From a virus: DNA of 41,208 nucleotides. The notes below the pieces were generated by a model. It was given only the letters and a program-made list of their open reading frames with translations. It was not told the DNA's origin and searched no databases. Positions 1 to 41,208 of this stretch are shown piece by piece. Numbering within the stretch: position 1 is the first letter of the stretch; each line of letters begins with the position of its first letter. The DNA lies in IMG/VR virus record IMGVR_UViG_3300042290_000974, positions 1 to 41,208 of that record. The stretch is one strand, 5' to 3'. The translations under genes and the position numbers were made by a program.

Positions 1-363
1 TTACTTATCGTACTCCTTCGGTGTTTTAGCTTGAAGATACACCTCTCCATACGCTTCAAGCGTTCCAGATATGACTTGAAACTCTCTCTGTGATAAAGAG
101 TCGATATTCTTTAACTTTGCGTATACCTCTTTGTATTTTTCTTTGAAGTGGCTCTCTTTGTCTTCCTTGCTTGACCACTTTAAAGCATCAGCATACGGCT
201 TTACTTTACCTGAGAAATGATAAGCAGTAAGTATAGAGTACTTACCTTTCTTTCTAGCTGCGTTCTCTATCTTCTTTGCACCAGCAGCTCTCTTAGTTAC
301 GAACGTTGAAAACGCTTCTGTTAAATCACTTATAACCTTTTCAAAGAGAGCTGTAAATTCCAT
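1..363 (-). CDS. Hypothetical protein, possible virion-associated
   Basis: I do not recognise this 120-aa, Lys-rich, mostly helical protein. It has no signal peptide or membrane segment. The ATG lies 5 nt after a TAAATA box, the late-promoter arrangement of this genome, and there is no clear Shine-Dalgarno. Its stop codon is the first triplet of the window. Late-type expression suggests a virion or late-infection role, but nothing in the sequence proves it. Confidence 0.75.
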   Translation of the reverse strand: MEFTALFEKVISDLTEAFSTFVTKRAAGAKKIENAARKKGKYSILTAYHFSGKVKPYADALKWSSKEDKESHFKEKYKEVYAKLKNIDSLSQREFQVISGTLEAYGEVYLQAKTPKEYDK

Positions 364-368
364 ACTCT

Positions 369-376
369 TATTTATT
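369..376 (-). promoter_or_regulatory. T4-like late promoter (AATAAATA)
   Basis: TAAATA, 5 nt, ATG of the 120-aa gene at the window edge. Confidence 0.6.
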
Positions 377-515
377 CAAGACGCACGCGATAATACTCAG
401 CAAAATAGTCTCCTAACATGCTAAGCGCAAACACATCTAGATCGTTCGGGAGCTCATCTAGATAGTGAGCTCCCGTCCATTCACCATCTCGTCTATAGTA
501 ATCAATTCTAATCAT
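372..515 (-). CDS. Small hypothetical protein (47 aa)
   Basis: A short acidic ORF starting MIRIDYYRRDGEW. Its ATG overlaps the TGA of the RadA-like gene upstream (ATGA), typical of translational coupling in phage operons, and it ends inside the TAAATA box of the next gene. No family recognised. The tight packing on both sides is the main support for it being real. Confidence 0.6.
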   Translation of the reverse strand: MIRIDYYRRDGEWTGAHYLDELPNDLDVFALSMLGDYFAEYYRVRLE

Positions 516-1408
516 GCTGTCTTTTTCCAAACTGCTTGCTCACCACGGCCGTACTTCTTAAGCTTACCAGCATCAGTCAACTCTTTCAGCGCGAAGTAAG
601 CTTGCGAAGAAGTAAGATTAAGCGACTTCATGATACCGTTCTTGGTAATGTTTGGAGGGTCCATTGCCATAATTTTATTCTCTATAGATTTCTTACGAGC
701 CTTCTTAGAAGGCGCATGAGTAACTTCACGCTTACCAGAGAGCTGAAAGCCATGAGAGGTCATAGAAGCGCTATAGTCAAGCGTAGCACCGAAGCGGTTC
801 TTATAGAAGCTAATGACACGATCTTGCTCATCACCTTCATCGTCCATCATGATCTGAACATTAACATCGACAGCATGAGGCACTAGCGTAGAGCCCTTAA
901 GCTTACCGTCTTTAGTAAGATGCATAATAAAGAACAGCGCGCACTCGTTAGCTTTAGCAGCGTTAATGAGAGTAGTTACAGCATAGCGCTCGAGCTCAGC
1001 ATGATTAAGCTTGTTGCGAGTACTAAGAGCTTGGAACGAATCGATAACAAGCACATCGAGATCTTGCATAGCTTTAGCAAGGATATCAACATCAGTCTCG
1101 TTAGCGATCTGAACGCTCTTAACATTCAAACGTTTACAAGTAAACGCAAGCTGATATTGATTCTCTTCGCCTGAAGCATAGCCTACATCGTAGCCGTTAT
1201 TAGCTAGAGCCTCCATAAGCTGAAGCAGTAGAGTAGTCTTACCGCAACCAGCTTGAGCTGTAATAGTAAAGGCAGAGCCAGGAAGGATACCCTCACCGAA
1301 CATATCATCGAACTCTGCAACTCCAGTTTTCATTCGACGATAGAAAATGTCTGGAATTTGAATATCTGAAACTCTCGTAAACGCTGACTTTTCGATTCCT
1401 AATTTCAT
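512..1408 (-). CDS. RadA/Sms-like RecA-fold ATPase with C-terminal helix-turn-helix
   Basis: A 298-aa protein with a RecA/KaiC-type core: Walker A AGCGKTT at residues 53-59, Walker B DVLVIDS near 117-123, and an N-terminal TGVAEFDDMFGEGILPGS block typical of RadA/DnaB-like ATPases. It lacks the zinc finger and Lon-like domain of bacterial RadA. The last ~60 residues (IMKSLNLTSSQAYFALKEL) look like a winged helix. It probably acts on single-stranded DNA in recombination or replication; a helicase-like role is also possible. A strong GGAACT-N4-TATAAT promoter lies 28 nt upstream, and this gene is one of the few with a real leader and an AGGAG-like element. Confidence 0.8.
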   Translation of the reverse strand: MKLGIEKSAFTRVSDIQIPDIFYRRMKTGVAEFDDMFGEGILPGSAFTITAQAGCGKTTLLLQLMEALANNGYDVGYASGEENQYQLAFTCKRLNVKSVQIANETDVDILAKAMQDLDVLVIDSFQALSTRNKLNHAELERYAVTTLINAAKANECALFFIMHLTKDGKLKGSTLVPHAVDVNVQIMMDDEGDEQDRVISFYKNRFGATLDYSASMTSHGFQLSGKREVTHAPSKKARKKSIENKIMAMDPPNITKNGIMKSLNLTSSQAYFALKELTDAGKLKKYGRGEQAVWKKTA

Positions 1409-1436
1409 TTGTTTGTTTGGTTATTGATTACTCCTA

Positions 1437-1452
1437 ATTATAAGATAGTTCC
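1437..1452 (-). promoter_or_regulatory. Early-type promoter (GGAACT-N4-TATAAT)
   Basis: Exact match: GGAACT, ATCT, TATAAT. It lies 28 nt before the ATG of the RadA-like gene. Confidence 0.75.
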
Positions 1453-1455
1453 TTA

Positions 1456-1629
1456 TTAAGGCTTTGATCCAATTACGATCTTTGACGAGTAATCCCTACC
1501 TTCATAAGTAAAGTGCATCACATCACCGTAAGGACTCTCTTCAATATCGAGAAACTCAGTTTCATCGACATTTACCCAACCGTATTCCTTATCTGCATAT
1601 ACCCAGAAAGGGGCACCTGTATTAATCAT
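1456..1629 (-). CDS. Small hypothetical protein (57 aa)
   Basis: An acidic ORF starting MINTGAPFWVYADKEYGW. It has its own promoter-like box (GGAACT-ATCT-TACTAT) ending 6 nt before the ATG, and its 3' end reaches the promoter of the next gene. No family recognised; compact and soluble, with no membrane segment. Confidence 0.65.
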   Translation of the reverse strand: MINTGAPFWVYADKEYGWVNVDETEFLDIEESPYGDVMHFTYEGRDYSSKIVIGSKP

Positions 1630-1635
1630 GCTTTT

Positions 1636-1651
1636 ATAGTAAGATAGTTCC
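1636..1651 (-). promoter_or_regulatory. Early-type promoter (GGAACT-N4-TACTAT)
   Basis: GGAACT, ATCT, TACTAT, then exactly 6 nt to the ATG of the 57-aa gene, so predicted +1 coincides with the start codon. Confidence 0.65.
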
Positions 1652-1930
1652 CTAACTGTTTACTTCTGCGTCTAATTTTTTATACCAATCATCTGCATAT
1701 GCATAGTATGCTTCCATCGCATAATCTCCCGTGGAGTAATCACTTATACGTTCAGTAATTGCGATATCGTCTGAATTACTGTATATTTGCTTCAGAGTCT
1801 TTTCTTTAATATATTCTAACACACAATCGAGAACTTCAAGAATTTCCATACCACCTATGGGTTCTTTTTGAGAGTGTTCCTTGGTAATATTATAAATTAA
1901 ATTAATAGCTCGATCATACTTATCTTTCAT
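1652..1930 (-). CDS. Hypothetical protein (92 aa)
   Basis: A helical acidic protein of unknown family starting MKDKYDRAINLIYNITKEH. A longer reading exists from a GTG at 1966, but the promoter-like box at 1938-1953 lies inside that extension and ends 7 nt before the ATG at 1930, so the ATG start is preferred. Confidence 0.65.
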   Translation of the reverse strand: MKDKYDRAINLIYNITKEHSQKEPIGGMEILEVLDCVLEYIKEKTLKQIYSNSDDIAITERISDYSTGDYAMEAYYAYADDWYKKLDAEVNS

Positions 1931-1937
1931 TCCTTTT

Positions 1938-1953
1938 ATTGTTAAGAGGTTCC
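1938..1953 (-). promoter_or_regulatory. Early-type promoter, weaker match
   Basis: GGAACC, TCTT, AACAAT, then 7 nt to ATG. It has one mismatch in the upstream box and two in the -10. Confidence 0.5.
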
Positions 1954-1969
1954 TTGAACTTAACACACC

Positions 1970-2212
1970 CTACCGCCAAAACAATTCTTGCCTCATTATA
2001 TAATTGTCACTTTTGGTTACTTTAATTTCAAAGCCATTTTCTTCCAAGGTGTTTTTTACTGAATCAACAAGAACTAGTCCTGTGATATCAGCAAAAAACT
2101 CACCCTTACTCGAAGCACTACGCACAATAAAATCAATCTTTTTTAGAGTCTCTTCTGATCTAGTAGAGAGTATCTCTAATGCAATCTTTTTTGCTTCCTG
2201 TGCTGTAATCAT
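1970..2212 (-). CDS. Hypothetical protein (80 aa)
   Basis: Unknown family. The N-terminus MITAQEAKKIALEIL resembles the helical start of many small phage proteins, followed by an alpha/beta segment. A promoter-like box ends 5 nt before the ATG, and there is no Shine-Dalgarno. Confidence 0.65.
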   Translation of the reverse strand: MITAQEAKKIALEILSTRSEETLKKIDFIVRSASSKGEFFADITGLVLVDSVKNTLEENGFEIKVTKSDNYIMRQELFWR

Positions 2213-2217
2213 ACACT

Positions 2218-2233
2218 ATTGTAAGATAGTGCT
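2218..2233 (-). promoter_or_regulatory. Early-type promoter, diverged upstream box
   Basis: AGCACT, ATCT, TACAAT, 5 nt to ATG. The upstream box differs from GGAACT at two positions, while spacing and -10 are kept. Confidence 0.5.
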
Positions 2234-2248
2234 AATAAAGTGCAACAC

Positions 2249-2749
2249 TTAAAATTTATTCGTCTTGTATAACATATCGGCATCGCCGAAGGTGTCAGCT
2301 ACATCCACATCACCTTTTGCTGTTGCGGTATTAGCTTTGTTTATAAGTTCTTGAGGATCAGCAGGCTTACCATCTGCAAACCAAAACTCATTACCTTCAC
2401 CGCCATTTTCAAAGATTACAGCAGGTCCGTAGAGATTGTGAAGAACATCGTTTTCGGTGTCAGAGATTTTCTTAGTAGTGAACATAACAATATTGTTAGA
2501 CCCTAACAAGCTCTTGAAGTCCTCTGCTCCTCCATCGTCGAAGGTTGCTGTGGAGTTAATAGCTCCTTGCTTGGTGAAGTGGTTAACTCTTAGTTTTTCA
2601 GGTCCATAAGAATAGAGAGCAGAAGCATCACCTCCTGTGTTTGATGTGTTGGCTGTGGACTCCATTAATGTATTGAAATAAGCCGATCCTGCCTTCTCCA
2701 TAACCATTCTAAAAACGTCGTTAATTGAATTAATATCTTTTCTATTCAT
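2249..2749 (-). CDS. Hypothetical late protein (166 aa)
   Basis: No recognised domain. It starts MNRKDINSINDVFRMVMEK and continues Gly/Asn/Asp-rich without membrane segments. A TAAATA box lies 5 nt before the ATG, so late expression is likely. It is the last gene of the MoxR/metallopeptidase/VWA cluster and may be a substrate or partner of that system; that role is inferred from position only. Confidence 0.7.
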   Translation of the reverse strand: MNRKDINSINDVFRMVMEKAGSAYFNTLMESTANTSNTGGDASALYSYGPEKLRVNHFTKQGAINSTATFDDGGAEDFKSLLGSNNIVMFTTKKISDTENDVLHNLYGPAVIFENGGEGNEFWFADGKPADPQELINKANTATAKGDVDVADTFGDADMLYKTNKF

Positions 2750-2754
2750 ACTAT

Positions 2755-2762
2755 TATTTATT
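2755..2762 (-). promoter_or_regulatory. T4-like late promoter (AATAAATA)
   Basis: TAAATA followed by 5 nt and ATG of the 166-aa gene. Confidence 0.6.
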
Positions 2763-3744
2763 ATAGATTACTATTTATTTGATAAATATCCACTTCTTTC
2801 CCTGCTGGTCTTTGTTTTTTAACATATGATAAAAAATCTGCTGCAAGACCGGAAGAGTGTGGATTACCATCAATTAGAAATATGTGCTTCAGTGGAGGTA
2901 ATTTAAAGGGCTTCCAAGCCTCCTCACCATCAGTAAGAAAAATAGCTCCTTTATATTTCTCAATACCTTTTATTTTAGAGATATACTCTGCAACGTTACT
3001 AAAGTAATTACCACCTGTTGTGTCTATATTTTTCTTTAACCAGTTCGAGAGCTCCATACCTTTTGCTTCCGTAGGGGTGAAATCTTTCTCTCTGTATACG
3101 TTATCAGTATATAAGATTATTTTAATATATAGATTGTTGTGTTTAAATTGTTCTGAAATACGTTGTGCAGTACCTAAGAACTTAGCTATCATTCCTGGTG
3201 TAATAGAGCCGGAAGTATCTAGCGCTAGAATAAAATTATTAAGCTGTTTTTTAACTACACGCCCTGGCGGAGTATAAGACGAAGCTGCATACCTTCTAAT
3301 AGGGTTAGTATGTGACCTCGGCCCTGTCTTTGTAGATAAACTAAAGAGCTCTTTAAGTACATCTTTATAATTTCTTCTATCTAAATCTAATGATGTAGGT
3401 AGCGGTGACTTAGCACTTGTACCTTGAGCATTGGCCTGTTGTCTTTCAATTTCACGAACAGCTTCTTTTGATATTTCTTTTGTATCTTTTAATGGAGTTT
3501 TTCTATCATTTTGCTTATCTGAACCTTCAAGAACATCATGATCTTTGTCACCATCAACCATCTCATCGTGAGAGTTAATTTTCTCTATTTTGTCTTTTGC
3601 TGACCTTCCTTTACCGTCACCTGGTTGCTCTTCCTTATCAGATCGCGCTATATGAATATTATTATCCGGCTTATCACCAGGTTTACCAGGCTTGCCTTTG
3701 TTAGCTGACACTACTCTATCTAATTGTTCTAAAGGAATTCTCAT
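2761..3744 (-). CDS. VWA-domain protein, DUF2201-type
   Basis: A 327-aa protein. The first ~115 residues are charged and probably disordered (Lys/Asp/Gly-rich). The C-terminal ~160 residues form a von Willebrand A-like domain with the metal-ion site DTSGS at 176-180 and a second acidic strand IFLTDGEEAW. This is the VWA half of the DUF2201 pair; the metallopeptidase half is the next gene upstream, whose stop overlaps this ATG (TAATG). In bacteria such proteins work with MoxR AAA ATPases in chaperone-like or metal-insertion roles. The phage function is unknown. Confidence 0.8.
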   Translation of the reverse strand: MRIPLEQLDRVVSANKGKPGKPGDKPDNNIHIARSDKEEQPGDGKGRSAKDKIEKINSHDEMVDGDKDHDVLEGSDKQNDRKTPLKDTKEISKEAVREIERQQANAQGTSAKSPLPTSLDLDRRNYKDVLKELFSLSTKTGPRSHTNPIRRYAASSYTPPGRVVKKQLNNFILALDTSGSITPGMIAKFLGTAQRISEQFKHNNLYIKIILYTDNVYREKDFTPTEAKGMELSNWLKKNIDTTGGNYFSNVAEYISKIKGIEKYKGAIFLTDGEEAWKPFKLPPLKHIFLIDGNPHSSGLAADFLSYVKKQRPAGKEVDIYQINSNL

Positions 3745-4637
3745 TATTTATTAATTTTTCTATATGCTTCTTCTTTACTTATTTGCTTGATAACTGCTTC
3801 ACCATCTTTAATATCAACAATCTCACCGAAAACGTCTTTACCTTTTTGTTTTGCAATATCACCAACTCTCAGTGGTCTGCTCTTACCGCTCTCTCCGTCG
3901 CCTCCTTCAGGATCTCCTCCACCATCATCATCATCATCGCTATCACCATCATAAATGTTTATTTTAGGTATGTTTCTAGCTATTTCTGCGTATATCATCT
4001 CTGCTGACTTAGATCGTATTACATAATCTCTACCTGCAAAGTTCGCTATTCCGTCTTTATTCGTGGTCAGGCCTACCTCCCTACCATTAATCATAGGTGG
4101 TTGTATGTTCCATTTCCATTTAAGCTGATCATTCATTTCAAAATCAGTAGCAATATTCCATAGAGAATGTTTTCCGCCTCCCCCATCCACAATTATCATT
4201 GTTCTGTCTTGCTGTCTTTCGAATGTTCTATTTACAACATGATATACTTCATGAGCTACTAAAAATGTAAATGCATCATAACCTGTACCGCCTTGATCTT
4301 CTTGCCCTTCAAGAATATCTCTAATAAATTTTGGATTAAAATATAAATTTCTATATTGATCTACCGCTGCAGTTTGTATATCACTATCCGGAGCAACTAT
4401 CCGTATAGGCATACTTTTAAGCATATGCCAGAAGTAAGGACTAGCAGTAAATAAATGCCTCTTAATCATTATAATCATACCCTCTACCTCTTCCTTTGTA
4501 GGTAGAGAGGAATCTTCCTCATCGTTACTTACCTCAGTAGGTCTAGGTACATCATTTATGATTTTAGTATGCACCAATTTATCGTAGTTATCAACTTCTT
4601 CTAGAAAACTTTTATAAGCTTTGTTAAATAGATTCAT
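3744..4637 (-). CDS. Putative metallopeptidase, DUF2201 N-terminal type
   Basis: A 297-aa protein with a zincin motif HEVYH at 129-133 in a helix FTFLVAHEVYHVV, and a following IATDFEMNDQL segment that could supply further ligands. This layout matches the putative metallopeptidase domain normally fused to or paired with a VWA domain. The C-terminus has an Asp/Gly-rich linker and a small basic tail. The N-terminus (NLFNKAYKSFLEEVDNYDK) resembles a T4 capsid-targeting peptide. It sits between the MoxR ATPase and the VWA gene with 1-nt spacing, implying a stoichiometric complex. Confidence 0.75.
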   Translation of the reverse strand: MNLFNKAYKSFLEEVDNYDKLVHTKIINDVPRPTEVSNDEEDSSLPTKEEVEGMIIMIKRHLFTASPYFWHMLKSMPIRIVAPDSDIQTAAVDQYRNLYFNPKFIRDILEGQEDQGGTGYDAFTFLVAHEVYHVVNRTFERQQDRTMIIVDGGGGKHSLWNIATDFEMNDQLKWKWNIQPPMINGREVGLTTNKDGIANFAGRDYVIRSKSAEMIYAEIARNIPKINIYDGDSDDDDDGGGDPEGGDGESGKSRPLRVGDIAKQKGKDVFGEIVDIKDGEAVIKQISKEEAYRKINK

Positions 4638-4638
4638 A

Positions 4639-6420
4639 TTATAGTTTTTTAGCTAATTTATCTTGAACTGCGAAAAGACCTTCAAGTGTATCGTTAAGAG
4701 ATGGTACATCAATGCCGATAGGACTTGTAGCTTGATCCTCTGCCTCTTCTTCATTTTCACTAGGGACATTAGAATAGTTAGATTGACTGTCTTTCTTAAG
4801 TCTATTGAGAGACTTTTCAGCGGCTTGGATCTTACCATTTAACTCAGCAGCTGTAGTTGAAATAAAGGTTTTAATCTTTTGTTTGTCTTCAGGTGTAGCG
4901 TTTTGTGTAATAGCAACTTGCATTATAGGCCATGCTTCAACACCATTTAGAAGTGCACCTTTTAGGTAAGAATAAACAATTGCAGCATTTTGCTGTTGCT
5001 TACCTACTCTCATTGCTTCTATCGCATTAAAGAATGACATTGCATAATCGTTATATGCTTGTATATCAACTTCTTTTGGATCAGGCTTAGGAAGAGTGCC
5101 CTTTTTCATATCTGTATTAAGCAGAGCGCCTGAAGTTAAATACCTATCATAGCCAAATGCTGTTACATATTCTCCTACAAAACCATTTATCCTATCTTGT
5201 AATATAGATAGATTTAAAAATAGATCTTTAGTTTCCACACCTTGTGGATTTTCTTTATCTTTTGTTACAAAATATTTTTCAGGCGCTTTAAGCATTTGAT
5301 CTATATTAGCACCTTGATATCTACGAACGTAATACATAAACTCAGAAGCCCATGGTACGTTAATATCGCCTCTCGCAGCTTCTTCAATTAGAGAAATAAA
5401 TTTGTTTGTAGGTTTGCCCTGCTTTGCTCTTTCTTGAAATTCTTTTTGTAAAGCGAATATAGAATCAGAAAGCTTTTCAAAGTTTCTAGGGTTAGGATCA
5501 CCTGTACGAACATTATCATCATCCTCATAAGAGAAATATGTGTCAATTTGATCTGGGTATGATGAATATTTGAAGTTTAAGAATTTAATTATTAACGGGT
5601 GATAGACTTGCCTTGTAGTTCCAAGTTCTGTTTTCGAAAACGTCTTAGCAAACTCACTCCATTTTTCAAAAGTAACGTCAAAATAAACAGTTGATACGCG
5701 GTTAACCAAAGCTTTATTTAAATCATTGGTACCTGCAAACTTTGCTCCTAGGTTACCTGCTGCATGTACTGCCCAAAAATCCGAGTTACTTATACCTTGC
5801 TCTGCTATAGAACGCTCTCCAAAGTGCAAGAGAGGATACATAGCATTTTGTGTCTCTGGGCTAGCTTGGTTAATTTCATCTAAGAACAACATACCTGCAG
5901 AATTCTCCATTGTAAGCATCTTTATCCATAGCATGTTTAATGCTTCTGCAGTACCTTTTATTGTCTCACTAGGCTTTGGAATGCCTTTAAACTCAAACGC
6001 TTCATAGGCACCTGCACGAATATCGATGAAACAGTAGTATTTTTCTGGGTTATTAAATTTTTCAAGTAACTCATCTTTAGATCTAGAATACAATCTATTA
6101 AAATCAACAAACTCTCTACCTACTGCTTTAGCAACATCTTGCGCTGTCTTCTTAACTATAGCTGATTTACCCACACCTGGTCTTCCATATATAACTACAG
6201 ATTGGTTGAGAGTTCCAGGTCCTTTACCAGACTTACGAAATAGGTAATCATCTAGTGTATCAACGTCGAGCAGATGTATCTCATATTTGTCACCAAACGA
6301 CTTAGTAGGTAACTCTTGCATATCCTGGGGACCAAACTCTCCAAAGTCTACCGATGAATCAGCTCTACTAGGACCTCTCGCTTCTGTTATGAATTCTAAA
6401 TAACGTTTAGTGTACGACAT
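4639..6420 (-). CDS. MoxR-family AAA+ ATPase
   Basis: A 593-aa protein. Walker A GRPGVGKS at 79-86, Walker B MLFLDEIN near 177-184, then sensor-1 (HAAGN) and an arginine-finger region (NKALVNRVS), the order expected for MoxR-type AAA+ proteins. It is longer than usual for MoxR because of an extra helical C-terminal half ending in an acidic tail. The first residues (RYLEFITEARG) look like a T4 capsid-targeting sequence. A GACTAAATA late box lies 5 nt before the ATG. It heads the cassette with the metallopeptidase and VWA genes. Confidence 0.85.
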   Translation of the reverse strand: MSYTKRYLEFITEARGPSRADSSVDFGEFGPQDMQELPTKSFGDKYEIHLLDVDTLDDYLFRKSGKGPGTLNQSVVIYGRPGVGKSAIVKKTAQDVAKAVGREFVDFNRLYSRSKDELLEKFNNPEKYYCFIDIRAGAYEAFEFKGIPKPSETIKGTAEALNMLWIKMLTMENSAGMLFLDEINQASPETQNAMYPLLHFGERSIAEQGISNSDFWAVHAAGNLGAKFAGTNDLNKALVNRVSTVYFDVTFEKWSEFAKTFSKTELGTTRQVYHPLIIKFLNFKYSSYPDQIDTYFSYEDDDNVRTGDPNPRNFEKLSDSIFALQKEFQERAKQGKPTNKFISLIEEAARGDINVPWASEFMYYVRRYQGANIDQMLKAPEKYFVTKDKENPQGVETKDLFLNLSILQDRINGFVGEYVTAFGYDRYLTSGALLNTDMKKGTLPKPDPKEVDIQAYNDYAMSFFNAIEAMRVGKQQQNAAIVYSYLKGALLNGVEAWPIMQVAITQNATPEDKQKIKTFISTTAAELNGKIQAAEKSLNRLKKDSQSNYSNVPSENEEEAEDQATSPIGIDVPSLNDTLEGLFAVQDKLAKKL

Positions 6421-6425
6421 ACAGT

Positions 6426-6434
6426 TATTTAGTC
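6426..6434 (-). promoter_or_regulatory. T4-like late promoter (GACTAAATA)
   Basis: TAAATA followed by 5 nt and the ATG of the MoxR-family gene. Confidence 0.65.
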
Positions 6435-6438
6435 TATA

Positions 6439-6906
6439 TCAATTAAAAACAACATGAGAAAGTAACTCTGCCCTAACATTTGCTTCAACTTCCCATGGAA
6501 GACCGTTATAAATATCGAGAGATGATGTGTCTATCAGCATCTTTTTACCATTCCACTTAAAATGCATACTACCGGCATCCTTTAACCTACCCTGATAAAA
6601 CTGCTCAATATGAACTAGCTCATGAATCATTGTGTTTTTGAATGTAGCTAGATCCTGACGCACATCAACCTCTACAACATATTGCCTACTCTCTGAAAAT
6701 ACATTAGGTTTCACGTAGTAAGCTCTACCATAAGCATCTCTAACCGGTCTAAAGACAATGTTGAGATTTCTAGGCAGTTTTATAAACTGCCTAATATCAC
6801 TAAAACTATCCTTCAATACATCGATAAAAAAAAGAGCATTATCTAAGTGCTGCTTGTAATTACCGTAACGAACAGATGTCGCTAAGGTTATATTGGGTAA
6901 ACTCAT
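6439..6906 (-). CDS. Putative zinc metallopeptidase (HELVH)
   Basis: A 155-aa protein with HELVH at 95-99 within NTMIHELVHIEQF, as in SprT-like or related small zincins. A conserved Glu downstream (WEVEANVRAE) could be the third ligand. No signal peptide, so it would act in the cytoplasm or virion. Its ATG overlaps the stop of the 55-aa gene upstream (TAATG). It lies directly upstream of the MoxR cassette but has a separate late box between them. Confidence 0.7.
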   Translation of the reverse strand: MSLPNITLATSVRYGNYKQHLDNALFFIDVLKDSFSDIRQFIKLPRNLNIVFRPVRDAYGRAYYVKPNVFSESRQYVVEVDVRQDLATFKNTMIHELVHIEQFYQGRLKDAGSMHFKWNGKKMLIDTSSLDIYNGLPWEVEANVRAELLSHVVFN

Positions 6907-7073
6907 TATTGCTCTTCGATTGTAGGTACCCAGGTAATTCTTTCTACTTCTTCTACTTCAGGGTAATTCTCAAAAAACAAATCACGCGCTTCTGTTTTAT
7001 CTTCTGCGTTAATATGCGTTGTTAATCGTATTTGCGTTCTTGGATAAATATATTCAACAAGATAAGTTTTCAT
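6906..7073 (-). CDS. Small hypothetical protein (55 aa)
   Basis: Starts MKTYLVEYIYPRTQIRLTTH and reads as a small beta-alpha-beta protein with a conserved-looking DKTEARDLFFENYP helix. The stop overlaps the next ATG (TAATG). An exact GGAACT-N4-TATAAT promoter lies 10 nt upstream, and the leader contains AGG. Family unknown. Confidence 0.7.
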   Translation of the reverse strand: MKTYLVEYIYPRTQIRLTTHINAEDKTEARDLFFENYPEVEEVERITWVPTIEEQ

Positions 7074-7083
7074 ACCTATATAG

Positions 7084-7099
7084 ATTATATAGTAGTTCC
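7084..7099 (-). promoter_or_regulatory. Early-type promoter (GGAACT-N4-TATAAT)
   Basis: Exact match: GGAACT, ACTA, TATAAT, 10 nt before the 55-aa gene. It overlaps the last codons of the glycosyltransferase upstream. Confidence 0.7.
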
Positions 7100-7810
7100 A
7101 TTGCTCTCTATTTTCTGAACCTGTAATTGAGTTAAATCTTTTAGAGTTGTGTCTATACCATAGTTGAATTGCAAATGAAAATCACTCCAGCTTGACTCAA
7201 CATCAAGTATATCAGGATGCGGTCGGTTCTTTTTTACGTTAAAAAAATACTCTAACGACATTACGCCGTAATCATTTACCATAATATTTTTATAATCAAG
7301 TTTTGCTACTGTACCGCTTTTAAGCAAATGTTGCGTAGACTGCACATTCTCTATTACACTTGCTTTAGCAATCGATTTAATAAAGGGAGTACCGCAAATC
7401 TGAGTAAAGGCTGTTCGGACTTGTTTAGGCTGATAAATAATGCCCGGGTCACCAAGACGCTTGCACTGAATATTTATAACATCAAAAGTATGGTTTTCAG
7501 AAAGATAGTCACGAACTGTACCTTGTTTAGTATACCAATACTGTGTGATGTCACAAACAGCAAGCCAGTTTATATCGTTACGTACCTGCTCAAAAACCGC
7601 ATTGTAATTGTCAACCCGTTTCTGCATTTCTTTAACACTAAAAAGACTTATAACTTCTTTATATGGCTGTAATACAGAAATATAATCATCTTCACTATGA
7701 TTATCAATTAAGTAGAAATGATCTACACCTTGCATTAAATGGTGTTCCACCCACTCTCTTAATATAGTTGCCTCGTTTTTAAAAGTTGCTAAAATAGATA
7801 AAAAGTGCAT
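7085..7810 (-). CDS. Glycosyltransferase-like protein (GT2/GT92 type), DxD altered
   Basis: A 241-aa protein starting MHFLSILATFKNEATILREWVEHH, the signature opening of phage and bacterial Glyco_tranf_2-like/GT92 proteins. It is a clear paralogue of its upstream neighbour (same start, same LIDN-SxDDY block). Where the neighbour has the metal-binding CDIDEYW, this copy reads CDITQYW, so the acidic motif is damaged and catalysis is in doubt. A TTAAATA box lies close to the ATG. Confidence 0.75.
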   Translation of the reverse strand: MHFLSILATFKNEATILREWVEHHLMQGVDHFYLIDNHSEDDYISVLQPYKEVISLFSVKEMQKRVDNYNAVFEQVRNDINWLAVCDITQYWYTKQGTVRDYLSENHTFDVINIQCKRLGDPGIIYQPKQVRTAFTQICGTPFIKSIAKASVIENVQSTQHLLKSGTVAKLDYKNIMVNDYGVMSLEYFFNVKKNRPHPDILDVESSWSDFHLQFNYGIDTTLKDLTQLQVQKIESNGTTI

Positions 7811-7811
7811 A

Positions 7812-8624
7812 TTATTTAACTCGGTTATTTTGTGCTAATTGTTTTAGTAGATGTGATGAATTATTGTGTGTTGGTTTTGCAGTCGTAGTTGGAATGGTAT
7901 TTGCTCTAACTAAATTTGCCAGTGTATTATCTTCTACATCATTAACATCATTGACTCTAAAATACTCTTCATCTCTATATGTATCGCAGATATCAAGCGA
8001 TGGGTACCCCGACGGCGAGCCTCTCACGAGTTTTGTTTTTGTAAAATACTCTCTTGACATTACTCTATAATGGTTCAAGCGAATATCTTTATAATCTATC
8101 TTTACTGTTGTGTTTTCTGTCAGGGAATGTTGGTGTATATTTAAAATATTTGCATTAGATGTTCTTACGATAGACTTAATACTACCGACTTCTTCAGCTC
8201 TTTTTATAAAAGACTCTCTAATACTCACAGGTTGTGTATCATAACCTGATGATCCGTACGCGTACCATCGTGTGTAAAGTAGATGTATGTCCTGCTTATC
8301 CAATTCTTTCATATATTCATTAGCAGTTCCAATAGGTGTAAACCAATATTCATCGATATCGCAAATGGCAAGCCACCTCACTGTGTGTTTAATCTGCTGA
8401 TACACAATATTATAGTTATTAACCTGTTCATACTTACCTGGCAGATTATAAAGTGTTACATAACCATCCTTTATAAATTCCTTTAGGACCTCTTTGTAGT
8501 TATCATCACTATTGTTGTTAATTAGATATATGTGATCAAAACCTTGCCATTTATGGTGTTCTACCCATTCCTTTAAAATCATTGCTTCGTTTTTGAAAGT
8601 CGCTAAAATGGCGAGATAATGCAT
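7812..8624 (-). CDS. Glycosyltransferase (GT2/GT92 type)
   Basis: A 270-aa protein with MHYLAILATFKNEAMILKEWVEHH at the N-terminus, the NNNSDD nucleotide-binding block, and an intact CDIDEYW (DxD) motif near residue 88. It probably moves a sugar onto a phage or host glycan in the cytoplasm. It is followed after 1 nt by a shorter, DxD-altered paralogue, so the pair looks like a tandem duplication. The C-terminal ~50 residues are unlike the paralogue. Confidence 0.8.
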   Translation of the reverse strand: MHYLAILATFKNEAMILKEWVEHHKWQGFDHIYLINNNSDDNYKEVLKEFIKDGYVTLYNLPGKYEQVNNYNIVYQQIKHTVRWLAICDIDEYWFTPIGTANEYMKELDKQDIHLLYTRWYAYGSSGYDTQPVSIRESFIKRAEEVGSIKSIVRTSNANILNIHQHSLTENTTVKIDYKDIRLNHYRVMSREYFTKTKLVRGSPSGYPSLDICDTYRDEEYFRVNDVNDVEDNTLANLVRANTIPTTTAKPTHNNSSHLLKQLAQNNRVK

Positions 8625-8723
8625 ATAATATATATTAATATATCAATTCATAACTATCAACTTTTTTTTATAATTAACTAATAGCGTGTAGAAAAATAGC
8701 AAATATACGCTATATATAGGTAT
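8625..8723. other. Divergent AT-rich intergenic region with hairpin
   Basis: This separates the minus-strand pair from a plus-strand gene. It holds an inverted repeat TAGCGT (8682-8687) / ACGCTA (8707-8712) just upstream of the plus-strand ATG. No clear copy of either promoter class was found. Confidence 0.4.
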
Positions 8724-9458
8724 ATGAATATCAGCGACTTTAAAGCTGCACTGCAAACAATAGGTGAAAAAAAATCACCAGCGCTAGAATATAATACAGT
8801 TAGCGTTTCTACCTTCAAAGGTGATACAGATTTTAATATTCGCGATCATGTGTCTCAGCGAACATCATATAAGTTAATGTATGATTATTATGATGATTTT
8901 GATTCATTCAATCAAACCAAAACCATATCAAAAGACATAAAGACACTAATGCCAAAAATGCTAAACTGGAGAAAAACAGAAGCGGATTATTATATTTGGC
9001 TAGACGGTAGTATGAAATTTACAACATATATGTCGGTTGATTGGATGATAAATTATTTTTCTGCAGCTGATGAAACTATAATGCTATTTAAGCATCCATC
9101 ACGCGCTAATATAATTGAGGAAGTAGATTACATTGAATCTGAAATAAATGCAGGTAATCAAGAGATGATTGAACGGTATAACCTAGATGAACTTAAATCG
9201 CAGGTGATGCGCTATATCGAGGACTTTCCATATCTCAAGACTTATCCCCTATTTGACACTCGCGCTTTTATTTACAAAAAAGACTTTATAGATAAACCTC
9301 GTCATTTTAGTAATTTCATGCTTGATTGGTTTGCACATACAGTTACTGAATCTATGAACGATAAAATTAGTCTTGCATACACACTAGCATATAGACGTAC
9401 ACGGCATGATGCATTTGATGGTAATTTGCTTACTAATAACTTTATTAAACCAAGATGA
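8724..9458 (+). CDS. Putative glycosyltransferase, DUF616 type
   Basis: A 244-aa protein. DYYIWLDGSMKF near residues 91-102 carries an acidic motif, followed by FKHPSRANIIEEVDYIE and later helices, the order seen in DUF616 (TOD1/MUCI70-like) glycosyltransferases. No signal peptide or membrane segment. It overlaps the next gene by 4 nt (ATGA), so the two are probably co-translated. Substrate unknown. Confidence 0.65.
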   Translation: MNISDFKAALQTIGEKKSPALEYNTVSVSTFKGDTDFNIRDHVSQRTSYKLMYDYYDDFDSFNQTKTISKDIKTLMPKMLNWRKTEADYYIWLDGSMKFTTYMSVDWMINYFSAADETIMLFKHPSRANIIEEVDYIESEINAGNQEMIERYNLDELKSQVMRYIEDFPYLKTYPLFDTRAFIYKKDFIDKPRHFSNFMLDWFAHTVTESMNDKISLAYTLAYRRTRHDAFDGNLLTNNFIKPR

Positions 9459-9937
9459 CAAAACTTACAGTTATAACAGAGAGTTGGCCGACACTTGGTG
9501 TGGACTCTATCTACCTCAACAAAGCTTTTAGAGAGCTAGGTAGTGAGGTAGATATATGCATATACACCACATCAAAAGATGGTTATAGTGTAGTAACCGG
9601 AGGTAATAACATATTAATACACCGTGTAGAGTCTGTTCCACACAGAGCCTCTAAACGATTTTACGATAATATTTATGATCAAATTAAAATGAATGCTTCG
9701 GATGTACTATATACAATATCACCAACTTCAGATTTTTTCGTAAAAGCATCAAAAAATATAGCGCATTGGCCAGCAGGAAAAAATGTAGATAAAAATATAG
9801 CGCATAATTATAGCTACCATGTTACTTTTGATTCGCAGCATAAGGCAGATCTCGCCTCTATAGGTGTACCGGGTAGTAATATCTTTATAATGACCCCGAA
9901 CGATATATGCAATACTATAAAAAATATAATCTCTTAG
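9455..9937 (+). CDS. Hypothetical, resembles N-terminal half of a GT-B glycosyltransferase
   Basis: A 160-aa protein starting MTKLTVITESWPTLGVDSIYLNKAFRELG, a Rossmann-like opening typical of GT-B enzymes, but it ends before the C-terminal nucleotide-sugar-binding half would begin. It may be a truncated enzyme, an accessory subunit, or a separate small fold. It is coupled to the DUF616-like gene by ATGA overlap. Confidence 0.5.
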   Translation: MTKLTVITESWPTLGVDSIYLNKAFRELGSEVDICIYTTSKDGYSVVTGGNNILIHRVESVPHRASKRFYDNIYDQIKMNASDVLYTISPTSDFFVKASKNIAHWPAGKNVDKNIAHNYSYHVTFDSQHKADLASIGVPGSNIFIMTPNDICNTIKNIIS

Positions 9938-9943
9938 ATTATA

Positions 9944-10072
9944 TTACAGGCCGTCTCTTCTTATTCTATAAGTTGTTTTTTTTAATTTCAACCTTTTAAT
10001 TATTTCTTCGCGCTCTTTCTTTGAAAGCTTTCCTCTAAAAATGCGGCGGAAAAGAGTGAGAAAGATGTTCAT
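9944..10072 (-). CDS. Small basic hypothetical protein (42 aa)
   Basis: Starts MNIFLTLFRRIFRGKLSKKERE: a short hydrophobic start followed by a very basic Lys/Arg-rich tail. It lies between two plus-strand genes on the opposite strand. A TAAATA box is 7 nt before the ATG. Real coding status is supported by the promoter and by the ORF exactly filling the gap. Confidence 0.5.
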   Translation of the reverse strand: MNIFLTLFRRIFRGKLSKKEREEIIKRLKLKKTTYRIRRDGL

Positions 10073-10079
10073 GATATAT

Positions 10080-10087
10080 TATTTATC
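10080..10087 (-). promoter_or_regulatory. T4-like late promoter (GATAAATA)
   Basis: TAAATA, 7 nt, ATG of the 42-aa minus-strand gene. Confidence 0.45.
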
Positions 10088-10095
10088 TATATAGA

Positions 10096-10104
10096 GACTA
10101 AATA
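10096..10104 (+). promoter_or_regulatory. T4-like late promoter (GACTAAATA)
   Basis: TAAATA followed by 5 nt and the ATG of the 591-aa fibre-like gene. No Shine-Dalgarno. Confidence 0.7.
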
Positions 10105-10109
10105 ATGTT

Positions 10110-11885
10110 ATGTATGATAGTGATGTGAGAGTTAATCAGAATTTACCTGAGTATGGTAAATTTGTTGAAATAAAAGGAGATTCACGCTTTCCAGCGGTTT
10201 CTGTAACCCGTTTTAATAGTCCTAATGTAGCAGGAATGGCTCCAATCTCATCGGTTGATACGTATTCAAAATATGCAGTATTAACTCATTTAGTTAACGC
10301 TTCAGATATTAACCTCACTCTTTCAGCTAGTAATGTTGATATTGGCAATGTTGGTATCGTTGATCATACCACAGGAACAGATGTATATGCACAAATAGTC
10401 CGTACAGCTACTGTAGGTGGATCTGAAGTAGGTGCAGTGCGAGTTATAACAACAGGCATTACTCCTATAAGCGGTACTATTACTGTTAGTAATCCTATAA
10501 CTGCTGTTACAGTTCTTAATACAGTTAGTTCGTTCTCTCTAGTTAATCCAGTTACAGCAGTTACAATTAACAATCCAGTTAGTTCTTTTTCTTTAGTTAA
10601 TCCAGTTACAGCAGTTACAATTACAAATCCAGTTACTGCTATAAGCGTTACGCCTTTAATTAACTATTCTGGAAATTACAACTTAGCGTCTGATGCGTTT
10701 GGTCGCACAAGAACGTCTTCACCTCTAACTCTTTTTGATTCATCACATAGATATGCCGACAACAATCTTTGGTCTACTCTCACAGGTGGCACAACCACAA
10801 CCTCTGCATCTGCTCAGTTTAATCAAAATCAAGGACTGGTAGAGTTAAAGGTAGATGCATTAAGTGGCTCTAAAATATATAGAGAGACAACAAAAGTGTT
10901 TGCTTATCAACCAGGCAAATCGTTACAGATAATGAGTACCTTTACTTTTAGTCCTTCTACTACCAACCTAAGACAGCGTGTTGGTTATTATGGAGCTGAA
11001 AACGGTATATATTTAGAACTAGATGATAGTTCATTGTATATGGTTGAACGCAGCCTTGTAACTGGTACTGTTACTTCAACGAGAATACCACAATCAGGAT
11101 GGAATGTTGATAAGCTTGATGGTTCAGGCCCATCAGGAATTACGCTTGATATTACAAAAGCACAAATCCTATTCATGGATATAGAATGGCTGGGGTTAGG
11201 TACTGTTAGAACTGGGTTTGTTATTAATGGTCAGTTTGTACCATGTCATTACTTTCATCACGCTAACATAATTGACTCTACATATATTACCACCGCGTCT
11301 TTACCTCTAAGATACGAAATAGAAAATAAAGCAGCTACATCAGGCCCTAGTAAATTGAAGCAAGTATGTAGTACGGTTATATCTGAAGGTGGCTATGAAT
11401 TAAGAGGATTACAACAAGCAGCATCTATCCCAATTAATGCACCAAAAACATTTGCGGATGCAAATACATATTATCCAATCATTTCAATTAAATTGAGAAC
11501 AGATAGATTGGATGCTATTGTTATAATGACAGCATTATCCATTTTAGGAGCTGGGGATAATAAAAGCTATAATTGGCAAGTTAGAGCATCTGGAACAACA
11601 ACAGGTGGGCAGTGGTTGAGTGCTGGATCAGATAGCGCAGTGCAATATAATATTAACGGTACAAGTTTTGCAGGTGGGAGAATATTGGCTAGTGGATATG
11701 TGAGTTCTAACAATCAAAGCTCTGCTTCTGTTGATATTCTAAAAGAAGCTCTCTTTAAATTTCAACTGGAGAGAAATTATTTTACCAGCACTCCTTACGA
11801 ACTCACATTAGTTGCAGCTGCTAATAGTTCCAGTGGAGCAACTGGTATGTATGCTTCCATGGATTGGGAAGAGATAAGTAGATAA
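10110..11885 (+). CDS. Virion fibre/structural protein with NPVTAV repeats
   Basis: A 591-aa protein, Ser/Thr/Asn-rich. Residues ~125-190 contain repeated NPVTAVTI and NPVSSFSLV blocks, a beta-strand repeat typical of phage fibre shafts. The central part (LRQRVGYYGAENGIYLELDD) and C-terminal part look like beta-sandwich receptor-binding or capsid-decoration domains. It is transcribed opposite to most neighbours from a late GACTAAATA box. A tail-fibre, short-fibre or head-decoration role fits; the exact part cannot be named. Confidence 0.7.
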   Translation: MYDSDVRVNQNLPEYGKFVEIKGDSRFPAVSVTRFNSPNVAGMAPISSVDTYSKYAVLTHLVNASDINLTLSASNVDIGNVGIVDHTTGTDVYAQIVRTATVGGSEVGAVRVITTGITPISGTITVSNPITAVTVLNTVSSFSLVNPVTAVTINNPVSSFSLVNPVTAVTITNPVTAISVTPLINYSGNYNLASDAFGRTRTSSPLTLFDSSHRYADNNLWSTLTGGTTTTSASAQFNQNQGLVELKVDALSGSKIYRETTKVFAYQPGKSLQIMSTFTFSPSTTNLRQRVGYYGAENGIYLELDDSSLYMVERSLVTGTVTSTRIPQSGWNVDKLDGSGPSGITLDITKAQILFMDIEWLGLGTVRTGFVINGQFVPCHYFHHANIIDSTYITTASLPLRYEIENKAATSGPSKLKQVCSTVISEGGYELRGLQQAASIPINAPKTFADANTYYPIISIKLRTDRLDAIVIMTALSILGAGDNKSYNWQVRASGTTTGGQWLSAGSDSAVQYNINGTSFAGGRILASGYVSSNNQSSASVDILKEALFKFQLERNYFTSTPYELTLVAAANSSSGATGMYASMDWEEISR

Positions 11886-11887
11886 CA

Positions 11888-11896
11888 GACTAAATA
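11888..11896 (+). promoter_or_regulatory. T4-like late promoter (GACTAAATA)
   Basis: TAAATA, 6 nt, ATG of the 122-aa gene. Confidence 0.6.
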
Positions 11897-11902
11897 ATTA
11901 AC

Positions 11903-12271
11903 ATGAAAGAGGTAGTTATTAATTTAAATGTAAATTCTATAGCGAGTGTGGATTATTCAAATGATCGAGCAACACCTAGAGTGAATGTCTTTAGGGAACC
12001 TTATACACTACCTGTAGATCATGTATATTTAGTAGATGATAATAATAAACCGTGTTTAGATATTACGTCACCTGGTCTATACACTTATTCTTTTAATATT
12101 AATGAAGCAGAAGGCGAGCGATGTGGTGTGGATATCTTTAGCGTGCTCGCAAATGATGTTTATATAGTATCAGATATAATCCCCGTTAAAAAACTATTCG
12201 GTACAATTAAACAACACCAAATATCTATACGCAAAGGCGGTATCTATAATATTACAATAGATATTCTATAA
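11903..12271 (+). CDS. Hypothetical virion-associated protein (122 aa)
   Basis: Unknown family, beta-strand rich (ITSPGLYTYSFNINEAEG). It follows the fibre-like gene with its own late box, so it is probably a structural partner. It ends just before the convergent tmRNA gene. Confidence 0.65.
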   Translation: MKEVVINLNVNSIASVDYSNDRATPRVNVFREPYTLPVDHVYLVDDNNKPCLDITSPGLYTYSFNINEAEGERCGVDIFSVLANDVYIVSDIIPVKKLFGTIKQHQISIRKGGIYNITIDIL

Positions 12272-12286
12272 TAATCAAAAAAATAT

Positions 12287-12680
12287 TGGTGGACACGACG
12301 GGAATTGAACCCGTGTCCTCTACTAGCTCCTACCGATCTTCAAACATGCTTATATTTGGTTCGTTAAGGTGAACCACACCTAGGGACGAATTGACTTCGT
12401 CCTCCACCAATGCATTAGACAGAATGCATACTGTTTGGGTTACCTGGTTTGTACTCAGAGCAGAGCAGGTTTTTCTCTGAGCGTTTTAGAACTTAAGCTG
12501 CGAGAGCAAGTTCACCACCAACGAATGACTCGTTGCGGGAACCGCGTCCGAAGATTGCGTTCACGACGTTTTTAGCTTTGCCGTTTGTTTTTGTTGAAAG
12601 GCTTTTTAAGAGGCCAACCTTGTCATTCCTCTGCATGCTAATCAATAGAACACTCGTACAGTCGAAACCAGAACGTGCCC
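12287..12680 (-). ncRNA. ssrA: tmRNA (one-piece, phage-encoded)
   Basis: A complete 394-nt tmRNA. The 5' end GGGCACG pairs over 7 bp with the 3' CGTGTCC, followed by A and an encoded CCA. The 5' domain has the conserved TTTCGAC, and the 3' end a TTCAATT T-loop. Between them is a block nearly identical to the E. coli pseudoknot-1 strand (GGTTGGCCTC), then the tag reading frame, which ends NESFVGGELALAA and TAA. The exact resume codon is unclear: a GCA at 12558 would give 23 residues (AIFGRGSR + NESFVGGELALAA with two more), and a GGC after the A-rich stretch a longer tag; E. coli has 10. The C-terminal LAA should target tagged proteins to ClpXP-type proteases. It rescues ribosomes stalled on broken mRNA. 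Confidence 0.92.
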
Positions 12681-12689
12681 TAAATTGTA

Positions 12690-12777
12690 TGGCGGAAGCA
12701 AAGAGAATCGAACTCTTGAGGGCTTTAAGACCCCAGCTGTTTTCAAGACAGGTTCCTCGACCGACCGGACTACTTCC
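12690..12777 (-). tRNA. tRNA-Ser(UGA)
   Basis: A class II cloverleaf with long variable arm. Acceptor GGAAGTA/TGCTTCC, anticodon loop CTTGAAA, T-loop TTCGATT, discriminator G, encoded CCA. It lies 9 nt upstream of the tmRNA 5' end and probably shares its transcript. Confidence 0.92.
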
Positions 12778-12877
12778 TTAAAATTATTGTAAAATATATT
12801 TAATAAAAATCAACTTTTTATTTCGTGATATCTTTTTCTATCATACATTCTACCCTTACTAACTACCATGTTTATAT

Positions 12878-13471
12878 TTACATAAAAACTCGTCTTTGCG
12901 ACCAACAATACTCAGAACAGCACTGATAGTATGCATCTTCTAAATTATCATAAATAACATTAAACCTAGTATGTATGTGTGCATGATTTCCACACTCGTA
13001 AATATTACCGTTAATGCGTGCCATTCCTGCAGAAACGTTGGGTTGAAAGGTTGGTGTTTCGGAAAAAACTATGTTATTATCAATAACACTAAATTGACGA
13101 CCTCTAGGGAAGGAAACTACACCTTCTGAATAATTATCTAAGCTCTCTAGCAGCAAAGGAGATATACCATCATCATCATCTAACCGTACTGTTGTAGTAT
13201 TATTACAGATCTCTTGACACTGTTTGCGAAAATCATCAAGAGATACATAGTGTACTGTTATGCGCGAGTCATCTATTTTTATCCTATCTTGTAAAAACTT
13301 CCCGGCAAATATATGCCATGTAAAATTTTCATCTGTTTGACTTAAAACAGATGGCTTTGTAAGTTTTTCAAATACGTTAAATTTAAATTCAAGACGCTCT
13401 TCATCTCGTACCTTATGTGCTCCTGTCGGTAGAAGACCTGGTATGCTAAATCGCGTTACAATTAATTTCAT
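12878..13471 (-). CDS. Putative rhamnosyltransferase-like glycosyltransferase
   Basis: A 197-aa protein starting MKLIVTRFSIPG with a downstream RLDDDDGIS acidic motif near residues 96-104. It resembles the 'putative rhamnosyl transferase' family (PF11316-like). The window also encodes a nucleotide-rhamnose pathway at 34.5-37.1 kb, which would supply the donor. No membrane segment. Family assignment is by motif only. Confidence 0.6.
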   Translation of the reverse strand: MKLIVTRFSIPGLLPTGAHKVRDEERLEFKFNVFEKLTKPSVLSQTDENFTWHIFAGKFLQDRIKIDDSRITVHYVSLDDFRKQCQEICNNTTTVRLDDDDGISPLLLESLDNYSEGVVSFPRGRQFSVIDNNIVFSETPTFQPNVSAGMARINGNIYECGNHAHIHTRFNVIYDNLEDAYYQCCSEYCWSQRRVFM

Positions 13472-13475
13472 AAGA

Positions 13476-13601
13476 TTATTTCTTACGACTCTTTTTGACC
13501 TTTGGTTCTTTAACTGTTTTTGAGATCGTGAGAGTCTTACGAATCGTTACATTGCCACTCTTAACGGTAGCTCTTTTTGTTCTTGTTGTTGTTTTGGCCA
13601 T
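13476..13601 (-). CDS. Small highly basic protein (41 aa)
   Basis: Starts MAKTTTRTKRATVKSG. It is almost entirely Lys/Arg/Thr/Ser, without hydrophobic core, so likely a nucleic-acid-binding or disordered peptide. It fills the gap between two genes with 4-11 nt spacing. Confidence 0.55.
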   Translation of the reverse strand: MAKTTTRTKRATVKSGNVTIRKTLTISKTVKEPKVKKSRKK

Positions 13602-13612
13602 ATGCGTTTATA

Positions 13613-13870
13613 TTAAAATTGACTAACGGAAAGTCTATACAAAATCTTTCGTAAAGCAAAATCTTCTTCATCAGCTTTACGAATAATTTCAGTCTCTGCT
13701 GTAAAATTGTGTGATGTGTGTGCATCATGATCAACAACTAAATTACCGTTTTGATCAACATAGGCTCCTACGGGCCATGAGAGAGCTCGACGAAGAGTCT
13801 GTACGGTTACTCTAAGCTCTTCCTGTGTATCGAGCTCTGCTTCTATAATTGCTTTTGCTTTTACTTTCAT
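13613..13870 (-). CDS. Hypothetical protein (85 aa)
   Basis: Starts MKVKAKAIIEAELDTQEELRV. Unknown family, soluble alpha/beta. A longer in-frame ORF reaches 13924, but that extension lies inside the tRNA-Leu 3' exon, so the ATG at 13870 is preferred. Confidence 0.65.
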   Translation of the reverse strand: MKVKAKAIIEAELDTQEELRVTVQTLRRALSWPVGAYVDQNGNLVVDHDAHTSHNFTAETEIIRKADEEDFALRKILYRLSVSQF

Positions 13871-13880
13871 ACTTTTAAAG

Positions 13881-14170
13881 TGGTAGCCGTGGTCGGACTC
13901 GAACCGACAAGCCAGTAACGGCAACGGATTTTCATACCACTATAGTTTTCACTACCCTTTCGGTTTGTGGTCTGGACTATACCTTGATCATAGTATCTCT
14001 ACCTTAGATCCTCGCCGTCTAGTCTCTACACCTTCCTAATTTCTTAGGCTTGGCTCGGGGTTAGCATTTTAAAGCCTTCACCGAATTTGACGAGTTCTAC
14101 TCCTATCTTTTCAAACAGGGCACTCAAATTTCTCTAAGTCCGCAATGTTTACCAATTTCATCACACGGCC
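13881..14170 (-). tRNA. tRNA-Leu(UAA) interrupted by a group I intron
   Basis: Exons are 14136-14170 and 13881-13932; the spliced tRNA is 87 nt. Acceptor GGCCGTG/CACGGCT, anticodon stem GCGGA/TCCGT, loop CTTAAAA (anticodon UAA), T-loop TTCGAGT, encoded CCA. The intron sits between the first and second anticodon bases, exactly as in cyanobacterial and plastid tRNA-Leu(UAA). A promoter of the GGAACT-N4-TATAAT class lies 22 nt upstream of the mature 5' end. Confidence 0.93.
13933..14135 (-). other. Group I intron (IC3-like) in tRNA-Leu(UAA), no ORF
   Basis: A 203-nt intron. The last exon base U pairs with G in the internal guide (exon ACUU with GAGU), as required for P1. Core strands resembling the cyanobacterial tRNA-Leu intron are visible: GCTAACCCCGAGCCAAG, TAGGAAGGTG, AGAGACTAGACGG, and the P7 3' strand TATAGTCC; the intron ends in G. 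It is too short for a homing endonuclease, though an HNH gene lies ~5 kb away. It should self-splice. Confidence 0.9.
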
Positions 14171-14192
14171 ATTTTATTCTTTCTACATCGTT

Positions 14193-14208
14193 ATTATAAG
14201 CTAGTTCC
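14193..14208 (-). promoter_or_regulatory. Early-type promoter of tRNA-Leu (GGAACT-N4-TATAAT)
   Basis: Exact match: GGAACT, AGCT, TATAAT. The downstream gene is an RNA, so this motif cannot be a translation signal, which supports the promoter reading for the whole set. Confidence 0.8.
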
Positions 14209-14258
14209 TTTAGATTTTCCACAGTAAGTTTCTGTCTGAGAGTGACAAGATGGAATAT

Positions 14259-14951
14259 TTACTTTCTTATTAAATCTTTATTAAAGTGTGGGTGATTGAA
14301 AATATACCACCATATGCGCTCAAAAGCGCATGCTGTAAAATAAAAATTATATACACCGTGTCTTTTCCAAAAAAGACCAGTTGTGGATTCGAGACCAACA
14401 GATGATCTCAACCAACCTTCATATATATTTTCTCGTTTAAAGTTATCTATTAATTTAATATAGTAACATTTAGGTTTTTGTAAGATTAACTCACGGGTTA
14501 ACCCGAATTGTGCCCCGACTCCAAAATCGGTTCTATCTGGCAATTTATATAGACCTGCTGCATTTAATATTTCCTTTACGTTAAGAAACTGTTTATGATG
14601 TCGATGAGCCCAGTGCCTAGAAATAACTGCCTTTGTATACCATGTAAAATCAGCTAACACTGGTTGATGAATTTGTTCTAAAAAATCTGGACAATGATCA
14701 AACGGGCGACCTTGGCAAAAAATTGTATAATCCGCTAGATTATCGTAATTTTCGATAATATGCGTTAAGTATGTATGTGCTTCTTTCCCTATATTAAGTA
14801 GATGCTTAAAGCTAGGGTTAATATCAGTACTATCTTTATTATACACAATTATATCAAACCCTGCAACTTGTTTTAACCAATCAATGCTCTCTTTATATTT
14901 TGCAACAACAAGTTGTTTTGTCTTAATATTGTTATATTGTGATTCCATCAT
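14259..14951 (-). CDS. DUF3431-family protein, probable sugar-modifying enzyme
   Basis: A 230-aa protein. LVVAKYKESIDWL, NIGKEAHTYLTHIIENYDNLADYTIFCQG and PFDHCPDF match the conserved core of DUF3431 proteins, which occur with glycosyltransferases in fungi, bacteria and viruses. No signal peptide. A second ATG lies 3 nt downstream. It is located between two tRNA-Leu genes. Confidence 0.65.
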   Translation of the reverse strand: MMESQYNNIKTKQLVVAKYKESIDWLKQVAGFDIIVYNKDSTDINPSFKHLLNIGKEAHTYLTHIIENYDNLADYTIFCQGRPFDHCPDFLEQIHQPVLADFTWYTKAVISRHWAHRHHKQFLNVKEILNAAGLYKLPDRTDFGVGAQFGLTRELILQKPKCYYIKLIDNFKRENIYEGWLRSSVGLESTTGLFWKRHGVYNFYFTACAFERIWWYIFNHPHFNKDLIRK

Positions 14952-14996
14952 ATAATGTTAGCTACTATATTTTATATCGGCTCTCAAGTAAATCAA

Positions 14997-15080
14997 TGGT
15001 GGGCAAGGAGAGACTCGAACTCTCACGCATCTCTGCACTGGCTTCTAAGACCAGCGTGGCTACCATTACACCACTTACCC
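14997..15080 (-). tRNA. tRNA-Leu(UAG)
   Basis: Class II. Acceptor GGGTAAG/CTTGCCC, anticodon loop CTTAGAA, long variable arm, T-loop TTCGAGT, encoded CCA. It starts 8 nt after the stop of the upstream nuclease-like gene, so it is probably processed from that transcript. Confidence 0.92.
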
Positions 15081-15088
15081 TAATTAAA

Positions 15089-16192
15089 TTACGAAGAGAG
15101 AAGGTCGCTAAATTCTCTTTCTGATCTCGTAAGAGCATCTATATTCTGCTTAAGTGTCTCAGCTCTTTTAATAGTCGATTGAATTTTTCCTTTTGGTACA
15201 ATCATGAACCTACCATCCTTTAAGCCGAAGTTACCACCTCTACTGCCAGAGAATCTCAGATAAAACATTGGATCGTAACCACTATCTTCCTCAGGTACCT
15301 CTCCGTTATACATGACATGATTTGCTTTGAGCTCGTATGTATCATCACCTACATTATCTAACTCTACTTTACCTTGTAGCAGCACATGAACATTATCCTC
15401 ACCAAACTTTTCACCATAATCAGCTCCATACATAGACATTAATTTAAGCTCTTTACTATTAATTTTTCTGTAATAAGATTGCTTAGACTTAACACCGTCT
15501 GGAAATTTTTCCTTCATATCCGAAACAAACTTTTCTACTTCTTCATGTTTACAAATGCTCTTACCAGACTTGCAAGTTATTCCGCCATACTGCTGAAAGT
15601 CAGTAGGTTTGCTACCATCTTTATGTGAGATAAAGATAGCAGGACTTCCGTTGTATGTTAGGCTGAAATCACTTTTAGGCATACCCTTAGTTGTTTCAAT
15701 GCCGTTTATTTTAGACTTAACGCCATTTATATCTACATAGAAAAAGTCTTGTTCTATTTTTAGTAGAATTGTTTCTATCTGTCTTTTTATATTATCTATA
15801 ACGCGGTTCTCAGCTTTAAGTGTAGTACCTTTGCCTTTACCTAAGACTATAGGATATTCGTTTCCTTCAGTATCTTTTACTATATAAGTATCGAATTGAC
15901 TAGAGGTAGACCCTTCATCACCTGGCTCTGCTATACGTACAATTTCGAGATCTGCATCTTTAAGAATTTTTTCAAAACTACCTCTGTCAAAATTATCTAG
16001 AGGCTGTAATCTAACGTCTTTAGACGAGGCACCAGGTTCTAAATTTTCATCCTTAGATGAGATAATAGTAGCTATTTCTTTCTTAGAATATTTTTTCTCT
16101 CTAAGTACATTTATTTTATGTCTATCTTGCGGTATACTACCTTTAGAAGCAACGCGTTTAGTATAAATGTTTTCTATTTCCCAAGAGTGCAT
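15089..16192 (-). CDS. Putative nuclease-like protein (ISHKDG motif)
   Basis: A 367-aa protein. Residues ~210-225 read DFSLTYNGSPAIFISHKDG, a D...(I/E)xxK pattern like PD-(D/E)XK nuclease cores, followed by FQQYGG. The N-terminal ~100 residues are basic and helical. The start at 16192 is chosen because a longer ORF runs into tRNA-Val. A TAAATA box lies 8 nt upstream. The nuclease reading is tentative; 'hypothetical' is the safe call. Confidence 0.6.
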   Translation of the reverse strand: MHSWEIENIYTKRVASKGSIPQDRHKINVLREKKYSKKEIATIISSKDENLEPGASSKDVRLQPLDNFDRGSFEKILKDADLEIVRIAEPGDEGSTSSQFDTYIVKDTEGNEYPIVLGKGKGTTLKAENRVIDNIKRQIETILLKIEQDFFYVDINGVKSKINGIETTKGMPKSDFSLTYNGSPAIFISHKDGSKPTDFQQYGGITCKSGKSICKHEEVEKFVSDMKEKFPDGVKSKQSYYRKINSKELKLMSMYGADYGEKFGEDNVHVLLQGKVELDNVGDDTYELKANHVMYNGEVPEEDSGYDPMFYLRFSGSRGGNFGLKDGRFMIVPKGKIQSTIKRAETLKQNIDALTRSEREFSDLLSS

Positions 16193-16200
16193 ACTTAATA

Positions 16201-16208
16201 TATTTATT
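16201..16208 (-). promoter_or_regulatory. T4-like late promoter (AATAAATA)
   Basis: TAAATA, 8 nt, ATG of the 367-aa gene. Confidence 0.45.
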
Positions 16209-16229
16209 CTATTTATTAAAAAAGAAAGA

Positions 16230-16305
16230 TGGTACGCAAGGAGGGATTCGAACCCCCGACACTCTGCGTGTAAAGCAGACGCAACTACCACTGTGCTACT
16301 TGCGC
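16230..16305 (-). tRNA. tRNA-Val(UAC)
   Basis: Acceptor GCGCAAG/CTTGCGT, anticodon loop TTTACAC, T-loop TTCGAAT, encoded CCA. Confidence 0.93.
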
Positions 16306-16315
16306 GTTAAAATTG

Positions 16316-16389
16316 TGGACGCACGTTCCAGTAACGCTCTGGACTACGCGGTTTTGCAGACCACTGCATGACTTCTCTGCCAACGTGCG
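16316..16389 (-). tRNA. tRNA-Cys(GCA), atypical T-loop
   Basis: Perfect acceptor CGCACGT/ACGTGCG with U discriminator and encoded CCA. Anticodon loop CTGCAAA. The T-stem is intact (TCCAG/CTGGA) but the loop is AGCGTTA instead of TTCRANT, and the D-loop lacks GG. It may be diverged but functional, or a decaying gene. Confidence 0.75.
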
Positions 16390-16399
16390 ATGTAAAGTA

Positions 16400-17239
16400 T
16401 TAACCGAGACTTGTATCACGATCTATCACATTAAGAGTAGGTATCTCAATCTCAGGCTGTGTGGGCTCTGGCTCTTTATCAGGTGTTTTTTCTTCTTTGA
16501 GAAGAGATCCTGTTGAAGCAATGTTATAAGATAAAAGAAGAGCTACTGCAAGTGGATCAAATACTGCTATAATTACACAGATAAACCAAATAACAACGGT
16601 ATCAAGAGGTTTGTCGACCTGTTGAGCTATAAACTTAAATGTACCGATATCTTTTGCTTTAGATATCTCTGTCTTTAATTTTAAGACTTCGTTATCCTTT
16701 TCAAATTTAAGCGTTTGAAGTGATTGTGTTCTTGATGTGAGGTCTTTAATTTCTGCAGCTGAGCGTTCAATATCAGCGTAAATAGGAGCAGCTGACTGTC
16801 TAGACATAGACGGTAAGCGCTTTTCCTGCGATTCACGTGACTTATTGAGTGTATCAATACGAGTATTAATCTGTTGTATTTCGTTATCGAGACTTGTTTT
16901 TTGTTGTTCAATAAGAGTTATCTGTGAATCGATGCCTGAAAATTTAGCTGAATTAACTTGGTAAGCAGAAGAAAGATAACCAAATATACCAAGAGATGTT
17001 ATTGCCATTAAGATAAGAATAGCAATTGACATATATGCTTTAAGCCACCACACTGTTTTTGCCCAGTAACGATATAAATAGGAAGTACCTACAACCTTAC
17101 CAAATTCAAGCGCACCTGCCATAATCAAGACCTGGTAATAGCTGCCCATGAAGAGAGTCGCAATACCCTGTACAGAAAAATACGCTGCTGATCCAGCTAC
17201 AAGCATAGCACTTAGAAATAATAACAACCTGAAGAACAT
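16400..17239 (-). CDS. Membrane protein with central coiled coil
   Basis: A 279-aa protein. Hydrophobic segments lie near residues 3-28, 32-50, 68-92 and 212-240, and a long heptad-rich coiled coil spans ~105-195 (ITLIEQQKTSLDNEIQQINT). The C-terminal tail is Pro/Glu-rich. Such phage membrane proteins are seen in large myoviruses; function unknown, possibly host envelope remodelling. A late box (TAAATA, 5 nt, ATG) drives it. Confidence 0.75.
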   Translation of the reverse strand: MFFRLLLFLSAMLVAGSAAYFSVQGIATLFMGSYYQVLIMAGALEFGKVVGTSYLYRYWAKTVWWLKAYMSIAILILMAITSLGIFGYLSSAYQVNSAKFSGIDSQITLIEQQKTSLDNEIQQINTRIDTLNKSRESQEKRLPSMSRQSAAPIYADIERSAAEIKDLTSRTQSLQTLKFEKDNEVLKLKTEISKAKDIGTFKFIAQQVDKPLDTVVIWFICVIIAVFDPLAVALLLSYNIASTGSLLKEEKTPDKEPEPTQPEIEIPTLNVIDRDTSLG

Positions 17240-17244
17240 GTCTA

Positions 17245-17252
17245 TATTTATT
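17245..17252 (-). promoter_or_regulatory. T4-like late promoter (AATAAATA)
   Basis: TAAATA, 5 nt, ATG of the membrane coiled-coil protein. Confidence 0.6.
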
Positions 17253-17291
17253 TAATCTTTTTTTATTGATATCATTATACCTCTTTGTATA

Positions 17292-18026
17292 TCAATTGAT
17301 TTCTAATAGCGTACACGAAGATCCGAACGATTGATCATTCCAGTCAATGAGAGGTAATTGCAAATGTTTTCTCCACTCGTTCATCTGTTGCATCTTTTGA
17401 TCGTGATTGTATGCACCTGTAGCATGATGCAATGTTAATTCTTTTGCGTGTACATCTCTAATTGCGCCTGAGAAAAAATAATTAGAATCTAGAAGAGCAC
17501 GCGATACATTAAGCTCTCTAAGCAAATTGTTTATAACACTCTGATCTCCGAGTTTATACTGTGAAAAATCATGTTCTAATGTTTTGTCTAATAATAGAGA
17601 AATTTTGGGAGACTTTTTAATCATAAAAAATCCAGTATTCGCATCTTTATTCAATTCATACCATATGCAATTGTTGCTATTAACAAAAGGTTGATCAGAT
17701 TGGCCAATATACAAATATTGGCTTTCTTTCATGTCTTGCCAAACTTTAACAATTACTTCGGGGTTAAAAACTTGAATGTCGGAATCTATTAGACCAATAA
17801 TATCTCCATCATCTACAAGATCATACAGCTCTTTTAAGAGCTCTATCTTTTTCCTCACAAAAAAGAACCATTCATTGCTTCGAAAGCCGTTAGATCGTTT
17901 ATTAAACTTACATGCATTTATGTGTATTCGATCATGTTCTAATCCACGTGTACAATTTCGAGCAAGCGGAGCGAATTCTTCATTATAACAAACTATAAAG
18001 TTTAAATGGTTATTTTTATATATCAT
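17292..18026 (-). CDS. Putative glycosyltransferase (nucleotide-diphospho-sugar transferase type)
   Basis: A 244-aa protein. LIDSDIQVF near residues 98-106 is a DxD-type metal site; DANTGFFMIKKS and GDQSVINNLL downstream match the order in nucleotide-diphospho-sugar transferases (PF03407-like). No membrane segment. A late box lies 6 nt before the ATG. Confidence 0.7.
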   Translation of the reverse strand: MIYKNNHLNFIVCYNEEFAPLARNCTRGLEHDRIHINACKFNKRSNGFRSNEWFFFVRKKIELLKELYDLVDDGDIIGLIDSDIQVFNPEVIVKVWQDMKESQYLYIGQSDQPFVNSNNCIWYELNKDANTGFFMIKKSPKISLLLDKTLEHDFSQYKLGDQSVINNLLRELNVSRALLDSNYFFSGAIRDVHAKELTLHHATGAYNHDQKMQQMNEWRKHLQLPLIDWNDQSFGSSCTLLEIN

Positions 18027-18032
18027 ATACAG

Positions 18033-18039
18033 TATTTAC
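18033..18039 (-). promoter_or_regulatory. T4-like late promoter (GTAAATA)
   Basis: TAAATA, 6 nt, ATG of the 244-aa glycosyltransferase. Confidence 0.5.
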
Positions 18040-18054
18040 ACTCATGTAAAAAAA

Positions 18055-18128
18055 TGGCACGTCGTGTAGGAATCGAACCCACGTTAGCAGATTTGGAATC
18101 TGCAGTCCTGCCATTGAACGAACGACGC
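18055..18128 (-). tRNA. tRNA-Trp(CCA)
   Basis: Acceptor GCGTCGT/ACGACGT, anticodon loop TTCCAAA, T-loop TTCGATT, discriminator G, encoded CCA. Confidence 0.93.
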
Positions 18129-18129
18129 A

Positions 18130-18204
<75 letters not shown>

Positions 18205-18235
18205 TTTAAAAAAGACAAAGCGAAATTTAGTTTAA

Positions 18236-18766
18236 TCAAAAACCCAGTTTGTTCTTTAATTTCTGAAATGTAGATTGAGGCTTAAAGGATTTAACCTTAT
18301 GGGCAGGAGGAGTTGATTGCCTCTTTTCCGACCTTGCTCCTACATCTTTAGCTTCTTGCTTTAATATATCTGAAGCCTTGTAACCAAAGCGATGGAGATC
18401 AAAATACATTTTTTTGTCTGTATTAGTAATATATTTTTTTGCTAACTGCTCAGCAGCTGCTATAATCTGTTCGGGTGTACTTTGAGCCGTTAAATTTAAT
18501 TCCTTCACGTATCTCAACGAACCTGGTTTATTATATGTATCTAAAAATACCTTAGGATCTTCAAAAGTTGATCTTATATTATCTTGGTTCATTCTTTCCC
18601 AGTCCCGTCTTGATGATTGAAGTTCTCTTTCTTGCTCCTGTTCTCTTGTTGGTCTTGACCTGGGCGCAGAGTCTTCAATATCCCCATATTTATTACGAAC
18701 TTCAAAACTAGCCTCTAAAACCTTATCATATGCTTCAGCTATAAGAATCTCATCTCTCGTCTTCAT
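18236..18766 (-). CDS. Hypothetical late protein with capsid-targeting-like N-terminus
   Basis: A 176-aa, highly charged protein with a central helical domain (TPEQIIAAAEQLAKKY, DnaJ-like in feel) and basic C-terminus. The N-terminus MKTRDEILIAEAYDKV resembles the T4 internal-protein targeting peptide (MKTYQEFIAEA). A CATAAATA box lies 6 nt before the ATG. It may be a packaged internal protein; function unknown. Confidence 0.65.
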   Translation of the reverse strand: MKTRDEILIAEAYDKVLEASFEVRNKYGDIEDSAPRSRPTREQEQERELQSSRRDWERMNQDNIRSTFEDPKVFLDTYNKPGSLRYVKELNLTAQSTPEQIIAAAEQLAKKYITNTDKKMYFDLHRFGYKASDILKQEAKDVGARSEKRQSTPPAHKVKSFKPQSTFQKLKNKLGF

Positions 18767-18772
18767 TATCTT

Positions 18773-18780
18773 TATTTATG
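18773..18780 (-). promoter_or_regulatory. T4-like late promoter (CATAAATA)
   Basis: TAAATA, 6 nt, ATG of the 176-aa gene. Confidence 0.55.
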
Positions 18781-18806
18781 CAAATTTATCAACTAATCTA
18801 TAAAAA

Positions 18807-18883
18807 TGGTCGGGATGACACGATTCGAACATGCGACATCTGCGTCCCAAACGCAGCGCTCTACCAGGCTGAGCTACATCCCG
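18807..18883 (-). tRNA. tRNA-Pro(UGG)
   Basis: Acceptor CGGGATG/CATCCCG, anticodon loop TTTGGGA, T-loop TTCGAAT, encoded CCA. Confidence 0.93.
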
Positions 18884-18887
18884 TAAA

Positions 18888-18963
18888 TGGAGCCGGATAT
18901 CAGAATTGAACTGATGACCTATCGCTTACAAGGCGATTGCAACTACCACTGTGCTAATCCGGC
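18888..18963 (-). tRNA. tRNA-Thr(UGU)
   Basis: Acceptor GCCGGAT/ATCCGGC, anticodon loop CTTGTAA, T-loop TTCAATT, encoded CCA. Confidence 0.93.
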
Positions 18964-18971
18964 GTAAAAAC

Positions 18972-19625
18972 TTATAAATTGTTCATACTCCCTCTCTTTT
19001 TTCCGTTTTGTGGAACAAAGTCGGGGAGATATTTAGAAAAAGATTTGACAAGATTGGGTTGTGAATGCTTATAACCTATTCTTTGAACACCACTAAACCC
19101 TTCCTTGCAGTATATATTATATAAATCACTAAGCTCTTTTTGTTTGTTTAATAGATTGAGCTGCATTTTTTGTTGTCTTTGTTTCTTTTTTGCTTCTTTT
19201 GCTCTGACTGTATGATATGAAGCAATTCTTCCTCTCTCCCAACCTAGAGGTATTTGTTCTATTGTTTTTGCTTCCTCAATACCGTTAGTAATCCAGAAAG
19301 TTCCCGATTGTGAATTATTTTGACCACTTTGTGATGCTGATTGAGCTTTACTAAACTTTCTTCTCAACCAGCCATACATTTTGTTGTTTAGCCTTTTAGG
19401 TATCATCATTGCAGCAGCTCTAATTAGTTTATAATTATTTGGATTGATCTTAACTAATAATTGATGCGCTATATAATGCTCTTCTGGTGTGAGGCTAACA
19501 AGATTACTTTCTTCATCGGTACCTCCCATACATCTCGGAATGATATGGTGCTTTTCTTTATAGCCTTCTAGAACTCTTTCTCTTCCTCTTTCTATGAGTT
19601 TATTATAGATTAGTTCGTAATTCAT
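18972..19625 (-). CDS. HNH homing-type endonuclease
   Basis: A 217-aa protein. KHHIIPRCMGGTDEESNLVSLTPEEHYIAH (residues ~25-54) is a clear HNH motif. A middle Ser/Gln-rich linker and a TFWITNGIEEAKTIEQIPLGWERGR block are typical of phage free-standing homing endonucleases. It sits between tRNA-Thr and tRNA-Asn, a common location for such selfish genes. It could relate to spread of the tRNA-Leu intron in trans, but that is speculation. Confidence 0.85.
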   Translation of the reverse strand: MNYELIYNKLIERGRERVLEGYKEKHHIIPRCMGGTDEESNLVSLTPEEHYIAHQLLVKINPNNYKLIRAAAMMIPKRLNNKMYGWLRRKFSKAQSASQSGQNNSQSGTFWITNGIEEAKTIEQIPLGWERGRIASYHTVRAKEAKKKQRQQKMQLNLLNKQKELSDLYNIYCKEGFSGVQRIGYKHSQPNLVKSFSKYLPDFVPQNGKKRGSMNNL

Positions 19626-19675
19626 AACTGTTAACTATAATATTTAATGTATTACTACCAAATTAACAGTAAAAA

Positions 19676-19751
19676 TGGCTCCCCGGGTTGGTCACGATCC
19701 AACGACATCCGCATTAACAGTGCGGCGCTCTGCCAACTGAGCTACCGGGGA
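19676..19751 (-). tRNA. tRNA-Asn(GUU), atypical T-loop
   Basis: Acceptor TCCCCGG/CCGGGGA with G discriminator and encoded CCA, anticodon loop CTGTTAA, normal D-arm. The T-stem GTTGG/CCAAC is intact but the loop reads ATCGTGA rather than TTCRANT. Confidence 0.85.
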
Positions 19752-19846
19752 ATTAAAAATTGTGCAGGGTTTATCGTCATTCTCTTTGGACATCCTCCTG
19801 CTTATTCCAAATCAGTTGGGAGCTACCACAACAGCGAGCTTACTTA

Positions 19847-20080
19847 TCAATTACCATTGACAAAAGTGTAGAGCTCTTTTGCTCTATCAATTATCTGTTC
19901 TGATGTAGGTAGAAGATCAGCAATTTCTTGCTCGTTAATTTTTTCTTCTACCCATGTTCCATCTTCTATCATTCGCTTCTTTCTATTGTGAAGCTTTTCG
20001 TGATAGATGTTCATAAGATCGCCGTGAGCGATGCTTAATACTTCCAACCTTATTTCGTATGCATTTTTTTGTGTGTTCAT
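19847..20080 (-). CDS. Hypothetical protein (77 aa)
   Basis: Starts MNTQKNAYEIRLEVLSIAHGDLMNIYHEKLH. Entirely helical, charged, unknown family. Similar short proteins of this type (helix with EVLxxAHGDLM) are common in large phages. Its upstream region holds a 6-bp hairpin (20092-20111). Confidence 0.65.
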   Translation of the reverse strand: MNTQKNAYEIRLEVLSIAHGDLMNIYHEKLHNRKKRMIEDGTWVEEKINEQEIADLLPTSEQIIDRAKELYTFVNGN

Positions 20081-20246
20081 ATGTGTGTAATGTCAGAGTG
20101 TTTTGTCTGACGATACTACTTATTGCACAAATTATCAAATGCAAGAAAATTTGCCCATAACAGATTGCTGCTACACTCACCCAGGGCTGGGGCTATCTAG
20201 AAACCACATCTAGCTGCGTCATACTTTATCGTGTATGAATACGAAT
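20081..20246. other. Non-coding region with several hairpins
   Basis: There is no ORF I can support. Inverted repeats: GTCAGA/TCTGAC (20092-20111), CCCAG/CTGGG near 20180, a 5-bp CTAGA/TCTAG arm near 20197-20213, and TCATAC/GTATGA near 20219-20238. The arrangement suggests a structured RNA, possibly a decayed tRNA, but I cannot assign a family or strand. Confidence 0.35.
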
Positions 20247-20315
20247 TGCGAGGGGGAGGAATTTAACCTCCACTCTAGACTATGGGCCTAGCGATCTCCG
20301 TATGATCCCTCTCGC
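20247..20315 (-). tRNA. tRNA-like gene with CAU anticodon, degenerate
   Basis: A cloverleaf can be drawn: acceptor GCGAGAG/CCCTCGC (one mismatch), D-stem GATC/GATC, anticodon arm with loop CCCATAG (anticodon CAU), T-stem GGAGG/CCTCC with loop TTAAATT. Position 33 is C instead of U, the T-loop lacks C56, and no CCA is encoded. It could be an unusual tRNA-Met/Ile2 or a pseudogene. Confidence 0.45.
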
Positions 20316-20330
20316 AAAGTGTTTTCCCCA

Positions 20331-20520
20331 CTACCGAATAATTGACCAGAGTCAACTTGAAGAAACGCAGTGACTATTTCATCTTGGTGGCTAATTCCAA
20401 GACTAGTTTAATGTGCGTCGGATTACATTCGGCGTCATCGGGTTGCCATCCCGTTCTTAGCCTCAATGCTCATTGTAGGATCATCGCCTACAATGGCAGG
20501 GAAAAAAATTATTCGGCTAG
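20331..20520 (+). ncRNA. Structured element enclosed by a 10-bp inverted repeat, unknown family
   Basis: CCGAATAATT (20334-20343) is perfectly complementary to 20507-20516, extended by CTA/TAG across a bulge. Inside are four hairpins: CTTGG/CCAAG, an 8-bp arm at ~20418-20436, CGGG/CCCG, and a 9-bp arm at 20471-20495. The 8-bp arm keeps two G-U pairs on the plus strand that would be A-C mismatches on the minus strand, so plus is favoured. It overlaps the end of the minus-strand glycosyltransferase. Confidence 0.45.
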
Positions 20521-21300
20521 TGCTTCATATCGACTTAAAATGTCTGTTGTATCAATATGATTGCGTTGTGGAAAAAAGGCGTAATGAACAAATAAAGTAT
20601 CACCTATAATTCGATTTATTGTACCTAGAGAGCGTGGCTTATCTACAGATAACCACTGTTCTTCGTTTTTACTAACAACTCCGCTAAATTTTAAGAACTC
20701 ATCACCCCGCCATGAAATTACATTAATAGAAACACGCTCATTAGCATATAACTGCCAATCTGGAAGAGTAAATTGGTGATCTTGTGCAAGCTTACTTAAA
20801 AAATCGCGATGTAATTTTTCTGCAAAGTCTGAATTCTTCCATCCTGTTGGGCACATACATGCATAACTAGACCTACCGTAGGATGCATCAAGATTACCAG
20901 TGCGTTGATGTAGGTGTGTAATTAATGCATTATTAATAATATTACCGTATAACAAAAACGATGAAGTATCCTTAATACGTGCATCGAATAGACTTGTTAG
21001 TGACCCTTGTCTAATATAAACAATATCATCGTCTAATCTTACATATATTTCATCAAGATTAATATAATCTGTAAAAAAGTTATAGATTGAATTGATACCA
21101 TCTACAGGCACAGTAGGGTATTTGATACAAATAAAATCATACTGTTCTTGTAACGATTCTATATATCTAATATCGCTTTCATCGGTTGTATTAAGCCAGA
21201 TATCCCACCTATCAAATTCACCTTTACATTTTATAAGATGTTTTAATAAAATCTTTAAATATCGCTCTCTACCAGCTGGAGTAACTATAATGCGCAACAT
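20509..21300 (-). CDS. Putative glycosyltransferase (GT2-like)
   Basis: A 263-aa protein. MLRIIVTPAGRERYLKILLKHL opening, RLDDDIVYI acidic motif near residues 88-96, and a W/H-rich C-terminal half fit a GT-A fold glycosyltransferase. No membrane segment. A TATAAATA box lies 4 nt before the ATG. It ends inside the structured element at 20331-20520. Confidence 0.7.
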   Translation of the reverse strand: MLRIIVTPAGRERYLKILLKHLIKCKGEFDRWDIWLNTTDESDIRYIESLQEQYDFICIKYPTVPVDGINSIYNFFTDYINLDEIYVRLDDDIVYIRQGSLTSLFDARIKDTSSFLLYGNIINNALITHLHQRTGNLDASYGRSSYACMCPTGWKNSDFAEKLHRDFLSKLAQDHQFTLPDWQLYANERVSINVISWRGDEFLKFSGVVSKNEEQWLSVDKPRSLGTINRIIGDTLFVHYAFFPQRNHIDTTDILSRYEALAE

Positions 21301-21304
21301 AATG

Positions 21305-21312
21305 TATTTATA
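21305..21312 (-). promoter_or_regulatory. T4-like late promoter (TATAAATA)
   Basis: Exact T4 late consensus TATAAATA, 4 nt before the ATG of the 263-aa glycosyltransferase. Confidence 0.65.
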
Positions 21313-21347
21313 TTTTATAATTTAAATTATAAATATCCATATATAAA

Positions 21348-21433
21348 TGGTGGGCAGAGCTGGATTCGAACCAGCGTAGGCGTTAGCCAGCAGATTTACA
21401 GTCTGCCCCCTTTAGCCACTCGGGCATCTACCC
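21348..21433 (-). tRNA. tRNA-Tyr(GUA)
   Basis: Class II. Acceptor GGGTAGA/TCTGCCC, anticodon loop CTGTAAA, long variable arm, T-loop TTCGAAT, encoded CCA. Confidence 0.93.
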
Positions 21434-21441
21434 ATAAAAAT

Positions 21442-21521
21442 TGGTTGCGGGGGTGAGAGTCGAACCCACACCGAAGCCTAGCTTATGAGACTAGTTCAGC
21501 ACCACTACTGACTGCCCCGCG
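21442..21521 (-). tRNA. Initiator-type tRNA-fMet(CAU)
   Basis: Anticodon loop CTCATAA. The first base C faces A (CGCGGGG versus CCCCGCA), the C1-A72 mismatch that marks bacterial initiator tRNAs, and the acceptor is nearly identical to the E. coli initiator. However, the anticodon stem is CTAGT/GCTAG and lacks the three G-C pairs that normally hold initiator tRNA in the P site. Encoded CCA. Confidence 0.85.
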
Positions 21522-21533
21522 ATTGAAAATTGA

Positions 21534-21644
21534 GCCGACTAAAGAGGCGACATAGATACATTCCCGTACGCACCCGCATACGCAGTCCTGCACGTCATCT
21601 GTATCTATATACCGGGCATGGAGCCCGTTAACCTCTCTAGCGGC
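21534..21644 (-). ncRNA. Structured RNA A, three-way junction, unknown family
   Basis: The outer helix pairs 21534-21547 with 21632-21644 (13 bp with one bulged base). Inner arms: CGGGC/GCCCG with a 5-nt loop (21613-21627), and an 8-bp ATAGATAC/GTATCTAT helix (21552-21608) that carries a 7-bp apical hairpin with loop GGGT. One G-U pair in the outer helix and one in the apical hairpin exist only on the minus strand (A-C on plus), fixing the strand. It is transcribed with tRNA-fMet and tRNA-Tyr. Not a tRNA, 6S or RNase P by eye. Confidence 0.65.
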
Positions 21645-21665
21645 AAATATTAAAAAGTTGAAATT

Positions 21666-21725
21666 TAGTGAGCTTATTGCATCTCAATCTCCCTCTCGGA
21701 CCTTAGTGGCTTCTGGCGCTCACTA
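21666..21725 (-). ncRNA. Structured RNA B, unknown family
   Basis: An 8-bp closing helix TAGTGAGC/GCTCACTA (21666-21673 with 21718-21725) encloses about 44 nt. On the minus strand these include a TCC-GAGA-GGG hairpin with a GNRA loop and a short TTG/CAA arm. It begins about 14 nt after the -10 box of the promoter at 21740-21757, so it may be the 5'-most RNA of that transcript. Confidence 0.55.
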
Positions 21726-21739
21726 CCTTCTGTCTTAAT

Positions 21740-21757
21740 ATAATATCTAAGTTCCTT
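21740..21757 (-). promoter_or_regulatory. Early-type promoter of the structured-RNA/tRNA unit
   Basis: AAGGAACT, TAGA, TATTAT. There is no protein gene downstream for over 400 nt; the first products are structured RNAs B and A, then tRNA-fMet and tRNA-Tyr. Confidence 0.7.
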
Positions 21758-21766
21758 TAATCAAAT

Positions 21767-21800
21767 AAAAAAGCGAGCTTTTTTAGGGCTCGCTTTTTTT
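21767..21800. terminator. Bidirectional intrinsic terminator
   Basis: A 12-bp helix AAAAAAGCGAGC (21767-21778) / GCTCGCTTTTTT (21788-21799) with a 9-nt loop, giving a U-run on either strand. It separates the endolysin transcript from the RNA-gene promoter immediately after it. Confidence 0.8.
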
Positions 21801-21824
21801 ATGTACCAGGAATGAAAAGCGAGC

Positions 21825-21893
21825 TTAAATAACGTACCATCCTGGGCAATTATTGCCAGGTAGTACAGTTACTGTTGTATAAGTGCTTTGCAT
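21825..21893 (-). CDS. Putative 22-aa late micropeptide
   Basis: MQSTYTTVTVLPGNN continues CPGWYVI and stops. A GACTAAATA late box lies 7 nt before the ATG, and a terminator follows 25 nt after the stop, so a single-gene transcription unit is framed around it. It also contains a hairpin (CCTGG/CCAGG near 21841-21860) that could be the reason for conservation instead. Confidence 0.4.
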   Translation of the reverse strand: MQSTYTTVTVLPGNNCPGWYVI

Positions 21894-21900
21894 GTAAGTT

Positions 21901-21909
21901 TATTTAGTC
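21901..21909 (-). promoter_or_regulatory. T4-like late promoter (GACTAAATA)
   Basis: TAAATA, 7 nt, ATG of the putative 22-aa ORF. Same extended box as the MoxR and fibre genes. Confidence 0.55.
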
Positions 21910-21924
21910 TAGTTGTATGATTTT

Positions 21925-23205
21925 TTATACAGTTATTCTGATTCTACTGCGAATTGCTGAAAGCTTACGCTTCTTGAGAAGTACTGCTCCACCTTCGCGT
22001 GATCCTTGACCATCGGTATTACCTTCGATTGTATCGATATAACCGTCTTGAGGATCGCTTATAGCTAAACCAATGTGTGAGAAGGTAAACATAACAATGT
22101 CGCCAGCTTTGATATCATCTTTGTGAGGCTTCTTAAGTTGAACTTTATTATTCTGTTTTGCTGCCCAATCTTCAAATCCCCAAGCACTTGCTGTTGTTGG
22201 TCTCTTGAATGTATACGAATTGTCTTTCATAGCTTCGCGCATTAACCAGCAGATGAACGCTGCACACCATGGCCATCCTTGTTCTGGATCTAAGGAGGTT
22301 GCTGATTTATATTCGTTAACTCTTGGACCGCAGTTAGTGCCATTTACTTCTTGAACTCCAATTTCTTTCCTAGCTAATTCAACTAACTTTACTGCTAGAG
22401 GAGCTTGTACAGCTGCAGGAGCTGATGCTGTAGTTGATGCTGTTACGATAGGAGCTTTTGTTGAACCCTTTACAAGAGCTGCTTCTTCATCTCTACGTCT
22501 TAGTAGACCGTCTAGACCTTTTCCGACCCAAATACGCTTCATGTTTGTAATCTCTTTAGCAATTGCTGCATAGTCTTTACCAGCAATAAGACCGCGAATG
22601 TTTTTCATTTCTTCACGATTCTTACCAGTTACAGCTGCACCTCTATTGAATACAAGAGATACAAGAGCACCAAATGCATCTGGATGAAGCTCATTAGCAC
22701 CTGGGAATGCTTTAAGTGTTTCATTTACAAATCTCGGTAATGTACTCTCTTTAAACACCTTAAGAGCGCTCTCCCATGGTATCTCAATATCCTTTACAGA
22801 AGGTATTAATGACTTAGCTGATGAGTTTTTAGCACCTAAACATTTGGATAATCTGCTAAATACATCGCCTGTGAGTACTTTACCCCAATCTGATGTGAAT
22901 TGATCATCGGTGTTATAACCTAAGTCATAACCAACGCCGATTGTTACACCAGAAGCACCGCCTGGGTAGCATGGCTTCTTAAGTGCTTTATTATAATAAG
23001 CTTCACCACCGCCTACTTCATGCTTGATAATTAAATCTAAAGCTTTTTGTGATATTGGTAGTTCAGGCTCTTGTACTGGAGCTGGTACTGGTGCAGCAAC
23101 TGGTGCTGGAGCTGATGGTTTTGCACTTGACTGAGCTACTGATTTAGCTGTAGGTGTAGTTAAGTACTTTAATACTGATGTTAATATGTCTAATGCGATT
23201 TTCAT
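21925..23205 (-). CDS. Modular endolysin: lysozyme-like domain plus CHAP-like domain
   Basis: A 426-aa protein. Residues 1-50 are a short helix and an Ala/Pro linker. The first catalytic domain (~51-240) has IIKHEVGGGEAYY with the likely catalytic Glu63 and SGVTIGVGYDLGYN, as in T4-lysozyme/pesticin-like muramidases. An Ala/Pro linker leads to a C-terminal domain (~270-426) with WPWCAAFICW (likely catalytic Cys) and a later SHIGLAI His motif, fitting a CHAP/NlpC-type amidase or endopeptidase. No signal peptide is clear, so holin-dependent release is expected. It is divergent from the plus-strand holin-spanin genes. Confidence 0.85.
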   Translation of the reverse strand: MKIALDILTSVLKYLTTPTAKSVAQSSAKPSAPAPVAAPVPAPVQEPELPISQKALDLIIKHEVGGGEAYYNKALKKPCYPGGASGVTIGVGYDLGYNTDDQFTSDWGKVLTGDVFSRLSKCLGAKNSSAKSLIPSVKDIEIPWESALKVFKESTLPRFVNETLKAFPGANELHPDAFGALVSLVFNRGAAVTGKNREEMKNIRGLIAGKDYAAIAKEITNMKRIWVGKGLDGLLRRRDEEAALVKGSTKAPIVTASTTASAPAAVQAPLAVKLVELARKEIGVQEVNGTNCGPRVNEYKSATSLDPEQGWPWCAAFICWLMREAMKDNSYTFKRPTTASAWGFEDWAAKQNNKVQLKKPHKDDIKAGDIVMFTFSHIGLAISDPQDGYIDTIEGNTDGQGSREGGAVLLKKRKLSAIRSRIRITV

Positions 23206-23214
23206 AATCTTAAA

Positions 23215-23222
23215 TATTTATG
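23215..23222 (-). promoter_or_regulatory. T4-like late promoter (CATAAATA) of endolysin
   Basis: TAAATA, 9 nt, ATG of the endolysin. It overlaps head-to-head with the plus-strand late box at 23231. Confidence 0.5.
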
Positions 23223-23230
23223 AAAAAAGG

Positions 23231-23238
23231 AATAAATA
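23231..23238 (+). promoter_or_regulatory. T4-like late promoter (AATAAATA) of holin-spanin genes
   Basis: TAAATA, 8 nt, ATG at 23247. Confidence 0.5.
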
Positions 23239-23246
23239 CTTATGTT

Positions 23247-23441
23247 ATGGAACAAATTATTCAACTACTCCAAGGCCAAGAATGGTTCGGTATCTTATCA
23301 GCAGTTGTTGCTTTAGCTTCAACTATCGCTGCTTCAACACCAACACCAACTCCTGGTACACCGCTTGCAATGCTCTATAAGGTTATCGATGTTTTAGCAT
23401 TAAACATCGGTAAAGCTAAGCAAAAAGGCGACGAAAACTAA
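23247..23441 (+). CDS. Small membrane protein, holin-like
   Basis: A 64-aa protein starting MEQIIQLLQGQEWFG with a hydrophobic segment ILSAVVALASTIAAS (~15-30), a Pro/Thr turn, and a second amphipathic helix with Lys-rich end. Its position before the spanins and next to the endolysin suggests a holin or lysis regulator. An ORF from 23220 would add 9 residues, but it starts upstream of the late box. Confidence 0.6.
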   Translation: MEQIIQLLQGQEWFGILSAVVALASTIAASTPTPTPGTPLAMLYKVIDVLALNIGKAKQKGDEN

Positions 23442-23449
23442 TATCGTAA

Positions 23450-23710
23450 ATGGACTTTATAGGTCTAATAAAGAACGCCTTGTGTGCTTTAACTTCTTAT
23501 CTGGAGTTGAAGAACAAGGCGTTCTATTATGATATAATTCAAAAATCTAAAGCTAGACAGAAAGAACTAACAAATGAAATCGAAGAACTACGTGCTAAAG
23601 GGACTAATGATAGCAATGATCGCGCTGACATCTTGCGCTCCGAGCTCATCAACGAACGTAAAACCCTTGAACATCTATCAGCCGTCTATTCTCTCTCTGG
23701 AAAAGGGTAA
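23450..23710 (+). CDS. i-spanin (Rz-like)
   Basis: An 86-aa protein. The N-terminal ~18 residues are moderately hydrophobic (membrane anchor), followed by a long coiled coil KSKARQKELTNEIEELRAKG, the layout of Rz-type inner-membrane spanins. A lipoprotein gene is nested in another frame from 23574. It links inner and outer membrane at lysis. The weak membrane anchor is the main caveat. Confidence 0.7.
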   Translation: MDFIGLIKNALCALTSYLELKNKAFYYDIIQKSKARQKELTNEIEELRAKGTNDSNDRADILRSELINERKTLEHLSAVYSLSGKG

Positions 23711-23807
23711 AGCCGTTATAACTAAAGACGGTATCTATACACCTCAGACTGATGAGGTTTGGCATTCAGATGCTCGTTATAGAAAATTAGAAAGAGAGCT
23801 GTATTAA
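23574..23807 (+). CDS. o-spanin (Rz1-like lipoprotein)
   Basis: A 77-aa protein with a signal peptide and lipobox LTSC (Cys21), Ser/Pro-rich after the Cys. It starts inside the i-spanin frame (+1 relative) and runs past its end: the classic nested Rz/Rz1 arrangement. After lipidation it would sit in the outer membrane. It ends within a bidirectional terminator. Confidence 0.8.
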   Translation: MKSKNYVLKGLMIAMIALTSCAPSSSTNVKPLNIYQPSILSLEKGKAVITKDGIYTPQTDEVWHSDARYRKLERELY

Positions 23808-23820
23808 GCTCTCTTTTTTT
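23791..23820. terminator. Bidirectional intrinsic terminator between convergent genes
   Basis: AAAGAGAGCT / AGCTCTCTTT, 10-bp helix with 6-nt loop and a T-run. It lies between the o-spanin (plus) and the LydA-like holin (minus) stops. Confidence 0.85.
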
Positions 23821-24136
23821 ACTTCTTTATAAACTTATCTGGAGATTTAGAAAACTTCTTACCGAAGTTAACGATTCCCTGAATAATCTCAGGTGAGATA
23901 ACTCCTGTTATACCATATATAACAGCTTTGTGTAAATCTAAAAGAGCTAAATCGTGTATTAACGCCCACATAATAGTAGAGGTTAATGACGCAACAAAGA
24001 TTTTCTTAAGTTGACACACCAAACCTGAGCTGTCACCCATTGATAATAGACGTGCTAACATTGAAGCAGCACCTATTACCGGTATAATCCACCCTCCATT
24101 AAGAAACTCTTCAAATAAAGATTTTTCTGAATCCAT
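23819..24136 (-). CDS. Holin, LydA/phage_holin_3-like
   Basis: A 105-aa protein with three hydrophobic segments (~14-31, 46-63, 71-90), including IKxxFVASLTSTIMWAL and SPEIIQGIVNF, the pattern of LydA-type holins. It would make the inner-membrane lesions that release the endolysin. A CATAAATA box lies 8 nt before the ATG. Confidence 0.75.
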   Translation of the reverse strand: MDSEKSLFEEFLNGGWIIPVIGAASMLARLLSMGDSSGLVCQLKKIFVASLTSTIMWALIHDLALLDLHKAVIYGITGVISPEIIQGIVNFGKKFSKSPDKFIKK

Positions 24137-24144
24137 TTACATAT

Positions 24145-24152
24145 TATTTATG
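24145..24152 (-). promoter_or_regulatory. T4-like late promoter (CATAAATA)
   Basis: TAAATA, 8 nt, ATG of the LydA-like holin. Confidence 0.45.
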
Positions 24153-24564
24153 GCTTCTGCACATAAACTTTCATGTATTCTGGTTGCGAATGCGCAAACC
24201 TATGGATTTTTGAGTGTGAAGTTACATATATATCGAATACATACGCTTTACCTCTCGATGCTTTCTTACTAGTAACTGCGCTACCTCTATCTTGAACAAT
24301 AAAATTACCGTCTCCAATCTTACCTTTAAGCTCGGGTATATAGAGCTTGGTACCGAACTTAAAATTTGGATGAGCTGCTACCGAGACACCCTCTTTTGCA
24401 CGTTTAGATCTTTGACATGCTACTCTAGTACCCCATTTACCATCTGTACTATAATAAGTGATTCTCGCTGTGTATACGTTACCTATAAGCTTTTCAGCAC
24501 TATAGCATGGTGTTAAGTATAAGAACGATAACAAAACAACATACAAATATGATCGTTTAATCAT
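24148..24564 (-). CDS. Exported 3D-domain (double-psi beta-barrel) protein
   Basis: A 138-aa protein with an N-terminal signal peptide (residues 1-23, YLYVVLLSFLYLTPCYSA). Then ARITYYSTDG, SVAAHPNFKFGTKLYIP, and FIVQDRGSAV with Asp residues match the 3D domain of MltA/RlpA-like peptidoglycan lytic transglycosylases. It probably acts in the periplasm on peptidoglycan during lysis. It overlaps the upstream gene by 8 nt. Confidence 0.75.
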   Translation of the reverse strand: MIKRSYLYVVLLSFLYLTPCYSAEKLIGNVYTARITYYSTDGKWGTRVACQRSKRAKEGVSVAAHPNFKFGTKLYIPELKGKIGDGNFIVQDRGSAVTSKKASRGKAYVFDIYVTSHSKIHRFAHSQPEYMKVYVQKP

Positions 24565-24787
24565 TATCTATGATCTCGTAAGTTGTTGTTATTTTACATA
24601 AAAATGTAGGTAGCTCACGTAGTGGCTCGGGTAGCATCTGTATAACATGATCATAATCTTGTTTTGCACGCCCCATGTCTGTATACACACTATCAGAAAA
24701 GTGAGGTAACACTTCACCCTCTTCAGTTATAAAAGCATAAGCATACTCAATTTTTGGCTCTGGTTCTATCTTTTTCTGTGTTTTCAT
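24557..24787 (-). CDS. Hypothetical protein (76 aa)
   Basis: Unknown family: MKTQKKIEPEPKIEYAYAFITEEG, acidic, no membrane segment. It overlaps the 3D-domain gene by 8 nt and lies 2 nt from the upstream gene, so it is co-transcribed. Confidence 0.65.
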   Translation of the reverse strand: MKTQKKIEPEPKIEYAYAFITEEGEVLPHFSDSVYTDMGRAKQDYDHVIQMLPEPLRELPTFLCKITTTYEIIDND

Positions 24788-24789
24788 GT

Positions 24790-25041
24790 TTAAAATTCAT
24801 TTTTCCATGCAAATTGAGATGATTTGCAGTCAATATCTATATCCCCTTCTGTATATTCATTATCGCTAAACAATTCCTGAATAGTTTCTTCAGTAAATGT
24901 CTGGTGTGTTAGAACAGTCTTAAAGACTTCAATCCAATCTGAAAGATTAGCTTCAGCACTCATCGTTAGCTCTATTTTTTTATCAGGGCAGAATCCTCCC
25001 TCAACAGTAACCTTAATTGGTGTCTTTTTTTCGTAGTTCAT
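24790..25041 (-). CDS. Hypothetical protein (83 aa)
   Basis: Starts MNYEKKTPIKVTVEGGFCPDKKIE; acidic beta/alpha protein of unknown family. The close spacing on both sides supports an operon. Confidence 0.65.
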   Translation of the reverse strand: MNYEKKTPIKVTVEGGFCPDKKIELTMSAEANLSDWIEVFKTVLTHQTFTEETIQELFSDNEYTEGDIDIDCKSSQFAWKNEF

Positions 25042-25046
25042 ATATA

Positions 25047-25442
25047 TTAATATTTTAATGGCGTTATTTCGGAAATCAAGCGCTGGGTGTGTGCACTATA
25101 TTTTGTTTGTTTTAAATACTCTAGAATAACATCAATGGCTTGTTTACTGTCATATTCATGTAATTTATGTATAATAGAATATAAGGGTGCGTCTCTATTA
25201 TATTCATCGCAGTTTTGAATTTCAGTAAGCTGATCCACAAGATCTGCAATTTGTTGATCATTAAGAATAACCATATCTGTATATGGCTGTCCACTTAAAG
25301 CATTCCAAGCTAACCTAACCCTGTTCCATAAAGAACGTGAAGGATGTTGACTAAACATTGCAATCTCAAGCCCTAAGCCTTGCTCGTACTGAAAACACAG
25401 CACACCACATCTGCACTCACAAATATAATATTTATTATTCAT
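25047..25442 (-). CDS. Hypothetical protein (131 aa)
   Basis: Starts MNNKYYICECRCGVLCFQYEQG with CxCxC at the N-terminus, possibly metal-binding, then a helical region. The ATG at 25442 overlaps the stop of the glycosyltransferase upstream; an upstream TTG is less likely. Family unknown. Confidence 0.65.
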   Translation of the reverse strand: MNNKYYICECRCGVLCFQYEQGLGLEIAMFSQHPSRSLWNRVRLAWNALSGQPYTDMVILNDQQIADLVDQLTEIQNCDEYNRDAPLYSIIHKLHEYDSKQAIDVILEYLKQTKYSAHTQRLISEITPLKY

Positions 25443-26310
25443 GTTGTTCAACCTTTCTTTTTAAAAAATAATATTTAAAATGTTGTTTAATTTCATCACT
25501 AACATTTGAATTCCACCTTAATACACCGTCTTTATCTTTAACTACATCTTTGAAAGCATCTATTGATGGTGTATATTTCTTTCGCGTGTCGTATTGTCTG
25601 TTTGATGCTGTTCCGTGAAATTTATGATACACGTCACCTGGTATATTAGATGATATACGACCCCGTACATGGCTACACCATTCTATAAAGAATGATTGAT
25701 CGCTACCAATATATTTGTTAAGCTTTTTATATATAAACCCTATTTTTTCTGTAATAGCAGCTGCTATTACCCTATCACCACCACCTGAAATACAACGTTC
25801 GTATAAACCTCCAATTTGACGCCATGTTTTCCTTGTACACGACCAAGCAAATCCAGGGTGCCCCGCCCATACCGTTGGATTGTAATTAATAACTGTTGGT
25901 AATGTCTGGTCTATATTATTATCAGCATCTAGCCAATGCGCTTGCGTAAACAGCTGCACGAAATCGCAAAACTCTAATTGCGTGTATAAATCATCAACCC
26001 ATTTTTTGTTTTCGAATTGAATATCAGCATCTACCCAAGCTAAAACTGTATATTCTTCTGGTACTATTTTTTCCGCTAAATTAAGCAATGCTTCTTTTTG
26101 CCATAATATGCTATCATCTTCACCTACTACCTGCTTCCAATTAGGGTAGCAGGTAGTAGCAGGTGTTTGGTTTGGTAAAACGAGCTCAACACCATATACT
26201 GGTACATTAAACTCACTCATGTGCTGAATAAAACTATGAAGATTACACTCTTGAAGTGAACAATTATAAAAATTATAAAAGCAGGTTATACAGGCAATAT
26301 TATTTACCAT
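25435..26310 (-). CDS. Putative glycosyltransferase (GT-A, galactosyltransferase-like)
   Basis: A 291-aa protein. VLAWVDADIQFENKKWVDD carries the DxD motif, and HPGFAWSCTRKTWRQIGGLYERCISGGGD resembles the acceptor/donor-binding block of N-terminal galactosyltransferase-type domains. No membrane segment. It is the ninth sugar transferase-like gene in the window. Confidence 0.75.
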   Translation of the reverse strand: MVNNIACITCFYNFYNCSLQECNLHSFIQHMSEFNVPVYGVELVLPNQTPATTCYPNWKQVVGEDDSILWQKEALLNLAEKIVPEEYTVLAWVDADIQFENKKWVDDLYTQLEFCDFVQLFTQAHWLDADNNIDQTLPTVINYNPTVWAGHPGFAWSCTRKTWRQIGGLYERCISGGGDRVIAAAITEKIGFIYKKLNKYIGSDQSFFIEWCSHVRGRISSNIPGDVYHKFHGTASNRQYDTRKKYTPSIDAFKDVVKDKDGVLRWNSNVSDEIKQHFKYYFLKRKVEQHE

Positions 26311-26313
26311 ATA

Positions 26314-26394
26314 TTAATCAATTCTATTCAATATAAGTATAGACGCTACTGCAAAAATCATAAAGCTAAAGTAAAATATAATATCATTTGTCAT
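26314..26394 (-). CDS. Putative 26-aa membrane peptide
   Basis: MTNDIIFYFSFMIFAVASIL plus six residues: one transmembrane helix. Its ATG overlaps the phosphatase stop (TAATG), and it ends 4 nt before the next ATG, so it fits exactly into the operon. Confidence 0.45.
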   Translation of the reverse strand: MTNDIIFYFSFMIFAVASILILNRID

Positions 26395-27065
26395 TATCTT
26401 ATTTCTTTGATTTCTAGTTCGTCTAATATTGTACTCACACATCCATCAAAGTCAACTACAGAATACTGATGAAAATGACCGCAATAGTGACGAGATGCTC
26501 CACAAAGTTTGATTAACACATCATAATCTTTGCGTTCTTGCACACACTCATCCCAAAGTGTTTCATCACGATCACACCAACTAGAAATTCCATCTTTGTC
26601 AAATGGACCACTCCATGTAGGTGCGCTATGAGTCACAAGAACATCGCAACGTTTTATCTTAGAATGATCTAAGACAAACTTTTCATCAGTCCAATACGAC
26701 ACTCCTTCTTTTCGAATCTTACGATCAATACTAACAGCGCCTCCAACAAACAAAAACTCTTTATCATTTAGAGTAAGCGATGTATAGTCTGGGAGCAACT
26801 TAAAATTACTCATGCTTACTCTTCCATTAAAATAAGATGGATCATCATGATTGCCTCGTATGCCAATAAAGTCAATGCCCTTGCCACCAAAAAAACTATT
26901 GATATAGTCAAACTGACGAGATTGTTGTTTGTCAAGTTTAAATCCAATACCCAAATCGCCCACACCAATCAAAGTAAAGTTACGAATTTCTGACGCTTTA
27001 ATTTTCAAAAAGAGATGATCCCATTTACCATGGATGTCTCCTACTATGTAAATTGGCTTGCTCAT
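26394..27065 (-). CDS. Calcineurin-like metallophosphoesterase
   Basis: A 223-aa protein with all the family motifs: GDIHGKWDH (residues 8-16), GVGDLG, GIRGNHDD, VTHSAPTW, and a final CGHFHQYS. Two-metal phosphoesterase; the substrate may be a nucleotide, phosphoprotein or nucleic acid. An exact GGAACT-N4-TATAAT promoter ends 6 nt before the ATG. Confidence 0.9.
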   Translation of the reverse strand: MSKPIYIVGDIHGKWDHLFLKIKASEIRNFTLIGVGDLGIGFKLDKQQSRQFDYINSFFGGKGIDFIGIRGNHDDPSYFNGRVSMSNFKLLPDYTSLTLNDKEFLFVGGAVSIDRKIRKEGVSYWTDEKFVLDHSKIKRCDVLVTHSAPTWSGPFDKDGISSWCDRDETLWDECVQERKDYDVLIKLCGASRHYCGHFHQYSVVDFDGCVSTILDELEIKEIR

Positions 27066-27071
27066 ACCTTT

Positions 27072-27087
27072 ATTATATTAAAGTTCC
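27072..27087 (-). promoter_or_regulatory. Early-type promoter (GGAACT-N4-TATAAT)
   Basis: GGAACT, TTAA, TATAAT, 6 nt (AAAGGT), ATG of the phosphatase. Predicted +1 is the A of ATG, while AAAGG would be untranscribed. Confidence 0.75.
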
Positions 27088-27806
27088 TCATCAACAGGCT
27101 TATAACCTGCTTTCTGCGCTTCCTCATCACACAATGTAGTATACCACGATCCGCGCTTGCATAGTTGTCCACGCTTTCCAGTATATTGGCAAGTAAGTGA
27201 AGAAAGATGTTCGGCATAACGAACCATACCTTTTACAACATCATTGCCACCATCATAATAGACACGTAGTGTGCCAAACTTTTCTTTGTATTGAGCTATC
27301 GTTACAGAAGGTGGAGAGACTCCAATATAAAGATCCAGACGATTAAAAAGAATTTTATCAATCGTACTTACAATATTACGAATACATGCAGCAAAAGTTT
27401 TGTTAATTTTCTCTCTCTCTTCATTGCTTGGAGAAGCAAACTTTGCGCCTTTGGGCAGTCGCTTTTCAAAATCTCTATATGGATTGAACTTTCTATAAAT
27501 TGGATCTCTCACATACTTCCAATATAGTTGACGAAGCTTTAGACGAAGTCTTTGCTTAGGGTTAATTTCAGTATGCTTATGATTAGACACATAGTCATCA
27601 ATACAACCAAACAATGAATCGACAATGCTCATCCATCCAATTGGACAATCATTCCAACAACGTTGACTTTGTGGCAATAACTCCCCATTCTCATTAGTTG
27701 GAAACAAACGAGGATATTTTTTAAAGAGATACTCTTCAAATATATCACCATCCTCTATTTCACTTAGAATATGTTCTTTTAGTTCTTCTACTGATTTATA
27801 TTTCAT
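27078..27806 (-). CDS. Conserved phage hypothetical protein (242 aa)
   Basis: Blocks such as CWNDCPIGWMSIVDSL, IAQYKEKFGTLRVYYDGG and CQYTGKRGQLCKRG are reminiscent of a conserved family in large phages with unknown role; the four Cys near the C-terminus may bind zinc. The ATG at 27806 is chosen because it forms an ATGA overlap with the upstream stop; a longer ORF starts at 27851. Confidence 0.75.
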   Translation of the reverse strand: MKYKSVEELKEHILSEIEDGDIFEEYLFKKYPRLFPTNENGELLPQSQRCWNDCPIGWMSIVDSLFGCIDDYVSNHKHTEINPKQRLRLKLRQLYWKYVRDPIYRKFNPYRDFEKRLPKGAKFASPSNEEREKINKTFAACIRNIVSTIDKILFNRLDLYIGVSPPSVTIAQYKEKFGTLRVYYDGGNDVVKGMVRYAEHLSSLTCQYTGKRGQLCKRGSWYTTLCDEEAQKAGYKPVDEEL

Positions 27807-28390
27807 GTCCACATTTTTTGATAGTGTTTGATGATAGTCTTCATAGCCCACATATCTTTTTCTTCAATTAGCGCTTCAAGACGACGAACCTCAGCATATG
27901 CTTCTTTATATGACATACCGTAAAGCTCTTCACAGCTTCTCATTGTACAGCTTCCATCTTTATTCTCAACAAAAATATCACCCGCTTTTGAATTTGGTGT
28001 TGGATATGAATTTTCATGCTGTTCTTCTAATTGTAGTCGCTCAGTTTTAATATAATTATAAACTTCACGAAGCTCACGATCTGTTTCCAACACAGAATCT
28101 ACATATTGTTGTGATACATATCCCTTTTCGAGATCTTCAGCATAGTCATAGTTATCACTAAGTCCTTCTTCTTGCTCTACATAGTGAATGAGACAAGTGA
28201 AAAGCAAATGAGGAATGAGTGACACCTTATCGCACCATGTATTTGGAATAGTTTTTGTCAACCACTTTTGACGTGGATTAAAAAATGCAGATATTTTGTA
28301 TCGTATATCCCACCAATAAAAACTATTAAACAGCAATGATGGATGTTTGAAAACTCTGCAAAAATTAGTTGTATATGTATCTATTATCAT
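27803..28390 (-). CDS. Hypothetical protein (195 aa)
   Basis: An aromatic-rich N-terminus (FNSFYWWDIRYK), a KTIPNTWCDKVSLIPHLLF block, and a helical C-terminus. No known domain. It is coupled to the 242-aa gene by ATGA. Confidence 0.7.
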   Translation of the reverse strand: MIIDTYTTNFCRVFKHPSLLFNSFYWWDIRYKISAFFNPRQKWLTKTIPNTWCDKVSLIPHLLFTCLIHYVEQEEGLSDNYDYAEDLEKGYVSQQYVDSVLETDRELREVYNYIKTERLQLEEQHENSYPTPNSKAGDIFVENKDGSCTMRSCEELYGMSYKEAYAEVRRLEALIEEKDMWAMKTIIKHYQKMWT

Positions 28391-28391
28391 A

Positions 28392-28697
28392 TTAGTATTC
28401 TTCTTTCCAAGTATCGTGTAGATTATATCTCAGCATACGATGAGATGCAAGCAAAAAGTTAATTGGGTCTTGAACACCAATATCCCCATTATTACATTCT
28501 TCAACAATATATTTTGTTACTGCTTCTTCTAGTTTGAAGAGACGATGTGCTTCATTGACATAGCGAGTAATTTTATCTGGCAACGCTGAATAGGAAAGAT
28601 CCTCACCAGCAATTGGTACTCGCTCGTAAATTTCAAACAACAGTTGTCGCACTTCCTTTTCAGAAAGATCAGACACAAATTCAATTGTAGTTTTCAT
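28392..28697 (-). CDS. Hypothetical protein (101 aa)
   Basis: Starts MKTTIEFVSDLSEKEVRQLLFEIYERVP; helical, unknown family. The ATG at 28697 is preferred because it gives a 17-nt overlap with the upstream gene rather than 35. Confidence 0.6.
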   Translation of the reverse strand: MKTTIEFVSDLSEKEVRQLLFEIYERVPIAGEDLSYSALPDKITRYVNEAHRLFKLEEAVTKYIVEECNNGDIGVQDPINFLLASHRMLRYNLHDTWKEEY

Positions 28698-28869
28698 CTC
28701 TAAAAAGTCTATCAATTTTTTCTAAGTTGTCAACTATAGAATCTTGTGACATTGTAATGTTTCGTGCAATATACATGCGATTACAAATGTCTTTAAGAAT
28801 CATAAGTTGATCCAAAGAATTGTATTTGTCGATTCGCTTTAAATCTGCTTTATCAGGAATAGTTGTCAT
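28681..28869 (-). CDS. Hypothetical protein (62 aa)
   Basis: Starts MTTIPDKADLKRIDKYNSLDQ; helical. A promoter-like box ends exactly 6 nt before this ATG; a second ATG 6 nt upstream would abut the -10, so 28869 is preferred. Confidence 0.6.
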   Translation of the reverse strand: MTTIPDKADLKRIDKYNSLDQLMILKDICNRMYIARNITMSQDSIVDNLEKIDRLFRDENYN

Positions 28870-28871
28870 AA

Positions 28872-29240
28872 TCATATTTTATCAGAGTTCCATTTCTTAA
28901 TTGTTTTTAGAAATGCTTCGGCGCGTTGGGCTGCGGTTGCACAAAAAAGATCAGGATACATTCCAGCTTCGGGACTCTCGATGTAACACATTTCCATACT
29001 TGTTTTAGGTAAGGTAATCCTATCGAGTTTATTTCCGTAGTTGTAAAGTTGTTCGTTTGTTAGCACCTTTTCCGCTTTGTGCATCGCGTTGAGGTCGTTG
29101 CAGTAGTCGGGAAGGCGATTACCTTGCGGATTGAAATAATCCCACTGACCATCGCATCCGCACGATGTGATCTTTTTCTCCCAAACCCCACGCATGCCAC
29201 ACGCTTCTGCGATGGCGATGTTGATTTGTTCGTCTGTCAT
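28872..29240 (-). CDS. Phage_ABA_S-like domain protein
   Basis: A 122-aa protein. INIAIAEACG, YCNDLNAMHKAEKVL and ATAAQRAEAFLKTIKKW match the phage ABA-sandwich domain family found across tailed phages. Function unknown. Its last codons contain the promoter box of the next gene. Confidence 0.75.
   Translation of the reverse strand: MTDEQINIAIAEACGMRGVWEKKITSCGCDGQWDYFNPQGNRLPDYCNDLNAMHKAEKVLTNEQLYNYGNKLDRITLPKTSMEMCYIESPEAGMYPDLFCATAAQRAEAFLKTIKKWNSDKI
28876..28891 (-). promoter_or_regulatory. Early-type promoter (GGAACT-N4-TAAAAT)
   Basis: GGAACT, CTGA, TAAAAT, then 6 nt to the ATG at 28869. Confidence 0.65.
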
Positions 29241-29249
29241 AATTATATT

Positions 29250-29417
29250 TTATTGTTTTTTCCAAACCCAACGCTTTGGTTTCTTTGATTCCAAATACGC
29301 TAAATACGCTTTATAGTCTCTGTCAGCTTGGCAACCCTGTGGTCCTCTGCAAGCACTTCTCAAAGCTCCGTATTTTAAACACGAGCATTCATAAGTGACT
29401 TTAGGTTTTTTATTCAT
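29250..29417 (-). CDS. Small Cys-rich protein (55 aa)
   Basis: MNKKPKVTYECSCLKYGALR followed by SACRGPQGCQADRDY: four Cys in CxC...CxxxxxxC spacing, possibly zinc-binding. A promoter box abuts the ATG. Confidence 0.6.
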   Translation of the reverse strand: MNKKPKVTYECSCLKYGALRSACRGPQGCQADRDYKAYLAYLESKKPKRWVWKKQ

Positions 29418-29433
29418 ATTTTACTTTTGTTCC
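29418..29433 (-). promoter_or_regulatory. Early-type promoter, -10 abutting ATG
   Basis: GGAACA, AAAG, TAAAAT immediately followed by ATG. Spacing is unlike the other sites, so initiation would fall inside the ORF or the match is fortuitous. Confidence 0.35.
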
Positions 29434-29600
29434 TTCCATTGCCATTCTACTGATCCGCTGTTATCGACTTTCCATTCTGCATAGCCACGTTCTATAGCTT
29501 GTTTTTTGAGCGTGTCTCTTTGCCACAATGCAGCAAATGCTAGAATAATTGCACAAAAAAACATTACAGCTAAAAATATAAAAGGTCTTGTATCACTCAT
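29421..29600 (-). CDS. Small single-pass membrane protein (59 aa)
   Basis: MSDTRPFIFLAVMFFCAIIL: one transmembrane helix at ~6-25, then a charged tail ending in WKVDNSGSVEWQWKEQK. The tail resembles SHOCT-like or small phage membrane tails. Unknown function; 1 nt from the upstream gene. Confidence 0.6.
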   Translation of the reverse strand: MSDTRPFIFLAVMFFCAIILAFAALWQRDTLKKQAIERGYAEWKVDNSGSVEWQWKEQK

Positions 29601-29601
29601 A

Positions 29602-29757
29602 TTACCAGTGTCGTATTGTATTTGTCATAATAAAAAAGCAAGTGATTAAATTCACAATCCAAAAAATTGTTCTTACTATTGCAGCGATGTCAGATTCACG
29701 ATCATCGTCGCTAATCTTTGATCCCATTGCTTTAGCCCATATTCTCCAAAGCTTCAT
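29602..29757 (-). CDS. Small membrane protein (51 aa)
   Basis: MKLWRIWAKAMGSKISDDDR, then a hydrophobic helix IVRTIFWIVNLITCFFIM (~28-45). Unknown. It is 1 nt from both neighbours, as expected for an operon member. Confidence 0.6.
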   Translation of the reverse strand: MKLWRIWAKAMGSKISDDDRESDIAAIVRTIFWIVNLITCFFIMTNTIRHW

Positions 29758-29758
29758 A

Positions 29759-29956
29759 TCAGCAAAGATTTCTCAATCCGTCTTGTTTAATTTCTTTTAA
29801 TTCTTCCAGCAGTTGTCGAGCTTTCTTTTCCAATGCTTCACGACAATAGTTGTATGTACCATCTGGTCGTTTACCATTCGACACAAGCTCGACAAAATTC
29901 CGTAATTTCTCATACTCGATGAGAGAGTAAATTTCAGTTGGACTTAGCGGTTGCAT
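29759..29956 (-). CDS. Hypothetical protein (65 aa)
   Basis: MQPLSPTEIYSLIEYEKLRN; helical, charged, unknown. Exact promoter GGAACT-N4-TATAAT ends 6 nt before the ATG with no Shine-Dalgarno, one of the cleanest leaderless candidates. Confidence 0.65.
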   Translation of the reverse strand: MQPLSPTEIYSLIEYEKLRNFVELVSNGKRPDGTYNYCREALEKKARQLLEELKEIKQDGLRNLC

Positions 29957-29962
29957 AAACTC

Positions 29963-29978
29963 ATTATATCATAGTTCC
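29963..29978 (-). promoter_or_regulatory. Early-type promoter (GGAACT-N4-TATAAT)
   Basis: GGAACT, ATGA, TATAAT, 6 nt (GAGTTT), ATG. The interval has no purine-rich ribosome site. Confidence 0.75.
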
Positions 29979-30000
29979 TTTTGTTTGTAAACAATAAAAA

Positions 30001-30279
30001 TCATAACTCCCAAGTTTGCGAGCTTACAGTGTCGCCACACTGATCACATGGCTCGTCATCATAGTGCCAACTGTCTGGTTGAAAGCATTTAATTAAATCG
30101 TCGAGAAGCACTGTTCCCTGCTTGCGTTCTTCTTTAAATCGCTCGCAAAGATAATCAATAAGCTCATCAATTTCTTTTTCCGTAAAGTCGTATCGTGGAT
30201 CTTCTCCACCGACAAATTTACCATTGATTTCGGTATAAAAAGCGGTACAACCTTCACTGATTGTAATTTTATATTTCAT
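30001..30279 (-). CDS. Hypothetical protein (92 aa)
   Basis: MKYKITISEGCTAFYTEING; small alpha/beta protein ending with CDQCGD, a possible half zinc knuckle. It overlaps the HAD gene upstream (ATG within its last codons). Confidence 0.65.
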   Translation of the reverse strand: MKYKITISEGCTAFYTEINGKFVGGEDPRYDFTEKEIDELIDYLCERFKEERKQGTVLLDDLIKCFQPDSWHYDDEPCDQCGDTVSSQTWEL

Positions 30280-30794
30280 AGTCTCGCTTTGATAAACTCT
30301 ACAACATCTTCAAAGAAATATTCGTCATCATCATTCAAGCCATAATACTCTCTTGTTTGATAGTAGTTTTTAGTGACGATGCCCATCATGTCCATCTTGT
30401 TGTAATTATAGCGAGGTGGAAGATTGTCAATGAGAACATTGTCTTTATCAGCGATAGGCATTGGAAGAGTGCCTTCGCCACCATAGCCATGTGAAATGCT
30501 ATACTGCTGAATGTCTTCGCGTGTGTAGATGTGATCGTTATCTAAACCAAATTCACCGAGTCGATTCAAGCTTTCAGCATAGTCACGAGTTGCGCTTGTA
30601 AGAATATAAACATTTTCTTTGCCTACGACACTGTTGTAGTATTCAAATAGGCGCTTTGCGCACGGACGAATCATCGTACGATAGGTATGCATGTCTTCAC
30701 TGAGTATAAACTCAACATACTCGGTAGGCGGCATGCTGTTTACATATGTATGCAAGATACACTCATCTAAATCTTGAAATATTCTTTTAATCAT
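30276..30794 (-). CDS. HAD-superfamily phosphatase-like protein
   Basis: A 172-aa protein. FQDLDECILHT at residues 6-16 is motif I in the form of FCP/NIF-type phosphatases (DxDxT-like, here DLDEC), YILTSATRDY is motif II (T/S), and KDNVLIDNLPP resembles motif IV. Substrate unknown. The Thr of DxDxT is replaced by Cys, which may alter activity. Confidence 0.75.
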   Translation of the reverse strand: MIKRIFQDLDECILHTYVNSMPPTEYVEFILSEDMHTYRTMIRPCAKRLFEYYNSVVGKENVYILTSATRDYAESLNRLGEFGLDNDHIYTREDIQQYSISHGYGGEGTLPMPIADKDNVLIDNLPPRYNYNKMDMMGIVTKNYYQTREYYGLNDDDEYFFEDVVEFIKARL

Positions 30795-30795
30795 T

Positions 30796-31032
30796 TTACC
30801 CTTGTTTGATACGTTTAATAATATCTTCTGTACCTTGAATTATATCCACAACCTTTTCACCCTCCATCACTAGAAGGCGTGGAACAGACTTAATGTTATT
30901 TTCTTTAAAGAAAGTAATATCGATGTCTGCGTCTTTTACTTCAACCTTATCAGTTAGACTATCGGCTTTGAGTCGTGCCTTAACTACTTGACACGGACCG
31001 CACCAACCAGCACTTGCTAAAATTAATTTCAT
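30796..31032 (-). CDS. Thioredoxin/glutaredoxin-like protein
   Basis: A 78-aa protein with WCGPC at 10-14 and the conserved cis-Pro in KSVPRLLV. Short for thioredoxin but complete, as in many phages, where it can serve as reductant for ribonucleotide reductase. The ATG at 31032 is chosen since a longer ORF overlaps the upstream gene by 77 nt. Confidence 0.85.
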   Translation of the reverse strand: MKLILASAGWCGPCQVVKARLKADSLTDKVEVKDADIDITFFKENNIKSVPRLLVMEGEKVVDIIQGTEDIIKRIKQG

Positions 31033-31033
31033 A

Positions 31034-31255
31034 TTATTGATTGTTTTTAAAGTGGGTTCTAAATTCTGAATAACCGACAAGCGCGCTGTATTCATCACCA
31101 TCTGCATCAATTATAATACCCTCATCAAGATACCACTTGTAGAGAGGCTTTTTATTAAATGCAGCGTCAAAATTTTCTGTATATTTTGCTGTAGGTGGTT
31201 CTGATTTAATGTATCGACCTGTAATATCGTTTTTAGCTATATTTCCTGTTGCCAT
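31034..31255 (-). CDS. Hypothetical protein (73 aa)
   Basis: MATGNIAKNDITGRYIKSEPP; similar short proteins (NDITGRxIxSxPxTxxYxxNFDxAFxKK) are frequent in large phages. Unknown function. Confidence 0.65.
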   Translation of the reverse strand: MATGNIAKNDITGRYIKSEPPTAKYTENFDAAFNKKPLYKWYLDEGIIIDADGDEYSALVGYSEFRTHFKNNQ

Positions 31256-31257
31256 AA

Positions 31258-31461
31258 TTATTCGAAAATTTCTCCTCTCACCTTAATAGCGTATTCGTCT
31301 TCTTCAGAGCAATTAAAGATGTAATCGTAAAGCCAGTCGTTATCCCAGCCGATCTCTTTAGTTAAATCAGCATAGATATTCTCTTGCTCTTTCTGAAGTT
31401 TAATTACTGCTTCTTTTGCTGCTTCTACTTTCGTCTGTTGGTCTTTACTTAGTTTCTTCAT
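31258..31461 (-). CDS. Hypothetical protein (67 aa)
   Basis: MKKLSKDQQTKVEAAKEAVI; N-terminal helix of coiled-coil character and acidic C-terminus. Unknown. It overlaps the upstream gene by 17 nt. Confidence 0.65.
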   Translation of the reverse strand: MKKLSKDQQTKVEAAKEAVIKLQKEQENIYADLTKEIGWDNDWLYDYIFNCSEEDEYAIKVRGEIFE

Positions 31462-32167
31462 ACCATCTGTCGTGTTTTTTTCTATACTCTTCTATTAAAA
31501 TTCTAATGTTACTTAGCGCATTGCTCAGATCTTCTTCATCAAAAATAGCATATGCAAGTTTAGCTTCCCTTTCAATATTATCAATAAGCTTTTGTTCAGC
31601 TGTAGGATATTTTTGACGATTCTCTCTGAACCGCTCTTCCATTTCTTTGCGTTGAGCTGCAATCTTTGCTTTACTTTCTGCAAGCTCTTCATCAGATAGC
31701 TTTTGCGGTTCTTCATGTTTAACCAACTCTATATCACCAATTAACTTACCATCTTTAAAGAGTGCAGAATATTCGACCCACCCGCGGACGAACCTCATCC
31801 AATCATCGCTATTTCCAGCATGATCATCGAGTTCATGATATTCTGGATGACTATAGCTTTCATAGAAGCAAATGTTTCCACTAAAACATTCTTTCTCATA
31901 CCACTCTGCATCGACTACAAAGCGACCCATTGCGGCTATCTTTTCACTAAACGGTGCATCGTCAGCAACCTTTTTGCCCTCATCCCAATGACCTTCAACC
32001 TTCTTAAACCACAATTGACCATTCCCATCAATCCTATAGGTTGACATTGCTTGATTTGGCGTGTCTTTCGTTTGAAAGGCAATATCACTTACTTTATCTC
32101 CCCAATGAGAGATAATCGCATCTGGCAACTCTGGTAGAGTTGTTCCTACTCTTATATAATCGAACAT
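31445..32167 (-). CDS. Hypothetical protein (240 aa)
   Basis: N-terminal two-thirds: mixed alpha/beta domain with many Trp (IDGNGQLWFKKVEGHW). C-terminal third: long charged coiled coil (~155-235). A conserved type in large phages but without known function. No membrane segment. Confidence 0.7.
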   Translation of the reverse strand: MFDYIRVGTTLPELPDAIISHWGDKVSDIAFQTKDTPNQAMSTYRIDGNGQLWFKKVEGHWDEGKKVADDAPFSEKIAAMGRFVVDAEWYEKECFSGNICFYESYSHPEYHELDDHAGNSDDWMRFVRGWVEYSALFKDGKLIGDIELVKHEEPQKLSDEELAESKAKIAAQRKEMEERFRENRQKYPTAEQKLIDNIEREAKLAYAIFDEEDLSNALSNIRILIEEYRKKHDRWYEETK

Positions 32168-32205
32168 TCCTATGACGTTATCCTCACTCTCTATTTGTTA
32201 GTTGT

Positions 32206-32370
32206 TTATTTTGTTAGTGACTGCGCTACAATCAAGCCTAAGTTAGATACAGCGTACCCTCCCCAGACTACGCCCCATGCGTAGTTTTGTTTATAGCAAT
32301 GAGCAATGCATACACAAGTATATAGTACGAATGCTAAAAATACAACTATATTTTCAAATGTTAACTGCAT
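32206..32370 (-). CDS. Small membrane protein (54 aa)
   Basis: MQLTFENIVVFLAFVLYTCV: a transmembrane helix at ~7-24 and a second hydrophobic stretch (WGVVWGGYAVSNLGLIVA). Overlaps the end of the upstream gene by 10 nt. Function unknown. Confidence 0.55.
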   Translation of the reverse strand: MQLTFENIVVFLAFVLYTCVCIAHCYKQNYAWGVVWGGYAVSNLGLIVAQSLTK

Positions 32371-32606
32371 ATACTTTTACTAAAATTCTTAACGCAACTT
32401 CTAGCCGAATTTGGCACGTAGTACTTTCGTTTTTCTTTCCAACTATCCGCTGAATGAATCTCAATCTCTCCGGAAGTTTTATGTGAGTAAATCATAACGC
32501 CGCGAGGTTTAGGTATATCTGGACCAGAAAAAGCACACGACTTACAACTACGAAGACCGAGCTCCTGCCGACCTTCTTCTACTAGGTTTCCACATCCACA
32601 GAACAT
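32361..32606 (-). CDS. Zinc-ribbon-like hypothetical protein (81 aa)
   Basis: MFCGCGNLVEEGRQELGLRS with CGC...CKSC, a zinc-binding pattern. A cytoplasmic nucleic-acid-binding role is possible. The promoter GGAACT-N4-TATAAT ends 5 nt before the ATG. Confidence 0.65.
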   Translation of the reverse strand: MFCGCGNLVEEGRQELGLRSCKSCAFSGPDIPKPRGVMIYSHKTSGEIEIHSADSWKEKRKYYVPNSARSCVKNFSKSICS

Positions 32607-32611
32607 AACTT

Positions 32612-32627
32612 ATTATATTAGAGTTCC
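32612..32627 (-). promoter_or_regulatory. Early-type promoter (GGAACT-N4-TATAAT)
   Basis: GGAACT, CTAA, TATAAT, 5 nt (AAGTT), ATG. Confidence 0.75.
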
Positions 32628-32804
32628 TTAATTTTGTTTTGCAGCCCAATCCATAATCTCGTAATGAAATCCCTTTTCAGAGATACCAGGCTTAACACTT
32701 ATGTATGCGATAGGTTCAACACCAGCACCTTCTTTATAGATCATAACACGGTTTGTATCTACATCTAACTCAAAAATATATTTACCAATTGTACCTTTAT
32801 ACAT
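32628..32804 (-). CDS. Hypothetical protein (58 aa)
   Basis: MYKGTIGKYIFELDVDTNRV; all-beta, acidic, unknown. The ATG at 32804 overlaps the upstream stop; an upstream TTG at 32828 is less likely. Confidence 0.6.
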   Translation of the reverse strand: MYKGTIGKYIFELDVDTNRVMIYKEGAGVEPIAYISVKPGISEKGFHYEIMDWAAKQN

Positions 32805-33030
32805 TATCTTTATTGCGTTCCTGTTCAAGCAGTGATAGAAAGTTAGTAGCGAAAGCTAATTTATATAGCGGATTAGTAAACTCTAACACCTCACCGACGA
32901 TGTTATTTATAATATTGCGGATACTAATATCAATAACTTTTTCCATACCATCTACAAATTCATATTCCATATCTACAAGGACGCCGTCCTGTGCACTCTG
33001 CATATCTATCATTCTAAATACATGCATCAT
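32797..33030 (-). CDS. Hypothetical protein (77 aa)
   Basis: MMHVFRMIDMQSAQDGVLVD; unknown small protein. ATGA overlap with the DUF932 gene upstream shows translational coupling. Confidence 0.65.
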   Translation of the reverse strand: MMHVFRMIDMQSAQDGVLVDMEYEFVDGMEKVIDISIRNIINNIVGEVLEFTNPLYKLAFATNFLSLLEQERNKDNV

Positions 33031-33863
33031 GCTGTAAGAATTTCGAGGGCCTTGTTGGAAAGATTCTCCGTTGAAAGAGTTCGTACTAGCTTCTCCGGTG
33101 TAAACTTACGATGTGATTCATACTCAGTGACAGCGTTCAAGGCATCCCACATAGTTTTACCTTCATTGCCAATTCCTCGCGCGAACCGTTCAACAATAGT
33201 TTCGCGTTTACCGAGAAGCTTGGTTGTATCTTCTCTATTGTTGTGAGAAGGGAGAAGACGCTGAACGAGTTGTCTCATTTGATCTTCGGTAAACTTCTTA
33301 CCTTGAAGCATTTCAACAGTCTTATTAAAGGTCTTAACTACGTTAATGTTGTTTGTGATCTTATTGACGAGATCACCAACGCTGTCATCGAAAGAAAAGG
33401 AGTGACGAAGTCCACGGCCTCTACGCTGCTCAGCTTCGTGCTTTACAATATGAAGCATGTTATCGCAAATAATTCTCCGAGTAGATGGAATAATTTTATT
33501 AGAATTAGAACCAGAGTTATCAATAACAGTATAAAACATGCCATCAATCTTATCTCCGTTAATATCAAATTGCTCATTGAGTTTTGATTGAAGGACAATG
33601 CGCTTACCGTTACGTGAAAAGGTATATCCGGTGTGCTCAATCCCACCTACCTTGTCTGTTGCGGTATGTACAATATCGAGCATTTCATCAAGCTGAATTG
33701 GACGGTATTTATCACGACATACACCTAAGTGATCTCGTGTATCTTCACGCATTAGCGTATATAGCCCGTTGACTCGCGCGCCGCGAGAATCAAAGACTTC
33801 TTCTTTTACAACATTGAAACGAGGGATGTCCTCGAGTGACGTAATGTTAGTAATGAATCCCAT
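33027..33863 (-). CDS. DUF932 (phage/plasmid-like TIGR03299-type) protein
   Basis: A 278-aa protein. LGVCRDKYRPIQLDEMLDIV, SNGKRIVLQSKL-type block, and RRIICDNMLHIVKHEAEQR match DUF932, common on phages and plasmids; role unknown, often near replication or recombination genes. A promoter of the early class lies 68 nt upstream, within the preceding gene. Confidence 0.8.
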   Translation of the reverse strand: MGFITNITSLEDIPRFNVVKEEVFDSRGARVNGLYTLMREDTRDHLGVCRDKYRPIQLDEMLDIVHTATDKVGGIEHTGYTFSRNGKRIVLQSKLNEQFDINGDKIDGMFYTVIDNSGSNSNKIIPSTRRIICDNMLHIVKHEAEQRRGRGLRHSFSFDDSVGDLVNKITNNINVVKTFNKTVEMLQGKKFTEDQMRQLVQRLLPSHNNREDTTKLLGKRETIVERFARGIGNEGKTMWDALNAVTEYESHRKFTPEKLVRTLSTENLSNKALEILTA

Positions 33864-33874
33864 ATTATTTTATT

Positions 33875-34372
33875 CTATTGTGTTGTTTTGTTGTTTGTTT
33901 CTAATTGCAGATTGTTATTGTCTACCTTTTCATTATGGCACAGTTCCTTAAAGATATCAAGATCATATTTTTTAAATTTATTCTCAATTATTTTATATTG
34001 CTTATAAATCTTACAAACTTCTGTAGCAAGCTTTTCAAATCTACGTGCATCTTTTTCTTCAGGAGAACTGTAATAATTCCAATAGCTAGTATAGTTAAAG
34101 TCTATATCATTACATTCCTGTCTTAACTGCATGCAGTGCCTAACTTCATGGAGAAGAGTTGCGATAATAAATTTTAATGAAGTTCCTTCATTAGTGTTAA
34201 TACATATTACTTTACGCTTATCGTAATAATAAGAATAGTTTCGCTTTGATCTTTCTACCCGCAAAGTAACTCTTCTCTTCAATTTTATAATTCTACTCAA
34301 TATAAACGAAATAAGATCATAATCAAGATTAGTAATCTTAACTATACCGTTCGTTGGCTTGAATTTAATCAT
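33875..34372 (-). CDS. Putative zinc metalloprotein (HEVRH)
   Basis: A 165-aa protein with HEVRH at 75-79 in IIATLLHEVRHCMQL, then SPEEKDARRFEKLA with a possible third ligand. Small zincin of SprT- or IrrE-like type. It is the third zincin-like gene in the window, unrelated in sequence to the other two outside the motif. Confidence 0.65.
   Translation of the reverse strand: MIKFKPTNGIVKITNLDYDLISFILSRIIKLKRRVTLRVERSKRNYSYYYDKRKVICINTNEGTSLKFIIATLLHEVRHCMQLRQECNDIDFNYTSYWNYYSSPEEKDARRFEKLATEVCKIYKQYKIIENKFKKYDLDIFKELCHNEKVDNNNLQLETNNKTTQ
33932..33947 (-). promoter_or_regulatory. Early-type promoter (GGAACT-N4-CATAAT)
   Basis: GGAACT, GTGC, CATAAT inside the 3' end of the zincin gene, 68 nt before the DUF932 ATG. 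A leader would be made here. Confidence 0.5.
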
Positions 34373-34551
34373 CCCACTTTACGTATAATAGGATCGTCAC
34401 AACCAGATTGCAAGAGTCTCTCTCTAGCTAGTTGCGCTTCATCAAAAGTATCAAGTTTTTCTTTAAGAATTTTTAATAGACCATCCTTACCTTCTCGATA
34501 TTCGATAAGGTATGCACCATACTTAAAGGGCTGTCTAATCTTTTTTCTCAT
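34369..34551 (-). CDS. Hypothetical protein (60 aa)
   Basis: MRKKIRQPFKYGAYLIEYRE; small alpha/beta protein, unknown. It overlaps its neighbours by 4 and 17 nt. Confidence 0.6.
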   Translation of the reverse strand: MRKKIRQPFKYGAYLIEYREGKDGLLKILKEKLDTFDEAQLARERLLQSGCDDPIIRKVG

Positions 34552-35521
34552 ATTTAGATTTATAGTATAATAAGGTTTTTAATATTCCATCGTCAAAATT
34601 AATTTGGGTTTTGAGAGAATCAATGTTATTATAAATAGACTCCATTTTGTAACATAAATCGTGTCCTGGTCTATCTGCTACAAACTCAATATAATTAGTA
34701 ATTAAATAACCTCTATCATATCGCTCATTTACATTAACTAGATGCTTTATAATTTTACGGATTAGCTCAATATTCTCGTATCGTTTCTCGCCCCAAATAT
34801 TATATAACGATCTAGCATTTTCAATATGCAAAATCTCTAATAGTGCTTTAGCATGGTCAGAAACAAATATCCATTCGCGCATATTCTTTCCATCGCCATA
34901 CACAGGAATTTTCTTACCCTTATGTAGTGTGCGAAAAATTGTAGGTATTAATTTTTCGTCGTGTTGACGTGGACCATAATTATTACAGCAACGCGTAACA
35001 GTAATGTCTAGCTCATAAGTAGTTCTATAAGAAAATGCTAGCATATCCGAACCTGCTTTTGATGCAGAATAAGGTGATCTAGGATTAATAGGTGTTGTCT
35101 CTAGAAAGGGGTAATCATCGTAATGCAAATGACCGTATACCTCATCAGTAGAAACATGTACCATTCTAGCGTCAGGTACATACTTTCGCATGCATTCTAG
35201 AACATTACCAGTACCAACTACATTAGAATTGACAAACGATAAAGGGTCTGTGATAGACCTATCGACATGAGATTCCGCAGCAAGGTGGATAATGTATCCT
35301 GGAAGATGTTCTTTAAAAATATTATGTAGTTCATCATCACAGATATCGATATAGTAATTTATAACGCGAGGGTCGACCGCTACGTTATTTATGTCAGACC
35401 CTACTCCTAGCTTATCAATATTAATAATTTTTTCGATACTGATATTCTTTAAAAGCTCGTCAATAACATGAGAGCCAATAAAACCACAACCACCTGTAAC
35501 TAGATATATATTTTTATTCAT
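34535..35521 (-). CDS. rfbB: dTDP-glucose 4,6-dehydratase
   Basis: A 328-aa short-chain dehydrogenase/reductase. NAD-binding VTGGCGFIGSHV near residue 8, STDEVYG (catalytic Thr-Asp-Glu), YSASK (Tyr-x3-Lys), and NNYGPRQHDEKLIP are diagnostic. It converts dTDP-glucose to dTDP-4-keto-6-deoxyglucose. The ATG at 35521 overlaps the rfbA stop (ATGAATAA). Confidence 0.93.
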   Translation of the reverse strand: MNKNIYLVTGGCGFIGSHVIDELLKNISIEKIINIDKLGVGSDINNVAVDPRVINYYIDICDDELHNIFKEHLPGYIIHLAAESHVDRSITDPLSFVNSNVVGTGNVLECMRKYVPDARMVHVSTDEVYGHLHYDDYPFLETTPINPRSPYSASKAGSDMLAFSYRTTYELDITVTRCCNNYGPRQHDEKLIPTIFRTLHKGKKIPVYGDGKNMREWIFVSDHAKALLEILHIENARSLYNIWGEKRYENIELIRKIIKHLVNVNERYDRGYLITNYIEFVADRPGHDLCYKMESIYNNIDSLKTQINFDDGILKTLLYYKSKYEKKD

Positions 35522-36248
35522 GCAATCCAACTTTCTTATTAGTTCTGTGCTCAATAGCCTTTACTAAATTTGCACATTCGAGGAGATCATCATGATTACC
35601 GCAGTCAAACCAGAACCCGTCTAGCTCTTCTACTGATAACCCTTCTTCCTCATTTAATTTACTAATAAGGTCAACAATTTCAAGCTCTCCTCTTTTTGAT
35701 GGCTTTAATGATTTAGCTAAACCTACTGCAGCATGAGTAAATACATACAACCCAACAACTGCATTATCGCTTATGTATTCTGTCGGCTTTTCGATAATAT
35801 TAATCAAATTATTTTTATCGTCTAATTCTGCAACTCCATAAGCAGACGGATCTTTTACTTTATAGGTGAAAATCGTATTAGGTACAGCTTTTAATTCTTT
35901 GTTAGTAATAAAGACATTATCACCTAAAATGAGAGCTACATCATCATTAACGCCAATGAAATGCTCACCGATAATAAACGCCTCTGGAAGACCACCAGGC
36001 TTTTCTTGGATAGCGTATTCAAGTTTCAAACCATATCGTTCACCATGCTTAAGTTGATCTTGAAACAATCTACACTGCTGTGCATCGGATGTAATAATTA
36101 AGATCTCTATAATGCCCATATCCTTCAGAGTCTGAAGAGGGTAGTAAATCATTGGTTTATTATAAACACAATGTAGTTGCTTTGATACTGCTCTCGTTGT
36201 AGGTGAAAGTCTCGTGCCTTTACCTCCTGCCAAAATAATACCTTTCAT
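35514..36248 (-). CDS. rfbA: Glucose-1-phosphate thymidylyltransferase
   Basis: A 244-aa protein with MKGIILAGGKGTRLSPTTRA (nucleotidyltransferase signature), SKQLHCVYNKPMIYYPL, and GDNVF. It makes dTDP-glucose from glucose-1-phosphate and dTTP. It is shorter than the ~290-aa RmlA, as in other short-form members. It is the first step of the dTDP-sugar operon. Confidence 0.92.
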   Translation of the reverse strand: MKGIILAGGKGTRLSPTTRAVSKQLHCVYNKPMIYYPLQTLKDMGIIEILIITSDAQQCRLFQDQLKHGERYGLKLEYAIQEKPGGLPEAFIIGEHFIGVNDDVALILGDNVFITNKELKAVPNTIFTYKVKDPSAYGVAELDDKNNLINIIEKPTEYISDNAVVGLYVFTHAAVGLAKSLKPSKRGELEIVDLISKLNEEEGLSVEELDGFWFDCGNHDDLLECANLVKAIEHRTNKKVGLHE

Positions 36249-36249
36249 A

Positions 36250-37098
36250 TTACTTTATATTGCTTAATGCTTGACCAATAGCTGATCCTTCGGTTTGAAT
36301 CTCAAAATCAGGAAATAATGTTTTAAGTTTATCTATAGATAATACACAATTCGATCTTGGTGCTGTAATATTAATACCCTCGATATCTACGAACTTCCAA
36401 TTTTTATTTTCTAAATTATAAGCTTTCATAATTCCTGTTACAAACTCTGCATCTTGAGCCTCAGGATTTACAAAGTTAATAACGCCAATAGAACTTGTTG
36501 AAATATTCTTAGTAATAATATACTCAATGAAATTACACAAATCCGGAATATACGTTTTGGAGTTCTTATAGTTGACTAGATTATCATATTTTAGAATCTT
36601 AGTAATATAACTCCTTTCATTTAAATCATCACTGAAAGGCATTCTTACTCGAATAGTACATCCGTAATCGTTTAAGGTCTCAAACGCATGCTTCGATTTA
36701 GAATAAAAAGATGAATGATCGTATAAGCCGAAATTTGGCTCGTCATGCTCTGTAAATTCCTTATCATAACCTGTATAGATACAGCCAGACGAAATATGAA
36801 TATAATTTATACCAACATCTTTACAAATTTTACTAATTTTTAGAGGTAAAAGAACGTTAAGATACCAGCATTCTTTCTTTTTAAGCTCTCCTTCATCTAC
36901 ATTAGGTCTTCCTGTAAACCCAGAGCAGTTAACAACATAACTGATATCGTGATTGAGGATAAATTTTCTAAGTTCTAGATTATTACTATAGTCGAGATCT
37001 TTTTTTGACTTTAAATAATAATTAATATGTTCTTTGGCTGAATGACAAAACAATTCAGTTCCAACATACCCGGCTCCTAAAATTAAAACATTATTCAT
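36250..37098 (-). CDS. Bifunctional 3,5-epimerase/4-reductase of rhamnose synthesis (UER/NRS-like)
   Basis: A 282-aa SDR protein. NAD(P)-binding GAGYVGTE at 8-15, GFTGRPNVD at 60-68, SSGCIYTGYD at 103-112, and FYSKSK with Tyr132/Lys136, then RVRMPFSDDL. These blocks are those of the plant and giant-virus UDP-rhamnose synthase C-terminal (UER/NRS-ER) domain rather than bacterial RmlD. It would epimerise and reduce the RfbB product to a nucleotide-rhamnose in one enzyme, so no RmlC is needed. It lies 1 nt upstream of rfbA. Confidence 0.75.
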   Translation of the reverse strand: MNNVLILGAGYVGTELFCHSAKEHINYYLKSKKDLDYSNNLELRKFILNHDISYVVNCSGFTGRPNVDEGELKKKECWYLNVLLPLKISKICKDVGINYIHISSGCIYTGYDKEFTEHDEPNFGLYDHSSFYSKSKHAFETLNDYGCTIRVRMPFSDDLNERSYITKILKYDNLVNYKNSKTYIPDLCNFIEYIITKNISTSSIGVINFVNPEAQDAEFVTGIMKAYNLENKNWKFVDIEGINITAPRSNCVLSIDKLKTLFPDFEIQTEGSAIGQALSNIK

Positions 37099-37426
37099 CT
37101 ATTTGTTCGGTTTCAATCTTATTATATTTGAAACCTGTAAATTTTCCAGCTAAAACTATTTTATATTTTTTAAGGGAAGCTGGGGGCACCATAGATAAAT
37201 CAGTCAAGCAAACAATAGAGCATTGCTGCCCGTCATTATTGTAAAAAGATAATATACCTGAGCCTGTTATATCGTAAAACTCGCCTTTATAACTTGCTGC
37301 AGTATTGCACGTATTCTTTACTATAAGAAATTTTTCATCACCGATAGTAAACACATCCATAGGATGCAATTCATTTATTGAAAGGAATTCACCACTCATA
37401 CTATCTTTAGTATAAAATGCACTCAT
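37091..37426 (-). CDS. Hypothetical protein (111 aa)
   Basis: MSAFYTKDSMSGEFLSINEL; beta-rich small protein of unknown family. It overlaps the epimerase/reductase start by 8 nt. Possibly part of the sugar operon only by location. Confidence 0.6.
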   Translation of the reverse strand: MSAFYTKDSMSGEFLSINELHPMDVFTIGDEKFLIVKNTCNTAASYKGEFYDITGSGILSFYNNDGQQCSIVCLTDLSMVPPASLKKYKIVLAGKFTGFKYNKIETEQIDE

Positions 37427-37432
37427 AAAAAA

Positions 37433-37795
37433 TCAACAGTGATAATTAAGGTATCGTTGAGCAGCTTTAGCGGTATTATTACCTTTGCTTTTTTGTTTAG
37501 ATTTTAATGATTTAGCCTTAGAACAGGTCATTTTACCCGAGACCTGTCTTTTGAGAATACCCGGTCTAACAGGCTTGTGAATATCCTCAGCGTCTTCACT
37601 CTTAGGCTTAGATTCTACTTTTTTAAGTTTGGTATAATATTCCTTATCCTCCGCGAGGTGATGCTTAGCTATTATAGTAGCAATAGCTCTATAATTTGTA
37701 TGTTCTAATTCAACTTCGATCCCTTTTTTTAGCTCTTCAGGATCGTATTGAATTTCAGGATTTACCTCTTTGAAGAATGACTTAAACGCCTTCAT
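37433..37795 (-). CDS. Basic hypothetical late protein with capsid-targeting-like start
   Basis: A 120-aa, Lys-rich protein. MKAFKSFFKEVNPEIQY resembles T4-like targeting starts. The C-terminus (CSKAKSLKSKQKSKGN) is strongly basic, as in DNA-binding internal head proteins. TATAAATA lies 5 nt before the ATG. Confidence 0.6.
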   Translation of the reverse strand: MKAFKSFFKEVNPEIQYDPEELKKGIEVELEHTNYRAIATIIAKHHLAEDKEYYTKLKKVESKPKSEDAEDIHKPVRPGILKRQVSGKMTCSKAKSLKSKQKSKGNNTAKAAQRYLNYHC

Positions 37796-37800
37796 TCATA

Positions 37801-37808
37801 TATTTATA
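37801..37808 (-). promoter_or_regulatory. T4-like late promoter (TATAAATA)
   Basis: Exact TATAAATA, 5 nt, ATG of the 120-aa gene. Confidence 0.65.
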
Positions 37809-38019
37809 GATTTTCACGAATATACTCTATAATATCATTATAAGTACATTCTTCGTTTTCAGCGATACACGTTTCTATTTGCTCTCTAAAACATACAGAC
37901 ATCTCTGATAATTCATCATCATCCATGTCTATTTCCAATAATGTAGATATTTCATCTAGTGATTCTTGTATTTTATCAAAATGGGTTTCAAGCTTCTTAA
38001 TAAGAGTCTCTTTTTTCAT
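37804..38019 (-). CDS. Acidic hypothetical protein (71 aa)
   Basis: MKKETLIKKLETHFDKIQES; acidic helices (LEIDMDDDELSEMS). Unknown. A late box lies 6 nt before the ATG. Confidence 0.65.
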   Translation of the reverse strand: MKKETLIKKLETHFDKIQESLDEISTLLEIDMDDDELSEMSVCFREQIETCIAENEECTYNDIIEYIRENL

Positions 38020-38025
38020 TGATTT

Positions 38026-38033
38026 TATTTAGG
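38026..38033 (-). promoter_or_regulatory. T4-like late promoter (CCTAAATA)
   Basis: TAAATA, 6 nt, ATG of the 71-aa gene. Confidence 0.5.
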
Positions 38034-38037
38034 TTTT

Positions 38038-38739
38038 TTAGCTCAAAACCTCTAATTTATTTTGCTTGTAGTGTGTTAAAATGTTCTGAATGTCGCTCTT
38101 AAGGTAATTGCAGTGAATAGGCTGCCATTTATCCTCTTTGAGATAAAAGACTATAATCTTTTTACATTTTTTACCTGAGATTTTTTCATACATATAAGCA
38201 TACATTGACATCTGAAGAGCGTAATTATTAAACTCACAATAAGGCAAATGACTTATAGGATCTTTGAAGTGGTCGTTAAAGTCACTGGAAAAGTTAAATC
38301 TTTTGTTAGTTTTAAAATCTCCAATAGTAAAATAATCACCATGATCGTAGATTAGATCAGCAGTACCAGCTACGACATACTCATCATTATGGAGTAAGTT
38401 CTCACTATATATTTTCTTGTACTTATCAATGGAGTAAGATATAACTTTATCGTATGATTTGTAAAGCCAGTCGTAATCATCGGCTTTTTCACCAAAGCTA
38501 ACATAGTTCTCCATTAACTTGTGAATTTTAGTACCTCTATCAGTAGCTTTTTTATTTTCCTTTTGCCACATCTCTAAAACCATTTCCTGCGATACACCTT
38601 CTCTCTCAGCTACTCTAAGTGAATGTTTATCTTTATCAAACGGAGTTTTATATTTGCCTAGCAGAGTAGTTACCGAGATATATTGCTCGTCTGTCTTTGA
38701 ATTGGTATATGTGTGTTTTTCTTCATTAAAAACGATCAT
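38038..38739 (-). CDS. PD-(D/E)XK nuclease (RecB/Cas4-like exonuclease fold)
   Basis: A 233-aa protein. GTKIHKLMENYV near residues 62-73, VAGTADLIYDHGDYFTIGDFKT near 122-143 (D...GDFKT catalytic core), and YALQMSMYAYMYEK near 188-201 give the full order of motifs of RecB-type exonucleases. No Cys cluster of Cas4 is seen. Probably processes phage DNA during recombination or packaging. Confidence 0.85.
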   Translation of the reverse strand: MIVFNEEKHTYTNSKTDEQYISVTTLLGKYKTPFDKDKHSLRVAEREGVSQEMVLEMWQKENKKATDRGTKIHKLMENYVSFGEKADDYDWLYKSYDKVISYSIDKYKKIYSENLLHNDEYVVAGTADLIYDHGDYFTIGDFKTNKRFNFSSDFNDHFKDPISHLPYCEFNNYALQMSMYAYMYEKISGKKCKKIIVFYLKEDKWQPIHCNYLKSDIQNILTHYKQNKLEVLS

Positions 38740-38771
38740 TTATTTAAAATAGACTAAAAAGTATTAATTGC

Positions 38772-38779
38772 AATAAATA
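38772..38779 (+). promoter_or_regulatory. T4-like late promoter (CAATAAATA)
   Basis: TAAATA, 5 nt, ATG at 38785. The spacing supports the third in-frame codon (not the ATG at 38779) as the start. Confidence 0.6.
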
Positions 38780-38784
38780 TGTAT

Positions 38785-40242
38785 ATGGGTGTAAAAATAT
38801 CCGATCTTCCAGAAATAACAATACCCTTTAGCGGTGGTGAAAAAATTCCTGTTGTTCAATCCGGCGTAACAAGAGCTAGCAATCTTAGTTCTTTTGTAAA
38901 TTTTCTATCAGGAGCACTACTCGCTGATTCAGAGTTAAAAGCTCTTTCAGGCGCCTGGCAGTCAAATTACACGACAACTAATTCTAATAGCGCTAATTGG
39001 AGTAGTAATTACACGACAACAAACTCTAATAGCGCTAATTGGAGTAGTAATTTTACAACAACTAATTCTAATAGTGCTAATTGGAGTAGTGTCTATACGA
39101 CTGTATGCGCTACTAGTGCATCTTGGGCTGCAGGTGGTACTAATTTAGCTACAGTTACTAACTACCTATCTACAAATGATGTATTATTGAGCTCAGCTAC
39201 TATATTAAATACACTCTCTGCTAGATCCTATGTAAATAACCCAACAGGTAAGACGATATATGTCGATGCTGCTACAGGTACAGATACACGAACTGGTCTT
39301 AGTAAATATGATCAATTTAAACCATACGCTACACTCTCAGCTGCAGAAACTGCTTCAGTAACCGGTGATTTAGTTTATGTAAGAGCAGGAACATATGCAA
39401 TTAATTCTCAGATCAACCTTAACGATGAGGGTAATTTATATTTTGAAAATGGAACAACTGTTAATATCGCAACAGGTGTTACAGCGTTTTCATATAGTCA
39501 AAATTCTGTTCCAATTAATATTAGAGGATATGCAGATTTCATATTAGCTGCGGGTGAAACAGGTGTATTAACAATGAGTGGTAATAATACAACAGTTGTT
39601 AATTTTGAGTGTAGTTCTATCGTTAATCCAACAAATAATTCTACTGGTACACTCTTTAATTGTGCGTCAGGTGTGTTGGGTGTTGATGTAAGATTAATAC
39701 AAGCGGTAGCTGCTACTGTGTTTAATATTACAGGCACTGGAAAGGTTACATCAAGAATTCCATTCGTGTATTGTGGAGTATTTTTAAATGGTGCAGGTGC
39801 TGCTAATCCAGGGGGTGCTACTGGTGCTCTATTTAATACCGATAATTGGTCAGTAACAACATATAATGTAACAGCTGGTATGAATTTAAATTTAATTACA
39901 ACAAATTTTAGAATGGTGAATTATGTTCATACTGCTGTTGGTATTGCATATAATTGGTCAGAAGATACAACAGTAGAAGCTCATGGTTTCCGAGGAATTG
40001 CTTGGAATAGTGTTTATGGTAAACCTAATATAACATTTAACTCTTCTGCTGGTTCAACAACTAGTAAACTTATTAGATTAGACCAAACAAATGTAATGCG
40101 ATATGCATCAACAAACAGTTTAAGCTCTAATGTGCCTATAAATGTAGCTACATATGGTACATTTGCACCAGTGCCAGCAACTTCAAACGTTACATTTAAG
40201 ATTGGTTCATTCACAGTAGATGCAGACGTAAACAATTACTAA
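38785..40242 (+). CDS. Tail fibre/spike with beta-helix domain
   Basis: A 485-aa protein. The MGVKISDLPEITIPFSGGEKIPV start is a common fibre anchor (a small domain contacting the tail). Residues ~65-115 hold four 14-aa repeats (NYTTTNSNSANWSS type), a coiled or beta shaft. IYVDAATGTDTRTGLSKYDQFKPYATLSAA and AGTYAINSQINL start a right-handed parallel beta-helix that fills the rest. Probable receptor-binding spike or depolymerase-like fibre; no catalytic residues identified. The start at 38785 follows the late box. Confidence 0.75.
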   Translation: MGVKISDLPEITIPFSGGEKIPVVQSGVTRASNLSSFVNFLSGALLADSELKALSGAWQSNYTTTNSNSANWSSNYTTTNSNSANWSSNFTTTNSNSANWSSVYTTVCATSASWAAGGTNLATVTNYLSTNDVLLSSATILNTLSARSYVNNPTGKTIYVDAATGTDTRTGLSKYDQFKPYATLSAAETASVTGDLVYVRAGTYAINSQINLNDEGNLYFENGTTVNIATGVTAFSYSQNSVPINIRGYADFILAAGETGVLTMSGNNTTVVNFECSSIVNPTNNSTGTLFNCASGVLGVDVRLIQAVAATVFNITGTGKVTSRIPFVYCGVFLNGAGAANPGGATGALFNTDNWSVTTYNVTAGMNLNLITTNFRMVNYVHTAVGIAYNWSEDTTVEAHGFRGIAWNSVYGKPNITFNSSAGSTTSKLIRLDQTNVMRYASTNSLSSNVPINVATYGTFAPVPATSNVTFKIGSFTVDADVNNY

Positions 40243-40247
40243 TAGAT

Positions 40248-40255
40248 AATAAATA
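40248..40255 (+). promoter_or_regulatory. T4-like late promoter (ATAATAAATA)
   Basis: TAAATA, 5 nt, ATG at 40261. Confidence 0.65.
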
Positions 40256-40260
40256 AACAC

Positions 40261-41208
40261 ATGGGACAACAAACATTATATAACGACTTAGTAGTCAACG
40301 GCAACCTTAGCTTTGGCAGAACTACAAGCAATTTAAGTATTGGCCTTAGTGCCTTAGCTTCTAATACAATTGGTAATAATAATGTTGCACTTGGAAACCA
40401 AGCGTTACGTAATAATACAACTGGGTATGAAAATGTTGCGATAGGAAGTCAAGCGTTACATACTAATGCAAATGGCAATAATAATGTTGCGATAGGTAAC
40501 GATGCATTAAGTGCTAACACAACTGGTTTTGATAATGTTGCGATAGGAAGTCAAGCGTTACGTAATAATACAACTGGTTTTGATAATGTTGCAGTTGGTA
40601 ACGATGCATTAAGAGCTAACAATGGTTCTAGAAACGTTGCATTAGGATTTCAAACGTTGTTTGGTAACATAGGTGGTACTGGTAATGTTGCATTAGGATT
40701 TCAATCGTTGTCTAGTAATAATGGTTTTGAAAATGTTGCAGTAGGATATCAATCGTTACGTGCTAATACAATTGGTAATAATAATGTTGCGATAGGAAGT
40801 CAAGCGTTACTTAAGAATACAACTGGTATTAATAATGTTGCATTAGGATATCAATCGTTGTATAGTAATACATCTGGTTTTAATAATGTTGCATTAGGAA
40901 GTCAATCGTTGTATAGTAATACATCTGGTTTTAATAATGTTGCATTAGGATATCAATCGTTGTATAGTAATACATCTGGTTTTGAAAATGTTGCATTAGG
41001 AAGTCAAGCGTTACGTAATAATACAATTGGTAATAATAATGTTGCAGTTGGTAACGATGCATTAAGTGCTAACACAACTGGTATTAATAATGTTGCATTA
41101 GGATATCAATCGTTGTATAGTAATACATCTGGTTTTGAAAATGTTGCATTAGGAAGTCAAGCGTTACGTAATAATACAATTGGTAATAATAATGTTGCAG
41201 TTGGTAAC
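40261..41208 (+). CDS. Tail fibre with YadA-like head repeats (partial)
   Basis: This runs off the window; 316 codons are visible. It starts MGQQTLYNDLVVNGNLSFG, then more than 17 tandem 16-17-residue repeats of the type NVALGYQSLYSNTSGFN. This is the left-handed beta-roll repeat of trimeric adhesin (YadA-type) heads, reused in phage fibres. It should trimerise into a rigid shaft or receptor-binding surface. Repeats are nearly identical in DNA, so copy number may vary between isolates. Confidence 0.85.
   Translation, partial: MGQQTLYNDLVVNGNLSFGRTTSNLSIGLSALASNTIGNNNVALGNQALRNNTTGYENVAIGSQALHTNANGNNNVAIGNDALSANTTGFDNVAIGSQALRNNTTGFDNVAVGNDALRANNGSRNVALGFQTLFGNIGGTGNVALGFQSLSSNNGFENVAVGYQSLRANTIGNNNVAIGSQALLKNTTGINNVALGYQSLYSNTSGFNNVALGSQSLYSNTSGFNNVALGYQSLYSNTSGFENVALGSQALRNNTIGNNNVAVGNDALSANTTGINNVALGYQSLYSNTSGFENVALGSQALRNNTIGNNNVAVGN
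40371..41208 (+). repeat. 51-bp coding tandem repeat
   Basis: About 16 tandem units of 48-51 bp, each beginning AATGTTGC. A stretch of nearly 80 bp at about 40978-41056 recurs at 41131-41208. These are in-frame coding repeats of the fibre, not a CRISPR array. Confidence 0.85.

Follow-up and report, generated by a model that had tools for sequence, protein, structure and literature searches.

The stretch of DNA analysed here, hereafter the window, comprises all 41,208 nucleotides of the viral record IMGVR_UViG_3300042290_000974, and its minus strand carries, between positions 13881 and 14170, a tRNA-Leu(UAA) gene interrupted by a group I intron. ARAGORN run with introns allowed placed a tRNA-Leu(taa) with a 203-nt intron at c[13881,14170], the intron lying between gactt and aaaat, and in its default mode (no introns) the same program missed the tRNA-Leu at 13881-14170. 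The Rfam group I model RF00028 matched the minus strand at 14145-13951 over its full length (model positions 1-253) with 60.6 bits against a gathering score of 50 (E 4.2e-13). Both results bear out, exact to the base, a sequence-only reading of this region, which had proposed the interrupted tRNA-Leu(UAA) at 13881-14170 and named a covariance-model search as its check. The 5' exon (14136..14170) comprises the acceptor 5' strand, the D arm, the anticodon 5' stem and C32, U33 and U34; the intron, IC3-like, occupies 13933..14135, and the 3' exon (13881..13932) comprises A35, A36, A37 and A38, the anticodon 3' stem, a long variable arm, the T arm, the acceptor 3' strand and CCA. As the anticodon loop reads CUU/AAAA, the insertion bond is U34^A35; the last U of the 5' exon pairs with a G in P1, giving a U.G pair at the splice site, and the final base of the intron is a G. 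Splicing is predicted to yield a tRNA of 87 nt in which the variable arm is long and CCA is encoded. The largest ORFs across the intron have 27 and 32 codons, thus the window intron holds no endonuclease gene; the earlier reading had stated that it has no ORF. That reading had also placed the gene under a phage promoter: a promoter-like TGGAAA-17-TATAAT does lie 23 bp upstream of the tRNA (14193..14221, minus strand), but this is a consensus match only, and 15 such matches in the region against 10.1 +/- 3.8 in shuffles are not clearly above chance.

The surroundings of the gene are those of a phage. One protein of the contig is a virion protein of T4 type (phrog_1645, 465 bits); across 69% of its length it shares about 66% identity with proteins of T4-like Synechococcus phages. 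The contig also carries sugar-nucleotide genes and genes for an exonuclease and an endolysin, as well as ten more tRNAs and a tmRNA, the phage tRNA cluster that had already been recognised from the letters. UUA is the commonest leucine codon in the longer ORFs of the window (32% of leucine codons), so that a tRNA with the UAA anticodon should be useful and should be spliced. The phage tmRNA (12287-12680, minus strand; Rfam, 120 bits) specifies an unusually long tag of 29 amino acids, GKAKNVVNAIFGRGSRNESFVGGELALAA, and the tags of the relatives L054 and L267 differ from it. A 217-aa protein is encoded between tRNAs at 18972-19625 (minus strand); its N-terminal part (HHIIPRCMGGTDEESNLVSLTPEEHYIAHQLLVKI) resembles an HNH homing endonuclease, and it had no Pfam match at 0.001.

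Helices P1 to P9 were drawn on the window sequence and pairs were counted in an alignment of 40 diverse phage tRNA-Leu introns. Standard pairs filled 93.7% of 2045 cells, against 77% in shuffles and 26-39% in slid controls, and double-sided compensatory cells numbered 373 against 117.7 shuffled, a direct observation of a fold that is conserved and covaries. P1 (14122..14139; all elements are on the minus strand) joins ACUUA across the exon/intron boundary (14139-14135) with the guide UGAGU (14126-14122), with the U.G at the 5' splice site, and three of its five pairs, the U.G among them, are invariant across the 40 introns; by inspection a P10 is possible, the UUU preceding the guide GAG being complementary to AAA of the 3' exon. 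P3 (14011..14094, formed by 14094-14089 and 14016-14011) encloses P4 (14085-14081 / 14058-14054), P5, P6 and P6a, shows double-sided changes in six of six pairs and is paired in 97.9% of cells. P7, where group I introns have their guanosine site, forms a pseudoknot with P3 (13975..14024, formed by 14024-14020 and 13979-13975) and lies around P8 (14010-14007 / 13989-13986); P7 and the outer P8 helix are paired in 100% of cells, and one P7 pair covaries between A-U and U-A. P9 (13936..13971, formed by 13971-13967 and 13940-13936) surrounds a GAAA-capped hairpin, the inner hairpin having compensatory changes in 4/4 pairs, and omega-G is at 13933. The U.G splice-site pair and the terminal G are invariant in 40/40 rows, all of which also have a GNAA-type L9 hairpin, and the GAAA loop of L2 is at least 90% conserved in this alignment. 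In Azoarcus, L2 and L9 are GAAA loops and P8 is receptor-like; by eye, UCUAAG...UAUGA in the window P8 resembles CCUAAG...UAUGG; the regular-expression count of such receptors (3/40) comes from an unreliable pattern. One U.C mismatch (U66/C87 in the aligned window row) adjoins P4. Judged from its sequence, the window intron has the core of an IC3-like ribozyme, its P1-P9 fold is complete, and it should splice.

Introns of this kind are widely distributed in phages and bacteria. A pattern that begins at the S strand and ends in the 3' exon matched at least 119 viral and at least 119 bacterial stretches, and an R-strand pattern at least 119 viral ones; loci were recovered from these matches with ARAGORN and boundary rules, the scans being biased towards the pattern searched. 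Intron-bearing tRNA-Leu(UAA) entries came to at least 153 in the phage collections, a few of them duplicated, and to at least 110 in bacteria, where the carriers listed are Alpha-, Beta- and Gammaproteobacteria, Bacteroidota, Acidobacteriota, Chloroflexota, Planctomycetota, Armatimonadota, Bdellovibrionales and Bacilli. A search of plasmids gave partial matches only, with no intron-bearing tRNA-Leu recognised. Labels like Phe(GAA), Tyr(AUA) and Ser(AGA) that ARAGORN put on intron loci were rejected as boundary slips: the exons read CUU/AAAA, with the terminal G before AAAA.

Among named and very large phages, Agrobacterium phage Atu_ph07 (278 nt, overlapped by a short hypothetical CDS), a huge phage of 735 kb (205 nt) and another of 595 kb (700 nt, with an HNH gene) have unannotated tRNA-Leu introns that share the site and the family of the 203-nt window intron. 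Phage introns of the same family also sit in tRNA-Lys(UUU), Arg(UCU/CCU), Thr, Met/Ile(CAU), Asn and Ser, and two or three intron-bearing tRNAs occur on single contigs (L101, L292, L308). In L101, a 41-kb phage contig, there are three, which ARAGORN reads as Thr, Leu and Met. Two further cases may be mentioned. Gordonia phage Daredevil (L008) has an unannotated 238-nt group I-like intron in a tRNA-Lys(UUU) that adjoins the integrase gene and possibly lies at the attachment site. In a marine autographivirus capsid-gene region (L004, L006) a sequence resembling the window intron (75-88% over parts) lies between two 'capsid protein' CDSs, and L006 has two Rfam group I matches.

A bootstrapped intron tree of 132 sequences was built with IQ-TREE. 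Phage and bacterium labels change 17 times on it, against 41 times when shuffled (minimum 33), so that for the most part phage introns have descended within phages, exchanges being limited in number; the deep nodes of the tree are weak (UFBoot 32-86 on many steps). The exchanges can be seen as pairs. The intron cores of a 297-kb T4-like phage contig (L067), whose record encodes Gp23 and a terminase, and of a Schleiferiaceae bacterium (L244), where XerC-, RmlD- and transporter-like neighbours indicate a chromosomal setting, are 92.9% identical (UFBoot 100), and other phage/bacterium pairs stand at UFBoot of at least 96 (L005/L207, L032/L218, L142/L293, L276/Azoarcus). It is evident that the intron family has moved between phages and bacteria.

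Presence and absence can be followed directly in relatives. In three intron-plus/intron-minus pairs (L128/L376, L070/L346, L048/L367) the two phages match across the upstream flank into the 5' exon, after which the intronless partner continues directly with the 3' exon; all three concern UAA tRNAs with a short variable arm, unlike the window's tRNA. A search for an intronless form of the tRNA of the window found none, so that gain or loss is unseen at the window locus itself. Several phage and bacterial introns of the family contain HNH endonucleases (PF01844, PF13392). The earlier proposal that phages move this intron between hosts is hence borne out at the level of the family, by the phage-bacterium pairs, the empty sites and the endonuclease-bearing members, but not for the window copy. 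Phage UAA-anticodon tRNAs of 73-77 nt, with no long variable arm, were also noted both with the intron (L016, L023, L047, L070, L122, L128 and others) and without it (L346-L402). At one locus, contigs that are 96.5% identical over 5.4 kb have either a long-arm tRNA-Leu with the intron (L087) or a short-arm UAA tRNA with no intron (L352), an apparent tRNA gene replacement.

It could be argued that the whole intron-bearing tRNA gene was taken fairly recently from a bacterial host, the intron itself being immobile. Exon and intron distances do correlate within phages (r=0.37), thus the intron has in part spread simply by being inherited along with its tRNA, and a viral contig (L037) and the bacterium L244 have nearly identical exons, with intron cores 88.6% identical. 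For the window, however, the closest bacterial core among the matches listed reaches only 75% (L214, Rhodobacteraceae); moreover, alike introns occur in differing tRNA bodies and anticodons, as in L059 and L062, whose introns are 93% identical while their tRNA-Leu exons differ by 37%, and relatives have intronless alleles at the same phage locus. We consider such a recent capture unlikely.

Descent from the cyanobacterial and plastid tRNA-Leu intron, acquired from a cyanobacterial host, appears less likely still, and by a good deal. The sequence-only reading had suggested this kinship, and it was correct as to the insertion bond, which is U34^A35 in both, in an intron of IC3 build; besides this common bond and fold class, the resemblance of the virion protein to those of Synechococcus phages makes a cyanobacterial host possible. 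Nevertheless, core identity to Anabaena, the single cyanobacterial sequence compared and only a reference point, is 57%, against 75% to the best bacterial introns among the matches listed, and a clade of the window with this lone sequence was rejected (AU p=0.029). Of 50,697 phage records, none matched an Anabaena query at E<=1e-5, nor did any viral contig match an R-strand pattern based on one cyanobacterial sequence. Introns at U34^A35 of tRNA-Leu(UAA) were found by the bacterial pattern scan in many other phyla too. The tree with bacterial tRNA-Leu introns, by which the kinship was to be judged, placed the window intron in a phage cluster in both versions built, with L054, joined by L101 and L267 in the larger, and apart from the sole Anabaena reference, so the proposed kinship is not supported. 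Given one cyanobacterial sequence and the weak deep nodes, we limit our claim to this, that nothing here speaks for an origin in cyanobacteria; the cyanobacterial link is, on these comparisons, one of shared site and fold only.

That the intron is decayed and no longer splices, leaving a dead tRNA gene, is similarly improbable. The endonuclease gene is absent and the U.C mismatch stands beside P4; on the other side, the core helices are all intact in the window and under compensatory selection in relatives, the tRNA exons are intact with CCA present, the tRNA fits the commonest leucine codon, and there is little change among L086, L054 and L101. An assembly chimera or host contamination, conceivable for a 41-kb metagenomic fragment, is excluded in practice, because an independent contig (L086), which over 13.2 kb spanning the locus agrees with the window at 98.8% identity, has the identical tRNA and intron, so that the locus is not an assembly error, and because the window encodes a virion protein of T4 type and an endolysin.

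Taken together, it is highly probable that the window holds a working IC3-type group I ribozyme in a phage tRNA-Leu(UAA), a small and endonuclease-free member of a mobile, phage-borne lineage. In the precursor tRNA both exons would be held by the guide strand, the 5' one through P1 and the 3' one through P10. Exogenous GTP, as expected from the intron class, would attack after U34, and U34 would then attack behind the intron's terminal G, joining the exons. The predicted junction, ...GGACUU-AAAAUCCG..., would be that of a normal UAA tRNA reading UUA. The lineage would enter the anticodon loops of phage tRNAs by homing, presumably through the HNH enzymes of relatives, and recombination, and it would have been exchanged several times with bacterial tRNA-Leu genes. 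The broader proposal, which we think somewhat likelier to be true than false, is that phages are a large and long-lived reservoir of IC3 tRNA introns, which hop between anticodon loops with HNH enzymes and have passed repeatedly, in both directions, between phages and bacteria.

In textbooks the tRNA-Leu(UAA) introns figure as 'ancient' introns, and their patchy distribution in bacteria is usually ascribed to unspecified horizontal transfer. If the reservoir proposal is true, phages would be a main vehicle of this horizontal spread, long noted and unexplained; the empty sites, the copies with endonuclease genes and the near-identity of phage and bacterial copies make such a vehicle testable. 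Furthermore, since ARAGORN in its default mode misses intron-bearing tRNAs, phage tRNA counts are probably low where these are missed. The bacterial tRNA-Leu(UAA) IC3 introns (cyanobacteria, plastids, Proteobacteria, Bacteroidota, Acidobacteriota, Planctomycetota and others) agree with the window intron in gene, bond (U34^A35) and fold, and like it they are short (about 200-250 nt) and usually free of ORFs; unlike them, the window copy is phage-borne, lies in a tRNA cluster and falls in sequence among phage introns.

The IC3 intron of Azoarcus tRNA-Ile(CAU), for which crystal structures exist, has an R strand, AAGGTGTAGAGACTAGACGG, identical to that of the window, and helices and GAAA-capped hairpins in common with it, but it sits in another tRNA at another anticodon position, and its core, in the single reference sequence compared, is 55% identical. 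An intron on a phage contig (L276) is a close relative of this Azoarcus sequence (UFBoot 100).

The known phage group I introns, those of T4 td, nrdB and nrdD, SPO1, Twort and S-PM2 psbA, sit in protein genes. Like the family described here they are phage-borne and self-splicing, a property that we predict for the window intron, and some have HNH enzymes; the window intron differs in lying in a tRNA gene. A 2014 review stated that the phage introns observed so far were all in protein genes, despite the many phage tRNA genes (PMC3984707). The word intron is absent from a survey of viral tRNA genes (PMC6409571), the Atu_ph07 paper makes no mention of introns (PMC6102473), and in a 2025 group I intron database IA2 makes up more than half of viral introns (PMC11835236); as our search covered openly licensed papers, an earlier description elsewhere is possible. 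A known class of ribozyme thus proves to be widespread in phage tRNA genes, the very setting denied to phage introns by the 2014 review (PMC3984707).
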